The notes under the pieces are model-generated. The model saw only the letters and a program-made list of their open reading frames with translations. It ran no database searches and had not been told where the DNA came from. Source: Halorussus salinus (GTDB lineage: Archaea > Halobacteriota > Halobacteria > Halobacteriales > Haladaptataceae). Taken from it: DNA of 64,000 nucleotides. The stretch is from contig NZ_ML974128.1 of NCBI RefSeq assembly GCF_004765815.2, forward strand, positions 377,077-441,076, in the 5' to 3' direction. Made by a program: the position numbers and the translations under genes. Below are positions 1 through 64,000 of the stretch, one piece after another; the stretch's first letter is position 1, and the number at the start of each line of letters is the position of its first letter.

Positions 1-20
1 CTCCTCTCTTCTTCTTCGGT

Positions 21-62
<42 letters not shown>

Positions 63-74
63 GACCTACGTGGA

Positions 75-689
75 TTACTCCCCGTCCCCGCGCTCGGCCA
101 CCAGCACGCCGACCTGCTCGTGGACCTTCTCCACCGCGGTCAGCGCGAACCCGGCCTCGGTCAGCGCGTCCGCCAGATGGCCAACCGTCGAGGGGTCGTC
201 CACTTCGGGGCTGTAGAACGGCTCGTCGGGGTTCGGCTCGCCGAAGAACATCACGTCGCCGAGGACGAACTTCCGCGGTCCCAGTTCCGCAATCGCTTCT
301 ACCGCCTCGACCTTCTCGTCGTCGCTGAGGTGGTGCATCGCGAAGTTCGACACGACGATATCTGCCGCCTCGACGTTCGGTTCGCGGAACCGACCCTCGC
401 CGAACGCGACGTTCTCGATGCCCTCCGCTTCGGCTTTCTCGCGGGCCTCCTCCATCATCCCCTCGCTGATGTCGCGGCCGACGACCTCGCCCGCGTCGTC
501 GGCGAGCGCCAGCGCGATGGCCCCGGTGCCGGTGCCGAGGTCCGCCACGGTGTCGTCGGGACCGGGACTGGCGTGGTCCACGACGAGGGAAACGCAAGCG
601 CGGTACTCCTCGGTGTCGTTCTGGCTGTCGTCGTACTCGCCCGCTACGTCGTCGAACCGGGAGGCGTGTTCCTCAATCGTCTTCTTCAT
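75..689 (-). CDS. class I SAM-dependent methyltransferase
   Basis: A 204-residue Rossmann-fold methyltransferase. The glycine-rich SAM motif DLGTGTGAIAL lies near residues 49-59, followed by an acidic strand end and the motif NFAMHHL typical of the UbiE/Methyltransf_11 type. The substrate is not evident. I chose the ATG at 689 (MKKTIEEH) because it overlaps the end of the upstream rnp3 gene by 17 bases, which implies translational coupling. Longer frames would run deep into rnp3. Haloarchaea often keep a small methyltransferase beside RNase P subunit genes, so a role in RNA or protein modification is plausible but is an inference. Family assignment is firm. Confidence 0.85.
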   Translation of the reverse strand: MKKTIEEHASRFDDVAGEYDDSQNDTEEYRACVSLVVDHASPGPDDTVADLGTGTGAIALALADDAGEVVGRDISEGMMEEAREKAEAEGIENVAFGEGRFREPNVEAADIVVSNFAMHHLSDDEKVEAVEAIAELGPRKFVLGDVMFFGEPNPDEPFYSPEVDDPSTVGHLADALTEAGFALTAVEKVHEQVGVLVAERGDGE

Positions 690-1392
690 ACCTGCCGCGT
701 TTGACGCCCGGTGCAATGAACTCGTCGGACGTGCGCTCGCGGTTGCGCTTGGCGACCTCGGCCCACTCCGCGAGTCCCCGCCGAATCTGCTCCTCGGAGA
801 AGCCGATTGCCTCGCCCACCGCGACTAACTCCCGAGGAGTCCGCAACTGGAGGTGACTCGTCGGGTTCGCGCTGACGACGTACGGCGCGTCGTACTGGGT
901 GACGATTTCCCGGAGCTTTCGCAGGTCCTGCAACGCTTGGACGCGCGGCCCGCCGTCGTCCCGAAGCACTCGCGAGAGGTCGAACTCCACGCGCGTCCCG
1001 TGTTCGGCCGCGGCCTTCGCCAGCACGTGGTTGAAGTCGCCCCGACCGCGCATGGGGTGGGCCAGCACGTCCACGCGGTCGGACTCGACCGCGAACCGGT
1101 TCAGCGCGTTCGTCCCGCCGTGGAGGGCCAGCACGGTGTACTTCGGTCGGTAGTTGCCGACGTGGCCCGACGCCACGTCGGGGTTCTCGGCCCGGATTTC
1201 GATGGCGTCCACCACGTCCACGTCGTACTCCGCGGCGATGCGCTCGGGGTCGGTCTCGTCCCAGTCGAGCGTCGAGTCGCTGTGGTTGCGCACGACCACG
1301 CCGTCGAAGCCGTACCGCGCGGCGGTGGCCGCGAAGCGCGCCGCGGTGCTGTCGCCGTCGGGGTGGGCGTGGACGCCCTCGTAGCGTGGCAT
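673..1392 (-). CDS. rnp3: ribonuclease P protein component 3 (Rpp30)
   Basis: A 239-residue protein of the RNase P p30 family, a TIM-barrel protein subunit of the ribozyme that trims tRNA 5' ends in the cytoplasm. The N-terminus MPRYEGVHAHPDGDS is the usual start, and the DVLAHPMRGRGDFN segment and the conserved VVSANPTSHLQLRTP stretch near the C-terminus match the family. The frame extends far upstream through repeat DNA, but only the ATG at 1392 gives the expected length. It overlaps the methyltransferase gene downstream. In many archaea the next gene would be the Pop5 subunit, but the sequence ends in a homopolymer instead. Confidence 0.93.
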   Translation of the reverse strand: MPRYEGVHAHPDGDSTAARFAATAARYGFDGVVVRNHSDSTLDWDETDPERIAAEYDVDVVDAIEIRAENPDVASGHVGNYRPKYTVLALHGGTNALNRFAVESDRVDVLAHPMRGRGDFNHVLAKAAAEHGTRVEFDLSRVLRDDGGPRVQALQDLRKLREIVTQYDAPYVVSANPTSHLQLRTPRELVAVGEAIGFSEEQIRRGLAEWAEVAKRNRERTSDEFIAPGVKRGRYEEDD

Positions 1393-1573
1393 GGGGACAG
1401 TCTCGTCGTGAGCGTTCGTCGGGCGTCGTTTTGGGTCTGTCCTTTCGGAGTCGAGATTTGGGTGGTCGTTCGGTCTTCGTTCGACACTGAGCGGACAGTC
1501 GAGATGTAGCGGGCTACCGCCGCCGACCCGGCCAGCACCGCAACCGCGACCCGGACTGATGCCGACACCAGTC

Positions 1574-1666
1574 AGACCGCACAGCACAGCACAGCACCGC
1601 ACCGCACCGCACCGCTCCGCACCGCACTGCCCCGCACCGCTCCGCACCGCACTGCCCCGCATCGCG
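1574..1666. repeat. pentamer tandem repeat (CGCAC/AGCAC) upstream of rnp3
   Basis: The 423-base gap 1393-1815 between rnp3 and the next gene contains a run of about 18 pentamers. The units are AGCAC, then CGCAC with the variants CGCTC and TGCCC. The last part has a higher-order 25-base period: CGCTC, CGCAC, CGCAC, TGCCC, CGCAC occurs twice. A further stretch at about 1683-1720 alternates GCGCTCGCG-like words. I see no credible gene in the gap. Open frames through it are low-complexity translations of the repeat. Confidence 0.85.
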
Positions 1667-1815
1667 CCCCCGTTCCTCCCCGCTTGCGTCTGCGCTCGCG
1701 CGGAACCGCGAGCGCGAGCGCAGACGCGGCGCGTCCCGTGGACTATCGAAGGTCGCGGAACAAAACTGCGGACTGTGGAACGCTCACGGGACGAAAACCG
1801 TGAAAGCGACGCGCC

Positions 1816-2148
1816 TCAGAACTGGTAGCGTCGGTCGTCCTTCTGCTGTTGCTGTGGGAACGACTGGCCGCCGCCGGTCATCTCGTCGTAGGTCATCCCC
1901 GAGAGGTACTCGTCGTAAGTCACGTCGTAGCTACTCCGGAGGTGGAAGTCCAGATTTCCGGTGTCTACCGTGCGCTGAAAGAGCATGTGAATCGCCCGCC
2001 GGACGAGTTCGTCGGTCTCCTCGGGGTCGAGCGCCGTTTCGAGGAGTGCCAGTTCGTTGCGCGTCTCGCCGTCCAGCGACACCGAGAGTTCGTCGCCGAG
2101 GTCCGCGTACTCGCCTTCCACGTCGTCCTGTAGGTCGTCCAGACTCAT
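1816..2148 (-). CDS. conserved haloarchaeal hypothetical protein
   Basis: A 110-residue acidic protein starting MSLDDLQDDVEGEYADLG, ending in a glycine/glutamine tail (GGGQSF then four Q). No catalytic motif or membrane segment is visible. It is mostly helical by composition, with a central LDPEETDELVRRAIHMLFQ helix. The start at 2148 was preferred over the frame's upstream extension, which is arginine-rich and unlike a haloarchaeal protein. It lies on the same strand as the zinc-ribbon membrane protein upstream. I do not recognise a function. Confidence 0.75.
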   Translation of the reverse strand: MSLDDLQDDVEGEYADLGDELSVSLDGETRNELALLETALDPEETDELVRRAIHMLFQRTVDTGNLDFHLRSSYDVTYDEYLSGMTYDEMTGGGQSFPQQQQKDDRRYQF

Positions 2149-2235
2149 GCCCGGAGGATTGGCGGCCCGGCGGAAACGCCTTTCGACTGGTCGCGTCCGA
2201 GCGCCGTCCGTGAACCGCGCCACCGGGAGTCCACG

Positions 2236-2484
2236 CTACCGGAGGTCCACGCCACACTCCCGGCACGCTCCTCTGTCGGCCCAGTTTCTCGCGCCGCAGT
2301 TCGGGCACTCGGCACTGCCCGACTCCGACTCCGGGGACGGCGAGAACGAGGCCAGCGCGCCGACCAGCAACAGCGCGCCACCGACCGCGAACAGACCGGT
2401 GACTCCGGCGACGGTCATCGCCAGTCCCCCGAGGACGAGCGTGGCTCCGACCAGCATCGCCGCGCGCGCTACCGAATCAGTCAC
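2236..2484 (-). CDS. small membrane protein with C-terminal zinc ribbon
   Basis: An 82-residue protein with two hydrophobic segments (about residues 8-24 and 29-46), a short acidic/serine linker, and a C-terminal zinc ribbon CPNCGARN...CRECG with four cysteines in two CxxC pairs. Haloarchaea have many such short membrane-anchored zinc-ribbon proteins whose roles are unknown. It is divergent from mutY, whose start lies 108 bases away. The function is not assigned. Confidence 0.8.
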   Translation of the reverse strand: MTDSVARAAMLVGATLVLGGLAMTVAGVTGLFAVGGALLLVGALASFSPSPESESGSAECPNCGARNWADRGACRECGVDLR

Positions 2485-2592
2485 GGTTCCACCGAAGCGG
2501 TCATAGTTCGGCGGTCTCGGGGCGGTCGCATAAATCTCGCCGTTTCGACGGAACCGCCGACCATTTACCGACCTCCTCCCTACTCTCCGCCA

Positions 2593-3543
2593 ATGAGCGA
2601 TGCCGCACCGGACGACGCCGACTACTCGCTCCCCGAGGAGCTACCGGCGGTCCGCGACGCCCTCGTCTCGTGGTACGAGACGGACCACCGCGAGTTCCCG
2701 TGGCGCGAGACCGACGACGCCTACGAGATTCTGGTCTCGGAGGTCATGAGCCAGCAGACCCAACTCGGCCGCGTCGTGGAGGCGTGGGAGGCGTTCCTCG
2801 ACAGATGGCCCACGCCCCGAGCGCTTGCGGACGCCGACCGCGCCGACGTGGTGGGGTTCTGGACCGACCACAGCCTCGGCTACAACAACCGCGCGAAGTA
2901 CCTCCACGAGGCCGCCGGACAGGTAGTCGAAGAGTACGACGGGGAGTTCCCCGAGTCGCCCGACGAACTCCAGAATCTGATGGGCGTCGGTCCCTACACC
3001 GCCAACGCCGTCGCCTCCTTCGCGTTCAACAACGGCGACGCCGTGGTCGATACCAACGTCAAGCGCGTCCTCCACCGCGCGTTCGACGTGCCAGACGACG
3101 ACGCGGCCTTCGAGGAGGCCGCCAGCGAAGCGATGCCCGAGGGCGAGTCGCGCGTCTGGAACAACGCCATCATGGAACTGGGCGGCGTCGCCTGCGAGCA
3201 GAAACCTAAGTGCGACTCGGCGGGCTGTCCGTGGCGCGAGTGGTGCCACGCCTACGAGACCGGCGACTTCACCGCGCCCGACGTGCCCACCCAGCCGAGT
3301 TTCGAGGGCAGCAGGCGACAGTTCCGCGGGAAAGCCATCTCCCTGTTGAAGGAGTACGACGAACTCCCGCTGTCGAAACTCGGTCCCCGAATCCGAGTCG
3401 ATTACGCGCCGGGCGGGGAGTACGGTCGGGAGTGGCTGACGGGACTGCTCTCGGACCTCGCGGACGACGGACTGGTGGAGGTCGAGGTGCCGGACGGGGA
3501 CGAGTCGGGCGACGGCGAGACGGTCGCTCGCCTCCGCCGGTGA
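2593..3543 (+). CDS. mutY: A/G-specific adenine glycosylase MutY
   Basis: A 316-residue base-excision DNA glycosylase that removes adenine mispaired with 8-oxoguanine. It shows the N-terminal PWRETDDAYEILVSEVMSQQTQ block with the catalytic glutamate, the helix-hairpin-helix LMGVGPYTANAVASFAF, the catalytic aspartate in VVDTNVKRVLHR, and a four-cysteine iron-sulfur site. The cysteine spacing here is 5-4-5 (CEQKPKC, DSAG, CPWREWC), whereas bacterial MutY has 6-2-5. The last 90 residues look like a winged-helix-type segment rather than the bacterial NUDIX-like domain. The start ATG follows a 108-base divergent promoter region. A small membrane gene follows 9 bases downstream. Confidence 0.93.
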   Translation: MSDAAPDDADYSLPEELPAVRDALVSWYETDHREFPWRETDDAYEILVSEVMSQQTQLGRVVEAWEAFLDRWPTPRALADADRADVVGFWTDHSLGYNNRAKYLHEAAGQVVEEYDGEFPESPDELQNLMGVGPYTANAVASFAFNNGDAVVDTNVKRVLHRAFDVPDDDAAFEEAASEAMPEGESRVWNNAIMELGGVACEQKPKCDSAGCPWREWCHAYETGDFTAPDVPTQPSFEGSRRQFRGKAISLLKEYDELPLSKLGPRIRVDYAPGGEYGREWLTGLLSDLADDGLVEVEVPDGDESGDGETVARLRR

Positions 3544-3552
3544 CGAGGTAGT

Positions 3553-3939
3553 ATGAATCTCCGGCGAATCGACCAACTGTTGTGGGGCGCGTCCTTCGCG
3601 GTTTTGGGCCACCTCCCGCTAATCTACGACACGTCGCTCCCGCTGGTCGTCCTCGTACTCTGGTACGTCACCCTGAACCTCCTCGGACTCTCGACCGTCG
3701 CCGAGGAGTTCGGCTATCCCTCGGTCCTCCGAACCCGGCCGCGGGCGGTCGAAATCGCTACCGCGGCGCTGTTGGCCCTCGCGTTGTCGCTGATTTCGAT
3801 ATTCGTGCTGTTCCCGCTCGCGTCGCCGCTGTACTCGCTGTTGGCGGTCGTCGGACTGGCGACTGCGGCCGCGGTCGTCTGGGGGACGCTCGACTCGCTC
3901 CGGGACGCGCCCCGGCAGTCGAACGAACGCGACGAGTGA
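3553..3939 (+). CDS. small multi-pass membrane protein
   Basis: A 128-residue hydrophobic protein with about four predicted membrane segments (near residues 10-25, 28-46, 66-88 and 92-111) and a charged acidic C-terminus. It begins 9 bases after the mutY stop, so it is probably co-transcribed. No recognisable motif. A role alongside DNA repair is not implied by anything in the sequence. Confidence 0.75.
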   Translation: MNLRRIDQLLWGASFAVLGHLPLIYDTSLPLVVLVLWYVTLNLLGLSTVAEEFGYPSVLRTRPRAVEIATAALLALALSLISIFVLFPLASPLYSLLAVVGLATAAAVVWGTLDSLRDAPRQSNERDE

Positions 3940-4003
3940 GCCGCGGCGAGCGAGCGCGACCTCGCGCACGGACACTTAAGTCCCGCCGGTCGGTACTCCT
4001 CGC

Positions 4004-4708
4004 ATGGATTCACAGCGAGTCGCCGTCGTCACGGCGGCGGGGCGAGGCATCGGTGAAGCGTGCGCGCGGCGACTGGCCGCCGACGGCTTCACGCCGGTCC
4101 TCCTCTCGAAGTCCGGCGCGGCGGTCGAGGTCGCCGAGGAGTTGGGCGGCGTCGGCTTCGAGGGCGACGTGACCGACCCCGACGACCTCGAAGCAGTCGT
4201 GGAGGCCGCCCGCGAACGCTACGGGCGCATCGACGCCGTGGTGAACAATACGGGTCACCCGGCGACGGGCGATTTGCTGGACATCTCCGACGACGAGTGG
4301 CACGAAGGACTCGACCTCGTGTTGCTCAACACCGTCCGCGTCGCGCGACTGGTCACGCCGATATTCGAGGAACAGGGAGCGGGCGCTATCGTCAACGTCT
4401 CCACGTTCTCGGCGTACGAGCCGAGTTCGGACTTCCCCGTATCGTCGGTCCTTCGCGCCGGACTCGGGAGTTTCACCAAGCTCTACGCCGACCGGTACGC
4501 TAGCGACGGTATCCGGATGAACGCGGTCCTGCCGGGGTTCGCCGACAGCTACGAGGTGGACGACGAGACCCGCGCCGAAATCCCGATGGGTCGCCCGGCC
4601 GAAACGTCGGAAATTGCCGATGTCGTCGCCTTCCTCGTCTCCGAGGAGTCGAGCTATCTCACCGGCCAGAACGTCCGCGTGGATGGCGGTCTCACCGAGT
4701 CCGTGTGA
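4004..4708 (+). CDS. SDR-family oxidoreductase with altered catalytic site
   Basis: A 234-residue short-chain dehydrogenase/reductase. The NAD(P) motif [12 protein letters not shown] near residues 11-21, the NNTG motif near 80-83 and the C-terminal [11 protein letters not shown] are present. The usual active-site YxxxK is missing: the region aligned to it reads [16 protein letters not shown], so the tyrosine becomes serine and the lysine becomes arginine. I recall a subfamily of SDRs sharing this SxVLRA sequence, so this is probably a family trait and not damage. The substrate is unknown and classical SDR catalysis is doubtful. Confidence 0.85.
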
Positions 4709-4789
4709 GTTCTCGCCCGTTCCCCCGTAACTGAAACGCCCGTTTCACTCTACGGAAAGCGTTTACCCCGACCCGTCGAACGCCCGAGT

Positions 4790-6223
4790 ATGCCCCTCCG
4801 ACGCCGCGAAACCCTCGCGCTCTCGGGTGCCCTCCTCGCCGGACTCGCCGGATGCACCGGGAGCGAGGACCCGCAGACGACCGGCACCGCGACCGAGACG
4901 ACCCGCGACACGGCCACTCCCGACGACCCGGCGACCGAGACGACGCCCGAGGAGTCCCCCGGTTTCGACGACCTCGACGCGCCCCCGTTCCCCGAAATCG
5001 ACCCCGCGACCGACCCCGAAATTGCCGAGGACCTGCTGGCCGACCAGATTCGGGGCAACGTCGCGTTCGCCATCGACTTGCTCGCAACCCTGCGCGACCA
5101 GCAGGACGCGCCCAACCTCTTTTTCTCGCCCTACAGCGTCTCGGTCGCGCTGGCGATGACCTACGCCGGGGCGCGGGGCGAGACGGCCGCCGAGATGGCC
5201 GACGCGCTCCACTTCCGCCTCGACCCCGAGGAGTTACATCCGGCGTTCTCCTCACTCGCGGCCGAGTTCGAGCGACGCAACGAGGAGGGCGAGGAGGCGA
5301 GCGTCCGGACCGTCTCGCGCGACGACGGCGAGGACCCCGGTCCCGCCTTCGAGTTCACCACTGCCAACAGCGTGTGGGGTCAAGAGGAGTTCCCCTTCCG
5401 CGAGGAGTTTCTGGACCTGCTGGACGCCTACTACGGCGCTGGCCTCCGACTGGCGGACTTTCGAGGGTCGCCCGAGGAGGCCCGCGAGCGAATCAACGCG
5501 TGGGTCGCCGACAACACGGAGAATCGCATCGAAGACCTCCTCCCTCGCGGGTCCATCGACCAAGCGACTCGCCTCGTGCTGACGAACGCGGTCTACTTCT
5601 CGGCGCGCTGGGAGATTCCGTTCTCGGAGGAGGCGACCGACGCCCGCGAGTTCACCGCGCTCGACGGGACGACCGCGAAGGTGCCGACGATGCACAACGA
5701 ACTGAAGACCCAGTACGCCGAAATCGAGGGGCACCAACTGGTCGAACTCCCCTACGCGAACGGCGAGACGAGCATGGTGGTCGTCCTGCCCGCCGCGGGC
5801 GAGTTCGAGACGTTCGAGGAGTCGCTTTCGGTGGACCGACTCGCCACGATGCTCGACCGGACCGGTCGGGCGCAGGTGTCACTCTCGCTCCCGAAGTTCG
5901 AGGTCGAGTCGTCGTTCAGTCTCGTGAAGACGATGCAGAACCTCGGCATGAGACGGGCGTTCACGTCGTCGGCAGACCTGACCGGCATGAGCGAGTCGGA
6001 AGGCGAGGACCTGTTCGTCAGCGAGATTCGCCACGACAGCTTCGTCTCGGTGGACGAGCGCGGCACCGAGGCCGCGGCCGCGACCGCGGTCGTCGTCGCC
6101 GAGAGCGCCCTCCCCGAGCGAGTCGAGATGACCGTGGACCGTCCCTTCCTGTTCTACATCCGGGACCGGCCGACGGAGACGCCGCTGTTCGTCGGGCGCG
6201 TGACCGACCTCTCCGGAGAATAG
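4790..6223 (+). CDS. Tat-exported lipoprotein serpin (serine protease inhibitor)
   Basis: A 477-residue serpin. It starts with a twin-arginine signal (MPLRRRETLAL) and a lipobox LAGC near residue 22, so it should be exported folded and lipid-anchored on the cell surface. A threonine/proline/glutamate-rich linker follows to about residue 75. The serpin fold then shows NLFFSPYSVSVALAMTYAGA, TNAVYFSARWEIPF and, near the end, the hinge DERGTEAAAATAVVVAESAL with DRPFLFYIRD after it. The alanine/threonine-rich hinge is what inhibitory serpins need for loop insertion. Counting from P17 Glu puts P1 at Ser or the adjacent residues, so the target protease class is uncertain. Serpins are uncommon in archaea. 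Confidence 0.93.
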   Translation: MPLRRRETLALSGALLAGLAGCTGSEDPQTTGTATETTRDTATPDDPATETTPEESPGFDDLDAPPFPEIDPATDPEIAEDLLADQIRGNVAFAIDLLATLRDQQDAPNLFFSPYSVSVALAMTYAGARGETAAEMADALHFRLDPEELHPAFSSLAAEFERRNEEGEEASVRTVSRDDGEDPGPAFEFTTANSVWGQEEFPFREEFLDLLDAYYGAGLRLADFRGSPEEARERINAWVADNTENRIEDLLPRGSIDQATRLVLTNAVYFSARWEIPFSEEATDAREFTALDGTTAKVPTMHNELKTQYAEIEGHQLVELPYANGETSMVVVLPAAGEFETFEESLSVDRLATMLDRTGRAQVSLSLPKFEVESSFSLVKTMQNLGMRRAFTSSADLTGMSESEGEDLFVSEIRHDSFVSVDERGTEAAAATAVVVAESALPERVEMTVDRPFLFYIRDRPTETPLFVGRVTDLSGE

Positions 6224-6295
6224 CTGACCGCACCGCCCGCCCCTGACCCGGCGCATCGGCGTTCGTCCGAGCAAGCAAATCCCTAGTTCCCTTCG

Positions 6296-6338
6296 CGAAG
6301 CGAACCCGATGCGCCCGCCGTCTGCGAAGTTCGCTTCG
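6296..6338. terminator. inverted repeat between convergent genes
   Basis: CGAAGCGAAC at 6296-6305 is the perfect reverse complement of GTTCGCTTCG at 6329-6338, leaving a 23-base loop. It sits between the 3' ends of the serpin gene and the glutamate dehydrogenase gene, where a bidirectional terminator would be expected. There is no T-run, so the role is only inferred from position. Confidence 0.35.
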
Positions 6339-6361
6339 TCGGTGGTCTCGGACCGCGTTCG

Positions 6362-7651
6362 CTACGGCCAGAGACCTCTGCTCGATTTCGCCTCGCCGAC
6401 GCGTTCGAGCGCGACGACGTAGGCGGCGTCACGCCAACTCAGGTCGCGGGATTCGACCTCGCGGCGAACGTCGTCCCACGCCGAGAGCATGTGGGATTCG
6501 AGTTCGTCGTTGACGCGTTCGAGCGACCACTGACGCCGGTTGATGTCCTGCAACCACTCGAAGTACGAGACGGTGACCCCGCCCGCGTTCGCCAGAATGT
6601 CGGGAATCACGGCGACGCCGCGTTCGTTCAGAATCTCGTCGGCGGCCGAGGTGGTCGGGCCGTTCGCGCCCTCGACCACGATGTCGGCCTGCACGTCGCC
6701 CGCGTTGTCCGCCGTGAGGACGTTCCCGATGGCCGCCGGAATCACCACGTCCACGTCGAGTTCGAGGACCTCCTCGTTCGTGAGCGTGTTGGGCGCGTCG
6801 TACTGCATCACGGCCTCGGGTTGCTCCTCGTGGGAGGGCACCGCGTGGGTGTCGAGACCGGTCGTGTCGTAGGCCGCGCCGTTCACGTCGCTGACCGCGA
6901 CGACGTTCGCGCCCCAGTCGTCCAGCAGGCGGGCCGCGTTCGCGCCGACCGACCCGAAGCCTTGGACCGCCACGGTGGCCTCGTCTACGGTCTTGTCGTA
7001 GTACCGGAGCGCCTCGCGGGCGATGATTGCGACCGAGCGACCGGGGGCCTCCTCGCGGCCCTCGCTCCCGCCGATGACCGGCGGTTTCCCGGTGACGACG
7101 CCGGGCGTCGTCTCGCCCTCCTGCATCGAGTAGGCGTCCATGAACCACGCCATCGTCTGGGCGTCGGTGCCCATGTCGGGCGCGGGGATGTCCTGTTTCG
7201 GCCCGATGGTGTCCCGAATCTCCTCGGCGAACCGGCGGGTCAGTCGCTCCTTCTCGTCGGCGCTGAGGTCCTTCGGGTTCACCACGATACCGCCCTTCCC
7301 GCCGCCGAACGGCAGGTCCATCACGGCGCACTTCCACGTCATCCACATCGAGAGACCGACGCACTCCTCGGCGGTCACGTCGGGGTGGAAGCGCAGGCCG
7401 CCCTTGTACGGGCCGCGCACGTCGTCGTGCTGGGCGCGATAGCCCGTGTACACTTCGACACTCCCGTCGTCGCGCTTCAGCGGCACGCCGACTTCGACCA
7501 CCCGCGTCGGGTGCTTGAGGCGTTCGATGACGCCCTCTTCTACGTCCACGTGCGTCGCGGCCGCCGAGAGCTGTCGCAGGGCGGTTTCGAGCGCCGATTC
7601 GGTCTCCGAGTAGTCGTCTCCGTCGGGGTCGTCGAGTGTGTTCGTCGCCAT
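6362..7651 (-). CDS. gdhB: Glu/Leu/Phe/Val dehydrogenase (glutamate dehydrogenase)
   Basis: A 429-residue hexameric-type glutamate dehydrogenase, interconverting glutamate with 2-oxoglutarate and ammonia in the cytoplasm. It shows the substrate-binding YKGGLRFHP and [16 protein letters not shown] (catalytic lysine region), then PAPDMGTD and the Rossmann motif [12 protein letters not shown] near residue 215. Length is normal for the family. The start is fixed by [13 protein letters not shown]. Only four bases separate its start from the stop of the small zinc-ribbon gene upstream on the same strand, suggesting an operon. Cofactor preference (NAD or NADP) cannot be read confidently. Confidence 0.95.
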
Positions 7652-7655
7652 GACT

Positions 7656-7805
7656 CTACTCGTAGGGCATCCCTCGGTTGCGCATCGAACTCCCGCAGTC
7701 GCCGCATCCGCCGGGGTGACTGCTCGCGCTCACCGTCTCGCCGCAGTTCAGGCACTCGTACTCGTAATCTTCGTCCGCGTCGTAGTCTGGGTCGCGGGTT
7801 CTCAT
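7656..7805 (-). CDS. rubrerythrin-like zinc-ribbon protein
   Basis: A 49-residue acidic protein, [18 protein letters not shown], with two CxxC knuckles (CLNCG and CGDCG) and the C-terminal [11 protein letters not shown] found in the haloarchaeal rubrerythrin-like domain family. It probably binds zinc or iron. I chose the internal ATG at 7805 because family members begin MRTxDPD. It lies four bases upstream of gdhB on the same strand. Confidence 0.82.
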
Positions 7806-7886
7806 TCGGTAAATATTGCTAAGCGGCTCCCCGAACATGGGCTGTCCCGTTGAATAGTAACCCGTGACTCCCGACCGCGTGGTTTA

Positions 7887-10874
7887 CTATTCCACCTCGG
7901 AGGGTCGCGGCCGGTTCTCGAACAGCGAGGAGAACAGTTTTCGCTCGATTCGGCGCACGTGGTCGTAGAACGCGGTGTGAGAGATGTCCAACATCTCGGC
8001 GACCTCCCGGCCGGTCACGTCGCGCTTCGAGTCGAAGAACCCCGCGTGGTAGGCCATCTGGGCGACCTCTAACTGTCGCTCGGTGAGGTCGTCTACGAGT
8101 CGCCCGGTCCGTCCTCGCGTGTCCAGCGCCCGCGTCCGCTCGCGCTGTGCGACCGGTTCGGCGGCGTCGTAGGTGTTCGAGACCACCTCGTCTATCGAGC
8201 GCGTCGTCACCGAGTCGGGCACGTCCACGGTCAGCGAGATACCCTCCGGAGTCGCCTCGAAGTGCCGGAGGAGTGCCCCGTGGTCGGCCAGCGCGGCGGT
8301 CACGAACTCCCCGCGCAGTCGGAGGCCGACCAGTCCGCCCTCGTCGGTCTCCCGAATCGACTCCGCGTCCGCGACGCCGACGGACTCGTCGGCCGCCGCG
8401 ACCACGCCGTCGAGGGGCGCGCCCGCGACGGTGGCGAACACGAGCGTCGTCCCGTCGTCGCCCGTCACGTCGCCCTCGACCGCTATCGTCGCGCCGGTCT
8501 CGCTGGCGAGGCGCGCGAGGAGGGCGCTCGGGTCGGCGACCCGGTATTCGAGTTCGACCACCGTGTCGCTCTGGAGGGCTTCCTTGCGCTGGACCGCGTT
8601 GATGGCCGACGCCACGGTGTCGCCGAGTTCCCGGAGGACCGACCGGACCATCTCGTCGAAGGCGTCGGGATGGTCGGCGTAGACGGTCAGCGTCCCGAAC
8701 AGCACGTCGTCGTAGACCAGCGGAATCGACAGCACCGACTGGAAGTCCCGCGAGACCGCCTCCTTGCCCCACCGGCCGGTCCGGAGGTGTTCGGCGACGT
8801 TCGAGACGAGCGTCGCCTCCCGACGCTCGGCGGTCCGGACGCTCGGTTCGACGGTCTCGGGGTCGCCGTCGAACTCGAAGGGCACGCCGTCGAGGTACCC
8901 CTGCTCGGCCCCGGCCCACGTCCGGGGTCGGAGCGTCCGGTCCAGCGCGGTCGTCCCGCCGATCCACGCGAACCGGAAGCGGTCGTCGGCGGTCAGTCGC
9001 TCGCAGACGGCGGCCTCTATCTGTTCGCGGGACTCCGCGCCGACGAGGGCTTGGTCTATCTCGCGGATGAACTCGTTGACCCGGTTGAGTTGCGAGAGCC
9101 GCTCGTTCTGGCGCTGGAGTCGCCGGTCGCGCTCCCGGAGTTCGCCGTCGCGCTCCACCCGGTCGAACGCCGCCTCGGTCGTCGCGGCCAGCAGTTCGGC
9201 GACCTCCTCGGCCACCTCGTCGAAGGTCTCGTCGGCGGCGGCCGCCACGAAGACCCCGTGGTCGCCCAGCGGCACGGCGACGTAATCGCCGAGCGTCGAG
9301 AACGGCGACCGAGGAGCGCGGTCGGTCCGGGTCGCCGAGTCGGTTCGGTCGATGCGGTCGGTCCGGCCTGCGGTGTCGAGTCGGTTCCCGCGACCCGTCC
9401 GCCCTTCGCGGTCGCACGTCCGGGTCTCGTCCTCCACGAAGGCGCGGGTGACGGGGCTGTCGCGGTCGAGGCGCAACTCCGGGAGCGTCCCCACGAGGTC
9501 GGCGAACTTCTCGGAGACCGCGGTCGGATAGAGGACGTTCTCGTCGCGGTCGAATCGGTAGAGCGCCGCGGCGGCGGCGGGCAGTATCGAGGCGGCGTCC
9601 GACACCACGCGGTCGGCGATTTCGGATTTCGTCTCGGCGTACAGCAGGCCCCGACTGGTTCGGTGGAGTTGGGTGAGCGCCCGCTCGCGCTGTTTGCGCT
9701 TCGTGATGTCGCGGCAACTGTAGAGGGTCGTCCCGCCCTGAATCGAGACCTGCCGGACGTTGACCAGCAGGGTGTGTTCCCGGCCCTCCTCGTCGGTCGC
9801 GGTACACTCGATGTTGGTCAGCACGCCCTCGGCGTCGAGTCGGTCGGGGTCGAAGAGGTCCTCGCCCAGTAGCTCGTCGATGGTCCCGAGGTCGTGTATC
9901 TCCTCGGCACTGTAGCCGAAGATGAAGTGGACGTTCGGGCAGACGTAGGTGAACTCGCCGTCGTCGTCGGTGACCAACACGGTGTCGGTCATGTTGTTCA
10001 GCGTGACGCGGTGCAACTCCTCGGACTCGCGCAGTTCCTCCTCCAGTCGGACGCGCTCGGCGACCTCCCGGCCAGCGACGACGAGGCGGTCCACGTCGCC
10101 GCTCTCGTCCGCGACGGGTCGAATCGTGAACTCGAATCTGGCTCCGTCGTTCCCTCCAGCCCTCTCGCCGCTCGCTCCGCCAACGCCCTCGCCGTCTCTA
10201 CTACTGCCCGGCAGTCCGGCCTCGAACTCGGCGTACTCCCCGCTCCGGGCGCGGTGAACCGCTCGCTGGAGGTCCCGCGACGAGTCGTCGGTCCACGGGA
10301 GTCCCCAGAACCGCTTGCCGAGGAGGGTCTCCTCGTCTCGCCCGAGGGCGTCGAGCGCGCCCCGATTCAGTCGGACGACGGTCCCGTCGGCGTCGAGGAC
10401 CGCGCCGAACTGGCCCGGCGTGGCGAAAAACGACTCGAACTGGTCGGCGCGCTCGCGCCGTCGCCGCCGGTCGGCTCCTCGTTCTATCGCCTCTCGGCAC
10501 CGCCGCCGGACCGTCTCGCCGTCGGCGTCCGCTGGCACGTAGTCGGTGACGCCCGCCGCGATGGCGTCGCTGGCGAGCGATTCGCTCCCGTCGGCCGGAG
10601 CCAACACGACGGGCAAGTCGGTGCTGTGCGACCCGAGCGCGTCCAACAGGTCCAGACCGGTCGCGCCGTCGAGTCGTCCGGCGCTCACCACGCAATCGAC
10701 CGCGGCGCGTCGGTCGGTCGCGCTCGACACGGCCTCCTCGACCGTCGAGACGGTCCGCACGGCGAACTCCTCGTCCGCGGCGAACGCCGGACGCAACCGT
10801 TCGCGCCACTCCTCCGGTCCCGCGAGGAGGACGCGGCGTCGGTCGGCGGATTGCGATGCCCGAATCGTATCCAT
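7887..10874 (-). CDS. multi-domain PAS/GAF sensor with bacterioopsin-activator HTH
   Basis: A 995-residue cytoplasmic regulator. Residues 13-130 resemble a response-regulator receiver, but the phospho-acceptor position reads CVVSAGRLDG, with Ala65 where aspartate is expected. Two PAS-type sensor domains follow (about 145-275 and 285-400), then two GAF-like domains (about 410-575 and 595-755). The C-terminal third is a bacterioopsin-activator-type domain ending in an HTH_10 helix-turn-helix (LTERQLEVAQMAYHAGFFDSKRD, then EMLDISHTAFYDHVRRIERK). It probably senses redox, light or a small ligand and controls transcription. The start at 10874 leaves a 92-base divergent promoter shared with the FMN reductase gene. 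Targets are unknown. Confidence 0.9.
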   Translation of the reverse strand: MDTIRASQSADRRRVLLAGPEEWRERLRPAFAADEEFAVRTVSTVEEAVSSATDRRAAVDCVVSAGRLDGATGLDLLDALGSHSTDLPVVLAPADGSESLASDAIAAGVTDYVPADADGETVRRRCREAIERGADRRRRRERADQFESFFATPGQFGAVLDADGTVVRLNRGALDALGRDEETLLGKRFWGLPWTDDSSRDLQRAVHRARSGEYAEFEAGLPGSSRDGEGVGGASGERAGGNDGARFEFTIRPVADESGDVDRLVVAGREVAERVRLEEELRESEELHRVTLNNMTDTVLVTDDDGEFTYVCPNVHFIFGYSAEEIHDLGTIDELLGEDLFDPDRLDAEGVLTNIECTATDEEGREHTLLVNVRQVSIQGGTTLYSCRDITKRKQRERALTQLHRTSRGLLYAETKSEIADRVVSDAASILPAAAAALYRFDRDENVLYPTAVSEKFADLVGTLPELRLDRDSPVTRAFVEDETRTCDREGRTGRGNRLDTAGRTDRIDRTDSATRTDRAPRSPFSTLGDYVAVPLGDHGVFVAAAADETFDEVAEEVAELLAATTEAAFDRVERDGELRERDRRLQRQNERLSQLNRVNEFIREIDQALVGAESREQIEAAVCERLTADDRFRFAWIGGTTALDRTLRPRTWAGAEQGYLDGVPFEFDGDPETVEPSVRTAERREATLVSNVAEHLRTGRWGKEAVSRDFQSVLSIPLVYDDVLFGTLTVYADHPDAFDEMVRSVLRELGDTVASAINAVQRKEALQSDTVVELEYRVADPSALLARLASETGATIAVEGDVTGDDGTTLVFATVAGAPLDGVVAAADESVGVADAESIRETDEGGLVGLRLRGEFVTAALADHGALLRHFEATPEGISLTVDVPDSVTTRSIDEVVSNTYDAAEPVAQRERTRALDTRGRTGRLVDDLTERQLEVAQMAYHAGFFDSKRDVTGREVAEMLDISHTAFYDHVRRIERKLFSSLFENRPRPSEVE

Positions 10875-10966
10875 CGGCGCGACGTAGCGGGCGGCAAAAT
10901 AAGAGTCTTCGCTGTCGCGGGTGCCCGTCACGAACCTATTTGTCGCTCGCTTCCGACGGGAGGGGT

Positions 10967-11554
10967 ATGCCGGACACGCCACACGTCGTTGCGGTCTGCG
11001 GCAGTCTTCGAGACGAGAGCGTCACCAGAGTCGCGCTCGACACCGCGCTCGACGCCGCCGAGGAGGAAGGCGGCGAGACCGACCTCCTCGACCTGCGCGA
11101 GTACGACCTGCCCGCCTACGACCCGGACGTGGACGACGAGGAGGCGGGCGACGCGGCCCGACTCGCCCGCGCTATCCGAGAGGCCGACGCCATCCTGCTC
11201 GGGTCGCCGATGTACCACGGGTCGTACTCCTCGGTGCTGAAGACCGCGCTGGACTACTGCGGGTTCGACGAGTTCGAACACAAGACCGTGGGCCTGCTGG
11301 CGGTCTCTGGCGGGAGTTTCCCCATCACGGCGCTCGAACACCTCCGGTCGGTCTGTCGCGCGCTCGACGCATGGGTCCTGCCTCATCAGGCCGCGGTCCC
11401 GCGCTCGCACTCGGCGGTCCGAGACGGGGCGTTCACCGACGACGACGTGGCCGAGCGCGTCCGGGAACTCGGCCGCGAGGTCGTCGGCTACGCCAACATC
11501 GAACCGTGTCCGCCGACGATGGAGAGCGAGGAGAACGTCGGCGCGGTTGACTGA
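10967..11554 (+). CDS. NADPH-dependent FMN reductase family protein
   Basis: A 195-residue flavodoxin-like reductase. The N-terminus has VVAVCGSLRDESVT (FMN phosphate-binding loop), followed by AILLGSPMYHGSYSSVLKTALDY, the flavin-binding signature of the family. It should transfer electrons from NADPH to FMN, quinones or azo-type acceptors. The start at 10967 was taken over the upstream in-frame codons because MPDTPHVVAVCGS places the first beta strand correctly. It is divergent from the large PAS/GAF regulator, which may control it (inference from position only). Confidence 0.9.
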   Translation: MPDTPHVVAVCGSLRDESVTRVALDTALDAAEEEGGETDLLDLREYDLPAYDPDVDDEEAGDAARLARAIREADAILLGSPMYHGSYSSVLKTALDYCGFDEFEHKTVGLLAVSGGSFPITALEHLRSVCRALDAWVLPHQAAVPRSHSAVRDGAFTDDDVAERVRELGREVVGYANIEPCPPTMESEENVGAVD

Positions 11555-11619
11555 GGTTTACAGCGACCATCCCTGCCCCTTCCGCAGGTCCCTTCCCCGT
11601 GGTCGCCCTCGATGTGGGT

Positions 11620-12639
11620 ATGTCCGAAACTAACCGCAAGTATCTGCTAGCGAAGCGCCCCGACGGCAAACCCGACCGCGACACTTTCGAACTGGCCGAA
11701 GAGGACGTTCCGGACCCGGCCCCCGGCGAGGTGCTGGTTCGGACGCTCTACCTCTCGGTGGACCCCTACATGCGCGGCCGGATGGACGCCGGGGAGTCGT
11801 ACGCCGACCCGTGGGCGGTCGGCGACCCGCTCCGGGGCGGCGTGGTCGGCGAAGTCGTGGAATCGAACGGCGCGGGCTTCGAGGAGGGCGAAGTCGTGGC
11901 TGGCGACCTCCAGTGGGCCGACTACGCGACGGCGCGGGGGAGCGACCTCCAGTCGGTGAACCCCGACCTCGCGCCGGTCTCGACCGCGCTCGGCGTCCTC
12001 GGGATGCCGGGCCGGACCGCCTACTTCGGCACCCGCGAGGTCGCCCGACCGAACGCTGGTGACACCTTCGTCGTGACAGGCGCGGCGGGGGCAGTCGGCT
12101 CGGTCGCGGGCCAAATCGCCAAGCAGTCGGGCGCTCGCGTCGTCGGCTTCGCGGGGTCCGACGAGAAAGTCGAATTCCTCGAAGACGAACTGGGCTTCGA
12201 CGCCGGAATCAACTACAAGACGACCGACGACTACGGCGCGGCGCTTGACGAGGCCGCCCCCGAGGGTGTAGACAGCTACTTCGACAACGTTGGCGGCCCG
12301 ATTACGGACGCCGTCTTCTCGAAACTCAACGTGGACGCCCGAGTCGCGGTCTGCGGCCAGATTTCGATGTACAACGCCGAGGAGATGCCGACCGGCCCCC
12401 GAAAGCTCGGCAAACTCATCGAGAGCCGAGCGACCGTCGAGGGCTTCCTCGTCTCGGACTTCGCGCCGCGATTCGAGCAGGCGACCCGACAGCTCGGCGA
12501 GTGGGTCGCCGAGGGCGAGATTCAGTACCGCGAGACCGTGACCGAGGGCTTGGAGAACGCGCCCGACGCCTTCCTCGGACTCTTCGAGGGCGAGAACATC
12601 GGCAAACAGCTCGTACAGGTCGGCGAGCGCGAGGAGTGA
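11620..12639 (+). CDS. zinc-independent MDR oxidoreductase (CurA/prostaglandin-reductase-like)
   Basis: A 339-residue NADP-dependent medium-chain dehydrogenase/reductase lacking the zinc ligands of alcohol dehydrogenase. It has the family motif LYLSVDPYMRGRM, the GMPGRTAYFG segment, and the nucleotide-binding VTGAAGAVGSVAGQIAKQSGARVVG. Members reduce the double bond of 2-alkenals, 2-alkenones or prostaglandin-like substrates. The start at MSETNRKYLLA (11620) matches family alignments; an in-frame codon 21 bases upstream is less likely. The physiological substrate is unknown. It converges on the cinA-like gene, with one base between the stop codons. Confidence 0.92.
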   Translation: MSETNRKYLLAKRPDGKPDRDTFELAEEDVPDPAPGEVLVRTLYLSVDPYMRGRMDAGESYADPWAVGDPLRGGVVGEVVESNGAGFEEGEVVAGDLQWADYATARGSDLQSVNPDLAPVSTALGVLGMPGRTAYFGTREVARPNAGDTFVVTGAAGAVGSVAGQIAKQSGARVVGFAGSDEKVEFLEDELGFDAGINYKTTDDYGAALDEAAPEGVDSYFDNVGGPITDAVFSKLNVDARVAVCGQISMYNAEEMPTGPRKLGKLIESRATVEGFLVSDFAPRFEQATRQLGEWVAEGEIQYRETVTEGLENAPDAFLGLFEGENIGKQLVQVGEREE

Positions 12640-12640
12640 C

Positions 12641-13375
12641 TTACTCTTCGGCGACGACCTCGACGCGCTCGCGCAACCACGCCGCGGCCGCCGCGACCGC
12701 CTCGGGGTCCGAGCCGGACACCTTGAGGCGATTTCGCTCGTCGGTGGCGGGGTAGCTCCCGACGGTCACGTCGAACTCCTCGCGCACGCCAGCCACCGCG
12801 TCCAGCAGGGACGCTTCGGGTTGGGGCGTGTAAAGCGTCCGCGAAACCACGTCGCCGCCGAACTCGTCGGCGACCTGCTCGAACAGCGCCCGCATCTCCG
12901 CCGGGACGCCCGGAAAGGCGTAGACGTTCCCGAGGACGCACCCCGGACACAGCCCCTCTGGATTCACGAGCGGTCGGCTCCCGTCGGGGAGCGCGGCCCA
13001 CGCGTCCACGTCGAGGTCGAGGTCGTGGGCCGCTACCTCCTCGGGGTTCTCGTCGCGGTACGCCGCCACGGTCGCTATCACGTCCTCGCGCACGGCGTCG
13101 TCCACCACGAGGTCGCGGTCGAACGCGTCGGCGACGGCGTCGGCGGTCACGTCGTCGTGGGTGCCCCCGAGACCGCCGGTCACGACCACCGCGTCGAACT
13201 CCTCGGCCCACTCTCGGACGGTCTCGGCGACGAGTTGCCGGTCGTCGGGTATGGTCAGGATGCGCGCGACCGTCGCGCCAGCGTCGGTGAGTCGGCCCGC
13301 GAGCCACGTCGCGTTCGCGTTCTCGGTGTCGCCCGCCAACACTTCGTCGCCGACGGTGAGGATAGCGACTTCCAT
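12641..13375 (-). CDS. CinA-like molybdopterin-binding domain protein
   Basis: A 244-residue protein of the MoCF-biosynthesis/CinA N-terminal family. It begins MEVAILTVGDEVLAGDTENANATWLAGRL and has the VVVTGGLGGTHDDVTADAVA block typical of the fold. Bacterial CinA relatives hydrolyse ADP-ribose or pterin-like nucleotides, and the archaeal stand-alone form has no settled function. The C-terminal deamidase domain found in bacterial CinA (PncC) is absent. Confidence 0.88.
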   Translation of the reverse strand: MEVAILTVGDEVLAGDTENANATWLAGRLTDAGATVARILTIPDDRQLVAETVREWAEEFDAVVVTGGLGGTHDDVTADAVADAFDRDLVVDDAVREDVIATVAAYRDENPEEVAAHDLDLDVDAWAALPDGSRPLVNPEGLCPGCVLGNVYAFPGVPAEMRALFEQVADEFGGDVVSRTLYTPQPEASLLDAVAGVREEFDVTVGSYPATDERNRLKVSGSDPEAVAAAAAWLRERVEVVAEE

Positions 13376-13535
13376 CGGGCGAAGGGAGGTCGGCCGCGGA
13401 CAAAAGGGGCGCGGCCGGGGACCGATAGTCTCCTCGTGATTGCTTCTCCGAAGGTTAGCCCCGCGATCGTCACGAAAAGCGACAGTAAACGATATTTTAC
13501 TCCGCCCCGTTATTTAGCGGTGAGAAGGTGGTAGC

Positions 13536-13661
13536 ATGCCTGTCGTCCCGCACTACCCCTCCGACGAACCCGACCACGACAGAGAGGCACCGGACTTCGG
13601 AGAAATCGTAGACGAGATTCTGGACCGCGACGACCCATCGCCGAGACCGTCGGGGGCGTGA
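13536..13661 (+). CDS. acidic 41-residue micro-protein
   Basis: ATG at 13536 opens a 41-codon frame reading MPVVPHYPSDEPDHDREA and ending DDPSPRPSGA. It is rich in Asp, Glu and Pro, as haloarchaeal proteins are. AGGTGG lies 6 bases upstream of the ATG and matches the archaeal ribosome-binding consensus. An AT-rich TATTTAG element lies about 25 bases upstream. These support a real small gene. No function is suggested. Confidence 0.55.
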   Translation: MPVVPHYPSDEPDHDREAPDFGEIVDEILDRDDPSPRPSGA

Positions 13662-13784
13662 CCGGTTTTCCACTCGTGTTTAGTCGTAAATCCGGCCGGA
13701 CAGCAAACGAAACGAGTTTCGGACCGTAGCCAGCGACCGGCGCTTGGGGTCGTACTGCCCGTAAATCCCCGCTAGGGGATATTT

Positions 13785-13883
13785 TTAGGCCAGTACTCCG
13801 CCGACCGTGATGAGGAACCCGAGAATGCCTGCCACGGCGGCAGTCACTTCGAGCCACCACTTCAACGCGCTCTTCGCTGGCAT
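13785..13883 (-). CDS. 32-residue single-span membrane peptide
   Basis: A 33-codon frame on the minus strand begins MPAKSALKWWLEVTAAVAG and continues with a hydrophobic run to GGVLA. It has a lysine/tryptophan-rich head and one membrane span of about 20 residues. The 17 bases before its ATG belong to a 21-base element that recurs 142 bases upstream (14022-14042). Possible roles are a toxin-like or membrane-regulatory peptide, but this is speculation. Confidence 0.5.
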   Translation of the reverse strand: MPAKSALKWWLEVTAAVAGILGFLITVGGVLA

Positions 13884-14042
13884 TTGGACCTGCCGAGGCG
13901 CGTTGCCTCGGCGAGAGTGACTATATAAACTAAAAACTTAAAAATTGTCATATTCTTCTCCTGTCGAGCGCCGTTTCGGTTAGACGATGGATTTTTACCA
14001 GTAGTCGTCGTACTAACACTCGCATTTGGACCTGTCGAGGCG
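13880..14042. repeat. 21-base direct repeat pair in an AT-rich gap
   Basis: Copies at 13880-13900 and 14022-14042 share GCATTTGGACCTG, then C or T, then CGAGGCG: 20 of 21 bases identical, 142 bases apart. Each copy contains the ATG and leader of a small minus-strand frame (32 and 25 codons). The DNA between is AT-rich (ACTAAAAACTTAAAAATT near 13930). The rest of the 306-base gap 13884-14189 shows only the thymidine kinase promoter region. Directly after the second copy, GCGGGTGCGATTTCCGT can fold like a degenerate tRNA T-arm. Confidence 0.7.
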
Positions 14043-14189
14043 GGTGCGATTTCCGTCGCAACCGTCTTCGATTTTCGCGGAACTGTACCCCTTCTGCCGA
14101 CCTCCGTAGAAATATCGTTCTGTCGCGGGAAATTTCTCACCGACCCGAATCGGCAATCCTTTTGACGCTCCTGTGAGCGCGGAACGGAC

Positions 14190-14774
14190 ATGCACAAGAT
14201 AACGAACAGCGGGTGGGTCGAAGTCGTCACCGGCTGTATGTTCTCGGGGAAGACCGAGGAGCTTCTGCGGCGACTCCGCCGGGCCGAAATCGCCGGGCAG
14301 GAGGTCGCGGCGTTCAAGCCAGCGTTGGACGACCGGTACGGCGAGGGCACCGTGGGGTCGCACAACGGCCGCCAGTGGGACGCGACGGTCGTGGACCCCG
14401 AGGAGGGCGTCTGGGACATCCCCGAGGAACTGAACGGCGAGGAGGTCGTCGCCATCGACGAGGCGAACTTCTTCTCGGCGGAGTTGGTCGAGGTCTGCGA
14501 ACTCCTCGCGGACGACGACCGGCGCGTGGTCGTCTCGGGCACCGACCAGACGTTCCGGGGCGAACCCTTCGAACCACTGCCGCGGTTGGTCGCGCTGGCG
14601 GAGTACGTGGACAAGTATCAGGCCATCTGCGCGCAGTGTGGCGAACCCGCGACCCGGAACCAGCGACTCGTGGACGGCGAACCGGCCCACGTCGACGACC
14701 CGACCATCGTGGTCGGTGCCGACGAGTCCTACGAAGCGCGATGTCGGAACTGTCATACCCTCCGGACCGACTAG
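14190..14774 (+). CDS. tdk: thymidine kinase (type II)
   Basis: A 194-residue type II thymidine kinase, phosphorylating thymidine with ATP in pyrimidine salvage. The P-loop GCMFSGKT is at residues 15-22, the Walker B-like VVAIDEANFF near 87-96, and the lasso-type zinc site is made by CAQCG and CRNCH near the C-terminus. The thymidine-binding region is around TIVVGADESYEARC. Length and motif order are normal. The next gene starts 9 bases after its stop, so the two may be co-transcribed. Confidence 0.95.
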   Translation: MHKITNSGWVEVVTGCMFSGKTEELLRRLRRAEIAGQEVAAFKPALDDRYGEGTVGSHNGRQWDATVVDPEEGVWDIPEELNGEEVVAIDEANFFSAELVEVCELLADDDRRVVVSGTDQTFRGEPFEPLPRLVALAEYVDKYQAICAQCGEPATRNQRLVDGEPAHVDDPTIVVGADESYEARCRNCHTLRTD

Positions 14775-14783
14775 AGTCGAATA

Positions 14784-15437
14784 ATGACCCAGTGGGTCGA
14801 GAACCCGACCGGCGGGCGCGACCGCGGTCCCGCGGCGCTCGCTCGCGCGTGGCTGGAAGTCCTCACCAGTCCCCGGCGATTCTTCGAGCGCGGCATCGCG
14901 CCGGGCGACCAAGCGCCGGGACTCGTGTTCGCCATGACGGTCGTCCTGCTGGAGGAGGCCACCCGGTTCGCGCTGGTCCCCGGCGCGGCACCCTCCATCG
15001 GCGGCCGCCCCGCGCTCGCGGCGCTGTTCGGTCTCGCGCTCGTCACCGTGTTCGTCGCGCCCGCGGCCCTCCACCTGACTGGGGCGCTCCAGACGGTCCT
15101 GCTGATGGCGACGGTACGGGACCGCGCGGGCACCAGCGAGACGGTGCAGGTCATCGCTTACGCGACCGCACCGTGCGTCTTTGCGGGGATTCCCTCGCCG
15201 ACGCTCCGGGCTGCGTGCGCCGTCTACGGCGCGGTCCTGTTCTTCGTTGGCCTCCGGACGGTCCACGAGACGACGACGCTCCGGGCGCTCGTCGCGGGCG
15301 CGATTCCGGCCGCGATAGTGTTCGGCTACGCCTTCCGCGGGTTCGCGGCGCTCGGCGAAATCGCCGTCTGGACCGCCAGCGAGGTCTGTCTCCGTGTTCC
15401 GGAAGTCGGCGCACAGGTCTGTCTCCCGCTCGGCTGA
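14784..15437 (+). CDS. Yip1-family multi-pass membrane protein
   Basis: A 217-residue integral membrane protein. The N-terminal ARAWLEVLTSPRRFFERGIAPGDQAPGLVFAM is the hallmark of the haloarchaeal YIP1 family, which has about five membrane spans. In eukaryotes, Yip1 proteins act in membrane trafficking. The archaeal role is unknown. The gene lies 9 bases downstream of tdk. Confidence 0.85.
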   Translation: MTQWVENPTGGRDRGPAALARAWLEVLTSPRRFFERGIAPGDQAPGLVFAMTVVLLEEATRFALVPGAAPSIGGRPALAALFGLALVTVFVAPAALHLTGALQTVLLMATVRDRAGTSETVQVIAYATAPCVFAGIPSPTLRAACAVYGAVLFFVGLRTVHETTTLRALVAGAIPAAIVFGYAFRGFAALGEIAVWTASEVCLRVPEVGAQVCLPLG

Positions 15438-15540
15438 TACGGGACGACAGCACAAATCTCGTCTTCGGTCGGCGGGCGAGCGATAAGCGGACTGACTTAA
15501 TTTAACAATCGTTATCAGGGTCCTTTCGCTTTACTCGCGT

Positions 15541-15729
15541 ATGGCCTCCCCGTTCGAAAATCCGGCCCTCCGATACGGCATCGCGCTCGTCAACGTCGCA
15601 ATCCTCGTAGGCATCGCCTTCGTCTTCCTCGACGGAACGATGCGATGGCTCGTGCTGGGCATCGCCGTCCTCGACCTCCTCGTCGTTCCGCGAGTCCTGA
15701 AGATGAGCGCAGAACAGAACGCCGCCTGA
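15541..15729 (+). CDS. 62-residue membrane protein
   Basis: A short protein with two hydrophobic spans (about residues 11-29 and 33-51) linked by DGTMRW, and a hydrophilic tail. Upstream, TTAATTTAAC at about 15499 is a good TATA candidate. Similar short DUF-type membrane proteins are common in haloarchaea. No function is evident. Confidence 0.75.
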   Translation: MASPFENPALRYGIALVNVAILVGIAFVFLDGTMRWLVLGIAVLDLLVVPRVLKMSAEQNAA

Positions 15730-15786
15730 CGGTTCGTCCCTCCTCGACTCGGCTACTTATAAGACGTTTCGACCCGAAGGGCGTTC

Positions 15787-16050
15787 ATGCTCAATCTCAT
15801 CCTCGACGACTTCATGGTCGAGTTGAAGGACGGAGCCATCAAGAACGTCGGCCCCTCGAACAAGTCCGGGACCGCGAAACTCTTCGACGTGGAGTCGGCC
15901 GAGGCCCGCGAGTTCGGGGACAAGCGCGTGAAACTCGTCTGCGAGGACGGCGAGGGTAACGAGGTACAGGTCGCGCTCTTCCCCGAACAGGTCCGCGACA
16001 TCGCGGACGACATCGAAGCGATGGAAGACGACAGTCCGGTCTTCGAGTAG
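15787..16050 (+). CDS. conserved haloarchaeal hypothetical protein
   Basis: An 87-residue soluble acidic protein, MLNLILDDFMVELKDGAIKN, with alternating beta-strand-like segments (KRVKLVCEDGEGNEVQVALFPEQ) and an acidic tail. No motif is recognised. It is preceded by TACTTATAAGACG, a TATA-like element about 30 bases before the ATG. Confidence 0.75.
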   Translation: MLNLILDDFMVELKDGAIKNVGPSNKSGTAKLFDVESAEAREFGDKRVKLVCEDGEGNEVQVALFPEQVRDIADDIEAMEDDSPVFE

Positions 16051-16142
16051 GTCGTTCGGGAATCGACTCGCGGTTTGCGACCGCCCTGATATTCAAATAA
16101 TGCGGTCAAGTTTAAAGTCCTCGCGCGTCTCAATCCGATGGG

Positions 16143-16382
16143 ATGGGACACGACGAGGCCGACGATTCACACGACCACGAGGAGCCCCGGAAGGGCGACC
16201 ACTACCAGCACCGGGACGGGACCGACGAAATCGTCTTCGCCGCCGAGGAGGGCCACGTCCTGACGATTCGGGAGTACCCGCGCGTCGAGGACTTCGCGCA
16301 GGCGGTCGCCGACGCCGAGTACGCGGGCACCCACGAGGGAGTCGCAGACCTGCCGGGCGCGGAGGCGTTCGAAGACGACTAA
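16143..16382 (+). CDS. histidine-rich small haloarchaeal protein
   Basis: A 79-residue protein with an N-terminal His/Asp/Glu-rich stretch (MGHDEADDSHDHEEPRKGDH) that might bind metal, followed by HVLTIREYPRVEDFAQAVADAEYAG, a conserved-looking domain. TTTAAAG at about 16111 could be its TATA box. The start might also be the out-of-frame ATG five bases upstream, but only this frame stays open. Function is unknown. Confidence 0.7.
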   Translation: MGHDEADDSHDHEEPRKGDHYQHRDGTDEIVFAAEEGHVLTIREYPRVEDFAQAVADAEYAGTHEGVADLPGAEAFEDD

Positions 16383-16450
16383 TTTGAGTCAGTTCGCCGG
16401 GGCAGTTTCGACAACAGTTTTAGGCCGGGGCTATATTTCTCGCGTATAAG

Positions 16451-18589
16451 ATGGGTTCGTGTATCATCTGCGGGACCCCTGCCGACGGTGCCATCTGCGA
16501 CAGCCACGAGCAGGATGTCCTCTTCGAATTCGCCGGCGACAACCCCAACCAGTTGACGCCGGGACGGTATTACAGCGGCACAGTAGACGGCTTCGCCGAG
16601 TTCGGCGTCTTCGTGAACATCGGCGACCGAGTGACCGGTCTCCTCCACAAGAGCGAACTCGACCAGCGACTCGACTCGCTCGACTGGGACGAGGGCCAGA
16701 CCGTCTTCGTCCAAGTCACCGGCGTCCGCGACAACGGTAACGTGGACCTCGGCTGGTCGATTCGCCAGTCCGAGCGCGAGTTCCGCGGGAAGCTCCTCGA
16801 CGACCCCGAGAAGGGGGCTATCCTCCCCGAAGAGGCCGACGACGACGCCGACGAGAGCGACGACCAGCAGGCGACAACCGACGGCGCGGGCACGGTCGAC
16901 CCCGCCGAACGGCAGGCCGACGACTCCGACGGCGACTCCGCCGACGAGTCCGGGAGCGAGTCGGAAGTCGAGACCGAATCGGCAGGCGAGAACGAGGCCG
17001 AGGAGACCACCGACGCCGATGCCAACGCCGAGGAGACCACCGACGACGACGCTGACGAGTCGGACTCCGAGCGCGCTCGCGTCCAAATCGACAGTCTGAG
17101 CGACCGCGTGGACGAGCAGGTCCGCATCGAGGGCGAAATCGTCGGCGCGCGCCAGACCAGCGGGCCGACGGTCTTCGAGGTCCGCGACGAGAGCGCCACG
17201 GTCGATTGCGCCGCGTTCGTAGAGGCGGGCGTCCGGGCCTACCCCGAAGCCGAGACGGGAGACCTCGTTCGACTCGACGGCGTGGTCGAACTCCGGAACA
17301 ACGAGCTACAGGTCGAGACCGACGAACTGGAGAAGTTGGAGGGAGACGACCGCGAGGCCGTCGAGACTCGACTCGAAGACGCCCTGCGCGCCGAGGCCCG
17401 CCCCGACGACGTGGACCTGCTGGCCGACCACGAGTCGGTGTCCGCAGTCCACGGCCGCATCCGCGACGCCGCCGAGGAGATTCGCCGCGCGGTCATGGAG
17501 TCCCGACCGGTCATCGTCCGGCACAACGCCACCGCCGACGGCTACGTCGCCGGTGCCGCCATCGAGCGCGCCGTCTTGCCGCTCGTCCGCGACGAACACG
17601 CCAAGAGCGACGCCGAGTACCACTTCTTCGACCGGCGACCGCTCGAAGGCGGCGACTACGACATGGCCGACGCGACGAAGGACGTGACGACGATGCTCGA
17701 CAACCGCGAGCGTCACGACGAGAAACTGCCGCTGTTCGTCCTCGTCGCCGCGGGGAGTACCGACGAGTCCCGCGACGGTCTCGAACTGCTGGACATCTAC
17801 GACGCGCCGCGGGTCACCGTGGACGCGGGCTACCCCGACGAGGGCGTAGCCGACCTCGCCGACGTGGCGGTCAACCCCTACCTCGACGGGAACGGCGCCG
17901 ACGACCTGACGGTCGGCGTCCTCGGCGCGAACCTCGCGGCCCACGTCAACGACGACGTTCGCGAGGAGGTTTCCCACCTCCCGGCGGTCAGTTACTGGGA
18001 CGACGCGCCCGAGGAGTACACCGACCTCGCCGACGACGCGGGCTACGACGCAGACCACACCACCGCGCTCCGCGAGGCCGTCGCGCTCGAAGCGTTCTAC
18101 CAGTCCTACGAGGACAAGCGCGAACTCATCACCGACCTCTTGTTCGAACACGAGAAGCGCGACCTCGCCGAACACGTCGGCGAGCAGTTCCGCGAGAAAC
18201 TCGAAACCGAACTCGACACCGTGGAGCCGAACCTCTCGGTCCGCGGCGCGAACGGCGTCTCCTTTACCGTGCTGGACACCGAGGCGTTCACCCACCGCTT
18301 CGACTTCCCGCCGACGGGCGTCCTGCTGGACGAGATTCACCGCCGCGGACTCGGCGCGGACGGCGCGCCCGGCGACGAACACGTCACGCTCGGCTTCGGC
18401 GAGGACGAGATTCACGTCCGGAGCGACGGGCGAGTCAACGCCCGCGAAGTCGCCGCGGAGGCGGCCGAGACGGCCGAAAAAGCCGGTATCTCTGCGAAGG
18501 GCACCCGCGACGGAGCCATCGAGTACCTCGCGGGCGAGCGCGACGCCGCGCTCGACGCCGTGATCGACGCCATCAGCCAGCGACTGTAA
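16451..18589 (+). CDS. archaeal RecJ-like (DHH/S1/OB) nucleic-acid-binding protein
   Basis: A 712-residue protein of the archaea-specific RecJ-like group (COG1107 type). Domains in order: a CxxC...CxxH zinc finger (Cys4, Cys7, Cys16, His19), an S1 RNA-binding domain (about 38-105), a long Asp/Glu/Ser linker (about 115-210), an OB-fold domain (about 212-290), and a DHH-like phosphoesterase region (about 320-700). The first metal motif is changed to HNATADGYVAG near residue 357, and no DHH triplet is visible at the second metal site (PRVTVDAGYPDEG). The nuclease activity may therefore be lost or altered. TATATTT at about 16431 is a likely TATA box. A role in DNA repair or RNA processing is inferred. 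Confidence 0.85.
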   Translation: MGSCIICGTPADGAICDSHEQDVLFEFAGDNPNQLTPGRYYSGTVDGFAEFGVFVNIGDRVTGLLHKSELDQRLDSLDWDEGQTVFVQVTGVRDNGNVDLGWSIRQSEREFRGKLLDDPEKGAILPEEADDDADESDDQQATTDGAGTVDPAERQADDSDGDSADESGSESEVETESAGENEAEETTDADANAEETTDDDADESDSERARVQIDSLSDRVDEQVRIEGEIVGARQTSGPTVFEVRDESATVDCAAFVEAGVRAYPEAETGDLVRLDGVVELRNNELQVETDELEKLEGDDREAVETRLEDALRAEARPDDVDLLADHESVSAVHGRIRDAAEEIRRAVMESRPVIVRHNATADGYVAGAAIERAVLPLVRDEHAKSDAEYHFFDRRPLEGGDYDMADATKDVTTMLDNRERHDEKLPLFVLVAAGSTDESRDGLELLDIYDAPRVTVDAGYPDEGVADLADVAVNPYLDGNGADDLTVGVLGANLAAHVNDDVREEVSHLPAVSYWDDAPEEYTDLADDAGYDADHTTALREAVALEAFYQSYEDKRELITDLLFEHEKRDLAEHVGEQFREKLETELDTVEPNLSVRGANGVSFTVLDTEAFTHRFDFPPTGVLLDEIHRRGLGADGAPGDEHVTLGFGEDEIHVRSDGRVNAREVAAEAAETAEKAGISAKGTRDGAIEYLAGERDAALDAVIDAISQRL

Positions 18590-18745
18590 GCGGTCGTCGC
18601 GGCCGAATCTCCTCGACTTCTGTGACCCGACTCCCGAGTACTACCACTCTGTCGCCGACCGCGCGAGGACTGTCTTCTCGTCGCACGCCCTGCCGTCTCG
18701 AACTGCCATCGCGGTTTTCCGGCGTGCGGTCGTACTCGCGCCGGG

Positions 18746-19384
18746 ATGAACGCATTCGAGACGGCGATGGAGCTGTATCCGTACGTCTTCCACCCGGCCG
18801 TGATGGTCGGCGCGGGCGCGCTCGTCCTCATCTACTCCGAGTGGTCCCGACAGGACGCCGACCGGTCGGCGCTCCCGAGACGCCTCGGTGCGTTTCTCGG
18901 GGCGGGGCTCCTCTCGCTCGTCCCGACGCTGGCGTACGCCGCCGTGACGGGCCAGAGCCTCGGCGCGGTCACGAAGGGGAACGTCTGGCAGGTGGACGCG
19001 CTCGTCGCGGGAGGAGTGTTCTTTACTGCCGGAGTGACGTGGTTCGTCTGGCATCGCTACGGCTGGGGGTCGCTCGTGCCGGGGTACCTCGAAGCCCTCG
19101 CGGTCGCTACGGTGCCGTACGTCGCGCTCTCGCCGTTCTGGAACTTCTCGGGCCACGTCACGATGGCGCTCGTGCCGACGCTCTACTTGACGCTGGTCGA
19201 GCGGAAGTTCTGGCCGACGCTGGCGATTCCGGTCGTGATGGTTCCCAACCGCGTCTACCTGAGCGCCCACGACTGGGCGCAGTCGGTCGGCGCGTTTCTG
19301 GTCGTCGCCCTGCTGGTCGTCGGCGCGTTCTGGTACCAGACGGACGGTGAGTTGCGTACGGAACCGGACTCGGCCGTTTCGTGA
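18746..19384 (+). CDS. PAP2-like membrane phosphatase homologue
   Basis: A 212-residue protein with about six hydrophobic spans. Near the C-terminal half it has NFSGHVTMAL and NRVYLSAHDWAQSVGAF, which resemble the SGH and RxxxxxHxxxD boxes of PAP2 lipid phosphatases. The first PAP2 box (K-x6-RP) is not clear, so activity is uncertain. If active it would dephosphorylate lipid phosphates at the membrane. It stands alone between the RecJ-like gene and elp3. Confidence 0.65.
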   Translation: MNAFETAMELYPYVFHPAVMVGAGALVLIYSEWSRQDADRSALPRRLGAFLGAGLLSLVPTLAYAAVTGQSLGAVTKGNVWQVDALVAGGVFFTAGVTWFVWHRYGWGSLVPGYLEALAVATVPYVALSPFWNFSGHVTMALVPTLYLTLVERKFWPTLAIPVVMVPNRVYLSAHDWAQSVGAFLVVALLVVGAFWYQTDGELRTEPDSAVS

Positions 19385-19474
19385 GCGTCGCCGACCCCTG
19401 TCGCGGGTCGCTTCGAACGCGTAGCGTACTCGTAGACGACACCCTTATCCCGCCCAACCGACCAAAAACAGGTA

Positions 19475-21130
19475 ATGAGTACCGAGACGCCGGACGCCAC
19501 CGAGACCGAGGCGTTCGAGCGGGTCTGCGAGGAGCTAGTCGAACGCATCCTCGACGGCGAAATCGAGCGCGACGACTTGGAGAGCGAGAAGCTGTCGGTC
19601 TGCTCGGACCACTCGTCGCCGAAGGTGCCGAAGAACTCCGAACTCCTCGACTACGCGCCCGACGAGCGCCGGGAGGACTTACAGGAGGTCCTCCAGAACA
19701 AGCCGGTCCGGACCGCCTCGGGCGTCTCGCCGGTCGCCATCATGACCAGCCCCCACCAGTGCCCGCACGGGAAGTGTCTCTACTGTCCCGGCGGGCCGGG
19801 GTCGGAGTTCTCGTCGTCCCAGAGCTACACCGGCCACGAACCGGCCGCCGCCCGCGGCGTCCAGAACGACTACGACCCGTACGGGCAGGTCACGCTCCGC
19901 CTCGAACAGTTGCGCGAAATCGGCCACCCAGTGGACAAGGTCGAACTCATCCTGATGGGCGGGACGATGACCGCCCGGAGCCACGACTATCAGGAGTGGT
20001 TCGTCAAGCGCGCGCTGGAGGCGATGAACGACTACGACACGAGCAAGTCGCCCGAACCGGCCGAGGGCGTCAGCTTCGCCGAAGACCCCGAGGAGGTCGA
20101 TTTCCGGTACCTCGAAGACGTTATCGCGGAGAACGAACAGAACGACGTGCGGGCAATCGGCATCACGTTCGAGACCAAGCCCGACTGGTGTGACCCCGAG
20201 CAGATAAACCGGATGCTCGATTTGGGCGGCACGAAGGTCGAAGTCGGCGTCCAGACGACCTACGAGCGCATCAACCGCGAGATGCACCGGGGCCACGGCG
20301 TGCAAGCCTCCATCGACGCCAACCGGCGTCTGCGAGACTCGGCGTTCAAGGTCGGCTTCCACATGATGCCCGGCCAGCCCGGCATGTCCAAGGAGATGTG
20401 TCTCGAAGACTTCCGCAGGCTCTTCGAGGACGAGAAGTGGAAGCCCGACTACCTCAAAATCTACCCGACGCTCGTCGTCCGGGGCACCGCGACGTACGAC
20501 TGGTGGCACCGCGACGAGTACGAACCGCTCCAGAACGAGGAGGCCGCCGAACTCGTCGCGGAGATCAAGTCGATGATTCCGAAGTACACCCGCCTCCAGC
20601 GCGTCCAGCGGGACATCCCCGCGGACTTCATCGACGCGGGCGTCTGGAAGTCGAACCTCCGGCAACTCGCGCGGAAGCGGATGGACGACCACGGCTGGAC
20701 CTGCGACTGCATCCGGTGTCGCGAGGTCGGGATGAACGACGAGGACCCCGAGAACGTCGAACTCGACGTGATGACCTACGAGGCCGCCGGAGGGACCGAA
20801 CACTTCATCAGCTACGAGGACCCCGACAAGGACCTCCTGATAGGGTTCTGTCGCCTGCGCGAACCCGGAAACCCGGTCCGGGGGGAACTCGAAGACGCCG
20901 CCCTCGTGCGGGAACTCCACGTCTACGGCCCGATGGTCGAGGTCGGCGACGAGTCCTACGACTGGCAGCACAAGGGCTACGGGCGGAAACTCCTCGGGAA
21001 GGCCGAGGAGTTAGCCGCGGACGCGGGCTACGAGAAGGTCAGCGTCATCTCGGGCATCGGTGCCCGCGAGTACTACCGCGAGAAATTAGGCTACTATCAG
21101 GACGGCCCGTACGTGAGTAAGCGACTCTGA
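19475..21130 (+). CDS. elp3: tRNA uridine(34) modification enzyme Elp3
   Basis: A 551-residue radical-SAM/GNAT protein that starts carboxymethyl modification of wobble uridine in tRNA. The iron-sulfur motif CPHGKCLYCPGG lies near residue 98. The radical-SAM barrel includes MGGTMTARSHDYQEWF and GVQTTYERINREMHRGH. The C-terminal acetyltransferase domain has ELHVYGP and HKGYGRKLLGKAEELA. Archaeal Elp3 works without the Elongator partners of eukaryotes. Size and domain order are complete. It is the last housekeeping gene before the AT-rich peptide locus. Confidence 0.96.
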   Translation: MSTETPDATETEAFERVCEELVERILDGEIERDDLESEKLSVCSDHSSPKVPKNSELLDYAPDERREDLQEVLQNKPVRTASGVSPVAIMTSPHQCPHGKCLYCPGGPGSEFSSSQSYTGHEPAAARGVQNDYDPYGQVTLRLEQLREIGHPVDKVELILMGGTMTARSHDYQEWFVKRALEAMNDYDTSKSPEPAEGVSFAEDPEEVDFRYLEDVIAENEQNDVRAIGITFETKPDWCDPEQINRMLDLGGTKVEVGVQTTYERINREMHRGHGVQASIDANRRLRDSAFKVGFHMMPGQPGMSKEMCLEDFRRLFEDEKWKPDYLKIYPTLVVRGTATYDWWHRDEYEPLQNEEAAELVAEIKSMIPKYTRLQRVQRDIPADFIDAGVWKSNLRQLARKRMDDHGWTCDCIRCREVGMNDEDPENVELDVMTYEAAGGTEHFISYEDPDKDLLIGFCRLREPGNPVRGELEDAALVRELHVYGPMVEVGDESYDWQHKGYGRKLLGKAEELAADAGYEKVSVISGIGAREYYREKLGYYQDGPYVSKRL

Positions 21131-21234
21131 ACGGCCGGAACCGAGCGTAGTCCCCGACCGAAGTAGTTGGTCATTCCGTATTTTACGACTTGAGTAAAGA
21201 CAATTCCATTATGTGTTTCAGATTCAATCAACAA

Positions 21235-21240
21235 TTTTAT
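21235..21240 (+). promoter_or_regulatory. TATA-like box for the peptide gene
   Basis: TTTTAT at 21235-21240 lies 32 bases before the peptide ATG at 21272, predicting a start of transcription around 21264 and a leader of about 8 bases. The surrounding 21160-21270 is the most AT-rich non-coding stretch near elp3, unlike its flanks. Confidence 0.5.
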
Positions 21241-21271
21241 TACGGTGTTCCTACCATAGAGATATGTAGTC

Positions 21272-21376
21272 ATGGAAGACGATAACAAGCACCTCATCGG
21301 AGACCTCGAGGACCGAGAAGTGACCGAGCGAGAAAGCACCATCGTCGTCAGCTGTCACGTCATCGACGTGCAGTAG
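21272..21376 (+). CDS. 34-residue candidate RiPP precursor peptide
   Basis: A 35-codon frame. The N-terminal half is a charged leader-like segment, MEDDNKHLIGDLEDREVTER. The C-terminal half is a mostly uncharged core-like segment, STIVVSCHVIDVQ, with Thr, two Ser, one Cys, one His and one Asp, suitable for ring-forming chemistry. It has its own TATA-like box upstream. A perfect hairpin followed by TTTT starts 14 bases after its stop, as in strongly expressed precursor genes. Downstream on the same strand are a RimK-like ATP-grasp ligase and a PqqD-like/M50 peptidase, both typical of RiPP maturation. It has no named homologue that I recognise. The precursor role is inferred from architecture and neighbours. 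Confidence 0.65.
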   Translation: MEDDNKHLIGDLEDREVTERESTIVVSCHVIDVQ

Positions 21377-21389
21377 ACGACGGCGAAAC

Positions 21390-21414
21390 GTCGATTCCGA
21401 ACGAATCGACTTTT
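21390..21414 (+). terminator. hairpin plus T-run after the peptide gene
   Basis: GTCGATTC at 21390-21397 and GAATCGAC at 21403-21410 form a perfect 8-base-pair stem with a 5-base loop, followed at once by TTTT. A second hairpin, CGACGAAG (21433-21440) with CTTCGTCG (21447-21454), follows. Together they would end or weaken transcription between the peptide gene and the enzyme genes. Confidence 0.6.
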
Positions 21415-21525
21415 CCAGTGACCGCGACAAGACGACGAAGGAGACGCTTCGTCGGTCGTGACCGAGTTGCCGGTACTCTATTTAAGATACTCGCACTCGC
21501 ACCCCGAAAAGCCTCGAAACCACAC

Positions 21526-21533
21526 ATTTAATA
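21526..21533 (+). promoter_or_regulatory. TATA-like box for the ATP-grasp gene
   Basis: ATTTAATA at 21526-21533 lies 25 bases before the ATG at 21558, so transcription should start at or next to the start codon and give a leaderless message. A second element, TATTTAAGAT, is at about 21480-21489. The enzyme genes thus appear to have a promoter separate from that of the peptide. Confidence 0.55.
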
Positions 21534-21557
21534 CGCACTAATACGCGATAGTTTAGT

Positions 21558-22493
21558 ATGACTGTCCTATTAATAGGAAGAGTATTCGGGCACGAATTCG
21601 AGTTGCTGCGCGAGGAGATAGAACGGCGGGGAAGCGAAGTCGTCGTCGTGGACGTGGACGATTGGCCGAGCGGCAAAGCCATCACCCACGACGTGAGCGA
21701 CGAGTCAATCCGCCTCGGGTCGGAGTCACTTTCCATCGACGAGGTCGAAGGCGCGTTCGTCAAGCCGCTGACCATCTTCAACGCCGCCGTCGAGGACCGA
21801 CTCGACGGCGTCGTGAGCGACGACGAGAACCCCTACGCCGCGCTGACGCAACTCCGGGAGTACCGCGGCATCTTCAAGAGCATCCTGCGGTCGCTCGAAG
21901 CCCACGGCGCGACCGTCGCCCCGAACGTCGAGACGTTCGTCTGGGACGAGATAACGCCCCACGCCTACGACCGGTTCCGCGCGGCCGGTATCGACGTGCC
22001 CGAGACGCTGGCGACGGTCGATTCGGACGCCGCCAAGGAGTTTCTCGCCGACCACGGCAAGGTCGTCTACAAACCCATCACCGAGTTCGGCGGCGCGTAC
22101 GTCCTGACCGAAGACGACTCGGAGGAGGTCGAAGACCTCACGACGCCCGTGATGTTTCAGGAGTTCGTTCCCGGCGACGACGTTCGGGCGTACGTGGTGG
22201 ACGGCGAGTACGTCGGGCAGTTCCGGTACGTGTACGACGGCGGTTCGTTCTCGTACAAGTACCCCGAGGGCGAGGTCGGTGCCGAACCGGTCGAGATACC
22301 CGACGCGGCGCGCGAGGACGTGCTGGCGGCCGCCGACGTGTTGCCGACGACCTACTCCGCGGTGGACCTGCGACTGGACGAAGACGGCTCGCACTCGATA
22401 ATGGAGGTCAACTCCGGCGGCCGGTTCATGCTCGCCGACTCCGAGGGGGTCACGAACGTCGCGGAGGCGCTCGCCGACCACCTCGTCGAGTAG
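21558..22493 (+). CDS. RimK-like ATP-grasp ligase (candidate peptide-modifying enzyme)
   Basis: A 311-residue ATP-grasp protein. The N-terminal 110 residues form a pre-ATP-grasp Rossmann-like domain (MTVLLIGRVFGHEFELLREE). The nucleotide-binding lysine is in VVYKPITEFGGAYV (Lys172), the hinge in MFQEFVPGDDVRAYVVDG (Glu202, Arg210), and the metal ligands in AVDLRLDEDG (Asp270) and IMEVNSGG (Glu283, Asn285). The catalytic set looks complete. RimK-type enzymes add amino acids to proteins or, as MvdC/MvdD relatives, close ester or amide rings in graspetides. The neighbouring 34-residue peptide and PqqD-like/M50 gene favour the peptide-modifying role. Glutamate ligation to a protein is the main alternative. 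Confidence 0.85.
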   Translation: MTVLLIGRVFGHEFELLREEIERRGSEVVVVDVDDWPSGKAITHDVSDESIRLGSESLSIDEVEGAFVKPLTIFNAAVEDRLDGVVSDDENPYAALTQLREYRGIFKSILRSLEAHGATVAPNVETFVWDEITPHAYDRFRAAGIDVPETLATVDSDAAKEFLADHGKVVYKPITEFGGAYVLTEDDSEEVEDLTTPVMFQEFVPGDDVRAYVVDGEYVGQFRYVYDGGSFSYKYPEGEVGAEPVEIPDAAREDVLAAADVLPTTYSAVDLRLDEDGSHSIMEVNSGGRFMLADSEGVTNVAEALADHLVE

Positions 22494-22499
22494 ACAGCG

Positions 22500-23471
22500 A
22501 TGAACCGGAACGTGGTCGTCGAGGACGCCGAGTACGGCTTCGCGTGGTGTCACGTCGAGGAGCGATACTTCCTCGAAACGCCGGACGGCGGCTTTCGGGA
22601 GGTCAACGAGGCGGTCGTTCGACTGCTTGAGAAAGTCGCTCGCGGCGAGATACCCCTCTCGGCGCTCCGGACGCAGGCCGAGGGCGGAGCGGCGGTGATC
22701 GACGAGTCGCACACGTCCGCCGAGGAGGCCCTGTCGCTGGTCGAGGGCTACGTCGAGGAGGGCGTCCTCCGCGAAGACGCCCCGGTCGTGGAAATCCTCC
22801 CGCCGGACGACATCGCGCTCTGGCCCTACGTCGCCGGGTTCCTCGCCCTCGTCTCGGTCTTCGGAGCGGCGGTCGCGTCCGTCGTCTCGAACCTCTCGGT
22901 CGCGGTGGTCCGGGAGGTGTCGGTCATCCACGTGGCGGCGACGATGGTCCTCTCGGCCGCGTACCTCGCCATCCACGAGTACGGCCACTACGCCGTCAGC
23001 GACCGCCACTTCGACCCGTCCGTGCGGTTCGACTTCGTGAACGGCGTCGTGCCCGCGGTCGTCACGGACACGACCGGGTCGTGGATGCTCCCGCGCAACC
23101 GGCGGATACTCGTCAACCTCGCCGGTCCGCTGGTCGAACTGGCGGCCGGTCTCCCGTTCGTCGCGCTCTACTACCTCTTCCCCCGGAGTCTCCTCGTCCA
23201 GATTCTGGTCGTCAGCGTCTTCGCACACGTCGTGATGTCGCTGAACCCGCTCATCCACGGCGACGGGTTCTGGATTCTGTGCGACTACTTCGGGCTGATG
23301 AACGTTCGTCGTAAGGGCATCGAGGACCTGACCGACCTCCGGCCGTCGTGGAGCGCGGCGTACGTGGTCGTCTCCTACGGCTTCGGCGCTCTCGTCGCCG
23401 TCTACATGGTCGTCATGCTGGCCTCGTTCGTCGGTCTCGTGGATGTCTCGCTTCCCGTCGGACTCGCGTGA
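22500..23471 (+). CDS. PqqD-like domain fused to M50 membrane metallopeptidase
   Basis: A 323-residue protein, 6 bases after the ATP-grasp stop. Residues 1-95 resemble PqqD-type peptide-recognition elements (RYFLETPDGGFREVNEAVVR, then a helix pair). From about residue 105 it is a multi-pass membrane protein with the zinc motif HEYGH (159-163) and the third-ligand region NPLIHGDGFWILCDYFG (Asp255), as in site-2-protease-like M50 peptidases. The PqqD-like part would bind the leader of the peptide and the M50 part would cut it at or in the membrane, perhaps also aiding export. No ABC transporter is nearby, which fits export through this protein or an unlinked transporter. Confidence 0.8.
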   Translation: MNRNVVVEDAEYGFAWCHVEERYFLETPDGGFREVNEAVVRLLEKVARGEIPLSALRTQAEGGAAVIDESHTSAEEALSLVEGYVEEGVLREDAPVVEILPPDDIALWPYVAGFLALVSVFGAAVASVVSNLSVAVVREVSVIHVAATMVLSAAYLAIHEYGHYAVSDRHFDPSVRFDFVNGVVPAVVTDTTGSWMLPRNRRILVNLAGPLVELAAGLPFVALYYLFPRSLLVQILVVSVFAHVVMSLNPLIHGDGFWILCDYFGLMNVRRKGIEDLTDLRPSWSAAYVVVSYGFGALVAVYMVVMLASFVGLVDVSLPVGLA

Positions 23472-23513
23472 GACTGCCAGCCGCCCGCTGTCCCCGCGTC
23501 GGCTACCGGTTCC

Positions 23514-23660
23514 ATGCACCTCACGCTCTCGGAGTCGGGCGGTGACTCACGGACCCCGATGCCGACCTGCGACTGCTGGGTCTGCGAACCCGCCCGCGAG
23601 GAGAGGCCGCCCCACGCGCGCCTCGGTAACGCGAGCGACGAACTGCTCGCGGTTCGTCGT
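23514..23660 (+). pseudogene. remnant of an MBL-fold (PhnP-like) hydrolase N-terminus
   Basis: The frame starting at 23514 reads MHLTLSESGGDSRTPMPTCD, followed by CWVCEPAREERPPHARLGNA. This closely resembles the start of haloarchaeal PhnP-like metallo-beta-lactamase-fold proteins (LxGTGGDSGTP, CDCxVC, AR, AR). After about 40 residues the similarity ends, no HxHxDH metal motif follows, and the frame runs into antisense of the DICT gene. The usual LGTG has become SESG. It looks like a decayed or truncated gene. End coordinate approximate. The comparison is from memory of the family. Confidence 0.45.
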
Positions 23661-23699
23661 CCGGATTGCTCGCGCGCGACCCTTCCCTACTTGCGACCC

Positions 23700-24488
23700 T
23701 CACTCGCCGTCGAGTCGCGCGAGTTCGGATTGGAGGTCCGACTGGATGTAGGCCGCGACCTCGCGCACGCGTTCGGGCCGGAACGTCCAGAATCCCGTGT
23801 AGCGTCCCGGTTCGACCTCGCGCGCGAGGAGCGCGCCGCTGGCCTCGTCGTCGTCGGCCTCGTAGACGACGAACCACAGGTCGGTCACGTGGTCGCCCTC
23901 GTCGTCGCCGAACGCCGTTATCGAGTCGATCTCGGGCGGCCGCCAGTCCGGGATGCCGTACAGGTTCACGTCCACGCCGCTGTTGGCGATGCGGCGGTAG
24001 GTGTCCCACGTCTCGCGCTCGTCGCGGAGTCGCGAGAGCCGCTGACAGCCGGTGTGGAGCGTTCCGGCCCCCTCGTGGCCCGCCTGTTCCTCGACGACGC
24101 GCGAAATTTCGAGAAGGGAAATCTTGTCCTCGCACTCGACGCTGTAGACGTTCTCGTCGAGTGCGGTCAGAAACGTCTGGACCGCGCCGACGACTCGCGG
24201 GTCGTCGGCGTATCGCGGGGGGAACGACTCGGCGTCCAGCGCGTCGATGAGGTAGTCGTGGAGGGTCCCGACGCCGATGGCGGCCAGACACCGCTCGCCG
24301 TCCGAGAGGACCAGAAACGCCTCCGGAAGTGCGTCCACTTCCATCGCGGTCGTCACCTCGAACGCGTAGCGTTCGAAGTAGTTCAGTAGCTCTGCGACGC
24401 GTTCGTCGGTCTCCTCGGCGTTCACCACCGCCAGATGTCTATCGACCGACCTGATATCTTCGATAAAAACACCGAGGTTGTTTGACAT
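23700..24488 (-). CDS. DICT sensory domain protein
   Basis: A 262-residue soluble protein matching the haloarchaeal DICT domain layout: an N-terminal SNNLGVFIEDIRSVDRHLAVVN, a central LTALDENVYSVECEDKISLLEISRVVEEQA, and a C-terminal sensor-like region with DLWFVVYEADDDEASGALLARE and WTFRPERVREVAAYI. DICT domains occur with signalling modules and are thought to sense ligands. Here the protein stands alone with no output domain, so it may act through a partner. It is convergent with the RiPP-like locus and separated from it by the MBL remnant. Confidence 0.85.
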   Translation of the reverse strand: MSNNLGVFIEDIRSVDRHLAVVNAEETDERVAELLNYFERYAFEVTTAMEVDALPEAFLVLSDGERCLAAIGVGTLHDYLIDALDAESFPPRYADDPRVVGAVQTFLTALDENVYSVECEDKISLLEISRVVEEQAGHEGAGTLHTGCQRLSRLRDERETWDTYRRIANSGVDVNLYGIPDWRPPEIDSITAFGDDEGDHVTDLWFVVYEADDDEASGALLAREVEPGRYTGFWTFRPERVREVAAYIQSDLQSELARLDGE

Positions 24489-24571
24489 AGTTTCTTAGAG
24501 ACGAGTGGGGGTGATAAGCACTTCGCTGTGATGGGAGTTCACACCCCACGCTTGTCGGACCCGCTCGGCGC

Positions 24572-25588
24572 TTAGGCGAACCCGTTCAGTCCGTGAATCT
24601 TCTTGGTGCCCTCGTCGATGGCGAACCCGCCGCCCGTGTTCGAAACCAGCGGGTCGCCGTCGAAGTGACCTCGACCGGCGTGGTTGAACGCGATTATCCC
24701 CGAGTCGATGTTGTACGCCGGACCGCTGACGCTCCCGGTCGTCCCGTCCGCGGTCGCCCAGTAGCGGCCCATGTTCTTGACCTTCGCTCCCCACCCGGTG
24801 TTCCCGTTGTCGCCGCCCGCCTCGCCGCGCGCGTTGACCTCGGTGCGGCCGACCTTGAGGTGGCCGTCGTACGCGACCATCGCGTTCCCCGGCGCGTCTA
24901 TCTTGCAGTCGTAGAGCGCCAGTCGGTAGGTGTTGTACGACGCGACGGCGCAGGCCTCGTTGTCCCACTTGCACGCGCCGTCGAACGTGATGCCGATAGC
25001 TTGGGTCGCGCCGACGCCTCCGGTCGCCATCAGCGAACGCACCGTGACGCTCTCGGGGTCGTCACGAGTTCCCTTGAGCGTGACCGGAACGCGCTCGTCT
25101 CGGTCGCTCTGTTCGGCCCAGTTCGCCAGATACGGGGGCAACAACACGTGTTCGTCGTAGGTGCCCGGCCGGATGTCGATTTGGACCGGCCGCTGGATGA
25201 GCCACGGGAACTCCTCGTCGATTGCGGTCTGTATCGACTCGTAGTCGCCGCTCCCGTCGGCGGCGACCTTGACGTACGTCTTCTCCGTGTTGACGGCGGG
25301 TCGGGTCCCGCCGAAGTTGCCAGCGTCGCCAGCACTGTCGGCGCTCTCCGGACTCCTCGACTCGCTGGTCGGGTACTGGAGTCGGTGCCAGTTCGACCCG
25401 TCGGCGAGGTAGCGAACCCCAGTGTCGGTCGCCAAGAACTTCGCGCCCTCTTTGGGCTGGTACTGGTCTCTGTTGGCCTCCTCGTCGCGTATCTCTACGT
25501 CGGTATCGAGTCGCTCGAAGTTGCGGTTCATCGGCTCGTGCCAGTTCGAACTCCCCCGAGACGGCGTGCTGTAGTCGTGGTTCGTCAT
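24572..25588 (-). CDS. right-handed beta-helix spike/pectin-lyase-like protein
   Basis: A 338-residue protein. Residues 1-80 have an NWHEPMNRNFERLDTDVEIRD block and a GAKFLATDTGVRYLADGSNWHRL block, sequences I associate with haloarchaeal and haloviral tail-spike-like N-termini. From about residue 105 (YVKVAADGSGDYESIQTAID) it matches pectin-lyase-like parallel beta-helix proteins. No signal peptide or membrane anchor is visible. Possible roles are glycan binding or cleavage, or a spike of a contractile or viral particle. No phage structural genes are adjacent. It starts 186 bases from the divergent rqcH gene. Confidence 0.75.
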   Translation of the reverse strand: MTNHDYSTPSRGSSNWHEPMNRNFERLDTDVEIRDEEANRDQYQPKEGAKFLATDTGVRYLADGSNWHRLQYPTSESRSPESADSAGDAGNFGGTRPAVNTEKTYVKVAADGSGDYESIQTAIDEEFPWLIQRPVQIDIRPGTYDEHVLLPPYLANWAEQSDRDERVPVTLKGTRDDPESVTVRSLMATGGVGATQAIGITFDGACKWDNEACAVASYNTYRLALYDCKIDAPGNAMVAYDGHLKVGRTEVNARGEAGGDNGNTGWGAKVKNMGRYWATADGTTGSVSGPAYNIDSGIIAFNHAGRGHFDGDPLVSNTGGGFAIDEGTKKIHGLNGFA

Positions 25589-25774
25589 GATGGACTCTCG
25601 TCCGGGTCGGGGACCCGACCGCGGACCTATCCAGTCGAGTCTACGGGTCGCTTGTAGTCTTGTTGGCTCGGCCGTCTGTGGGCGTTCTGACCTCTCTACG
25701 TTCGGTTTCGATTCTCCCCGAAATAACCTCCGGGAAACGTAACCGGGATACCGCAGGCCCTGTTTGGGCTACGT

Positions 25775-27886
25775 ATGACCGACGTAAAGCGGGAACTGTC
25801 GAGTATCGACCTCGCGGCCGTCGTGGCCGAACTCGGGGCCTACGAGGGCGCGAAACTCGACAAGGCCTACCTCTACGACGACGACCTCCTGCGACTCAAG
25901 ATGCGGGACTTCGACCGCGGCCGGGTCGAACTCCTCGTGGAAGTCGGCGAGACCAAGCGCGCACACGTCTCGGACCCCGAGAACGTCCCCGACGCGCCGG
26001 GACGGCCGCCGAACTTCGCCATGATGCTCCGCAATCGGCTCTCGGGCGCGGACTTCGCGGGCGTCGAACAGTACGGCTTCGACCGCATCCTCCAGTTCCA
26101 CTTCGAGCGCGGCGACGAGGACACCACCATCGTCGCCGAGTTGTTCGGACAAGGCAACGTCGCGGTGCTGGACGAGAACAACGAGGTCGTGGACTCGCTC
26201 GACACCGTGCGACTCAAGTCCCGGACCGTCGCGCCGGGGAGCCAGTACGAGTTCCCCGACGAGCGAATCAACCCCCTCGAAGTCGAGTACGAGACCTTGG
26301 TCGCGCACATGGAGGAGTCCGACACCGACCTCGTGCGCACCCTCGCCACGCAACTCAACTTCGGCGGTCTGTACGCCGAGGAGGTCTGTACGCGCGCTGG
26401 CGTCGAGAAAGGGAAGGATATCGCGGACGCCGACGAGAGCGACTACGAGGCCATCTTCGACGCCATCCAGCGCCTCGCCGAACCGGTCCGGTCCGCGGAC
26501 TTCGACCCCCGCGTCTACGAGGAGGACGACGTGCTGGTGGACGTGACGCCGATGCCCCTCGAAGAGTACGCCGACCTCGACAGCGAGGCGTTCGACACGT
26601 TCAACGAGGCGGTCGATTACTACTTCGCCAACTTCGTCCCCGAGGGCGAGACGGAGGCCGAGCAGTCCGCGGGCGACCAGCGCCCCGACTTCGAGGCCGA
26701 AATCGAGAAGCAGAAGCGCATCATCCAACAGCAGGAGCAGGCCATCGAGGGCTTCGAGCAGGAGGCCGAGCAGGAACGCGAGAAGGCCGAACGACTCTAC
26801 GGCCACTACGGACTCGCCGACGACATCCTCACCACGGTTCGGAACGCGCTGGACGAGGGTACTTCGTGGGACGAAATCGAGGCCCGCTTCGAGGAGGGAG
26901 CCGAGCAGGGCATCGAAGCCGCCGAGGCAGTGCGGGGCGTGGACCCCGAGAACGGGATGGTCACGGTCGAACTCGACGGCGTGAACGTTCCCCTCGACGC
27001 GGAGATGGGCGTCGAGAAGAACGCCGACCGCCTCTACACCGAGGCCAAGCGCATCGAGGAGAAGAAGGAGGGCGCGCTCGCCGCCATCGAGGACACCCGC
27101 GAGGACTTGGAGGAAGTCGAGAAGCGCAAAGAGGAGTGGGAGGCCGACCCCGACGAGAGCGACGCGGAGGCCGACGAAGACGAGCAGGAAGACGTAGACT
27201 GGCTCTCCCGGCAGTCGATTCCGGTCCGCCAGCAGGAACAGTGGTACGAGCGGTTCCGCTGGTTCCGGACCAGCGACGGTTTCCTCGTTATCGGCGGCCG
27301 CAACGCCGACCAGAACGAGGAGTTGGTCCAGAAGTATCTGGAGGGCAACGACCTGTTCTTCCACGCGCAGGCCCACGGCGGTCCCGTCACCGTCCTCAAG
27401 ACCTCGGACCCGAGTGAACCCTCCCGCGACGTGGACGTGCCCGAGCAGAGCAAGCGCGAGGCCGCCCAGTTCGCCGTGTCGTACTCCTCGGTCTGGAAGG
27501 ACAGTCGATTCGCCGGTGACGCCTACGTGGTCACGCCCGACCAAGTGAGCAAAACCCCCGAGAGCGGCGAGTACTTGGAGAAGGGCGGGTTCGCCATTCG
27601 AGGAGACCGCGAGTACTTCCGCGACGTGGAAGTCGGCGTCGCGGTCGGCATCTCGTGTGAACCCCACACTCGCGTCCTCGGCGGTCCGCCCGAGGCAATC
27701 GTCCCGCAGGTCGAGACTCATATCGAGGTCGAACCCGGCCGCTACGCCCAGAACGACATCGCCAAGCGCATCTACCGGGCGTTCCGCGAGCGGTTCATCG
27801 ACACCTCCTTCGTCCGGAAAGTAGCGAGTCCCGACCTGATTCAGGAGTTCCTGCCGCCGGGCGGGAGTCGGATGAAAGACGAGTAG
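25775..27886 (+). CDS. rqcH: ribosome quality-control protein RqcH (NFACT family)
   Basis: A 703-residue NFACT protein. The NFACT-N domain (1-220) has RPPNFAMMLRNRLSGADF and the GFDRILQFHF block containing the conserved DR pair. The middle consists of coiled coils (about 305-350 and 420-475). The NFACT-R domain begins WYERFRWFRTSDGFLVIGGRNADQNE near residue 488. The family binds stalled 50S-peptidyl-tRNA complexes and can add alanine tails to the nascent chain for degradation. The alanine-tailing role is established in bacteria and inferred for archaea. Length is as expected. Confidence 0.92.
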   Translation: MTDVKRELSSIDLAAVVAELGAYEGAKLDKAYLYDDDLLRLKMRDFDRGRVELLVEVGETKRAHVSDPENVPDAPGRPPNFAMMLRNRLSGADFAGVEQYGFDRILQFHFERGDEDTTIVAELFGQGNVAVLDENNEVVDSLDTVRLKSRTVAPGSQYEFPDERINPLEVEYETLVAHMEESDTDLVRTLATQLNFGGLYAEEVCTRAGVEKGKDIADADESDYEAIFDAIQRLAEPVRSADFDPRVYEEDDVLVDVTPMPLEEYADLDSEAFDTFNEAVDYYFANFVPEGETEAEQSAGDQRPDFEAEIEKQKRIIQQQEQAIEGFEQEAEQEREKAERLYGHYGLADDILTTVRNALDEGTSWDEIEARFEEGAEQGIEAAEAVRGVDPENGMVTVELDGVNVPLDAEMGVEKNADRLYTEAKRIEEKKEGALAAIEDTREDLEEVEKRKEEWEADPDESDAEADEDEQEDVDWLSRQSIPVRQQEQWYERFRWFRTSDGFLVIGGRNADQNEELVQKYLEGNDLFFHAQAHGGPVTVLKTSDPSEPSRDVDVPEQSKREAAQFAVSYSSVWKDSRFAGDAYVVTPDQVSKTPESGEYLEKGGFAIRGDREYFRDVEVGVAVGISCEPHTRVLGGPPEAIVPQVETHIEVEPGRYAQNDIAKRIYRAFRERFIDTSFVRKVASPDLIQEFLPPGGSRMKDE

Positions 27887-27913
27887 AGTCGAGACGCAGG
27901 CTGGTTCGTCGTC

Positions 27914-28621
27914 TCACTTTTCAGGAGGCTCGTACAGTTCGAGTCCGTCGTACCGGGAGAGGCTCTCGACGTTCGTAACGAAGTTCCGAAGGTTTCCCAG
28001 AAGGTCCGCTTCGCTCCGGTACCGATACACGTCGATACCGTAGCCGGACGGTATCTCCTCGATACTGGCACTCCCGAACTCGTCCGACAGGTAGATCCGG
28101 AACCGTCGGCGAGGCTTTCGAGGCGGTTCTCGATTTCGAATCCGAAGGTTGAACTCGCCCAGAATCGCCCCGACCTCGCTTCCGACTCCGGCGTTCAGCC
28201 CTGCCTCGTCCAGTATGAAGACGACGGCGTCGCTGACAATTGCGTACTCGATGGACTGGTCGAGCGGACTGAGACCCGACTCGTCTAGTCGTTCTCGTGT
28301 CGTTTCCTTCGCGGTCGGAATCTCCACGTCAGTCGCGACGAATGCTCGTATTCCGGGGTCCCGTCGGAGTTCGGTGCAGACGCCTCCGAGGGTCGCTTCC
28401 ATATCTTCGTGGTCTTCGGGGTCGAATAGTTCCGCTTCGATATAGGGATCGTCGGTGTCGATAGCGTCTGCAGGATAGGCGTACGTCACGTCGAATGGCG
28501 TGTACGGTCCCATGACGTAGCACAGGAAATCCCCTCGATTTCCGGGATTTGGAGTACCCTCTACTACGTGTTGGTAGATGGATTTCCCGTCGTATTCGAG
28601 TCCCAACTTCCGTCTCTTCAT
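27914..28621 (-). CDS. nucleoside-deoxyribosyltransferase-like protein of unknown role
   Basis: A 235-residue soluble protein. It opens MKRRKLGLEYDGKSIYQHVV, followed by FLCYVMGPYTPF. Near residue 130 it has AIVSDAVVFILDEAGLNAGV, then GSEVGAIL, which resembles the aD.vv..ld...d.Gt..E.G pattern of nucleoside 2-deoxyribosyltransferases and related NAD-acting folds. The glutamate of GSEVGAI would be the nucleophile. Its DNA is clearly less GC-rich than that of its neighbours, suggesting transfer. It is divergent from a winged-HTH gene across an AT-rich 113-base gap. The fold assignment is tentative. Confidence 0.6.
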   Translation of the reverse strand: MKRRKLGLEYDGKSIYQHVVEGTPNPGNRGDFLCYVMGPYTPFDVTYAYPADAIDTDDPYIEAELFDPEDHEDMEATLGGVCTELRRDPGIRAFVATDVEIPTAKETTRERLDESGLSPLDQSIEYAIVSDAVVFILDEAGLNAGVGSEVGAILGEFNLRIRNREPPRKPRRRFRIYLSDEFGSASIEEIPSGYGIDVYRYRSEADLLGNLRNFVTNVESLSRYDGLELYEPPEK

Positions 28622-28734
28622 GGTCGAATTTCGTTTCCTACCGCTGGTTAATATTTCCTATTTTGACTACAGCGTGGAAGAAAGATTAGTAATCCCTAAC
28701 CTTAATGTGCGTCGGTGGCGAAGCGAGACGTACG

Positions 28735-29157
28735 ATGGCGACGGAATCGAACGCCGAGCGCGAGGGGCGTCTCTCGGAGGTCCCAGAAAACGGGGAACTC
28801 GTGGATTTCACCGATAACCAACTGTTCGGCAAAAGTACTGACACGCTCGAACGGTTCACTGCACGCAAACGCGCGCTCGCCCATCCCGTTCGCTACGCGA
28901 TTCTCTACTACCTCTTCCGCTCGGCCGACGGGGACGAGGACGAGCGTCTGCCTCGAACGGAGTTGAAACGACTCCTCGACAGGGAGAAGAACGGACTTCA
29001 GACCCACGTCCGACCGCTACTGAAAGCGAATCTCCTCGCGGAAGTTCCCGCACCCGACGGTGCAGACGGCCGCCAAACGTTCTATCGAATCACGAACCTC
29101 GGCGAGCGCGCGATACGAAGCGACTTGTGGAACGTCGAGGGCGAACTCCCCGAATGA
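28735..29157 (+). CDS. ArsR-like winged-helix transcription regulator
   Basis: A 140-residue regulator starting MATESNAEREGRLSEVPENG. The helix-turn-helix is in RALAHPVRYAILYYLFRS (about 45-62) and LPRTELKRLLDREKNGLQTHVRPLLKANLL, followed by a beta wing with RQTFYRITNLGERAI. An earlier in-frame ATG at 28705 sits just after TAATCCCTAACCTTA and is possible. The divergent placement suggests it controls the deoxyribosyltransferase-like gene and itself. Confidence 0.82.
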   Translation: MATESNAEREGRLSEVPENGELVDFTDNQLFGKSTDTLERFTARKRALAHPVRYAILYYLFRSADGDEDERLPRTELKRLLDREKNGLQTHVRPLLKANLLAEVPAPDGADGRQTFYRITNLGERAIRSDLWNVEGELPE

Positions 29158-29286
29158 CACCGAAACGGCGATTGGCGGTTGAGTCTGCGGCCTCGGACAT
29201 TCCCACGCAACGATTAAGCCGTTAGCGAACGTCCCTACCGTACGCAAGACGCCTTCTCCTCGAAGCGCCTGCGCCCGGTGATTCCC

Positions 29287-30048
29287 ATGTTCGAAACAGC
29301 ACTCAAATACCTCGTGGACAGCGACGACGGCACCGAAACGATACTGGTCGGCGGACTCCTCACCCTGTTCGGGTGGCTCCTGATTCCCGCGGTGTTCGTC
29401 GCGGGCTACCTCCAGCGGGTCCTCGCCCGGACGACCGCCGAGGAGTCCGCCCCGTCGTTCGAGGACTGGAGCGACCTGTTCGCCGAGGGCCTGAAAGCCA
29501 TCGCGGTCGTGCTGGCGTACGTCGCGCTCCCGGCCGTCCTGCTGACCGCGGTGGTGGCGAGTCTGGCAATCGTCTCCGTCGAGACGACAGTGGTCGAGTC
29601 CGACGCGGGCGTCCCGACCGACCCCTCCGTCGTCGCCGAACCGGTCACGAACGTCGGCCCCGACCTCCTGAGTGTCGCGGTCGTCTTCGGCGGTCTCGCG
29701 CTCGCCGGGATTTCCGCGCTCGTCGCGTGGTACGTCCTACCCGCCGCGCTCGCCCGCCTCGCGGTCGAGGGTCGCCTCGGTGCGGCCTTCCAGTTCCGGA
29801 GACTCTGGGGCGTCGTCACCACCAACTCGTACGCGACCGGGTGGCTGGTCGCGCTGGTCGTCCTCGTGGTCGGCGGGGCACTGGTCGGCGGTCTCGCGTC
29901 GATACCCTTCGTCGGATGGGCGCTGGTCCCGTTCGCCACGTTCTACCTCAACGTCGTCGCGTTCGCGCTCTACGGACAGGGGTACCGCGAGGCGACCCCC
30001 GCCGACCGCCGGGAGACCGTCGGCGGGAGCGAGCAGGCCGCGGCCTGA
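29287..30048 (+). CDS. DUF4013 membrane protein (copy 1)
   Basis: A 253-residue protein with about six membrane spans. The family signature is an N-terminal FETALKYLVDSDDGTETILVGGLLTLFGWLLIPAVFVAGYLQRVLARTT-like segment followed by a soluble loop (SFEDWSDLFAEGLKAI). The function of DUF4013 is unknown. I took the ATG at 29287 because other members start a few residues before the first amphipathic helix; an in-frame GTG lies 9 bases upstream. It is one of three family members within 4.3 kb. Confidence 0.85.
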   Translation: MFETALKYLVDSDDGTETILVGGLLTLFGWLLIPAVFVAGYLQRVLARTTAEESAPSFEDWSDLFAEGLKAIAVVLAYVALPAVLLTAVVASLAIVSVETTVVESDAGVPTDPSVVAEPVTNVGPDLLSVAVVFGGLALAGISALVAWYVLPAALARLAVEGRLGAAFQFRRLWGVVTTNSYATGWLVALVVLVVGGALVGGLASIPFVGWALVPFATFYLNVVAFALYGQGYREATPADRRETVGGSEQAAA

Positions 30049-30053
30049 ATCGC

Positions 30054-30151
30054 GTCTCCCTCCTTCTCTCCGCCTTTCTTTTTCCGCTCTTCTCCGCCCT
30101 TCTTCTCTCCGTCTTTCTTTTCGCTCTCTTCTCTTCCCTCTTTCCCGCCCT
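30054..30151. repeat. 98-base pyrimidine tract
   Basis: Between two DUF4013 genes the plus strand is almost all C and T (words such as TCTTCTCTCCGTCTTTCTTT), with an isolated G about every 15 bases. It fills nearly the whole 150-base gap. Such tracts can adopt triplex structures, and T-rich parts can end archaeal transcription. No gene is present. Confidence 0.8.
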
Positions 30152-30198
30152 CGCGGGCGAGTAGCCAGACCTAACTTCCCGCGTTCGAAGTTCCGTGC

Positions 30199-30918
30199 AT
30201 GCTCGGCGAGGCGCTCGTCTACCCGGTCCGCGGCGAGGAGCGCGAGGAGACCCTGCTTGTCGGCGCGATTCTGGCCGTCGCGCTCGGAGTCCTCGCGCGA
30301 CTCGGCTTGCTTGGGGTCCTCGCGGTCGTCCCGGCCGTCCTGCTTGCGGGCTACGCGCAGGCGGTCCTCCGGGCCAGCACGGCGTCTGGAGCCAGCGCGG
30401 CGTCCGGGGGAGACACTCCCGCGTCGGGCGGCGTCGCAGGCGACGACGAACTCCCCGGATTCGGGAACTATCGCACCCTCGCGGCCGACGGCCTGCGTGC
30501 AGTCGTCGTCTCGGTCGGCTACCTCCTGCTCCCGGCGGCGCTCCTCGTCCTGACGGTCGGCGGCGCGGGCGCGGGCGGACGCCCAGAGTCGTTCGGGACG
30601 ACGCTGTTCGTCTTCGGCGCGGGCACGGTCGTCCTGTTCGCCTCGCTCGGGTTCGCCTACCTCCTGCCCGCGGCGCTGGCGGGAGTCGCCCGGACCCGAA
30701 CCCTCGGCGCGGCGCTCGACCGCGGGCGACTCTTCCGGAGCGCCCGAAGCGGCGGCTACTTCGTCGCGTGGGTCGCGGCGGCCGTCACGGGCGTCGTCTT
30801 CGCGGTCCTGTTGGGGTCGCTGGCCGCGCTCGGGCGACCGGGGGAGGTCGCGGCGCTCGCTCTCGGCTTCTACGCGCTGGTCGTGGTCGCGCGGCTGGCG
30901 GGTCGCGGCGTGGCGTGA
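30199..30918 (+). CDS. DUF4013 membrane protein (copy 2)
   Basis: A 239-residue hydrophobic protein with the DUF4013 pattern: EREETLLVGAILAVALGVLA, LLAGYAQAVLRAS, then a soluble serine/glycine-rich loop of about 25 residues and GFGNYRTLAADGLRAVVVSVGYLLLPAALLV. It has about six membrane spans. Function is unknown. It is more divergent than copies 1 and 3. It is convergent with the chemotaxis transducer gene. Confidence 0.8.
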   Translation: MLGEALVYPVRGEEREETLLVGAILAVALGVLARLGLLGVLAVVPAVLLAGYAQAVLRASTASGASAASGGDTPASGGVAGDDELPGFGNYRTLAADGLRAVVVSVGYLLLPAALLVLTVGGAGAGGRPESFGTTLFVFGAGTVVLFASLGFAYLLPAALAGVARTRTLGAALDRGRLFRSARSGGYFVAWVAAAVTGVVFAVLLGSLAALGRPGEVAALALGFYALVVVARLAGRGVA

Positions 30919-30932
30919 GCGAACGGAGCGAG

Positions 30933-30980
30933 GAGGGTCGGAGCGGCGAGGAGGGCCGGAGCGGCGAGGAGGGCCGCGAA
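30933..30980. repeat. 18-base tandem repeat at a convergent gene end
   Basis: GAGGGTCGGAGCGGCGAG at 30933-30950 is followed by GAGGGCCGGAGCGGCGAG at 30951-30968 and a partial third unit. It lies in the gap between the DUF4013 gene and the transducer gene, whose stop is at 30986. Confidence 0.8.
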
Positions 30981-30985
30981 CGCTC

Positions 30986-32620
30986 CTACGCCGCCCGCTC
31001 CGACTCGGTTAGCTCGAACTCGTCCAACTGTTCTCGGGTCCGTTCGGACAACTCGGAGGTCTCTTCGGCCACCCGCAGGACCTCCTCGACGGCACGGGCC
31101 TGCTGGTCCACGCTGGCGGCGATCTGCTCGATTTCGGCGCTCACGGTCTGGGACGCCTCGGAAACGTCCTCCACGAGCCGCGAGACCTCCTCGGCGTCGT
31201 CGGCTTGGTCGGCCGTCGCGCGCCGAATCTCCGCCAATCCCTCGTTGGTCTCCCGAATCGCGGTCTCTATCTCCTCGATGTCGGTCACGACGCCCCGGAC
31301 CGCGTCCACCCCGGTCTCGACCTGCCGCTTGCTCTCGGCCACCGCGGCCGCGGTCTCGCTGACGCCCTCCTTGACCTCGCCGAGCGACGACGATATCTCC
31401 TCGACGGTCTCCTTGGACTCCTCGGCCAGCGCCTTCACCTCGTCGGCGACCACCTGAAATCCGGCCCCGTCGCCGTCGGCGCGCGCCGCCTCGATGTTCG
31501 CGTTGAGCGCCAACAGGTTCGTCTGGTCGGCGATGTCGGCTATCATCTCCGTCGTGCGGTTGATGGTCTCCATCTGGTCTTCCAACGACTCTATCGTCTC
31601 GACGTTGCGTTCGGCGGCCTCGCCCGCCTCGTCGATGGTGTCGATGGCGTCGGCGGCGGTCGTCGTGCCCGTCTCCGCGAGGTCGGCGGCGGTTTTGGCC
31701 CGGCCGTCTATCTGCTCGACGGTCGCGGTTATCTCCTCGATGGACGCCGAGAGGTTCGAGACGTTCTCCTCGGCATCGACGGTGCGCTCGGCCTGTCGCT
31801 CGGCGGTCGCGGCCACGCTGTCGCTGGCGTCGCCGAGGTCGTCGATGGCCGCGCGAACCTCGGCGGCCGCGTCGTGGGTCTCCGTGCCGATGCGGGCCAT
31901 CTCGTCGGAGCGGTCGCGGGTCGATTCGAGCGCGGTCCGGAGCGATTCGACCGCCTCCCGGAGGTCGGTCGCCATCCCGTCGAACGTCTCGTGGACGTTG
32001 TGTATCGCCTCGAAGTCGGCCTCGGGTTCCGGCACGGTCGGCTCCACGGTGAGGTCGCCCTCGCTGAGTCGCGCGATGCTGGTCTGGAGTTCGGTGACGA
32101 CGGTCTCCTGATACGCTTCGAGGGTCTCCTCACGCTCGCGGAGTTCGGTGCGCTCGGTGATGTCGCGGTTGATTTCGAGCGCGCCGACGATTTCGTCCGC
32201 GTCGTCGTAGAGTGGCATGAGGCTCCTGCTGACGGGAATCTCCTCGCCATCGACGGTGATGGTGCTTTCGAGGTTCTGGACCGGTTCTCCGGTGTCCAGC
32301 ACCTCGCGCATCACGGTGTTGTCGGCCTCGTCGAAGTCGAAGAGGCACGCGCCGAGCAGGTCCTCGCGGGTCTTCCCGAAGAGGTCCAGCGCCTCGTCGT
32401 TGATGCGGTCGATGTTTCCCTCGGCGTCCACGGTGAAGATGGGGTAGCCGAGACCGTCCAGCACGCTCCGGACGATGGAATCGGCGGTGGCCGCGGAGCG
32501 GTTCGGTCCGCCGGAGGAGTCTCGGTCGGCGGGTCGGTCGTCGCGCTCGTCTGAGGGGGCGTCGCGCTCGCCCGTCTCCTCGTTCGAGGGCCCCATCGCG
32601 GCGAGCAAGCCAGAAAGCAT
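30986..32620 (-). CDS. soluble PAS-containing methyl-accepting chemotaxis transducer
   Basis: A 544-residue haloarchaeal transducer with no membrane span. Residues 50-165 form a PAS domain ([20 protein letters not shown] to [13 protein letters not shown]), then a HAMP-like/coiled segment ([14 protein letters not shown]). The long MCP signalling coiled coil peaks at the conserved hairpin tip [20 protein letters not shown], then [18 protein letters not shown], which contacts CheA and CheW. Glutamate/glutamine-rich stretches on both sides are probable methylation sites. It should sense an internal signal (redox, ligand) through PAS. A start at MGPSNEE, a few residues in, is also possible. Confidence 0.92.
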
Positions 32621-32794
32621 GAGTCTCAGTCTCCACTCGGTTATGATAAGTATATCTCCGATTATGATATCTGATAATACGCCCGTACTTCCTTGCTAAT
32701 AGTTGATCGAAACGGCCGAAAAAGGAGAGAATTTTGTCCCGTCATCGAGTCTGAAACGTACAAACTTAAGTAACATATGTGTCAATCCGACTGC

Positions 32795-33559
32795 ATGGTA
32801 GAACGCTCGACCGGCGACTTGCTGACGCGGGGACTCTCGTTCCCGATGTCCGACGACGACTGGCTCGTGACCAACCTCATCGGGGGCGGCCTGTTGCTGT
32901 TCTCGTTCCTCCTGCTCCCGCTGTTGGCGATTCAGGGGTTCCTCGTGGAGGTGATGAGCGAGGCGCTCGGCGAGGACGACGACGTTCCCGAGTGGGGCGA
33001 CTTCGGCTTCGGCGTGATGGTGACGGGCCTGAAGTCGCTCGTCCTCGGATTTCTCTACCTGCTCGTACCGACGACGGTGTTCGTCGCGTTCGCCCTCCTC
33101 GGCATCGGTGCCGGGACCGCCTCGGGTACGGAGGACCTCGTGGGACTGTTCACCGGCGTCGGCGGACTCGCGTTCCTCGTGTTGCTCCTCGTGTTCGGCT
33201 ACTTCGCTCCCGCGGCGCAGGTGAACTTCGCGCGCGAGCGGACCATCGGCGCGGGCTTCGACTTCGGCACCATCTTCGAGGTGGCGACCAGTTCCGAGTA
33301 CGTCGTGGGCTGGGTGCTGGCGTTCATCATCATCGCGGTCCAAGGGCTGGTCGCCAATCTCGTCGCGCTGACCATCGTGGGCATCCTCGTCCTACCGTGG
33401 GTGTACTTTTTCTTCAGCGTGTCCACGTTCTACATCTACGGTCGGTCGTTCGCCAACGCCTTGGACCTCGACGCGGAGGGCGGCGACGGCCACGCTCGGC
33501 GTCCTCCCGAAAGCCGGACCGACGACACCCGAACCGACGACACTCGGATGATAAACTGA
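32795..33559 (+). CDS. DUF4013 membrane protein (copy 3)
   Basis: A 254-residue protein starting [27 protein letters not shown], then [25 protein letters not shown], with about six spans and the middle loop [23 protein letters not shown], the best match to DUF4013 of the three copies. An in-frame ATG at 32777 is possible, but the internal start fits the family. The upstream region has ACTTAAGTAACATATG, a TATA-like element. The tail repeats DDTRTDDTR. Function is unknown. Confidence 0.87.
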
Positions 33560-33611
33560 CGGGGCACCCCGAATAGCAGGACACTTACCTCCGACCCACG
33601 CACGAACCGAT

Positions 33612-34679
33612 ATGCGAATCACGAGCAGAGAACCCGCCGAGGGCCGACGCGAGCGCATCACGCTCGTCCCCGAGACCCTCGACGACCTCTGGCATCTCAC
33701 CTACGTCCTCGAACCCGGCGACTTCGTGGCCGCCGACACGACCCGGCGCATCCAGCGCAACGACGACCAGATGCGCGACACCGGCGGCGAGCGCGAACAC
33801 ATGCACGTCACCCTAAAAGTCGAGGAGACCGAGTTCCACAAGTTCTCGAATCGCCTGCGTATCAGCGGCATCATCGAGAGCGCCTCCCGCGAGGACCAAC
33901 TCGGCCAGCACCACACCGTCAACGTCGAGGAGAACAAGGAACTCACGATAGAGAAATTCTGGAAGCCCGACCAACTCGACCGCCTCGAAGAGGCAGAAGA
34001 AGCCACCGAGAACGCCGACGTGGCCATCGTCACCGTCGAAGAAGGGAAAGCGCACATCCACACCGTCGCCCAGTACGGGACCGAAGAGCGCGCCGAGTTC
34101 ACCGGCACGACCGGGAAAGGCGAGTTCGCCCGCGGTCGGGACGAACTCTTTGCAGAACTCACCAGCGCAGTCGAACGCCTCGACGCGGACGCCATCATCC
34201 TCGCCGGGCCGGGGTTCACCAAGCAGGACGCGCTGGACTACATCGAGGAGAACACCCGCGACCTGACCGAGAAGATTACGACGGTGGACACCAGCGCGGT
34301 CGGCGACCGGGGCGTCCACGAAGTTCTCAAGCGCGGCGCGGTCGAGGAGGTCCAGAAGGACACCCGCATCGCGAAGGAGGCCGAACTCATCGACGAACTC
34401 ACCAAGCGCATCGGCGAGGGGCCGAAAGTCGCCTACGGGGCCGAGCAGGTCCAGAAGGCCGCCGACTTCGGGGCCATCGAACACCTGCTGATTCTGGACG
34501 AGCGCCTGCGCGAGGAGCGCGGCGCCGAGGGCGAGTGGGCGTTCGACGTGAACGAACTCATCACGACGACCGAGCAGAAGGGCGGCGACGTGACCGTCTT
34601 CTCCAGCGAGTTCGCGCCGGGCGACCAGCTCGCCGGGTTCGGGGGCATCGCCGCACTCTTGCGCTATCGGCTCGAATAG
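33612..34679 (+). CDS. pelA: mRNA surveillance protein Pelota
   Basis: A 355-residue Pelota homologue, an eRF1-like protein that enters stalled ribosomes and triggers rescue with aEF1A and ABCE1. The N-terminal Sm-like domain (1-130) has [22 protein letters not shown], the central domain begins [17 protein letters not shown], and the C-terminal domain has [11 protein letters not shown] and [24 protein letters not shown]. It lacks the GGQ motif of release factors, as expected. A small membrane gene follows 6 bases after its stop. Confidence 0.95.
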
Positions 34680-34685
34680 GCCGCT

Positions 34686-35108
34686 ATGCTGGACGTGGAA
34701 CGCTGGCTCGACTACGTGTTCTTCGCGGGCCTCGAAATCTCGATGCTGTCGCTCCCGGCGCTCGTCCTGTTGCTCGCCGCCGAGCCGCCGGGTCCCATCG
34801 CGGTCGCCGCGCTGACCGCGCTCGGGGTCTCGACCTGCGCGGCCGGGACCTTCCGCGGGCCGTGGGTGGACCTCGGCGAGTGGCCCGCGCCGGGCGACCT
34901 CTACACCATGCCCCTGCGCTCGGCGTACTACAGCGCGACCGTCGCCGCCGCGACTTACGCCGGTGCCGCCGCCCACGTCGCTTCGGGCGTCGCTCTCGCC
35001 GGAATCGCGGTCTCGACGCTGGTCTCGGTCGCCGGGATGGCCGCGCTCCCCCGCGTCGTCGGCCGGTTCCGGACGCTGGCGTACCGGTTCGGGACGCCGG
35101 AACCGTGA
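34686..35108 (+). CDS. small hydrophobic membrane protein
   Basis: A 140-residue protein with about four membrane spans (near residues 13-31, 36-54, 83-103 and 107-122), the loop FRGPWVDLGEWPAPGDLYTM and an arginine-rich end. It starts 6 bases after pelA and is probably co-transcribed. Many haloarchaea have a short membrane protein after pelA. I do not recognise a function. Confidence 0.7.
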   Translation: MLDVERWLDYVFFAGLEISMLSLPALVLLLAAEPPGPIAVAALTALGVSTCAAGTFRGPWVDLGEWPAPGDLYTMPLRSAYYSATVAAATYAGAAAHVASGVALAGIAVSTLVSVAGMAALPRVVGRFRTLAYRFGTPEP

Positions 35109-35156
35109 GACTCGGCGGCTCCTCGGGCTGATTTGGACTTTTAGCCCGGCGCGTGC

Positions 35157-35184
35157 TGGCGCGGCGCTCGTAAGCGCCGCGCCA
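35157..35184. terminator. 12-base-pair perfect hairpin
   Basis: TGGCGCGGCGCT at 35157-35168 and its exact reverse complement at 35173-35184 enclose the loop CGTA. It lies about 50 bases after the last gene of the pelA operon, so it may end or protect the transcript. The rest of the 394-base gap 35109-35502 holds the repeat at 35361 and TATA-poor DNA with no credible gene. Confidence 0.5.
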
Positions 35185-35360
35185 ACCGCGCGAGGGACGA
35201 GGACCGCAACGAAGTGAGGACCGCAGTCGGGTGGGGAGGGTGTGGCTATCGCGGTGCTGTGCGGTGCGGTTGCGTGCTGTGCAGTCAACTCCGTGTTGTC
35301 GGCAGTAGTTCGCTTCTTTGCCGATTTCACTTTCGTCTCGCGCTAGCCGACCGACTCGAC

Positions 35361-35414
35361 TCCGACGACCAATTTGGCTCCGACGACCGATTTGGCTCCG
35401 ACGACCGACCCGAC
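35361..35414. repeat. three 18-base tandem units
   Basis: TCCGACGACCAATTTGGC, TCCGACGACCGATTTGGC and TCCGACGACCGACCCGAC follow each other without spacing, about 90 bases before the amidohydrolase start. An 18-base unit keeps reading frame, but no gene runs through it convincingly. It may be operator-like. Confidence 0.8.
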
Positions 35415-35502
35415 CACCGCGTGTCGAGCAACTCCAAACTGAACCACGTCCCGCGATGAACGAACAGGGAGGTTCAAGGCCGTCCGGAAGCATCCCTCGG
35501 AC

Positions 35503-36516
35503 ATGATAGTCGAGGGAACCGTCCTCCGCGGGCCGAACTTCGAACCCATCGAGGGCCGGGTCGTGGTCGAGGAGGGCGAGATAACGGCCGTCGAGCAAGC
35601 GTCCGTCGATTCGTCCAACGTCGTCCTGCCAGCGTTCGTCAACGCCCACACCCACATCGGCGACTCCATCGCCAAGGAGGCCGGTGGCGGCCTGAGTCTG
35701 GACGAACTCGTCGCGCCGCCCGACGGCCTCAAGCACCGACTCCTGCGCGCCGCCTCGCGCGAGGAGAAGGTTCGAGCCATGCGCCGGTCCATCCAGTTCA
35801 TGGAGACGACCGGCACCGCGTCGTTCCTCGAATTCCGCGAGGGCGGCGTCGAAGGCGTCTACGCGCTCCGGGAGGCCGCGGAGGGTCTCGGCGTGGAGCC
35901 GTTCATCTTGGGCCGCGAGACCGTCGAGGCGATGGAGGCCGCCGAGGGGTTCGGCGCGAGCGGGGCGCGGGACGCCGAGTTCTCCCGCGAGCGCACCGCT
36001 ACCGCCGAGGAGGGCAAACTCTTCGGCATCCACGCGGGCGAGCGGGACTCGTCGGACATCAACCCCGCGCTGGATTTGGACCCCGACTTTCTTGTCCACA
36101 TGGTCCACCCCGAACCGCTCCACCTCGACCGACTGGCCGACAAGGCCGTCCCGGTCGTGGTCTGCCCGCGCTCGAACCTCGTGACGAACGTCGGCGTCCC
36201 GCCAATCGCGGACCTCGCGGAGCGGACCACCGTCGCGCTCGGCACCGACAACGTGATGCTCAACTCGCCGTCGATGTTCCGCGAGATGGAGTTCGCCGCC
36301 AAGTTGGCCGACGTGAGCGCCCGTGAAGTCCTGCGGATGGCGACCTACAACGGTGCGCGCATCGCGGGGCTGGACTGCGGCGTCGTCGAGGAGGGCCACG
36401 CCGGGAAACTCCTCGTCCTCGACGGCGACTCGGACAACCTCGCCGGAGCGCAGGACGTGGTGCGCGCGGTCGTCCGCCGCGCGGGCGTCGGCGACATGGC
36501 CGACGTAATTCTGTAG
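35503..36516 (+). CDS. amidohydrolase family protein
   Basis: A 337-residue metal-dependent hydrolase of the cytosine-deaminase/ATZ-TRZ superfamily. Metal ligands are visible: NAHTHIGDS (HxH), FGIHAGERD, HMVHPEPLH, and the catalytic aspartate in GTDNVMLNSPS. The N-terminal beta domain is present (MIVEGTVLRGPNFEPIEGRVVVEEGEI), and the C-terminal AGKLLVLDGDSDNLAG closes it. The substrate is unknown; nucleobase-like or 5'-deoxyadenosine-type rings are possible. The frame starts just after an AT-poor leader and stands alone. Confidence 0.88.
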   Translation: MIVEGTVLRGPNFEPIEGRVVVEEGEITAVEQASVDSSNVVLPAFVNAHTHIGDSIAKEAGGGLSLDELVAPPDGLKHRLLRAASREEKVRAMRRSIQFMETTGTASFLEFREGGVEGVYALREAAEGLGVEPFILGRETVEAMEAAEGFGASGARDAEFSRERTATAEEGKLFGIHAGERDSSDINPALDLDPDFLVHMVHPEPLHLDRLADKAVPVVVCPRSNLVTNVGVPPIADLAERTTVALGTDNVMLNSPSMFREMEFAAKLADVSAREVLRMATYNGARIAGLDCGVVEEGHAGKLLVLDGDSDNLAGAQDVVRAVVRRAGVGDMADVIL

Positions 36517-36731
36517 TACGGAAATAATTCCTTTTCTCTAAGACGTATTTGTGTTTGCTAACAGTGGACAGCGATGTCTTTCGTCGGCGTTTGCGTCTGC
36601 GCCGCGTCCGCGACGTGGATGGGGTACGCGCTCGGCGGGAGACGGAGCGGGATACGCTCGGTGAGACGACCGACGGAACGCGCTCCGAACGCGCCGGGGA
36701 TTTAACATTCCTCGGTGACCACCGTCGAGAG

Positions 36732-36887
36732 ATGACCGACCCGGCAGAAGCTATCAGTCTCCTCGTCGTGGTCGAGTTCGTCGTGATGGCCGCGATACTG
36801 CTCCTTTTGGTCCCGTTCGAGGTCGCGGCCCCGGTGGTCCCGCTCCTGCTGTTCTTCGTGGTCGTGCTTCACCTCTATCGCTCCTGA
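36732..36887 (+). CDS. 51-residue membrane protein
   Basis: A short protein, MTDPAEAISLLVVVEFVVMA, then AILLLLVPF and a second span ending VVVLHLYRS. It has two membrane spans and almost no soluble part. GATTTAACATTCC at about 36700 is a TATA candidate about 30 bases upstream, which is why I chose this start over earlier in-frame codons with arginine-rich translation. Confidence 0.65.
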   Translation: MTDPAEAISLLVVVEFVVMAAILLLLVPFEVAAPVVPLLLFFVVVLHLYRS

Positions 36888-36974
36888 ACCGCTCGGCGCG
36901 CGCCGCACTCGACCTCACCACACACCACCTCGCCCCGCCTCTTTAACCCGCTCCGCGTAGACTCTCTACCCCGC

Positions 36975-37739
36975 ATGAGCGTCAGTTTCGACTTCAGCGA
37001 CGACGTGGCACTCGTGACCGGCGCGAGCGGCGCGCTGGGGAGCGCGGTCTGCGAGGAGTTCGCCGACGCGGGCGCGACCGTGGCCGCCGCCGACGTGGTG
37101 GCTCCCGACGAGGAGGACGCCCTCCTCGACGCCGACCGCGAGCGCATCGACTTCTACGAGGGCGACTTCACCGACGAGGCCGACGTAGAGCGTGTCGTCG
37201 CCGACATCGTGGACGACCACGGCGGCCTCGATTACCTCGCCAACGTCGCGGGGACGTGGCGCGGCGGGTCGCCCGTCGCGGAGACCGACGCCGAAACGTT
37301 CGACCTCCTGTTCGACGTGAACCTCAAGACGGCGTTTCTCGCCAGTAAGCACGCCATTCCGCACCTCCGGGAGAGCGGCGGCGACGCGGATACCAGCGAC
37401 GATGCGGACACCAGCAACGACGCTCGACGCGGCGCTATCGTGAGCGTCAGCGCGCGCTCGTCGCTCGAAGGCGGCGCGGGCGACGCCCTCTACCGGGCGT
37501 CGAAGGCGGGCGTCCGACTGCTCACCGAGAGCATCGCCGAGGAGGAATCGGGCGCGGTCCGCGCGAACGCGGTGATGCCGAGCGTCATCGACACGCCCGC
37601 CAACCGCGAGCTGATGCCCGACGCCGACCACTCTACGTGGGTCGAACCGGCCGACATCGCGACGACGGTGCTGGTCCTCTGCTCGTCGGCGACCCCCGTC
37701 ACCAGCGGCGCGGCGGTGCCGGTGTACGGCGAAGCCTGA
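36975..37739 (+). CDS. SDR-family oxidoreductase
   Basis: A 254-residue classical short-chain dehydrogenase. It has the cofactor loop TGASGALGSAVCEEFA, NVAG near residue 92, a catalytic serine in VSVSARSSL, and the active-site YRASK. A 20-residue Asp/Thr-rich insertion (GGDADTSDDADTSNDARR) precedes the serine motif and contains a short repeated DADTS unit. The substrate is unknown. The acidic residue after beta-2 (AAADVVAP) suggests NAD preference. Confidence 0.9.
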   Translation: MSVSFDFSDDVALVTGASGALGSAVCEEFADAGATVAAADVVAPDEEDALLDADRERIDFYEGDFTDEADVERVVADIVDDHGGLDYLANVAGTWRGGSPVAETDAETFDLLFDVNLKTAFLASKHAIPHLRESGGDADTSDDADTSNDARRGAIVSVSARSSLEGGAGDALYRASKAGVRLLTESIAEEESGAVRANAVMPSVIDTPANRELMPDADHSTWVEPADIATTVLVLCSSATPVTSGAAVPVYGEA

Positions 37740-37772
37740 GGATTTATCGGGTCGGCGTCGGTGCGTCCCGAT

Positions 37773-38633
37773 ATGGACGGACGGCTCCCCGCCGGTGTGC
37801 GTAGACGGGTCCTCCTCGCGGCGGTCGTCGCGCTGGCGCTGACCACTGCTGGCGTGGTCGGCTACCGCCTCGCCGACCCCGCGACGCCCGACCACGACCT
37901 CGACCTCGCGGAGTCGCCCGACGAAATCGCGTACGACGCGCTCTCGCAACTCGACCACCGCGACTACGCCGTCGAGTGGCGGATTCCGCCCGCGCCCGAC
38001 GACGAACGCGGCGAGTCCGACGACGCCGATTCGTCCGCGAGCCGCGACTACCGGGTCTTCCTCAGCGCCGCCGTCGAGGGGTCCGAAAATCGGATTCGCG
38101 TCGTGCCGTCGGCCGGTCCCGCGACGTTCGCCACCGAGAACTGCGTCTGGTCGCTCCGGTCCGCCGACGGCGGGACCGACCCGCCGAGCGCGTGTAACTT
38201 CGGCGGTCGCCAACGACCGACCGAGTTCTACAGGCTCCACGGCGACTGGGACGCGGTGCGCGAACCGGACGCAAACGTCACCGTCGTCCGCGAGAACGAG
38301 AGCGTACTGGTTCTCCGCATCGACGACACCGACACGGCGCAGTACCTCGCGACCGGTCGAGACGGCATCGGCGACACCGAGTACGCCCGCGAGCGGGGAC
38401 TCCGCGCGAATCTTACGTTGGTCGTAGACAAGACGGAGGGCCACCTCCGACGCCTCGTCTTCGGTCGGTCCGCGCTCTCGGAGACCGACGAGGAGTCCGG
38501 GGCCGCCGGGAACCGAACCCGAGACCATAGCCGCCACGTCTACGCCTTCTCGAAGTGGGGCGAGACGACCGTCGAGCGCCCCGACTGGGCGGGCTACTCG
38601 CTCGCGGAGTTTCTCCTCGACGTGACGCGGTGA
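37773..38633 (+). CDS. membrane-anchored extracellular protein of unknown function
   Basis: A 286-residue protein with an N-terminal signal-anchor (RRRVLLAAVVALALTTAGVVGYRLA) and a soluble outside domain rich in acidic residues. Two cysteines (ENCVWSL and SACNFGG) may pair. It could be a LolA-like or DUF-type lipoprotein relative, judging from its beta-strand pattern and YRLHGDWDAVREPDANVTVV, but this is uncertain. The start at 37773 (MDGRLPAGV) follows an in-frame GTG. Its last 40 bases overlap the convergent membrane gene. Confidence 0.7.
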   Translation: MDGRLPAGVRRRVLLAAVVALALTTAGVVGYRLADPATPDHDLDLAESPDEIAYDALSQLDHRDYAVEWRIPPAPDDERGESDDADSSASRDYRVFLSAAVEGSENRIRVVPSAGPATFATENCVWSLRSADGGTDPPSACNFGGRQRPTEFYRLHGDWDAVREPDANVTVVRENESVLVLRIDDTDTAQYLATGRDGIGDTEYARERGLRANLTLVVDKTEGHLRRLVFGRSALSETDEESGAAGNRTRDHSRHVYAFSKWGETTVERPDWAGYSLAEFLLDVTR

Positions 38634-39184
38634 GCGACGCCCGCCGCGACGCGCCCGAGACCGCCCGCAAGCAGGTAGAGCCAGACGACCTCGGCGAGAC
38701 TCGCGGCCAGCAGACAGACGACGAGGAGGACGAACAGCGCGACGCCCTGCTGGCCCGACCCGACCGCGTTCAGGAGCGCGAACCCCGGAAGCAGTCCGGC
38801 GACGAACGGCGCGTAGGCCACCGCGAGAAGCAACCAAACCGCTGGCTCGGCGGTCACGTCCCCCGCGAACAGCGGTCTGGCCAGCACGAGCGTGACGCCG
38901 ACCACGGGAACGAGCGCCGCCAGCGTCCGACGCGAGGGCGCGAAGACGGCCCGGCCGAGGCGGAAGTCGAGCGCCCTGTCTATCGCCTCCCCGAGGAGCC
39001 ACGACGCCAGCGCCGCGAACGCCCCCGCGGCGACCAGCGCGAGCAGGTAGCCCGCGAGCGTCGCCGGGAGCGCCGCGCCGTAGCACTCGTCACACCCCGT
39101 GCGAGCGTACCAGTCGAGACCGCCGACCGCGGGCAGGGCGACCGCGAGCAGAAACGGGAGGCCGCGTCGGAGTCGGTCGTCCAT
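38594..39184 (-). CDS. multi-pass membrane protein
   Basis: A 196-residue protein with about five membrane spans. A CxxC pair (TGCDECYG) sits in the first outside loop and might bind metal or form a disulfide. I chose the ATG at 39184 (MDDRLRRGLPFLLAVALPAV) because the upstream extension is arginine-rich. It overlaps the 3' end of the opposite gene by 40 bases. Not recognised. Confidence 0.7.
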   Translation of the reverse strand: MDDRLRRGLPFLLAVALPAVGGLDWYARTGCDECYGAALPATLAGYLLALVAAGAFAALASWLLGEAIDRALDFRLGRAVFAPSRRTLAALVPVVGVTLVLARPLFAGDVTAEPAVWLLLAVAYAPFVAGLLPGFALLNAVGSGQQGVALFVLLVVCLLAASLAEVVWLYLLAGGLGRVAAGVAHRVTSRRNSASE

Positions 39185-39386
39185 CGGTCGGGGCGTCTCG
39201 GGCCGCGACCAAGAACGTATCGGGTGTGCCACGAGACGCGGCGCACCGTCGCTCCGTGGGCCTACTCGACGTTCGTCTAATTTCGGTTCTCCTCGAACCA
39301 CGTGTCAACAAGAAATTGGTAAAAATCGCCCGCCCGCTCCCGAATCGTTCCGTTTATATCCGGCCCTTTGAAAGCTACCCTCACAC

Positions 39387-40721
39387 ATGGCAGAACGTGA
39401 GACGTGGACGAGTCGTATCGGATTCATCTTCGCCGCGGTCGGGAGCGCGGTGGGGCTCGGAAACATCTGGTCGTTCCCGTTCCAGACCGCCGCGAACGGC
39501 GGCGCGGCGTTCCTCGTGGTGTACCTGCTGGCGGTCGTCCTCATCGGCTTCCCGACGATGATGGTCGAGTTCGTCATCGGTCGGCGGGGCGAGCAGAACC
39601 CCGTGGCCGCCTTCGAGAAAATCGGCTACGGTAACTGGTCGTTCACCGGCGGACTGGGCGTCTTCTCGTCGCTGGTCACCCTGTCGTTCTACAGCGTCGT
39701 CGGCGGGTGGGTCCTCAGCTACATCGTCGGGAGCGCGACCGGTGCGTACTTCGGCGACGCCGGGACGTACTTCGGGTCGGTCGCATCCGGTCCGGTCGCC
39801 ATCGGCACGCACCTCGTCTTCATGCTGATAACCGTCGGCATCGTCGCCTCGGGCGTCACCGACGGCATCGAGCGCGCGACGAAGTTCATGATTCCCGCCA
39901 TCCTGCTCCTGTTAGTCGGACTCGCGGCGTGGGCGACCACGCTCGACGGTGCCGCCGCGGGCTACGAGTACTACCTCTCGCCGGACTTCGGCCTCATCGC
40001 CAGTAACTTCGGCTCCATCGTCCCGCCCGCGATGGGACAGGCCTTCTTCACCCTCTCGCTCGGGTTCAGCGTGATGATCGCCTACTCGTCGTACCTCGGC
40101 CGCGACGACAGCCTCCCGGCCGACGGCGGCGCTATCGTCGTCGTCAACACGATGGTCGCGCTGCTGGCCGGGTTCGTCGTCTTCCCCATCCTGTTCGCCA
40201 CGGGCGGCGCGGAAGGCGCGGGCGGCGGTGCCGGAACCGCGTTCGTCGCGCTGGCGGGCGCGTTCGGCAACATCCCCGCGGGCGGCATCATCGGCTTCTT
40301 CTTCTTCGTCGTCCTGCTGTTCGCAGCCCTCTCCAGTTCTATCAGTCTGCTGGAGGTTCCAGTCTCGTACATCACCGAGAACTACGGCGTCGGTCGCCGG
40401 ACGACCGCCATCGGGATGGGCGGCACAATTGCGGCGGTCGGCCTGCCCGCGACGTTCGGCACGTCGTGGCTCGGCTTCTACAACGACGTGGTGTTCAACC
40501 TCCTGCTCCCCGTCTCGGTGTTCCTGCTGGCCATCTTCGTCGGTTGGGTCGCCGACCGCGAAGCCATCGACGAACTCGGTCGGGGCTCGTCGGTCGGCTC
40601 GTCGTTCACGACGACGTGGCTCTGGTGGGTCCGCATCGTCGTCCCGGCCGTCGTCCTCATGACGCTCTACCTCGGTATCGAGACGCTCTACGAGGGCCTC
40701 AGTAGCGGCGCGTACTTCTGA
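39387..40721 (+). CDS. sodium-dependent transporter (NSS/SNF family), copy 1
   Basis: A 444-residue secondary transporter of the neurotransmitter:sodium symporter family, with about 11-12 spans. TM1 has the sodium/substrate motif IGFIFAAVGSAVGLGNIWSF, followed by NGGAAFLVVYLL. The family imports amino acids with sodium, and bacterial short forms have 11 spans. TATATC about 30 bases before the ATG is a good TATA box. It shares close similarity with the next gene, so the pair probably arose by duplication. Confidence 0.93.
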   Translation: MAERETWTSRIGFIFAAVGSAVGLGNIWSFPFQTAANGGAAFLVVYLLAVVLIGFPTMMVEFVIGRRGEQNPVAAFEKIGYGNWSFTGGLGVFSSLVTLSFYSVVGGWVLSYIVGSATGAYFGDAGTYFGSVASGPVAIGTHLVFMLITVGIVASGVTDGIERATKFMIPAILLLLVGLAAWATTLDGAAAGYEYYLSPDFGLIASNFGSIVPPAMGQAFFTLSLGFSVMIAYSSYLGRDDSLPADGGAIVVVNTMVALLAGFVVFPILFATGGAEGAGGGAGTAFVALAGAFGNIPAGGIIGFFFFVVLLFAALSSSISLLEVPVSYITENYGVGRRTTAIGMGGTIAAVGLPATFGTSWLGFYNDVVFNLLLPVSVFLLAIFVGWVADREAIDELGRGSSVGSSFTTTWLWWVRIVVPAVVLMTLYLGIETLYEGLSSGAYF

Positions 40722-40806
40722 CGCGCCGGGCCTGACCCCCGCGGATTCGGTTCGTTTTTTCGACATCTCGTCCCGTAGCCGCGCGGCCGGTTCCGTTGCC
40801 GGTTAC

Positions 40807-40851
40807 GATTCGTAGTTTCGAGTTCGAATTTCGAGCCGAAATCTACGAATC
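40807..40851. promoter_or_regulatory. imperfect inverted repeat between two transporter genes
   Basis: GATTCGTAGTTTCG (from 40807) pairs with CGAAATCTACGAATC (ending 40851), with one bulged base and a 16-base spacer that holds AGTTCGAA-type words. Further copies of the ACTCGAA/TTCGAGT word lie before the second transporter. It could be a terminator for copy 1 (after TTTTTT at about 40755) or an operator for copy 2. Confidence 0.45.
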
Positions 40852-40985
40852 TTCATCGCCGTCCGAACTATCGGGCGCTCGTCACTCGAAATCATCACGA
40901 AAATACGCACTAAAACCGTCGTGAGTTCGAAGTTACGATTCCAAACTCGAAAGGCTCTTTGGGGAGGCATGGCGAGTGCGTAGCA

Positions 40986-42317
40986 ATGACACGCGAATCG
41001 TGGCACACTCGCCTCGGCTTCATCCTCGCGGCGGTCGGGAGCGCCGTCGGACTCGGCAACGTCTGGCGTTTCCCGTGGATGACCGCCGAGAACGGCGGGA
41101 GCGCCTTTCTGGTCGTGTACCTCTGTATCGTCCTACTGGTCGGCGTCCCCGGACTCCTCGCGGAGTTCGTCATCGGGCGACGCTCCCAGCGTAACCCGGC
41201 AGGCGCGCTCTTTCGACTCTCGTCTGGCTCGAAGTCGTGGCGCGCGGTCGGCCTGTTCGCCGTCGTGACCGCCGTCGTCCTGCTGTCGTTCTACAGCGTC
41301 GTCGGCGGGTGGATCGTCCGGTACTTCCTCGCCAGCTTCACGGGGTCGTACTTCGGGTCGCCCGGCGCGTACTTCTCGGCCATCGACTACGGACTCCCGG
41401 CGGTCGGGTTCCACGTCGGCTTCCTCGCGCTGACCGCGCTGGTCGTGGTCGGAGGAGTCCGCGACGGTATCGAGAAGGCGACGAAGGTGATGATGCCCGC
41501 CATCGTCGTCCTGCTGGTCGCGCTGGCGGCGTGGGCGGTCAGCCAACCCGGCGCGGGCGCTGGCCTGTCGTTCTATCTCGACTTCGACCCGAGCTACCTC
41601 CGGGCGAACTTCTTCGACGTGCTGGGCGCGGCGGCCGGACAGGCGCTGTTCACCCTCTCGCTGGGGGCCGGAACGATGATAACCTACGCGTCGTACCTCG
41701 GCGACGACCGAAACCTCGTCACCGACGGGAGCGCCATCGCGGTCCTGAACACCGGCGTCGGCGTCCTCGCGGGCTTGGTGGTCTTCCCGCTCCTGTTCGC
41801 CACGTTCGGCGAGTTGACGGGTCCGGCCGCCTCCGGCGGCGGTCCCGGCGCGCTGTTCGTGAGTCTCGCGGGCGCGTTCTCGCAGGTCCCGCTGGGGCAA
41901 CCGCTCGCGGTGCTGTTCTTCGGCGTCATCGTCCTCGCGGCGCTCTCGTCGTCCATCAGCATGCTCGAAATCCCGGTCGCGTACCTCGTGGACGAACACG
42001 GCGTCTCGCGGAAGGCCGCGACCGCGCTCCTCGTGGGCGTCGTCGCCGTCACCGGTTCGGCGAACGCGCTGAATCCCGGCCTCTTCGGCTTCGTCGCCGG
42101 GACGCTCGTGGACCTGATGCTGACCGCGGGACTCGTCGCCTTCCTCGTCTTCGTCGGGTGGGTCCTCGGCAAGGACGCGCTCACCGAGTACTCCTCGGGC
42201 GCGGGGTCGCGGGTCCGGTCGCTCGGCCCGGCGTGGCTCTGGTCGGTCCGGACCATCCTGCCGCTCTTTCTCGTCGCCACGCTCGCGGTGAATCTGCTCG
42301 CGTTCGCGGGGTTCTAA
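40986..42317 (+). CDS. sodium-dependent transporter (NSS/SNF family), copy 2
   Basis: A 443-residue NSS-family symporter beginning MTRESWHTRLGFILAAVGSAVGLGNVWRF. It keeps the TM1 sodium-site sequence and the NGGSAFLVVYL segment, and ends after about 11 spans. The ATG at 40986 aligns exactly with the start of copy 1; earlier in-frame codons were rejected. An AT-rich 264-base gap with inverted repeats separates the two. The substrate, probably an amino acid, is not readable. Confidence 0.93.
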   Translation: MTRESWHTRLGFILAAVGSAVGLGNVWRFPWMTAENGGSAFLVVYLCIVLLVGVPGLLAEFVIGRRSQRNPAGALFRLSSGSKSWRAVGLFAVVTAVVLLSFYSVVGGWIVRYFLASFTGSYFGSPGAYFSAIDYGLPAVGFHVGFLALTALVVVGGVRDGIEKATKVMMPAIVVLLVALAAWAVSQPGAGAGLSFYLDFDPSYLRANFFDVLGAAAGQALFTLSLGAGTMITYASYLGDDRNLVTDGSAIAVLNTGVGVLAGLVVFPLLFATFGELTGPAASGGGPGALFVSLAGAFSQVPLGQPLAVLFFGVIVLAALSSSISMLEIPVAYLVDEHGVSRKAATALLVGVVAVTGSANALNPGLFGFVAGTLVDLMLTAGLVAFLVFVGWVLGKDALTEYSSGAGSRVRSLGPAWLWSVRTILPLFLVATLAVNLLAFAGF

Positions 42318-42471
42318 CTCCGGGTCCCCGAGTTCCGACTCGTCGGGTTCCGGGCGGTCTCGCCGCGACGATGCCGGGGTGAGCGGTTCGCCTCCGTCCG
42401 CTGGTTTAGGAACGTTTTTCCGCCCAGTGGTCATCAAATCGCCCAATGAGTAGCCATCGGAGGGATTCGAC

Positions 42472-44022
42472 GTGACGATGGAAGACAAGATAGCGGAGCT
42501 TCGCGAACTGCGCGAGGAGGCCCTGCAAGGCGGCGGCGAGGAGCGAATCGAGGCCCAACACGACAAGGGCAAGATGACCGCGCGCGAGCGCATCGACTAC
42601 TTCTTGGACGACGGCACGTTCAACGAGTTCGACCAGCTTCGAACCCACCGGAGCCACAACTTCGGCATGGAGGAGAAGCAGGTCAAAGGCGACGGTGTAG
42701 TGACCGGGTACGGCGAGGTCAACGGGCGCAAGGTGTTCGTGTTCGCCCACGACTTCACCGTCTTCGGCGGGTCGCTCGGCGAGGTGTTCGCCGAGAAGGT
42801 CTGTAAGGTCATGGACAAGGCGATGGAGGTCGGCGCGCCGGTCATCGGCCTGAACGACTCCGCTGGCGCGCGGATTCAGGAGGGCGTCTCGTCGCTGGCG
42901 GGCTACGCCGAAATCTTCCGGCGCAACACCGAGGCGTCGGGCGTTATCCCCCAAATTTCGGCCATCATGGGACCGTGCGCTGGCGGCGCGGTCTACTCGC
43001 CCGCCATCACGGACTTCATCTTCATGGTCGAGGACACCAGCCACATGTTCATCACCGGCCCGGATGTCATCGAGACGGTCACGGGCGAGGAGGTCACCTT
43101 CGAGGAGTTGGGCGGCGCGAAGACTCACGAATCGACCTCCGGCGTGGCGCACTTCGCCGAGAAGAGCGAGGAGGAAGCCTTGGACGACATCCGCCGCCTG
43201 CTGTCGTACGTCCCGCAGAACAACGTCGAGGACCCGCCGCGGGTCGAACCGTGGGACGACCCCGAGCGCCGCGACGACGAGTTGACGAACATCGTCCCCG
43301 ACCAGCCCAAGAAACCGTACGACATGACGCGGGTCATCGACGGCGTGGTGGACGAAGATTCGTTCTTCGAAGTGCAGGAGGGCTACGCCAAGAACATCGT
43401 TATCGGCTTCGCGCGACTCGACGGCCGGTCGGTCGGCATCGTCGCCAACCAGCCCCGCGTCAACGCCGGGACGCTGGACATCAAGTCCTCCGAGAAGGGC
43501 GCGCGCTTCGTCCGGTTCTGCGACTCGTTCAACATCCCCATCCTGACGTTCGTGGACGTGCCGGGCTTCATGCCCGGCACCGACCAAGAACACGGCGGCA
43601 TCATCCGCCACGGCGCGAAACTGCTGTACGCCTACTCCGAAGCCACGGTGCCCCTGATGACCGTCATCACCCGGAAGGCCTACGGCGGGGCCTACGACGT
43701 GATGGCCTCGAAACACATCGGCGCGGACGTGAACTACGCGTGGCCGACCGCCGAAATCGCGGTGATGGGGCCGCAGGGCGCGGTCAACATCCTCTACGAC
43801 GACGAGTTGGACGAGGCCGACGACCCCGAGGCCCGCCGCGAGGAACTCATCGACGAGTACCGCGACCAGTTCGCCAACCCCTACACGGTCGCCGACTTGG
43901 GCTACGTGGACGACGTTATCGAACCGCCCGAGACCCGCCCGCGCCTGATTCAGGACTTGGAGATGCTGTCGAGCAAGCGCGACGAACTGCCCGACAAGAA
44001 ACACGGTAACATCCCGCTCTGA
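42472..44022 (+). CDS. pccB: acyl-CoA carboxylase, carboxyltransferase subunit (PccB-like)
   Basis: A 516-residue carboxyltransferase that moves carbon dioxide from biotin to propionyl-CoA or acetyl-CoA. Both crotonase-like halves are present: [53 protein letters not shown] and the second half with [27 protein letters not shown] and [16 protein letters not shown] lies 6 bases before the GTG at 42472, so I took that start; an ATG two codons later is possible. A 9-codon frame from ATG 42447 overlaps the start. The small PccX-like gene follows 2 bases after the stop. Confidence 0.94.
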
Positions 44023-44024
44023 CG

Positions 44025-44363
44025 ATGGCGACGCCAACCACGGACGACCCCGACGAGGAGGCCGACGACGACGAGAGCGACACCAACGCCCACAGCGACC
44101 CGCTGGCGGACGCCGACCTCCGGATTCCCGACGACGCCACCGACGAGGAGGCCGCCGCCATCGCCGCGGCCATCGGTGCCCACCTCCGGGCGCAGGAGGC
44201 CGCCGCGGCCGCGGCCGCCCAACGCGACGGCGACGAGACGTGGGACGGCAACCGCTGGTCGTTCGCCGGTCGCCTGCGCGGGTTGCAGGGCCGCGCGGGC
44301 CGCGTCCCGACGAGCGCGCCCACGGACGCGTGGGCCGCTTCCGGACGAAGCGACCGGTTCTGA
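44025..44363 (+). CDS. pccX: small carboxylase subunit PccX-like
   Basis: A 112-residue protein. The N-terminal 40 residues are acidic. The middle has [20 protein letters not shown], an epsilon-subunit-like helix, and near the end [13 protein letters not shown] and [14 protein letters not shown], a pattern shared with actinobacterial carboxylase epsilon subunits. In Haloferax, PccX is a third subunit needed for propionyl-CoA carboxylase activity. The 2-base spacing after pccB supports that here. The stretch of alanines (AAAAAAA) is unusual. Confidence 0.82.
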
Positions 44364-44378
44364 GTCGGTCCGTCTTTT

Positions 44379-45797
44379 CTACTCGCCTCGCTTTCGCACG
44401 CGCATCTCGACCGGTCCGGGGTCCAGCGTCAGCCCCATCGAGAGGTCCAGTTCGTCGGTCACGCGCTCGAACTCGACGCGGCGCGCGAGCGTCGCCACCA
44501 CGAGTTGCAACTCGGTCATGGCGAAGCGCATGCCGATGCAGTGGCGGGGACCGCCGCCGAACGGGAAGTAGGCGTACTCGGGTCGGTCGTCGTTCGCTTT
44601 CCCGGCCTCGCTACTCCACCGTTCCGGCCGGAACTCGTCGGGCGCGTCCCACCAGCGGTCGTCGCGCTGGACGTTGTAGGTCGCGAGTTGGAGCGTCGTA
44701 TCGCCCGAGACGCGGTAGCCGCCGAGGAGAACCTCCTCTCTCGGCTCCCGATAGAGCGCGTAGACCGGCGGGTAGAGACGCAGGGCCTCCTTCACCACCC
44801 CCTCGGTGTAGTCGAGATTCGGCACGTCCGCGAACTCGGGGTCGCGGTCGCCGAGGACCGAATCGAGTTCGGCATCGAGTCGCTTTCGGACCGCCGGATT
44901 CCCGGCGAGGAGCCAGCAGGTGTACGTCAGCGCGGTCGCGGTCGTCTCGTGGCCAGCGAACAGGAACGTCACCAACTGGTCGCGCACCGCCTCGCGGTCC
45001 ATCCCGGTCCCGTCGGCGTCCGCGGCCGCGACGAGCAGCGAGAGGAGGTCGTCGCGCTCCGGGGCGTCCGCGCCGGGGTCGGTCCCCATCTCGCGTTCCG
45101 CCAGTAACTCCTCGACGAGCGCGTCCAAGTCGGCCATCGCGCGCTCGTAGCGTCGTTCCGTCGGCGTCGGTACCCACTCGGGGAGGACCGAGAGCAGGCC
45201 GAACCGGTCCATCATCACCGAGATGGCGTCGGTCGCTTCGCGGACGACCCCGCCGCGCTCGGCGTCGAAGTCGAGGTCGAAGAGCGCGCGCGTCAGGATG
45301 CGGAGCGTCAGCGTGGCGAACGCGTCGCCGACTTCGACCACTTCGTCGTCGCCCCAGTCCTCGCACAGCGCCGCGGTGTGTCCCACCATCTCGTCGGCGT
45401 AGCCCCGGATTTTGTCCGGTGTGAACGCCGACTGGAGCGCGGTCCGCTGGCGTCGCCACCGCTCGTCCTCGGCGAAGGCGATGCCCTCGGGCGCGACGAG
45501 GTCGCCGAACGACATCTCGAACTCGCCTTTCTCGAAGGCATCGTTCTCCGAGACCAGCACGGTCTCGACCACCTCGGGGTCGAAGACCGCGAGCATCTCC
45601 GTGCCGAACGCCTCGTAGGACACGAGGTCGCCCCGCGACGAGACCTCCTCGGTGAAGTCGAGTCCGTCGCGCGACGCCGCGACGGTGGACCCGACGACCG
45701 GCAGGCCGGAACGGTGGGGCGGCGTCTCGGCGACTCCTCGCTCGGTTTCGCGGTCGGTCCCTTCCGCGCCTCTCGTGGCGTAGTCGAGGTCGCTCAT
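44379..45797 (-). CDS. cytochrome P450 (copy 1)
   Basis: A 472-residue soluble P450. It has the oxygen-activating I-helix LVTFLFAGHETTATALTY, the ExxR in VVKEALRLYPP, the PERW box and the heme loop FGGGPRHCIGMRFA with the cysteine ligand. There is no membrane anchor. The ATG at 45797 gives the usual length, and MSDLDYATRGAEGTDRETER is a soluble acidic leader. It is closest in layout to the bacterial CYP102-heme-domain/fatty-acid hydroxylase type, but the substrate is unknown. Divergent from a Bat-type regulator 82 bases away. A second P450 (51645) is similar. Confidence 0.95.
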   Translation of the reverse strand: MSDLDYATRGAEGTDRETERGVAETPPHRSGLPVVGSTVAASRDGLDFTEEVSSRGDLVSYEAFGTEMLAVFDPEVVETVLVSENDAFEKGEFEMSFGDLVAPEGIAFAEDERWRRQRTALQSAFTPDKIRGYADEMVGHTAALCEDWGDDEVVEVGDAFATLTLRILTRALFDLDFDAERGGVVREATDAISVMMDRFGLLSVLPEWVPTPTERRYERAMADLDALVEELLAEREMGTDPGADAPERDDLLSLLVAAADADGTGMDREAVRDQLVTFLFAGHETTATALTYTCWLLAGNPAVRKRLDAELDSVLGDRDPEFADVPNLDYTEGVVKEALRLYPPVYALYREPREEVLLGGYRVSGDTTLQLATYNVQRDDRWWDAPDEFRPERWSSEAGKANDDRPEYAYFPFGGGPRHCIGMRFAMTELQLVVATLARRVEFERVTDELDLSMGLTLDPGPVEMRVRKRGE

Positions 45798-45850
45798 ATC
45801 AGGAGAGAGGGTATCCGAACCCCTTCCGGTTGCCGCGAAGCTATTGGTGT

Positions 45851-45858
45851 TTTTATAT
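45851..45858 (+). promoter_or_regulatory. TATA box for leaderless regulator gene
   Basis: TTTTATAT at 45851-45858 lies 25 bases before the GTG at 45880. This is the standard distance from TATA box to transcription start in haloarchaea, so the message should begin at the start codon. It also decides the start in favour of GTG. Confidence 0.6.
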
Positions 45859-45879
45859 TGGGCGGTCGTTCGTCCGGCC

Positions 45880-46539
45880 GTGAAATCGCTCGACGTGACG
45901 ATTCGGCTCCCGCCCGAGATGCGGTTGTCGGTGCCCGAACACGTCGCGCCCGGCGACGATTTCGAGCGCGAGGAGATGCTGTCGTGGCACACCCACGACG
46001 AGGACGAGATGGAGTACTTCCTCTCGCTCGTCGTCGGGGACATCGAGGCGGTCCGCGAGGCGCTGGCCGCGGTCGAGGCGATTCGCTCGTTCGAACTCTC
46101 GCCGGTGGACGACGACACCTTCTACGCCTACGTTGCGATGGACCTGCGGCCCGAGGACGCGGCGTGGTTCGGCGCGATGACCGACCGGCGTGTCGTCGTC
46201 GTCCCGCCGATAGTGTTCGGGCCGGACGGCGCTATCGCGCTGACGGTGCTTGGCGACCCCGACGAGTTGCGGCGGGTCGTCGCGGACTTCCCCGAGGAGG
46301 TCGGCGTCGAAATCGACCGGGTGAGCGACCACCGCCACCTCGCCGGGTCGCTGGCGGGTCGGCTGACGATGCGCCAATTCGAGGCCATCGAGGCGGCGAG
46401 CGACCTCGGCTACTACGAGGTGCCCCGCGAGGCCGAACTCGCCGAGGTGGCCGACGCGCTCGACTGCACGCAGAGTACGGCGTCGGCGCTCCTCCGGAAG
46501 GCCGAGCGCGCGCTCGTGGACGCCGCGCTCGTTCGCTGA
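45880..46539 (+). CDS. Bat-type HTH_10 transcription regulator (copy 1)
   Basis: A 219-residue regulator, start GTG, reading VKSLDVTIRLPPEMRLSVPE. The N-terminal 150 residues form a beta-rich sensor-like domain seen in haloarchaeal Bat relatives. The C-terminal HTH_10 reads LTMRQFEAIEAASDLGYYEV, PREAELAEVADALDC, and TQSTASALLRKAERALV. It lies divergent from P450 copy 1 and probably regulates it. A second HTH/P450 pair at 50903-53120 repeats this arrangement in mirror image. Confidence 0.88.
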   Translation: MKSLDVTIRLPPEMRLSVPEHVAPGDDFEREEMLSWHTHDEDEMEYFLSLVVGDIEAVREALAAVEAIRSFELSPVDDDTFYAYVAMDLRPEDAAWFGAMTDRRVVVVPPIVFGPDGAIALTVLGDPDELRRVVADFPEEVGVEIDRVSDHRHLAGSLAGRLTMRQFEAIEAASDLGYYEVPREAELAEVADALDCTQSTASALLRKAERALVDAALVR

Positions 46540-46546
46540 AACGCGG

Positions 46547-46723
46547 TTACGAAGCGTTCGGCCGGTGTCGCCCGGTCAGATACCCCGGTAGGAGGACGCC
46601 CACCGCGACGAGGACGAGGTAGGCCGCCCAGTCGGGGACGCCGTCGAGGGAGGCGACGGCGAAGCCCAGCGGCACGGCGACGACGATACAGGCGAGGACG
46701 ATCTTGTTCTCGCGGGAGACCAT
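46547..46723 (-). CDS. 58-residue two-span membrane protein
   Basis: Starts MVSRENKIVLACIVVAVPLG and has two spans joined by DGVPDWAA, ending PGYLTGRHRPNAS. Its stop lies 8 bases from the stop of the convergent regulator. No function recognised. Confidence 0.7.
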   Translation of the reverse strand: MVSRENKIVLACIVVAVPLGFAVASLDGVPDWAAYLVLVAVGVLLPGYLTGRHRPNAS

Positions 46724-46808
46724 ACGTTCGCTTCGTTCTCCCGACAGAAATCGGTTGCCCACGCTCGGAACGCTTATATCGTGCGGGATGGTACCAACTA
46801 TCAGATAG

Positions 46809-47303
46809 ATGTACGACCGGATTCTCGTGCCGACCGACGGCTCGACCGAGACCGAGCGCGCGGTCGAACACGCCGCCCAACTGGCGGCCGCACACGACGC
46901 CGAACTCCACGGCGTCTACGTCGTCAACTCCGCGACGTTCGCGGGCCTCCACATGGAGACCTCGTGGGAGGGCGTCGACGAGGTGTTGCGCGAGGAGGGC
47001 GAGACCGCGCTGGAGCGGGTGGCCGACATCGCGGCCGAGTACGGCGTCGCGTGTTCCTCGAAGCTCCTCGACGGCTCGCCGAGCAGGTGTATCGTGGAGT
47101 ACGCCGAAGGGCAGGACTGTGACCTCGTGGTGATGGGCACCCACGGCCGAGGAGGCATCGACCGCCTCCTGCTGGGGAGCGTCGCGGAGGGCGTCGTCCG
47201 GGCCTGTTCCGTGCCGGTCCTGACCGTGCAGGTCGGCGACGATACCGAGGAGTCCGCCGAATCGGACGCCGAGAGTGCGAACGTCGGAAAGTCGGTACCG
47301 TAG
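46809..47303 (+). CDS. universal stress protein
   Basis: A 164-residue UspA-family protein. It begins MYDRILVPTDGSTETERAVEHA and carries the ATP-binding motif GTHGRGGIDRLLLGSVAEGVVRACSVPVLTV (G-2x-G-9x-G-S). It is expected to be a cytoplasmic dimer binding ATP. An acidic 25-residue tail follows the fold. TTATAT at 46774-46779 is a TATA box, 30 bases upstream. Confidence 0.93.
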   Translation: MYDRILVPTDGSTETERAVEHAAQLAAAHDAELHGVYVVNSATFAGLHMETSWEGVDEVLREEGETALERVADIAAEYGVACSSKLLDGSPSRCIVEYAEGQDCDLVVMGTHGRGGIDRLLLGSVAEGVVRACSVPVLTVQVGDDTEESAESDAESANVGKSVP

Positions 47304-47449
47304 CGGAAGATTTCGGAGTCGGTGACTGGCGACTCGCCACGGACTGTACTACGAGAGCTACCGATACTGCGACTGCAAACCGCACTGCGACCGTGAACCG
47401 CGCTGTTGCCGACAAAAAGGAATTACCGCACAGCACCGCGACCTCCTCG

Positions 47450-48436
47450 TCACACCGGCCGGAGGTGTTCGCAGTCGCCCGCGTGGACTCGGACGCGCTC
47501 GCCCTCGTCGGTCTCGACCACGAGCGCGCCGGGGACCGCCACGTCCACCGCCTCGCCGACGATTTCTCCCGTCGCGGTCTCGACGCGGACGCGCTGGCCG
47601 AGCGTGGCCGACCGGTCGCGCCACGCGTCGATGGTCGCTTCGGGGTCCGCCCGGAGTTCGTCGAGCCGTTCGAGAAGCCGCTGGACGAACACCCGCCGGT
47701 CCACGTCGCCGACCTCCTCGCGGACGCTGGTCGCGCCCTCGGGAAGGTCGTCGGCCGAGACGTTGGCGTTCACCCCGACGCCGACCACGACCCACGAGAC
47801 CCGACCGGCCTCGCCCTCCATCTCGGTCAGGATACCCGCGAGCTTCCGGCCGCCGCGGTCGGGGGTCTCCTCGGTTTCCGCGGTCGCTTCGCCTTCCGCG
47901 GTCTCGTTCGCTCCGCTCACGAGAACGTCGTTCGGCCACTTGATTTCCGCGGGGACGCCAGCCTCGCGGGCCGCGTCGGTCGTCGCCACCGCGGCCGCGA
48001 GCGTGAGCGCCGGGGCGTGGGCGGGCGGCAGGTCGGGTCGGAGGACCGCGCTCGCCCAGACGCCGCCCGAGGGGGCCGACCACTCGCGGTCGAGGCGACC
48101 CCGGCTTCCGGTCTGTTCGTCGGCCAGCACCACCACGTCGCTGGCTCCCTCCGCGGCCAGTTCCCGCGCGCGGTCGTTCGTACTCCCGATAGCGTCGTGG
48201 TACTCGACGGCGAAGGGCGCGCCGAGACCGAACTCGACGGCCGGGCCGCCGTACTCGGGGACGCCGCCGAGGAGGTAGCCGCCCTCCTCGCTCTCGATTT
48301 CGAAGCCCGCGTCTCGGAGCGCCTCGACGTGTTTCCAGACCGCGTTGCGCGAGATGTCGAGGCGCTCGGCGAGGTCGGGACCGGAAATCGGCCCGTCCGC
48401 GACGGCCTCTAAGACGGCCCGGCGGGTGTCGTTCAT
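47450..48436 (-). CDS. birA: biotin--[carboxylase carrier] ligase with repressor-type HTH (BirA)
   Basis: A 328-residue biotin-protein ligase. Residues 1-60 are a winged helix (RRAVLEAVADGPISGPDLAERLDISRNAVWKHVEAL), the ligase core follows (VLADEQTGSRGRLDREWSAPSGGVW, then IKWPNDVLV), and a C-terminal SH3-like domain has RVRVETATGEIVGEAVDV. It attaches biotin to the carrier lysine of the carboxylase encoded 512 bases upstream on the same strand, and the HTH may repress biotin genes. The start at 48436 (MNDTRRAV) follows the family. Confidence 0.94.
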   Translation of the reverse strand: MNDTRRAVLEAVADGPISGPDLAERLDISRNAVWKHVEALRDAGFEIESEEGGYLLGGVPEYGGPAVEFGLGAPFAVEYHDAIGSTNDRARELAAEGASDVVVLADEQTGSRGRLDREWSAPSGGVWASAVLRPDLPPAHAPALTLAAAVATTDAAREAGVPAEIKWPNDVLVSGANETAEGEATAETEETPDRGGRKLAGILTEMEGEAGRVSWVVVGVGVNANVSADDLPEGATSVREEVGDVDRRVFVQRLLERLDELRADPEATIDAWRDRSATLGQRVRVETATGEIVGEAVDVAVPGALVVETDEGERVRVHAGDCEHLRPV

Positions 48437-48508
48437 ACTCGGCGGTAGGGCCGAATCAGACAAGAAAGGTGCGTTTCCGCGGACGGGCGTGGCGGTCCGA
48501 GCCGTGGC

Positions 48509-48880
48509 CTACTCCAGTCCCGCGATGCCGAGACACTGTCTGATAAAACTGCTCTGGGCGAGGAACGTCTCGGTGTCCAGCGCCACCGCGACGCCCTTTC
48601 GCTCGTCGGCGACGAAGTGCATCTCGATGGCCTCGTCGAACACCCAGACGGTGCAGTTCAGCGCGCCGTGGCCCCGGATGTCCTCCCGAATCGCCTGCTC
48701 GTGGGAGTCGGCCCAGAGGTCGGTGACGATGGCGTCTATCTCGCCGTCGTAGTCGTCCACGTCCTCGCGGACGAAGACGACCTCGTACTCGTCGCGGTCG
48801 TGGTAGATGACGCTCCGCAGGCCGTCGCCGACCTGCCTTTGGAGAAAGTCCGCGAGTCGATACGGGTAGACCTCCGACAC
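48509..48880 (-). CDS. conserved haloarchaeal hypothetical protein
   Basis: A 123-residue protein (GTG start, VSEVYPYRLADFLQRQVGDG), alternating strands and helices: LRSVIYHDRDEYEVVFVREDV, an AIVTDLWADSHEQAIREDI helix, and CTVWVFDEAIEMHFV near the end. I recognise it only as a widespread short haloarchaeal family (a DUF). It lies between birA and the biotin carboxylase on the same strand. The start codon is uncertain (a TTG 27 bases upstream also fits). Confidence 0.72.
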   Translation of the reverse strand: MSEVYPYRLADFLQRQVGDGLRSVIYHDRDEYEVVFVREDVDDYDGEIDAIVTDLWADSHEQAIREDIRGHGALNCTVWVFDEAIEMHFVADERKGVAVALDTETFLAQSSFIRQCLGIAGLE

Positions 48881-48947
48881 GGACCGACGTTTGCTCCCGC
48901 CGCGCAAGTGGGTTGTGGCAGGACGGTACCGAGAGAAGGAGGAAGGA

Positions 48948-50792
48948 TTACTCGATGACGACCAGCACGTCGCCCATGTCCACGCTGTCGCCCTCGCCGA
49001 CGGCGACCTGCGTGACGGTGCCGCCGCGGTCGGCGACCACGTCGTTCTCCATCTTCATCGCTTCCAGTACGCAGACCACGTCGCCGGAGGCCACCTCGTC
49101 GCCCTCGGCGACGTTCACGTCGAGGATGGTGCCCTGCATCTCGGCGGTGACGCTCTCGCCCTCGGCGTCCGCCGCGGCGCTCCCGCCGCTCCCGCCGTCG
49201 TCGCTACCGCCCGCGGGTTGGGGCTTCTGGCCGCCCTCGCTCCCGCCGCCAGCGGTCGGAATCGCGGCCGCGCCGCGCTCCTCCAAGTCCACCTCGAATC
49301 GCTTGCCGTTGACCTCGACGGTGAACTGGCGCTCGACGACCTCCTCGTCGTCGCCCGCGGTCGATTCGGTCGAACTGCCCCACTTCTCTTGGGCCTCCTC
49401 GATGCGCTCGGGGTCGAGCGTGTGGTCGAGGTACTTCGTGGTGTGAGTGCCCGCGACGAACTCGTCGTCTTCGAGCATCAGGCGGTGGAACGGGATGATG
49501 GTCGGGATGCCCTCGATGTCGTACTCCGCGAGGGCGCGCTGGGACCGGACGATACACTCCTCGCGGTCGCTCCCGTGAACGATGAGTTTGGCGACCATCG
49601 AGTCGTAGTCGGTGACCAATTCGTCGCCCTGTCGCAAGGCGTCGTCCAGTCGGACGCCGATGCCGCCCGGCGGGTCGTACGTTTCGAGGTTGCCGCCGGT
49701 CGCGGGCGCGAAGTCGTTCGCGGCGTTCTCGGCGTTGATGCGGAACTCCATCGCGTGGCCTTCGAGGTCCACGTCGCTCTGGTCGAAGCCCAGTTTCTCG
49801 TCTTGGGCGACCCGAATCTGCCACTTCACGATGTCGATGTCGGTTAGCTCCTCGGTGACGGTGTGTTCGACCTGAATCCGGGTGTTGACTTCGAGGAAGT
49901 AGAAGTTCGCCTCCGGGCCGAGGAGTTCGCCGTCGCCCCGACTCTCGTCTTCCTCCACGAGGAACTCGAAGGTCCCCGCGTTGTAGTAGCCCGCGGCGTC
50001 CGCGCCCCGGCGGGCGGCCTCGGCTATCTCCTCGCGCAGTTCGTCGGTCAGCGCGGGCGAGGGGCCTTCTTCGATGACCTTCTGGTGGCGGCGCTGGAGC
50101 GAGCAGTCGCGCTCGCCGAGGTGCCGGACGTTACCGTGATGGTCGGCGATGATCTGGACCTCGATGTGGCGCGGGTTTTCGAGGTAGCGTTCGAGGTAGA
50201 CGTTGTCGTTGTCGAAGTACGCCTCGCCCTCGCGCTTGGCGGATTCGAGTTGGTCCGCGGCCTCGTCGGCGCTCCGGACGACCTTCATCCCGCGGCCGCC
50301 GCCGCCGCCCTCGGCCTTGATGGCGACCGGGTAGCCGTGTTCGTCGCCGAACTCCTCGACTTCTGCGGGGTCCTCCACGGGGTCGGTCGTGCCGGGGACG
50401 ATGGGCACGTCGGCCTCGCGCATCGTCTTGCGGGCGTGGGTCTTCTCGCCCAACTGCTCCATCGAGTCGCTGTTCGGACCGATCCACTTCACGTCCTCGG
50501 TGTCTTCGACCTTCCCGGCGAACTCGGCGTTCTCCGCGAGGAAGCCATAGCCGGGGTGGATGGCGTCGGCGTCGGCCTTCTTCGCGGCGTCGATGACCGC
50601 CTCGTGGTCGAGATAGGAGTCGGCCGCCCGCGCCGGGCCGACGTTGTACGCTTCGTCGGCGTACCGGACGTGGCCGGAGTCGCTGTCCGCCTCGCTGTAG
50701 ACGGCGACGGTGTCGATACCCAACTCCTCGCAGGCCCGCATCACTCGGACCGCGATTTCGCCGCGGTTCGCGACGAGTACCTTGTCGAACAT
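48948..50792 (-). CDS. pccA: acyl-CoA carboxylase biotin carboxylase/BCCP subunit
   Basis: A 614-residue alpha-type subunit. Residues 1-450 are biotin carboxylase ([77 protein letters not shown]). A linker with Ser/Gly/Glu repeats (about 490-540) leads to the biotin carrier domain ending EAMKMENDV, where the lysine takes biotin. It should work with the PccB and PccX proteins encoded at 42472-44363, although the genes are 5 kb apart and on opposite strands. BirA next to it supplies biotinylation. Confidence 0.95.
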
Positions 50793-50902
50793 TCTTGGCG
50801 GCAAATATTCGGGTGGGATACCTCATTCTGTCGGTTCCTCCCGGCGAGTAGCGGGACGCTCGTCTACGCTGACGAGCGAATCGGTTGACGAGTCTCCGGT
50901 CC

Positions 50903-51562
50903 CTACTCGCCGACGACTCGGCTCATTACGCTCGTCTCGGCCTTCCGGAGGAGGTTCGAGGCCGTACTCTCCGCGCAGTCGAGTTCGGCGGCTACGTCGG
51001 CGAGCGACCCCTCGCGGGGCACCTCGTAGTAGCCCATTCGTGCGGCGACCGACGCCGCCTCGAACTGCCGGTCGGTCAGGCCGCCAGCGACGGTGCCGTG
51101 CCTGCGGTCGTAGTCGCCGACCTCCTCCACGTCGGCGGTGATGCGGTCGGGCAGGTCGTCCAGCAAGCTCTGCAGGTCTTCCGGCGCGCCGACGAGCGTG
51201 AACCGCATGTGTCCCTCGCCGGTGTACTCGATGGGCGGCACCACGAGCAACTCCCGCCGGGCGAACACCGACCGGAAGTCGGTGTCGGTCTCGCGGGTCT
51301 CTTGGTGGACGTAGGCGTAGAACGACCGCTCGTCGATGGGGACCAGCCTGTACTCCGGAATCGTCGCCACGTCGTCCATCGCCGCGCGGTAGGGGTCGCG
51401 GTCGCCCTCGACGTAGAACAACAGGTACTCGACGCCCTCGTCGTGGAGGATATTCCACGCCAGTAACTCCTCGCGGGCAACCGCCGACGAGTCCGCGATG
51501 AAATTCTGCATCGGGTGGCGCGTCTCCCGCGGTTGCCGGATGGTGAGCGTGAGGTACTTCAC
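50903..51562 (-). CDS. Bat-type HTH_10 transcription regulator (copy 2)
   Basis: A 219-residue regulator, GTG start (VKYLTLTIRQPRETRHPMQN). It shows the same layout as copy 1: a beta-rich domain with RSFYAYVHQETRETD and ARRELLVVPPIEYTGEGHMRFTLVG, then the HTH_10 LTDRQFEAASVAARMGYYEV, PREGSLADVAAELDC and AESTASNLLRKAETSVM. CTTTTTTACG about 28 bases before the GTG (minus strand) is the TATA candidate. It lies divergent from P450 copy 2. The two regulators are paralogues of about the same length. Confidence 0.88.
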   Translation of the reverse strand: MKYLTLTIRQPRETRHPMQNFIADSSAVAREELLAWNILHDEGVEYLLFYVEGDRDPYRAAMDDVATIPEYRLVPIDERSFYAYVHQETRETDTDFRSVFARRELLVVPPIEYTGEGHMRFTLVGAPEDLQSLLDDLPDRITADVEEVGDYDRRHGTVAGGLTDRQFEAASVAARMGYYEVPREGSLADVAAELDCAESTASNLLRKAETSVMSRVVGE

Positions 51563-51644
51563 GGGCGACGTTCTCGACGCCACGTAAAAAAGAGCTAGCC
51601 ACTTCGACGGAATTCCTATCGACGGCCCGACCCAACAATCGGCT

Positions 51645-53120
51645 ATGAGCCACTCGGATTCCGCCGCCGATTCGTCGCCGGACCGGGAGCGCGCTGGCAC
51701 CGACGGCGACCGCTCCGGAACCGACGGCGACCGCCCCAGTAGCGACGGCGGCCGTTCCGGCACGGACGGCGACCGCTCGGGCGCGGACGCCCGACTCCCG
51801 CCGAAGTTGGATTCGCCGCCGCTGGTCGGCAACACGCTCCAGTTCGTCCGCGACCCGTTCGGGTTCTACGACCTCCTCGATTCGCGTGGCGAGGCGGTCC
51901 GCTACGAGGTCGCCCGGCAGGAGTTCTGCACGGTCTTCGAACCGGCGTACGTCCAGCGGATTTTGGTCGAGGAGAACGAGAAGTACGTCAAAGCCGAGAT
52001 GCTTCAGGAGGCCGCGGCGGGGTTCGCCGAGCAGGGTCTGCTGTTGACCGAGGGCGAGGTCTGGCGCGACCAGCGCGTCCGCGTCCAACCGGCGTTCACG
52101 CCCGAGAAGATTCGGAGCTACACCGACGCGATGGTCCGGTACGCCGAGGAGTCCGGCGACCGGTTCTCGGACGGCGACGTGGTGAACGTCGAGGACGCGA
52201 TGTCGGAGGTGACGCTCAAGATTCTGGCCAAGTCGCTGTTCGACGTGGACGTGGCGGGCCGCCGCGAGGTGGTCCGGGAGGCCGCGGCCGCGCTCAACGC
52301 TCGGGGCGACGCCAGCGGCGCGTCGGCGTTCCTCCCCGACTGGGTGCCCACGCCGAAGAACCGCCGGTTCCGGCGCGCGATGGCCGACTTCGAGGAGATG
52401 GTGGACGACCTCATCGCGGAGCGACGCGAGACCGACGACGCCGAGTCGCCAGACGACCTGCTGTCCATCCTGCTGGATGCGGAGGGACCGGACGGGACCA
52501 CGATGGACGACGACGTGGTGCGCGACCAGATGGTGACGTTCCTGTTCGCCGGTCACGAGACGACCGCGCTCGCGCTGACCTACGCGTGGCACCTCCTCGG
52601 GCGCAACCCCGAGACACTCGACCGCCTGCGCGCGGAACTCGACGCCGAGTTGGGCGACCGGCGCGCGACGATGGCCGACCTGCCCGCGCTCGACTACACC
52701 GAGCGGGTGGTGAACGAGGCCCTGCGCCTCTTCCCGCCCGCGTACGTCCTCTTTCGGGAACCGACCGAGGAGGTCCGGGTCGGTCCCCATCGCGTCCGGG
52801 AAGGCACCGCGATGACGATTCCCATCTTCAAACTCCACCGCGACGGGCGGTTCTACGACGCGCCGGACGAGTTCCGGCCGGAACGCTGGACCGACGAGTT
52901 CGAGGAGGAACTGCCCGAGTACGCCTACCTCCCGTTCGGCGGCGGTCCGCGCCACTGCATCGGGATGCGTTTCGCCCTCGCCGAACTGAAACTCGTGCTG
53001 GCGACGCTGGCCCGCGAGGTCGCGTTCGACCCCACCTACGACGGCGACCCGGACCTCTCGATGGCGGCGACGATGCGACCCGACCAGCCGATGACAATGC
53101 GCGTCCGGCGACGGGAGTGA
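51645..53120 (+). CDS. cytochrome P450 (copy 2) with repeated acidic N-terminus
   Basis: A 491-residue soluble P450 with the I-helix MVTFLFAGHETTALALTY, ExxR in VVNEALRLFPP, the PERW box and heme loop FGGGPRHCIGMRFAL. Residues 17-46 repeat the unit GTDGDRS about four times (bases about 51688-51787, 21-base period). This is a low-complexity leader absent from copy 1. The catalytic body begins near LPPKLDSPPLVGNTLQF. Substrate unknown. It is divergent from regulator copy 2, 82 bases away. Confidence 0.95.
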   Translation: MSHSDSAADSSPDRERAGTDGDRSGTDGDRPSSDGGRSGTDGDRSGADARLPPKLDSPPLVGNTLQFVRDPFGFYDLLDSRGEAVRYEVARQEFCTVFEPAYVQRILVEENEKYVKAEMLQEAAAGFAEQGLLLTEGEVWRDQRVRVQPAFTPEKIRSYTDAMVRYAEESGDRFSDGDVVNVEDAMSEVTLKILAKSLFDVDVAGRREVVREAAAALNARGDASGASAFLPDWVPTPKNRRFRRAMADFEEMVDDLIAERRETDDAESPDDLLSILLDAEGPDGTTMDDDVVRDQMVTFLFAGHETTALALTYAWHLLGRNPETLDRLRAELDAELGDRRATMADLPALDYTERVVNEALRLFPPAYVLFREPTEEVRVGPHRVREGTAMTIPIFKLHRDGRFYDAPDEFRPERWTDEFEEELPEYAYLPFGGGPRHCIGMRFALAELKLVLATLAREVAFDPTYDGDPDLSMAATMRPDQPMTMRVRRRE

Positions 53121-53145
53121 CCCGCGGTAGCACGCCCCGGCAAAA

Positions 53146-53153
53146 TTTATATT
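53146..53153 (+). promoter_or_regulatory. TATA box before a structured leader
   Basis: TTTATATT at 53146-53153 is a strong TATA candidate, predicting transcription from about 53176. The next start codon is 239 bases further (53415), so the transcript would begin with a long structured RNA. Confidence 0.5.
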
Positions 53154-53186
53154 CCGCCCCGCTGACGCTTCGACCGTGACGCGACC

Positions 53187-53284
53187 GACTCCACCCCGAA
53201 CTGGCCCGCATCGCGGACCAGCGACCGCTTTCGCCGGGTGGAGTCCCGACCGCCGCTGACGCGGCGTCGGGGTGAACCCCGACG
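53187..53284 (+). ncRNA. possible structured RNA or regulatory leader
   Basis: Three helices are seen by eye. GACTCCACCC (53187-53196) pairs perfectly with GGGTGGAGTC (53236-53245), enclosing CTGGCCCGC/GCGGACCAG with one mismatch. CCCGACCGCCGC (from 53245) pairs with GCGGCGTCGGG (to 53271) with one bulge. CGTCGGGG (53265-53272) pairs perfectly with CCCCGACG (53277-53284) around a TGAA loop. The last two exclude each other. TTTCG and CTTTTCG follow. It could be an attenuator, a riboswitch or a stable sRNA. No named family is recognised. Confidence 0.4.
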
Positions 53285-53414
53285 GTTTCGACTCTTTTCG
53301 TCTCGATTTTCGACCGCCAACGACAGCAACCCACAGGATGAGAACGAAGCACGACCACGCGACACGAAGCAGACGAACCGCTACCGAATCGACCGCCGAC
53401 GCGAGGGTCGAGCG

Positions 53415-54290
53415 ATGAGCGACAAGGAGGGCGAACGCGACTCGGGCACCGACTTGGACCCCGAAGGCTACTACGACGAGTTCGGCGCGGCCGAGTGGGA
53501 GCGCCTCGACCGCGACCCCGTGACCCGCATGGAGTTCGAGAACACGACCGACTATCTGGCCGAGTACCTGCCCGACGCGCCGGACGCCGAGGAGCGTTCC
53601 GTCCGCATCCTCGACGCGGGCGGCGCGGCGGGCCGGTACGCTTGCTGGCTGGCCGAGGGAGGTTACGACGTGACGCTCGTGGACCTCTCGGCCGCGCAGG
53701 TCGCCATCGCCCGCGAGAAGGCCGCGGAACGCGGCGTCGCCGAGCGCGTCACCGCCGAACGAGGCGACGTGCGCGACCTGCGATTCGCGGACGATACCTT
53801 CGACGCGGTGTGCTGTCTCGGCGGTCCCCTGAGCCACGTCGTGGACGACGACGAGCGCGCGACCGCGATGGCGGAACTTCGGCGCGTCGCCGTCCCCGAA
53901 GCCCCCGTCTTCGTCTCGGTCATCGGCCGGTTGGCCATGCTCCGGGACATCGTGACGTTCGGGCTGGACGACTCTCACGGTCTCCTCGCGCCCATCGCCC
54001 GAGACGGCGACTACACCGCCGAGCGAGTCGCAGAACACGCAGACGGCGAGGGCTGGGCGGAGTGCCACGGCTTCCGGGTAGACGAGTTCGAGCGCGAACT
54101 GGAAGCGGCCGGATTCGCGGTCGAGAAGCTGGTCGGCTTGGAGAACGTCGCCTCCCGGACGAAATGCGAGTTGGCCGAGGCCGACGACGAGGCCGTCGAG
54201 TCGGTGCGGGAGGTCGTCCGGACGCTCCGCGAGGACCGGACCGCGGTGGACTGCTCGGAACACATGCTCGCGGTCTGTCGAGTCGAATAA
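53415..54290 (+). CDS. class I SAM-dependent methyltransferase
   Basis: A 291-residue methyltransferase. Motif I is ILDAGGAAGRYACWLAEGGYDVTLVDLS (about 68-95), motif II acidic with ERGDVRDLRFADDTFDAVCCLG. The C-terminal half has an extra region (VSVIGRLAMLRDIVTFGLDD) as in the ubiquinone/menaquinone or sterol type families. The substrate is unknown. The ATG at 53415 was chosen because upstream in-frame codons fall inside the structured leader. Confidence 0.85.
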   Translation: MSDKEGERDSGTDLDPEGYYDEFGAAEWERLDRDPVTRMEFENTTDYLAEYLPDAPDAEERSVRILDAGGAAGRYACWLAEGGYDVTLVDLSAAQVAIAREKAAERGVAERVTAERGDVRDLRFADDTFDAVCCLGGPLSHVVDDDERATAMAELRRVAVPEAPVFVSVIGRLAMLRDIVTFGLDDSHGLLAPIARDGDYTAERVAEHADGEGWAECHGFRVDEFERELEAAGFAVEKLVGLENVASRTKCELAEADDEAVESVREVVRTLREDRTAVDCSEHMLAVCRVE

Positions 54291-54599
54291 CCCCCGTTTT
54301 TCCCTCGTCGGTGGCTTTCGCTTCGAGAGCTTTCGTCTCCTCGGTGAGGGACGGTCGAAACGCGACGAGAACAGTGATACGGGAAGTTGGAAAGAACGTA
54401 GAAAGCCCCGCCCGCGAGCGCGCGGCCCCTCTACCCCACCCGCCGGTGGTCGATGTTGTCGGGCGTTCGCCGGTGTCGGCTGTCGGACCGAGCGCCCGCG
54501 GCCGGACTCGTGTGCGCGTCGGCGAAAGAAACCTAAATATTTCTCAAGAAGATTAAAATATGGCTTAGAAACAGATATGGGTGTCTCGGTCGAGCGCGC

Positions 54600-55793
54600 T
54601 CAGTTCGTGGACACGATGTCGATAACGTCCCGACTGTCGAGTCGGGCGTCCGCGCCGACCTGCCGGTTGCTCCGGCAGTCGATGCCGTGGAGGAAGCCCT
54701 CGCCGAGGTCCGAGTGGATGTGGTGGGCGAAGTCCTCGGCGGTCGCGCCCTCCGGCAGGAGGAAGCAGTCGGGCAGGACCTCGCCGTTCTCGTTGCCGAG
54801 ACCGTTCGCGCCGCCGGGGAAGACCGGCACGAGGCCCAACTCATCGAACAGCGCCGCTTCGAGGGCTTGCTGGACGCCCGTGCCGTCGAACTCGGCGACG
54901 AACTCCTCGATGGCCTCCAGTCCCTCGCGCTGGTCGCCCGACACGTCGCCCACGATTTCGAAGTCGCCGTCGCCGGGGCGGTACTCGACCGCGCCCTGCT
55001 CGTCGGCCTGCTTCAGGGCCTTCTCGGCGTGGGCGCTGGCGGGCACGACCGTCAGGTGTTCGTACTCGGGGTCGCTGGTGATTTCGTCGTAGTTGGCCTG
55101 CGCCTCGGGCGTGTCCATCTTGTTCGCGGCGACGACCATCGGCTTGGTCGTCTTGCGAATCTCGCGGGCCAACTCCTCGCGGTCCTCGTCGTCCCACTCC
55201 GCGGGGTCGAGCGGCAGGCCGAGCGAGAGGATTTCGCGCTTTATCTCGTCTTTGTTCGTCCGGAACGCGCTCATCTGCTCGGCCAACTCGACTTCGATGT
55301 CGTCGTCGTTGCCGTCGTACCCGCTCTCGTAGCGGTCGATGCCCTTCTCCAGCACTTCGAGGTACCACATGTCGAGTTCGTTCTCCAAGAAGTCGATGTC
55401 CTCGCGGGGGTCGTGGCCCTCGGTGGGTTCGCCCTCGATGTCGGTCGTCCCCGAGAAGTCCACGACGTGGACCAGCACGTCGGCCTCGTTCAGGTCGGTC
55501 AGAAACTGGTTGCCCAGTCCCGCGCCCTCGTGGGCACCGGGAATCAGGCCCGCCACGTCCACGAGTTTCGTCGGGACGAACCGAGTCCCGTCGTCGCAGT
55601 AGCCGACCGACGGCGTACACTCCTCGTCGAACTCCGGCGCGGCGCACTCGACCCGGACGTAGGCCTCGCCCACGGCGGGGTCGATGGTCGTGAAGGGGTA
55701 GGCTCCTTCCGGCACGTCGTTCATCGTCGCGGCGTTGAAGAAGGTGGACTTGCCAACCGAGGGCTTGCCCACGAGACCGATTTTGTAACTCAT
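54600..55793 (-). CDS. ychF: redox-regulated ATPase/GTPase YchF
   Basis: A 397-residue TRAFAC GTPase of the Obg/YchF group. The P-loop GKPSVGKSTFFNAAT is at residues 9-23, DVAGLIPGAHEGAGLGNQF is the switch II region, and the base-specific motif is ANKMD near 222. The archaeal insertion with long helices is present, and the C-terminal TGS domain closes with FLHGIDCRSNRQVGADARLD. YchF binds ribosomes and hydrolyses ATP more than GTP in known members. The gene stands alone. It starts 268 bases from the divergent glycerophosphotransferase-like gene. Confidence 0.95.
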   Translation of the reverse strand: MSYKIGLVGKPSVGKSTFFNAATMNDVPEGAYPFTTIDPAVGEAYVRVECAAPEFDEECTPSVGYCDDGTRFVPTKLVDVAGLIPGAHEGAGLGNQFLTDLNEADVLVHVVDFSGTTDIEGEPTEGHDPREDIDFLENELDMWYLEVLEKGIDRYESGYDGNDDDIEVELAEQMSAFRTNKDEIKREILSLGLPLDPAEWDDEDREELAREIRKTTKPMVVAANKMDTPEAQANYDEITSDPEYEHLTVVPASAHAEKALKQADEQGAVEYRPGDGDFEIVGDVSGDQREGLEAIEEFVAEFDGTGVQQALEAALFDELGLVPVFPGGANGLGNENGEVLPDCFLLPEGATAEDFAHHIHSDLGEGFLHGIDCRSNRQVGADARLDSRDVIDIVSTN

Positions 55794-56061
55794 TGCACGA
55801 ACACAGCGTTCGGTTCCCTAAACGGCTTTCTACCTCGATTCAGTCTGCAAATTGTTGTCACAGGACGGCTACCGTCCGCTGGCGGCGTCGCCTCCTCGGG
55901 GTCCGCTCCGGCCACTCCCGCGAGCGCCGCGGCGTCCGGTCCGGCGAGCGCCACGACGAGGTCCGGCGAGCGCGACCCGCGACCCCACCGCGCTTTTGGC
56001 CCCCGGCGTCGTGGGTCGGTTCGATGATTCTGCAACCGTCGCCGACGCCGGAGTCGAGTGG

Positions 56062-57393
56062 ATGGACCTGAGCGGTCGCGTCGCCGGAGTCGTCGAGTCG
56101 TTCGCGGACCGCGCTTCGTTTCTCGGCCAGTGGGCGCTCTATCGAGCAACTCGGAAGCTGAATCCGCCACGCGACGAGTCGCTGTGGGTTTTCGGCGCGC
56201 AGGGCGGCGCGGCGTTCGCGGACAACGCCAAGTACCTCTACCTCTACGTCGCGGCCGAGTGTCCCGACATTCGGCCGGTCTGGCTCTCGAAGGACCCCGC
56301 GGTCGTCGCGGAACTCCAGCGGGCGGGCTTCGAGGCGTACCACTGCTACTCGCCCCGCGGTCTCCTGCTGACGCTCCGGGCGGGCGTCGTCTTCCTGACC
56401 CAAGGCCACCGCGACCTCGCGATGCCCGCCGCGGCGGGCGCGTTCGCGGTCCTGCTGTGGCACGGCGTCCCCCTCAAGCGCATCTCGTGGGACGCCGGAT
56501 TCCGCGACCTGCCCCGCCTCGTCCAGCGCGCTCACGCCGACATGGCCGAGGAGTTCGACCTCCTCACCGTCCCCGGCGAGGGTGTCGCCGACCGGTTCGC
56601 GTCGGGCCTCCGAATCGACCGCGAGCGCATGGCGCTGACGGGCTACCCCCGAAACGACGCGCTGTTCGGCACGGTTCCCGGCGAGGAGGTCGGCACCTCG
56701 GCCGCGGCGCTCGCCCGAATCCGGTCGCTCGCCGAGCGACGGCGACTGGTCTTCTACCTGCCGACGTTCCGCGAGTGGACCGACGAGTCGGCCGCCGACC
56801 GCCTCGACCTCCCGGCGCTCGACTCGTTCCTCGCGGAACGCGACGCGACGCTCGTCGTGAAGACCCACCCGCGGGACCGCCTCGACCTTCCCGACGGCCT
56901 CTCGCACGTCGTCGCCCTCCCGGAGAAGACCGATATCTACCCCTTCCTCCGGCACGCCGACGCGCTCGTCACCGACTACTCGTCGGTGTACTTCGACTAC
57001 CTGCTTTTGGACCGGCCAATCGTCTTCTACGCCGACGACCTCGCCGAATACCGCACCCATCGCGGGTTCTACTTCGACTACGAGTCGGTCACGCCCGGCC
57101 CGGTCGCCGACTCCTTCGAGGAGTTGCTCGCCGGTCTCGACGCCGCGCTCGACCCGACCGCCGACGCCCACGCCGACGCCCGCCGAGCGGTCCGCGCGCG
57201 ACTCCTCGGGGCCGACCCGGCCGCGACGGAATCGCCCGACGAAAGCGAGGTCGGCGATTCGGCGGTCGTCGCCGACTGCGCGCTCGCCGCGCCGCGGTCG
57301 GCCGCGGTCGTCTCGCTCGTCCGTCGGCGACTCGCCGAGTCCGAGCCGCGACGAGAGAAACCGCGCGAGGGCGTCCGACTACGTACTCTATAG
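56062..57393 (+). CDS. CDP-glycerol glycerophosphotransferase-like protein
   Basis: A 443-residue protein of the TagB/TagF family. The GT-B-like core has [44 protein letters not shown] and [21 protein letters not shown], the diagnostic donor-site motifs. In Gram-positive bacteria these enzymes move polyol-phosphate from CDP-polyol to wall teichoic acid. Here the acceptor could be a surface glycan or lipid. The ATG at 56062 ([13 protein letters not shown]) follows a 268-base gap; upstream in-frame codons give arginine-rich protein. First gene of the polyol-phosphate cluster. Confidence 0.88.
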
Positions 57394-57531
57394 CGACCTC
57401 TATCGACTCGGTTCCGTTCGCCATCAGTATGTATGTTCGATAAGAAAGCTTCAAGTCAACTTCGCCGAAACCCCCGGCTAAGGGTGGCAGTGACGGCCTC
57501 GCGGACGAGCGCGGCCGTTCGAACTCACAAC

Positions 57532-58416
57532 ATGGTACACACGAGCGGAACGACAGGGCAGGACGCGCCGAATCGGGCCGACGTATCGCTCATCGCTCAC
57601 CGCGGGTTCGCGGGGGTCTACCCCGAGAACACGGTCGCGGCAGTCGAGCAAGCGGCGACTGGCGTCGCCGTGGGCGCGAGTCCGGAGATGGTCGAAATCG
57701 ACGTGATGCCCACCGCGGACGGCGAGATAGTCACGTTCCACGACTACGACCTCGGGCGACTGACCGACGCGCCCGCCGACCTCACCGACCGGAACGTCTG
57801 GGAGGTCCCCTACGAGACGCTGGCGGACCTCGACGTTCTCGGGACCGGCGAGCGAGTCCCCACGCTCGGGGAGATTCTGGACGCGCTCCCGACGGACGTG
57901 GGCGTCAACGTCGAGTTCAAGAATCCGGGGTCGGCCGACGTGCGCCCCCGCGAGAACCTCCCGCCGGAGGCCCGCGACGAACAGCGCGAACTCTGGCAGG
58001 GCTTCGCCGAGGAGGTCTTGGACCTCCTCGCTACCTCGGACCACGAGGTGCTGGTCTCGTCGTTCGCGGAGGGCGCGCTCGCGGCGGTCCGCGAGGCCGA
58101 CCCGTCGGTCCCCGTCGCGGCGGTGTTCGCCGACTCCATCGCCGACGGGATGGAAATCGCCCGCCGGTACGACTGCGAGGCGGTCCATCCCCCGTGGAAC
58201 GCCATCGCCGACACCGCGCTGTTCAACGCCGAGTACGGGTCGCTCGGCCCCTACGAGGAGATAGACCTCGTGGAACTCGCCCACGACGAGGGCCGGGCGG
58301 TCAACGCGTGGACCGTCGAACGCTGGTACGAGGCCGACCAACTCCGGCAGGCGGGCGTGGACGGCGTCATCGCCGACTACCCCGGCGTCCTCCAGTTCGG
58401 CGGCGCGGCGGACTGA
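57532..58416 (+). CDS. glycerophosphodiester phosphodiesterase
   Basis: A 294-residue GDPD-family phosphodiesterase. The hallmark sequences are LIAHRGFAGVYPENTVAA, EIDVMPTADGEIVTFHD (metal and acid-base residues) and, near the end, VNAWTVERWYEADQLRQAGVDGVIADYPG. It cleaves glycerophosphodiesters to glycerol phosphate and an alcohol. It lies between the glycerophosphotransferase-like and nucleotidyltransferase-HAD genes, all on the plus strand, consistent with recycling of polyol-phosphate. No signal peptide is apparent with the start at 57532 (MVHTSGTTGQD). Confidence 0.92.
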   Translation: MVHTSGTTGQDAPNRADVSLIAHRGFAGVYPENTVAAVEQAATGVAVGASPEMVEIDVMPTADGEIVTFHDYDLGRLTDAPADLTDRNVWEVPYETLADLDVLGTGERVPTLGEILDALPTDVGVNVEFKNPGSADVRPRENLPPEARDEQRELWQGFAEEVLDLLATSDHEVLVSSFAEGALAAVREADPSVPVAAVFADSIADGMEIARRYDCEAVHPPWNAIADTALFNAEYGSLGPYEEIDLVELAHDEGRAVNAWTVERWYEADQLRQAGVDGVIADYPGVLQFGGAAD

Positions 58417-58557
58417 CGGACCGACCGACGCGATGGACTGACAGACCGACTCACGCGGCGGACCGAGTATCCTCTCGGACTGACACTGACGCTCCATTGA
58501 GACGAGGCCAGTAGGACTAAGCACGACTACGTTGCCTACTGGTGCGGTGACTTATTC

Positions 58558-60171
58558 GTGAATGGGGTAATCTTAGCGGCGGGTATCGGGTCTCGACTCC
58601 GCCCGCTCACGCTTCAGAAGCCTAAATCTTGCATCGAAGTGGACGGCACGCCGGTACTCGCGCACCAACTCCGGGCCTACGCCGACGCGGGCGTGACCGA
58701 CGTGACCGTCGTGGCGGGGTATCTGGCCGACGACGTGCGGGGACTCTGTGCGACGCTCGAAGCCGAGCGTCCCGAACTCGACGTGACCGTCCGCGAGAGC
58801 GAGGTGTTCGCCAACACCGACAACATGTACTCGCTGTATCTGGCCCGCGAGGAGGTCGCTGGCGAACCCTTCGTCCTGACCAACGGCGACGTGGTGTTCG
58901 ACCCGGACCTCCTCGCCGACCTGCTGGACGCGCCGGTCGGGAGCGCCATCGCCACCGACACCGCGACCCACTCAGACGAGGCGATGAAAGTGACGGTCGG
59001 CGACGACGACCGCGTGACCCACATCGCCAAGAGCGTGCCCGAGGAGGTCGCGCACGGCGTCTCGACCGACGCCTACCGGTTCTCGGCGGACTTCTCCGAG
59101 ATGCTGTTCGAGGAGCTAACTCGGACCATCGACCGGGAGGGCGACTACGGCGACTGGACCGAGGCCGCAATCGACCGCATCGTCGGGGACCGCGACCACG
59201 ACGTGGGTATCGCGGACGTGTCGGGGCGCAAGTGGGTCGAGATAGACGACTTCGAGGACCTCCGGGCCGCGGACCGCCGGTTCGCCTCGCTCTCTCCCCT
59301 CGGCGAGAAGGAGGCCGTCTTCTTCGACTTGGACGGGACGATATATTTGGACGACGACCTCGTGACCGGCGCGGACGAACTCGTCGCGTCGCTCCGCGAG
59401 GCGGGCGTGGACGTGTACTTCCTGACGAACAACTCCTCGAAGTGGAAGGACGACTACGCCGACCGCCTCACGAACCTCGGGATTCCGGCCGACCCCGAGG
59501 ACGTTCTCCTCTCGACGGACGGCGTTCTCCAGTATCTCCGGCGCACCGACCCGGACGGGACCTACGTCCTCGGCACCGAGACGATGGCCGACGCGCTGGC
59601 CGACCACGGCGTCGATGTCGTGACCGACCTCGAACCGGGCGACGAGACCCCGGAGGCGGTCGTCGTCGGCTTCGACACGGAACTCACCTACGAGAAGGCC
59701 CGGCGGGCGACCCTCGCGATTCGAGACGGCGCGACGTTCCTGCTGGCCCACCCCGATACGGTCTGCCCGACGGCGGAGGGGTTCGTGCCCGACTGCGGAG
59801 CCATCGGTGCGATGATAGGGACTGCGACCGACCAGTCTCCGGCCCGCGTGTTCGGCAAGCCCAACGCCGAGATGGTCGCGCCGGTCCTCGACGCCGAGGA
59901 GTACGCGCCCGACGAGGTGGCCGTGGTCGGCGACCGACTGGAGACCGACGTTCTCCTCGCCGAGAACGTCGGTTGCGAGTCGGTCTGCGTGCTGTCGGGC
60001 GACGCCACCCGCGAGGAGGTCGAGGCCAGCGACCGGTCGCCGACGATGGTCGCGCCGACGGTCGCCGCGCTCGCGGCGTTCGTCGGCCCGGCCTCGGAGA
60101 CGGGGACCGACGACCGGCCCTCCTCGCGCGACGAACCGGTCGCGTCGCCCGACGGAGGGACCGACCAGTGA
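58558..60171 (+). CDS. nucleotidyltransferase-HAD phosphatase fusion
   Basis: A 537-residue two-domain protein with GTG start. Residues 1-240 are a LicC/sugar-phosphate nucleotidyltransferase (MNGVILAAGIGSRLRPLTLQ; NTDNMYSLYLAREEV; VLTNGDVVF), probably transferring CMP to a phospho-alcohol. Residues 250-505 are a NagD-like HAD phosphatase (AVFFDLDGTIYLDDDL; LTNNSSKWKDDY; FGKPNAEMV; VVGDRLETDVLLAE). The pairing suggests control of a phospho-polyol pool: activation to CDP-polyol or dephosphorylation. With the neighbouring transferase, this fits CDP-glycerol-like precursor supply. An acidic low-complexity tail ends at the GTGA overlap with the next frame. Confidence 0.9.
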   Translation: MNGVILAAGIGSRLRPLTLQKPKSCIEVDGTPVLAHQLRAYADAGVTDVTVVAGYLADDVRGLCATLEAERPELDVTVRESEVFANTDNMYSLYLAREEVAGEPFVLTNGDVVFDPDLLADLLDAPVGSAIATDTATHSDEAMKVTVGDDDRVTHIAKSVPEEVAHGVSTDAYRFSADFSEMLFEELTRTIDREGDYGDWTEAAIDRIVGDRDHDVGIADVSGRKWVEIDDFEDLRAADRRFASLSPLGEKEAVFFDLDGTIYLDDDLVTGADELVASLREAGVDVYFLTNNSSKWKDDYADRLTNLGIPADPEDVLLSTDGVLQYLRRTDPDGTYVLGTETMADALADHGVDVVTDLEPGDETPEAVVVGFDTELTYEKARRATLAIRDGATFLLAHPDTVCPTAEGFVPDCGAIGAMIGTATDQSPARVFGKPNAEMVAPVLDAEEYAPDEVAVVGDRLETDVLLAENVGCESVCVLSGDATREEVEASDRSPTMVAPTVAALAAFVGPASETGTDDRPSSRDEPVASPDGGTDQ

Positions 60172-60251
60172 GCGAGGACGAGCGGAACGGCCGATTAGCG
60201 AGCGAGGGCGAGGAGCGCGACCGACCCGCGGGCGGAGGGACCGACCGGTGA
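60168..60251 (+). CDS. 27-codon micro-ORF between overlapping GTGA junctions
   Basis: GTG at 60168 overlaps the stop of the fusion gene (GTGA), and the frame (MSEDERNGRLASEGEERDRP then AGGGTDR) ends in TGA that overlaps the GTG start of the next gene (GTGA again). The two junctions share GGAGGGACCGACC, A or G, then GTGAGCGAG, 80 bases apart, so the micro-frame looks like a duplication product. It may merely carry translation from one gene to the next. GGAGGGA lies just before each GTG. Confidence 0.45.
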   Translation: MSEDERNGRLASEGEERDRPAGGGTDR

Positions 60252-61039
60252 GCGAGATTCGCCGCGGCTACGTCACCCAAACGCACACCGGCGCGGTGCC
60301 GTGGGACGACGCGCTCACCGCGGCGTCCCGAATCGGACTCGACTACGCGGAACTCTACATGGACGGCGCGACCGAGCGCACCCGAATCGACCCGAGCGCG
60401 GTCGGGGAACTGGCGGCCGACGAGGGACTGGACCTGCTGGTCCACCTCCCGTTCGTGGACGTGGAAATCGGGTCGCCCCGTAACCCCGTCCGGGAAGGCG
60501 CGCTCTCCGAACAGCGCGCCTGCATCGAGGCCGCCGCCGAGATGGGCGCGGAGAAGGCGGTCCTCCACGCCGGGACCAGCGCCCGGCCGCCCGAGTGGGA
60601 ACTGGACGAAATCGCGCCCTACCTGCTGGACTCGATTCGCGTCTTGGACCGCTTCGCGGCCGACCGCGACGTGGAAATCTGCGTCGAGAACCTGCCCGGC
60701 GTCCCCTTCACGGTCCACCACCTCGACCGCGTGTTCGCCGAGACCGAGGCCAGCGTGACCTTCGACACGGGCCACGCCCGCGTGGACGGACTTGACGCCG
60801 ACGAGATGGCCGATTTTCTGGACGCCCACGACGACCGCATCTCGCACGTCCACGTCAACGACGCCCGCGAGGAGGCCGACGAACACGTCCCCACCGGCTC
60901 GGGGACCACCGACTTCGAGACCGCGCTGGCCCCCTTGCGCGACGACTGGCAGGGGACGGTCTCCATCGAGGTCTACACCTTCGACTTCGACTATCTGGAA
61001 CTCAGCGCCGAGAAACTGGACGACGTTCTCCGAGTCTGA
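60248..61039 (+). CDS. sugar-phosphate isomerase/epimerase (AP-endonuclease-2 fold)
   Basis: A 263-residue TIM-barrel protein, GTG start (SEIRRGYVTQTHTGAVPWDD). It has VLHAGTSARPP, EICVENLPG, TFDTGHARVDG, SHVHVNDAREEADEHVP and TVSIEVYTFDFDY, giving the metal-binding residues His, Glu, Asp and His expected in xylose-isomerase-like barrels. A role in making or recycling a polyol or sugar phosphate for the cluster is plausible. Endonuclease IV-like DNA repair is a weak alternative given the short length. GGAGGGA lies 8 bases upstream as ribosome-binding site. Confidence 0.88.
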   Translation: MSEIRRGYVTQTHTGAVPWDDALTAASRIGLDYAELYMDGATERTRIDPSAVGELAADEGLDLLVHLPFVDVEIGSPRNPVREGALSEQRACIEAAAEMGAEKAVLHAGTSARPPEWELDEIAPYLLDSIRVLDRFAADRDVEICVENLPGVPFTVHHLDRVFAETEASVTFDTGHARVDGLDADEMADFLDAHDDRISHVHVNDAREEADEHVPTGSGTTDFETALAPLRDDWQGTVSIEVYTFDFDYLELSAEKLDDVLRV

Positions 61040-61169
61040 CCGTCGGCGCTCCCGCGGACGAGGAGCGATCCGACCTCCCCGGACCCGACTCGACGTGACT
61101 CTTCCCGGCCCGTCGCTCGCTTGAACGCCGTCCGACATGTTTTTCGTGCGACCCCGAGAACGGGCGGGT

Positions 61170-61370
61170 ATGAGTGGAGACGCCCACTGTCCGGACTGCG
61201 AAGTCGCACTGGAGGAGGCCGACCTCTTCACCGGACAGGGCGAGTTCCGGGTCCGGACCGAGGCCGAGAGCGACGACGTGCTGGCCGCCGTCGGCGTGAC
61301 GAAGGCGCTGGACGTGACTCCTCGGCGCTGTCCCGACTGCGGACTGGTGCGCCTGTACGCCGAGGAGTGA
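61170..61370 (+). CDS. small zinc-ribbon protein
   Basis: A 66-residue protein (MSGDAHCPDCEVALEEADLF) with CPDC at the start and CPDCG near the end, forming a single treble-clef or zinc-ribbon fold around a beta-rich middle (GEFRVRTEAESDD). Haloarchaea have many. No function known. Start chosen at 61170; an in-frame upstream codon would add only 11 residues. Confidence 0.75.
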   Translation: MSGDAHCPDCEVALEEADLFTGQGEFRVRTEAESDDVLAAVGVTKALDVTPRRCPDCGLVRLYAEE

Positions 61371-61404
61371 CCTCCCGAGAAAGAACAGTCGCGCCCGACC
61401 CTTC

Positions 61405-61818
61405 TCAGAGGCGCTCGGCGTCGTCGACGTAGAGCCTGTAGACCCGCCCGACCTCGAAAGTGTCGTCGTACCCGTTGCCGGTGTGGCCGTCCACGCGGTA
61501 GCGCCCGCCGCCGATCGACTGGATGGTGTCGTTGTTCGACTCCGCGCCGCGCCACTGCTCGGGATGGCCGACGCCCCGGACCGGTCCGTCGGCGATGAAG
61601 TGGTAGTCGAACCCGATGTGGTTGGCCGCCCAAATCTCGAACTGGTGACCGTACGCCGTGTCTATCGCCGCTTCTCGGGTCGCGTCGGTCGTCGCGCCGC
61701 TGGTCTCGTCGGCCGCGGCCCGCGTCGCCCCCGTGACGAAGGGAATCGCCAACGCTCCCTGTCCGAATCGTTTGAGGACCGTTCGTCGTTCGGTGGCCTT
61801 CTCGGTCTCTTTAGACAT
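61405..61818 (-). CDS. Tat-signal secreted protein of unknown function
   Basis: A 137-residue protein with a twin-arginine signal (ERRTVLKRFGQGALAIPFV, cut near ATRAAA-D) and a small soluble domain with HQFEIWAANHIGFDYHFIAD and YRVDGHTGNGYDDTFEVG. The beta-rich outline is similar to small haloarchaeal exported proteins that I cannot name. No lipobox is present, so it should be released or loosely attached. It is convergent with the zinc-ribbon gene. Confidence 0.75.
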   Translation of the reverse strand: MSKETEKATERRTVLKRFGQGALAIPFVTGATRAAADETSGATTDATREAAIDTAYGHQFEIWAANHIGFDYHFIADGPVRGVGHPEQWRGAESNNDTIQSIGGGRYRVDGHTGNGYDDTFEVGRVYRLYVDDAERL

Positions 61819-62226
61819 ATGTTATCACACCACACGTAATGGCGGACGGCCGAAAGTATCAATGCCCGCCATCCTCCTCGGCGTCGTGGGCTACTTATAT
61901 CGGTGGACAACGACCGACTGAAATCCGGCGAACTCCTCGTTACTCTCGGTCCGAGCGCAGGACTCCGATTCGAGTTAGCGGACCGCCTCTTTCTCCGCGT
62001 CGGCCCGTCGGGTAGTAACGCTCGTTGCTCCGCGACTACTGACAGGTTGTACGCGCCGAACGACGACAAGGTTCAAGACGACTCCTCGTCCGGTCGTCGC
62101 TCCCGACCGCCCCGCCGTCGTCCGCGCCGCGTTTGGAGGCAGTTCCCGCCGCGAGTTCCGGGGAGCGCGTTCACCGATTCCGATACTACTAACTCTCGCA
62201 CGCGGGAAGTATCGAGCGAGTCTAGA
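61819..62226. other. 408-base intergenic region before sucC
   Basis: It carries TTATAT at about 61895, a possible promoter pointing towards sucC, and lies upstream of the Tat-protein gene on the other strand. The frame of sucC stays open upstream to about 61903 but reads arginine/serine-rich sequence without family similarity. I see no gene in the gap. Confidence 0.5.
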
Positions 62227-63372
62227 ATGAGATTACACGAGTATCAGGCGAAGCGGGTCTTCGCCGACGCAGGGATTCCGACGCCGGACGCGACGCTGGC
62301 GTCGTCCGTAGACGAGGTAGTCGAGGCCGCCGAGGAGATCGGCTACCCCGTCGCCGTCAAGGCACAGGTACACGTCGGGGGCCGCGGCAAGGCCGGTGGC
62401 ATCAAACTCGCCGAGAGCGCCGACGAGGCCGAGGAGGCCGCCGAGGACATCATCGGCATGGACCTCAAGGGCTATCACGTCGAGCGCGTGCTGGTCGAGG
62501 AGGCCGTGAACTTCAAGAACGAACTCTACGTCGGCGTGACGATGGACCGCGGCGAGGGCAAGCCCGTGGCGATGGTCTCGACCAAGGGCGGCGTGGACAT
62601 CGAGTCCGTTGCCGAGGAGACTCCCGACGCCATCGCTCGTGAACACATCGACCCCGCCTTCGGGATGCACCCCTATCAGGCCCGGAAGGCCGTCTACGAC
62701 GCGGGCGTCCCCCGCGAACTCGCCTCCGACGTGGCGAGCGTCCTCCAGACGATGTACCAGCTCTGGGACGACCGGGACGCCAGCGAGGTCGAAATCAACC
62801 CGCTGATGGTCACGGAAGACGACGAAATCATCGCGGCCGACGCCGTGATGAACATCGACGACGACGCGCTGTTCCGCCAGCAGGAACTCGCCGAGATGGA
62901 AGAGGAGGCCTTCGAGGACGACCTCGAACGCAAGGCTGGCGAGTACGGCTTCGACTACGTTCGCCTCTCGGGGAACGTCGGCATCATCGGCAACGGTGCC
63001 GGACTCGTGATGACGACGCTCGACCTCGTGGACTACTACGGCGGCGAACCCGCCAACTTCCTCGACATCGGCGGCGGCGCGAAGGCCGAGCGAGTCGCTA
63101 ACGCGCTGGACATGGTGTTCTCCGACGAGAACGTCGATGCCGTGGTCTTCAACATCTTCGGCGGCATCACCCGCGGTGACGAGGTGGCCAAAGGCATCAA
63201 CTCCGCGCTCGAACAGTTCGACGAGATTCCCAAGCCCGTGGTCGTCCGCCTCGCCGGGACCAACGCGGCGGAGGGCCGCGAGATTCTGAACGACGAACTC
63301 GTCACGGTCGAGGAGACCCTCGAAGACGCGGTTCAACGCACGGTCGAATACTCCGAGGAGGAAGCACAATGA
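62227..63372 (+). CDS. sucC: succinate--CoA ligase, beta subunit
   Basis: A 381-residue ADP- or GDP-forming subunit of succinyl-CoA synthetase, the substrate-level phosphorylation step of the citric acid cycle. It starts [21 protein letters not shown]. The ATP-grasp part has [33 protein letters not shown] and the ligase part [19 protein letters not shown] and [13 protein letters not shown]. Length is typical. Its stop overlaps the sucD start as ATGA (63369-63372), a translational coupling seen in haloarchaea. Confidence 0.96.
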
Positions 63373-64000
63373 GCGTTCTAGTCGATTCCGACACCAGAGT
63401 CGTCGTACAGGGCATCACCGGCGGGGAAGGCAAGTTCCACGCCGAACAGATGATGGAGTACGGGACCAACATCGTCGCCGGTGCGGTGCCGGGCAAGGGC
63501 GGCCAAGAGGTCGCTGGCGTCCCGGTCTACGACACGGTCCACGAAGCGGCCCGCGAGGAGGACGCCGACGCGTCGGTCGTCTTCGTCCCGCCCGCGTTCG
63601 CTGGCGACGCCGTTTTCGAGGCACTCGACGCGCCCCTCGACCTCGTGGTCGCCATCACGGAAGGCATCCCCACGCAGGACATGGCGAAGGTCAACAAGCG
63701 CCTCTCCGAGGTCGATACGCGACTCATCGGCCCGAACTGTCCGGGCATCATCACCCCCGGCGAGTCGAAACTCGGCATCCTGCCGGGCAACATCTTCGAG
63801 TCGGGCGACGTGGGTCTGGTCTCCCGGTCTGGCACCCTCACCTATCAGGTCGTGGACAACCTGACCTCGCGGGGCATCGGCCAGACCACCGCCATCGGCA
63901 TCGGCGGCGACCCCATCATCGGCACGGACTTCACCGACGCGCTGGAACTGTTCGAGAACGACCCCGACACGAAGGCGGTCGTCATGTGCGGCGAAATCGG
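63369..64000 (+). CDS. sucD: succinate--CoA ligase, alpha subunit (cut by window edge)
   Basis: The frame opens [20 protein letters not shown] and is still open at the window end, giving about 210 residues of an expected 290. The CoA-binding Rossmann part is visible ([67 protein letters not shown]). The catalytic histidine region lies beyond the edge. It pairs with sucC to make the heterotetramer. Confidence 0.95.

Follow-up and report, generated by a model that had tools for sequence, protein, structure and literature searches.

Published graspetides are described as rings in which the donor residue precedes the acceptor (PMC7823629), and all graspetides characterised up to 2022 are protease inhibitors (PMC8939145). 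The same phylogenomic survey stated that the enzyme cleaving graspetides was unknown, and for graspimiditides the native proteases were undetermined (PMC12291112). Membrane proteases of the M50 family are known from other RiPP pathways: the daptide protein MpaP is an RRE-dependent intramembrane peptidase that removes the leader (PMC10036551), and RiPP precursors are also the substrates of the M50 proteases EpeP, TglG and TmoG (PMC10885120). Predicted graspetides of Thermoprotea (group 36) are on record in PMC13097080, so that the occurrence of the class in archaea is in itself no novelty. Here, we describe a three-gene locus in a 64-kb stretch of Halorussus salinus DNA (the window) that probably represents a minimal graspetide-type RiPP cluster, in which an ATP-grasp ligase would ring a very short peptide and an RRE-M50 membrane protease would free it. 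A sequence-only reading of the window had described a 34-codon gene followed by an ATP-grasp gene and, six bases further on, an M50 gene, and all coordinates of this arrangement proved correct. The features of the locus are listed in the table.

Features of the three-gene locus; positions are those of the window.
Feature	Position	Strand	Basis
TATA-like box of peptide gene, TTTTATTA	21236..21243	+	by eye, about 33 nt 5' of the ATG
Precursor peptide gene, 34 aa, MEDDNKHLIGDLEDREVTERES / TIVVSCHVIDVQ	21272..21376	+	motif in 19/19 loci; variable tail
Leader, residues 1-22, HLIGDL and TERES (E-x-R-x-[NSQ])	21272..21337	+	alignment; boundary inferred from [NSQ]|[TAP] conservation
Core, residues 23-34; predicted donor Ser27 (21350-21352), predicted acceptor Asp32 (21365-21367)	21338..21373	+	+5 spacing test
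Terminator-like hairpin and T4	21390..21414	+	folding z -1.9
TATA-like box of ATP-grasp/M50 operon, TTTAATA	21527..21533	+	by eye
PsnB-like ATP-grasp macrocyclase, 311 aa; Lys172, Arg210, Asp270, Glu283, Asn285	21558..22493	+	profile and model match
RRE-M50 membrane metallopeptidase, 323 aa; start 6 bases after ATP-grasp stop	22500..23471	+	profiles, model
N-terminal RRE/PqqD-like winged-helix domain, residues 9-93	22524..22778	+	AF2 pLDDT 76-92 per block
M50/site-2-protease domain, residues 141-313	22920..23438	+	model matches; HEYGH 22974-22988, NPLIHGDG from 23244

The precursor ORF, which starts with ATG and was confirmed against the window sequence, encodes the peptide MEDDNKHLIGDLEDREVTERESTIVVSCHVIDVQ. 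The description of a charged leader-like half and an uncharged tail was borne out for the leader only, as Asp32 lies in the tail. The TATA-like box assigned to the gene was recognized by eye only, while the hairpin 3' of the gene consists of a perfect 8-bp stem with a 5-nt loop (-15 kcal/mol, z -1.9); the hairpin and the following T4 are present and form a candidate terminator with modest support. When six of the precursors were scanned with Pfam and NCBIfam no meaningful family was obtained, and searches of all three proteins of the locus against PHROGs and PADLOC gave zero matches, leaving a phage or defence reading without support here. A reading of the ORF as a signal peptide or as part of a toxin-antitoxin pair was dropped as well, since the peptide is acidic and not hydrophobic and its partner is a ligase. 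The gene for a DICT-domain protein (PF10069, 5.9e-7) adjoins the locus at 23700-24488 on the reverse strand and is not conserved at other loci.

A search of 146 related genomes with the M50 protein, and of 391 Halobacteria with its profile, yielded 19 full-length members, among them the window protein and a further copy from its own genome (G000:C2:24186-25079). Relatives of the same genus among the matches were H. litoreus, H. amylolyticus, H. halobius and H. ruber. A gene for a PsnB-like ligase was found beside the M50 gene in all 19 loci, and in 16 of them the two genes overlap or abut. A regular expression for the leader, written after the peptides had been seen, was then applied to the six frames of all loci. 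For every one of the 19 it recovered exactly one short peptide beside the operon, and five other matches lay far off in other frames. All 19 precursor genes start with ATG, and 20-256 bp separate them from the adjacent ligase or M50 gene. Their leaders have in common the motif H-phi-phi-x-x-L ... E-x-R-x-[N/S/Q]-[T/A/P], whereas the tails are variable. The peptide gene is positioned upstream on the same strand (2 loci), upstream and divergent (6), downstream and convergent (8) or between the M50 and ligase genes (3). Since the content of the locus is constant across four layouts and either strand, retention of the peptide appears to be functional and not a consequence of mere synteny or shared DNA descent. 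Apart from the precursor, gene conservation across the loci is limited to the ligase and the M50 protein, and no conserved transporter was seen among the neighbours.

These data also bear on the idea that the short ORF is noise and that the ligase-protease pair acts on another substrate. The ORF is very short, and between the window and its nearest relative (L013, H. litoreus) there are many substitutions with little third-position excess, as noise would predict; yet in this comparison the encoded residue differs at 5 of 22 codons in the leader and at 9 of 12 in the tail, so that a conserved leader precedes a variable tail, and a spacing rule holds in the tails (see below). In the 64-kb window the leader expression matches once, in this ORF, and it matches once beside each of the 19 ligase-M50 pairs, which argues on sequence grounds that the 34-codon ORF is a real gene and no chance ORF; we find the noise explanation hardly credible. 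The conserved leaders with variable tails that the sequence-only reading had predicted near the pair in haloarchaeal genomes were thus found, and its objections to itself, namely pairs lacking a short ORF or relatives with a broken frame, were checked and did not hold, all 19 pairs being accompanied by a peptide.

In a phylum-wide search with the M50 profile, only distant M50 proteins were obtained outside Halobacteria, and no ligase lay beside the two that were inspected. Distant ligases in G326, G419 and G002 were excluded, and so was a truncated pair from G035. Apparent decaying copies are represented by an isolated C-terminal M50 fragment (L085, G416:C64) and a truncated ligase/M50 remnant (L091, G035:C15). 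Three loci of Halorussus relatives (L019, L020, L021) carry two divergent ATP-grasp genes each; in the distal one Gln replaces the ATP-binding Lys172, while Asp270, Glu283 and Asn285 are kept. In a non-halobacterial archaeon (L087, G539:C10:14800-27200) a distant M50 is encoded near a 73-aa NHLP/Frankia_peptide-type precursor ending in KTCVARYGV (PF14407 4.6e-9, below cut-off; positions about 5220-8449, reverse complement), which is possibly a separate archaeal RiPP cluster.

The ligase is assigned by Pfam to the RimK-like ATP-grasp proteins (2e-10), and the metal- and ATP-binding residues that had been called intact (Lys172, Asp270, Glu283, Asn285) are indeed present. When the alignment profile was compared with solved structures, the best match was PsnB, the macrocyclase of plesiocin (7drm-7drp, E 2.4e-68), followed by PruB (9bou, 2e-23), CdnC (6e-23), MdnB/MdnC (3e-22 to 1e-21) and RimK (6e-15); the window ligase alone matched PsnB with E 1.4e-22. 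The AlphaFold2 model (pLDDT 85) likewise has PsnB as its best structural match (Z 27.4 over 298 residues), with RimK at Z 24-25. TIGR04187 of NCBIfam is matched by all ligase members, the window protein reaching it only below the curated cut-off. As the ligase is PsnB-like by both profile and model, graspetide is the right class, in agreement with the earlier assignment. Arg210, which aligns with PsnB Arg213, is found in 25 of 25 haloarchaeal copies; Song et al. 2021 are said to have shown that Arg213 recognises the ring-forming acid. A further arginine, Arg272 (codon 22371-22373), is invariant in the ligase clade with short cores, whereas the TTxxxxE clade has Val or Ile at this position and PsnB has Lys. 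This difference may point to a change in how the carboxylate is handled. PsnB groups with the TTxxxxE clade in the ligase tree, a placement that involves a long branch and midpoint rooting.

For analysis of the cores, tails were defined by cutting after E-x-R-x-[NSQ], an inferred leader/core boundary that yields lengths of 9-29 residues. Asp or Glu is present in 15 of 19 tails, and spacing was tested on 13 of these, L078 and L084 being left out as near-duplicates. Each of the 13 tails has a Ser or Thr exactly five residues before an Asp or Glu, compared with a mean of 4.4 of 13 in shuffled tails and with none of 5000 shuffles reaching this value; after thinning of near-identical tails the spacing was retained in 10/10 (shuffle mean 3.0/10, 0 of 5000). 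Because the test was designed after inspection of the sequences, its p-value is not confirmatory, but the effect is uniform all the same. In the short tails of the Halorussus type the fifth residue is the predicted donor and the tenth the predicted acceptor, corresponding to Ser27 and Asp32 of the window peptide, for which a Ser27-Asp32 macrolactone is predicted. This order agrees with the graspetide pattern of a Ser, Thr or Lys donor ahead of an Asp or Glu acceptor. Tails from other genera contain TTLAVGEE, TTMAMGEE, TT[LM]ATGEC or TTYFCLE. TTxxxxEE, which Lee et al. reportedly gave as the core motif of plesiocin, occurs in L082, L083 and L084, and TTxxxxE, a reduced form of it, in L022, L023, L078, L079 and L080; the window core does not contain the TTxxxxEE motif of group 2 (plesiocin-type) graspetides. 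The C-termini of the precursors vary, without an invariant C-terminal Thr. The motif LFIEDLG could not be traced in the pertinent literature and was given no weight as evidence.

Four M50-linked loci (L014, L016, L017, L018) have no Asp or Glu after the presumed boundary, while their ligases keep the catalytic residues. L017 (G000:C2:18000-31000, locus positions 5228-7330) is the second complete copy in the genome of the window, with the precursor MTDHFIEELDETDSAELEERDNPALTGVMGNVYFGA and an acid-free tail. The M50-linked L014 and the M50-less L089 have the acid-free end TPITWFGG in common, whereas the preceding region differs. Such tails are beyond textbook graspetide cyclisation: either the C-terminus or a leader Glu is used, or the ring is formed elsewhere, or there are substrates besides these precursors. 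As a doubtful proposal, the PsnB-like ligase could activate the C-terminal carboxylate, or that of a leader Glu, and link it to a Ser, Thr or Cys of the core. If true, the acid-free loci would encode a graspetide synthetase with a chemistry undescribed for the class, the product being for example an autoinducer-like C-terminal (thio)lactone released by the RRE-M50 protease. The acid-free cores are also what one would expect if the ATP-grasp enzyme modified the peptide in another way, for example by adding an amino acid or amine to the C-terminus as RimK does or by forming a lactone with the C-terminal carboxylate, with the core acid being incidental. Structural closeness to RimK and the invariant Arg272 of the short-core clade, absent from PsnB and the TTxxxxE clade, would fit such an activity; however, similarity to PsnB by far exceeds that to RimK (2e-68 versus 6e-15), and neither the +5 rule nor the lack of conservation at the C-termini would be accounted for, and we consider this explanation improbable.

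The second enzyme of the pair had been described as a PqqD-like domain fused to an M50 peptidase. Motifs and fold confirmed the M50 part, whereas Pfam did not detect PqqD in the protein, even when the N-terminal domain was searched alone, so that the PqqD-like label rests on the RRE-like fold in the AlphaFold2 model (pLDDT 86 overall). Structural matches of this domain, a winged helix with an antiparallel sheet and three helices, are modest and include lasso B1 (6jx3, Z 5.5), TbiB1 (5v1u, Z 5.3), CteB (5why, Z 5.2) and the RRE of PbtF (8t19, Z 4.2). The M50 domain matches RseP (9j82, Z 10.8), SpoIVFB (8vjl, Z 9.6) and the M. jannaschii S2P (3b4r, Z 8.1), and H159, E160, H163, N249, P250, D255 and G256 are invariant in the M50 alignment. 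The best curated profile was daptide_HExxH of NCBIfam (2.7e-12, 46 bits versus a cut-off of 300), and NF058609 was matched with 1e-4. By analogy with the daptide peptidase MpaP, the M50 protein with its RRE-like N-terminus is likely a leader peptidase, and it may be the protease, not the ligase, that is guided by the RRE.

Three further loci (L088, L089, L090) contain the ligase and a short peptide but no neighbouring M50 gene. H-phi-phi-x-x-L is kept in all of them, while E-x-R-x-[NSQ] is absent in two of the three, which fits a motif belonging to the peptidase step. In these three loci the sequences suggest that H-phi-phi-x-x-L would serve the ligase and E-x-R-x-[NSQ] the RRE-M50 step. L088 and L090 both adjoin apparent A-type ATP synthase A/B genes. 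Since one of the genomes with an M50-less locus (G004) lacks M50 proteins of this family entirely, one may ask if the ATP-grasp enzyme modifies the peptide while the RRE-M50 protein degrades it for self-protection or cuts a regulator. We regard this as unlikely, given that the two enzyme genes are contiguous or overlapping at most loci, that RiPP enzymes use the RRE-like fold to bind precursors, and that the RRE-M50 proteins of daptides are leader peptidases and EpeP processes epipeptides.

From the three genes with their conserved association, the leader/core pattern, the +5 rule, the homology of the ligase to PsnB and the RRE and S2P folds, we propose the following route, in which the linkage itself, docking partners, cleavage site, export and biological role are putative. 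The ribosome would make the 34-residue precursor, the acidic leader of which would dock on the PsnB-like ATP-grasp enzyme through H-phi-phi-x-x-L. The ligase would then phosphorylate the side chain of Asp32, and attack by Ser27 would close a macrolactone of six residues, one water being lost; Cys28, through a thioester, or Thr23, through an ester, could supply the linkage instead. Subsequently, the RRE would hold the leader while the intramembrane zinc site of the M50 domain would cut near E-x-R-x-[NSQ]|[TAP], and a ring-bearing peptide of about 12 residues would be freed at the membrane. Its role is perhaps protease inhibition, antagonism or signalling.

In the literature searched, which comprised main texts while supplementary tables may list members, no paper pairing an RRE-M50 protein with a graspetide ligase was found. 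Neither the haloarchaeal family nor its tiny precursors nor the pairing of ligase and RRE-M50 appear to have been described in these main texts, in line with the earlier remark that no described system has exactly these parts, although each part is known separately (graspetide synthetases; daptide RRE-M50). The cluster would extend graspetides to haloarchaea, where the RiPP products in the literature searched have so far been lanthipeptides, and would provide a simple +5 rule for ring formation in very small cores, and its natural acid-free cores would offer a test of what PsnB-like enzymes can activate. Because a candidate leader peptidase with a precursor-binding domain lies beside the ligase in 19 of 19 loci, the question of graspetide cleavage becomes testable with three small genes.

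Among described systems, the archaeal lanthipeptides of Halorussus and others (PMC12144867) are likewise haloarchaeal RiPPs and from the same genus, but they rely on LanM chemistry, and the main text of that study does not mention ATP-grasp or graspetide. The epipeptide proteases EpeP/YydH/LiaK and the pearlin proteases TglG/TmoG resemble the present protein as M50 proteases acting on RiPP precursors; they are combined with other modifying enzymes, and TglG and TmoG cut at the C-terminus. Daptide MpaP (DapP) is closer in that an RRE is fused to an M50 intramembrane peptidase and daptide_HExxH is the best profile, whereas here no conserved decarboxylase, aminotransferase or methyltransferase is found nearby, the invariant C-terminal Thr is missing and the score is far under the cut-off. 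The microviridin and fuscimiditide ligases (MdnB/MdnC, ThfB, TIGR04187) have the same graspetide macrocyclase fold and family, but are farther than PsnB, and neither a PFFARFL leader nor an isoaspartyl methyltransferase is present here. Plesiocin (PsnA2/PsnB, group 2 graspetides) is most similar, as PsnB is the nearest solved relative of the ligase and sister loci have TTxxxxEE-type cores. In contrast to the NHLM-type transporter reported for group 2 (PMC13097080), an RRE-M50 gene is adjacent here, and the archaeal precursor has one short core instead of the four repeats of plesiocin, with a single S-x4-D pair in the core of the window.
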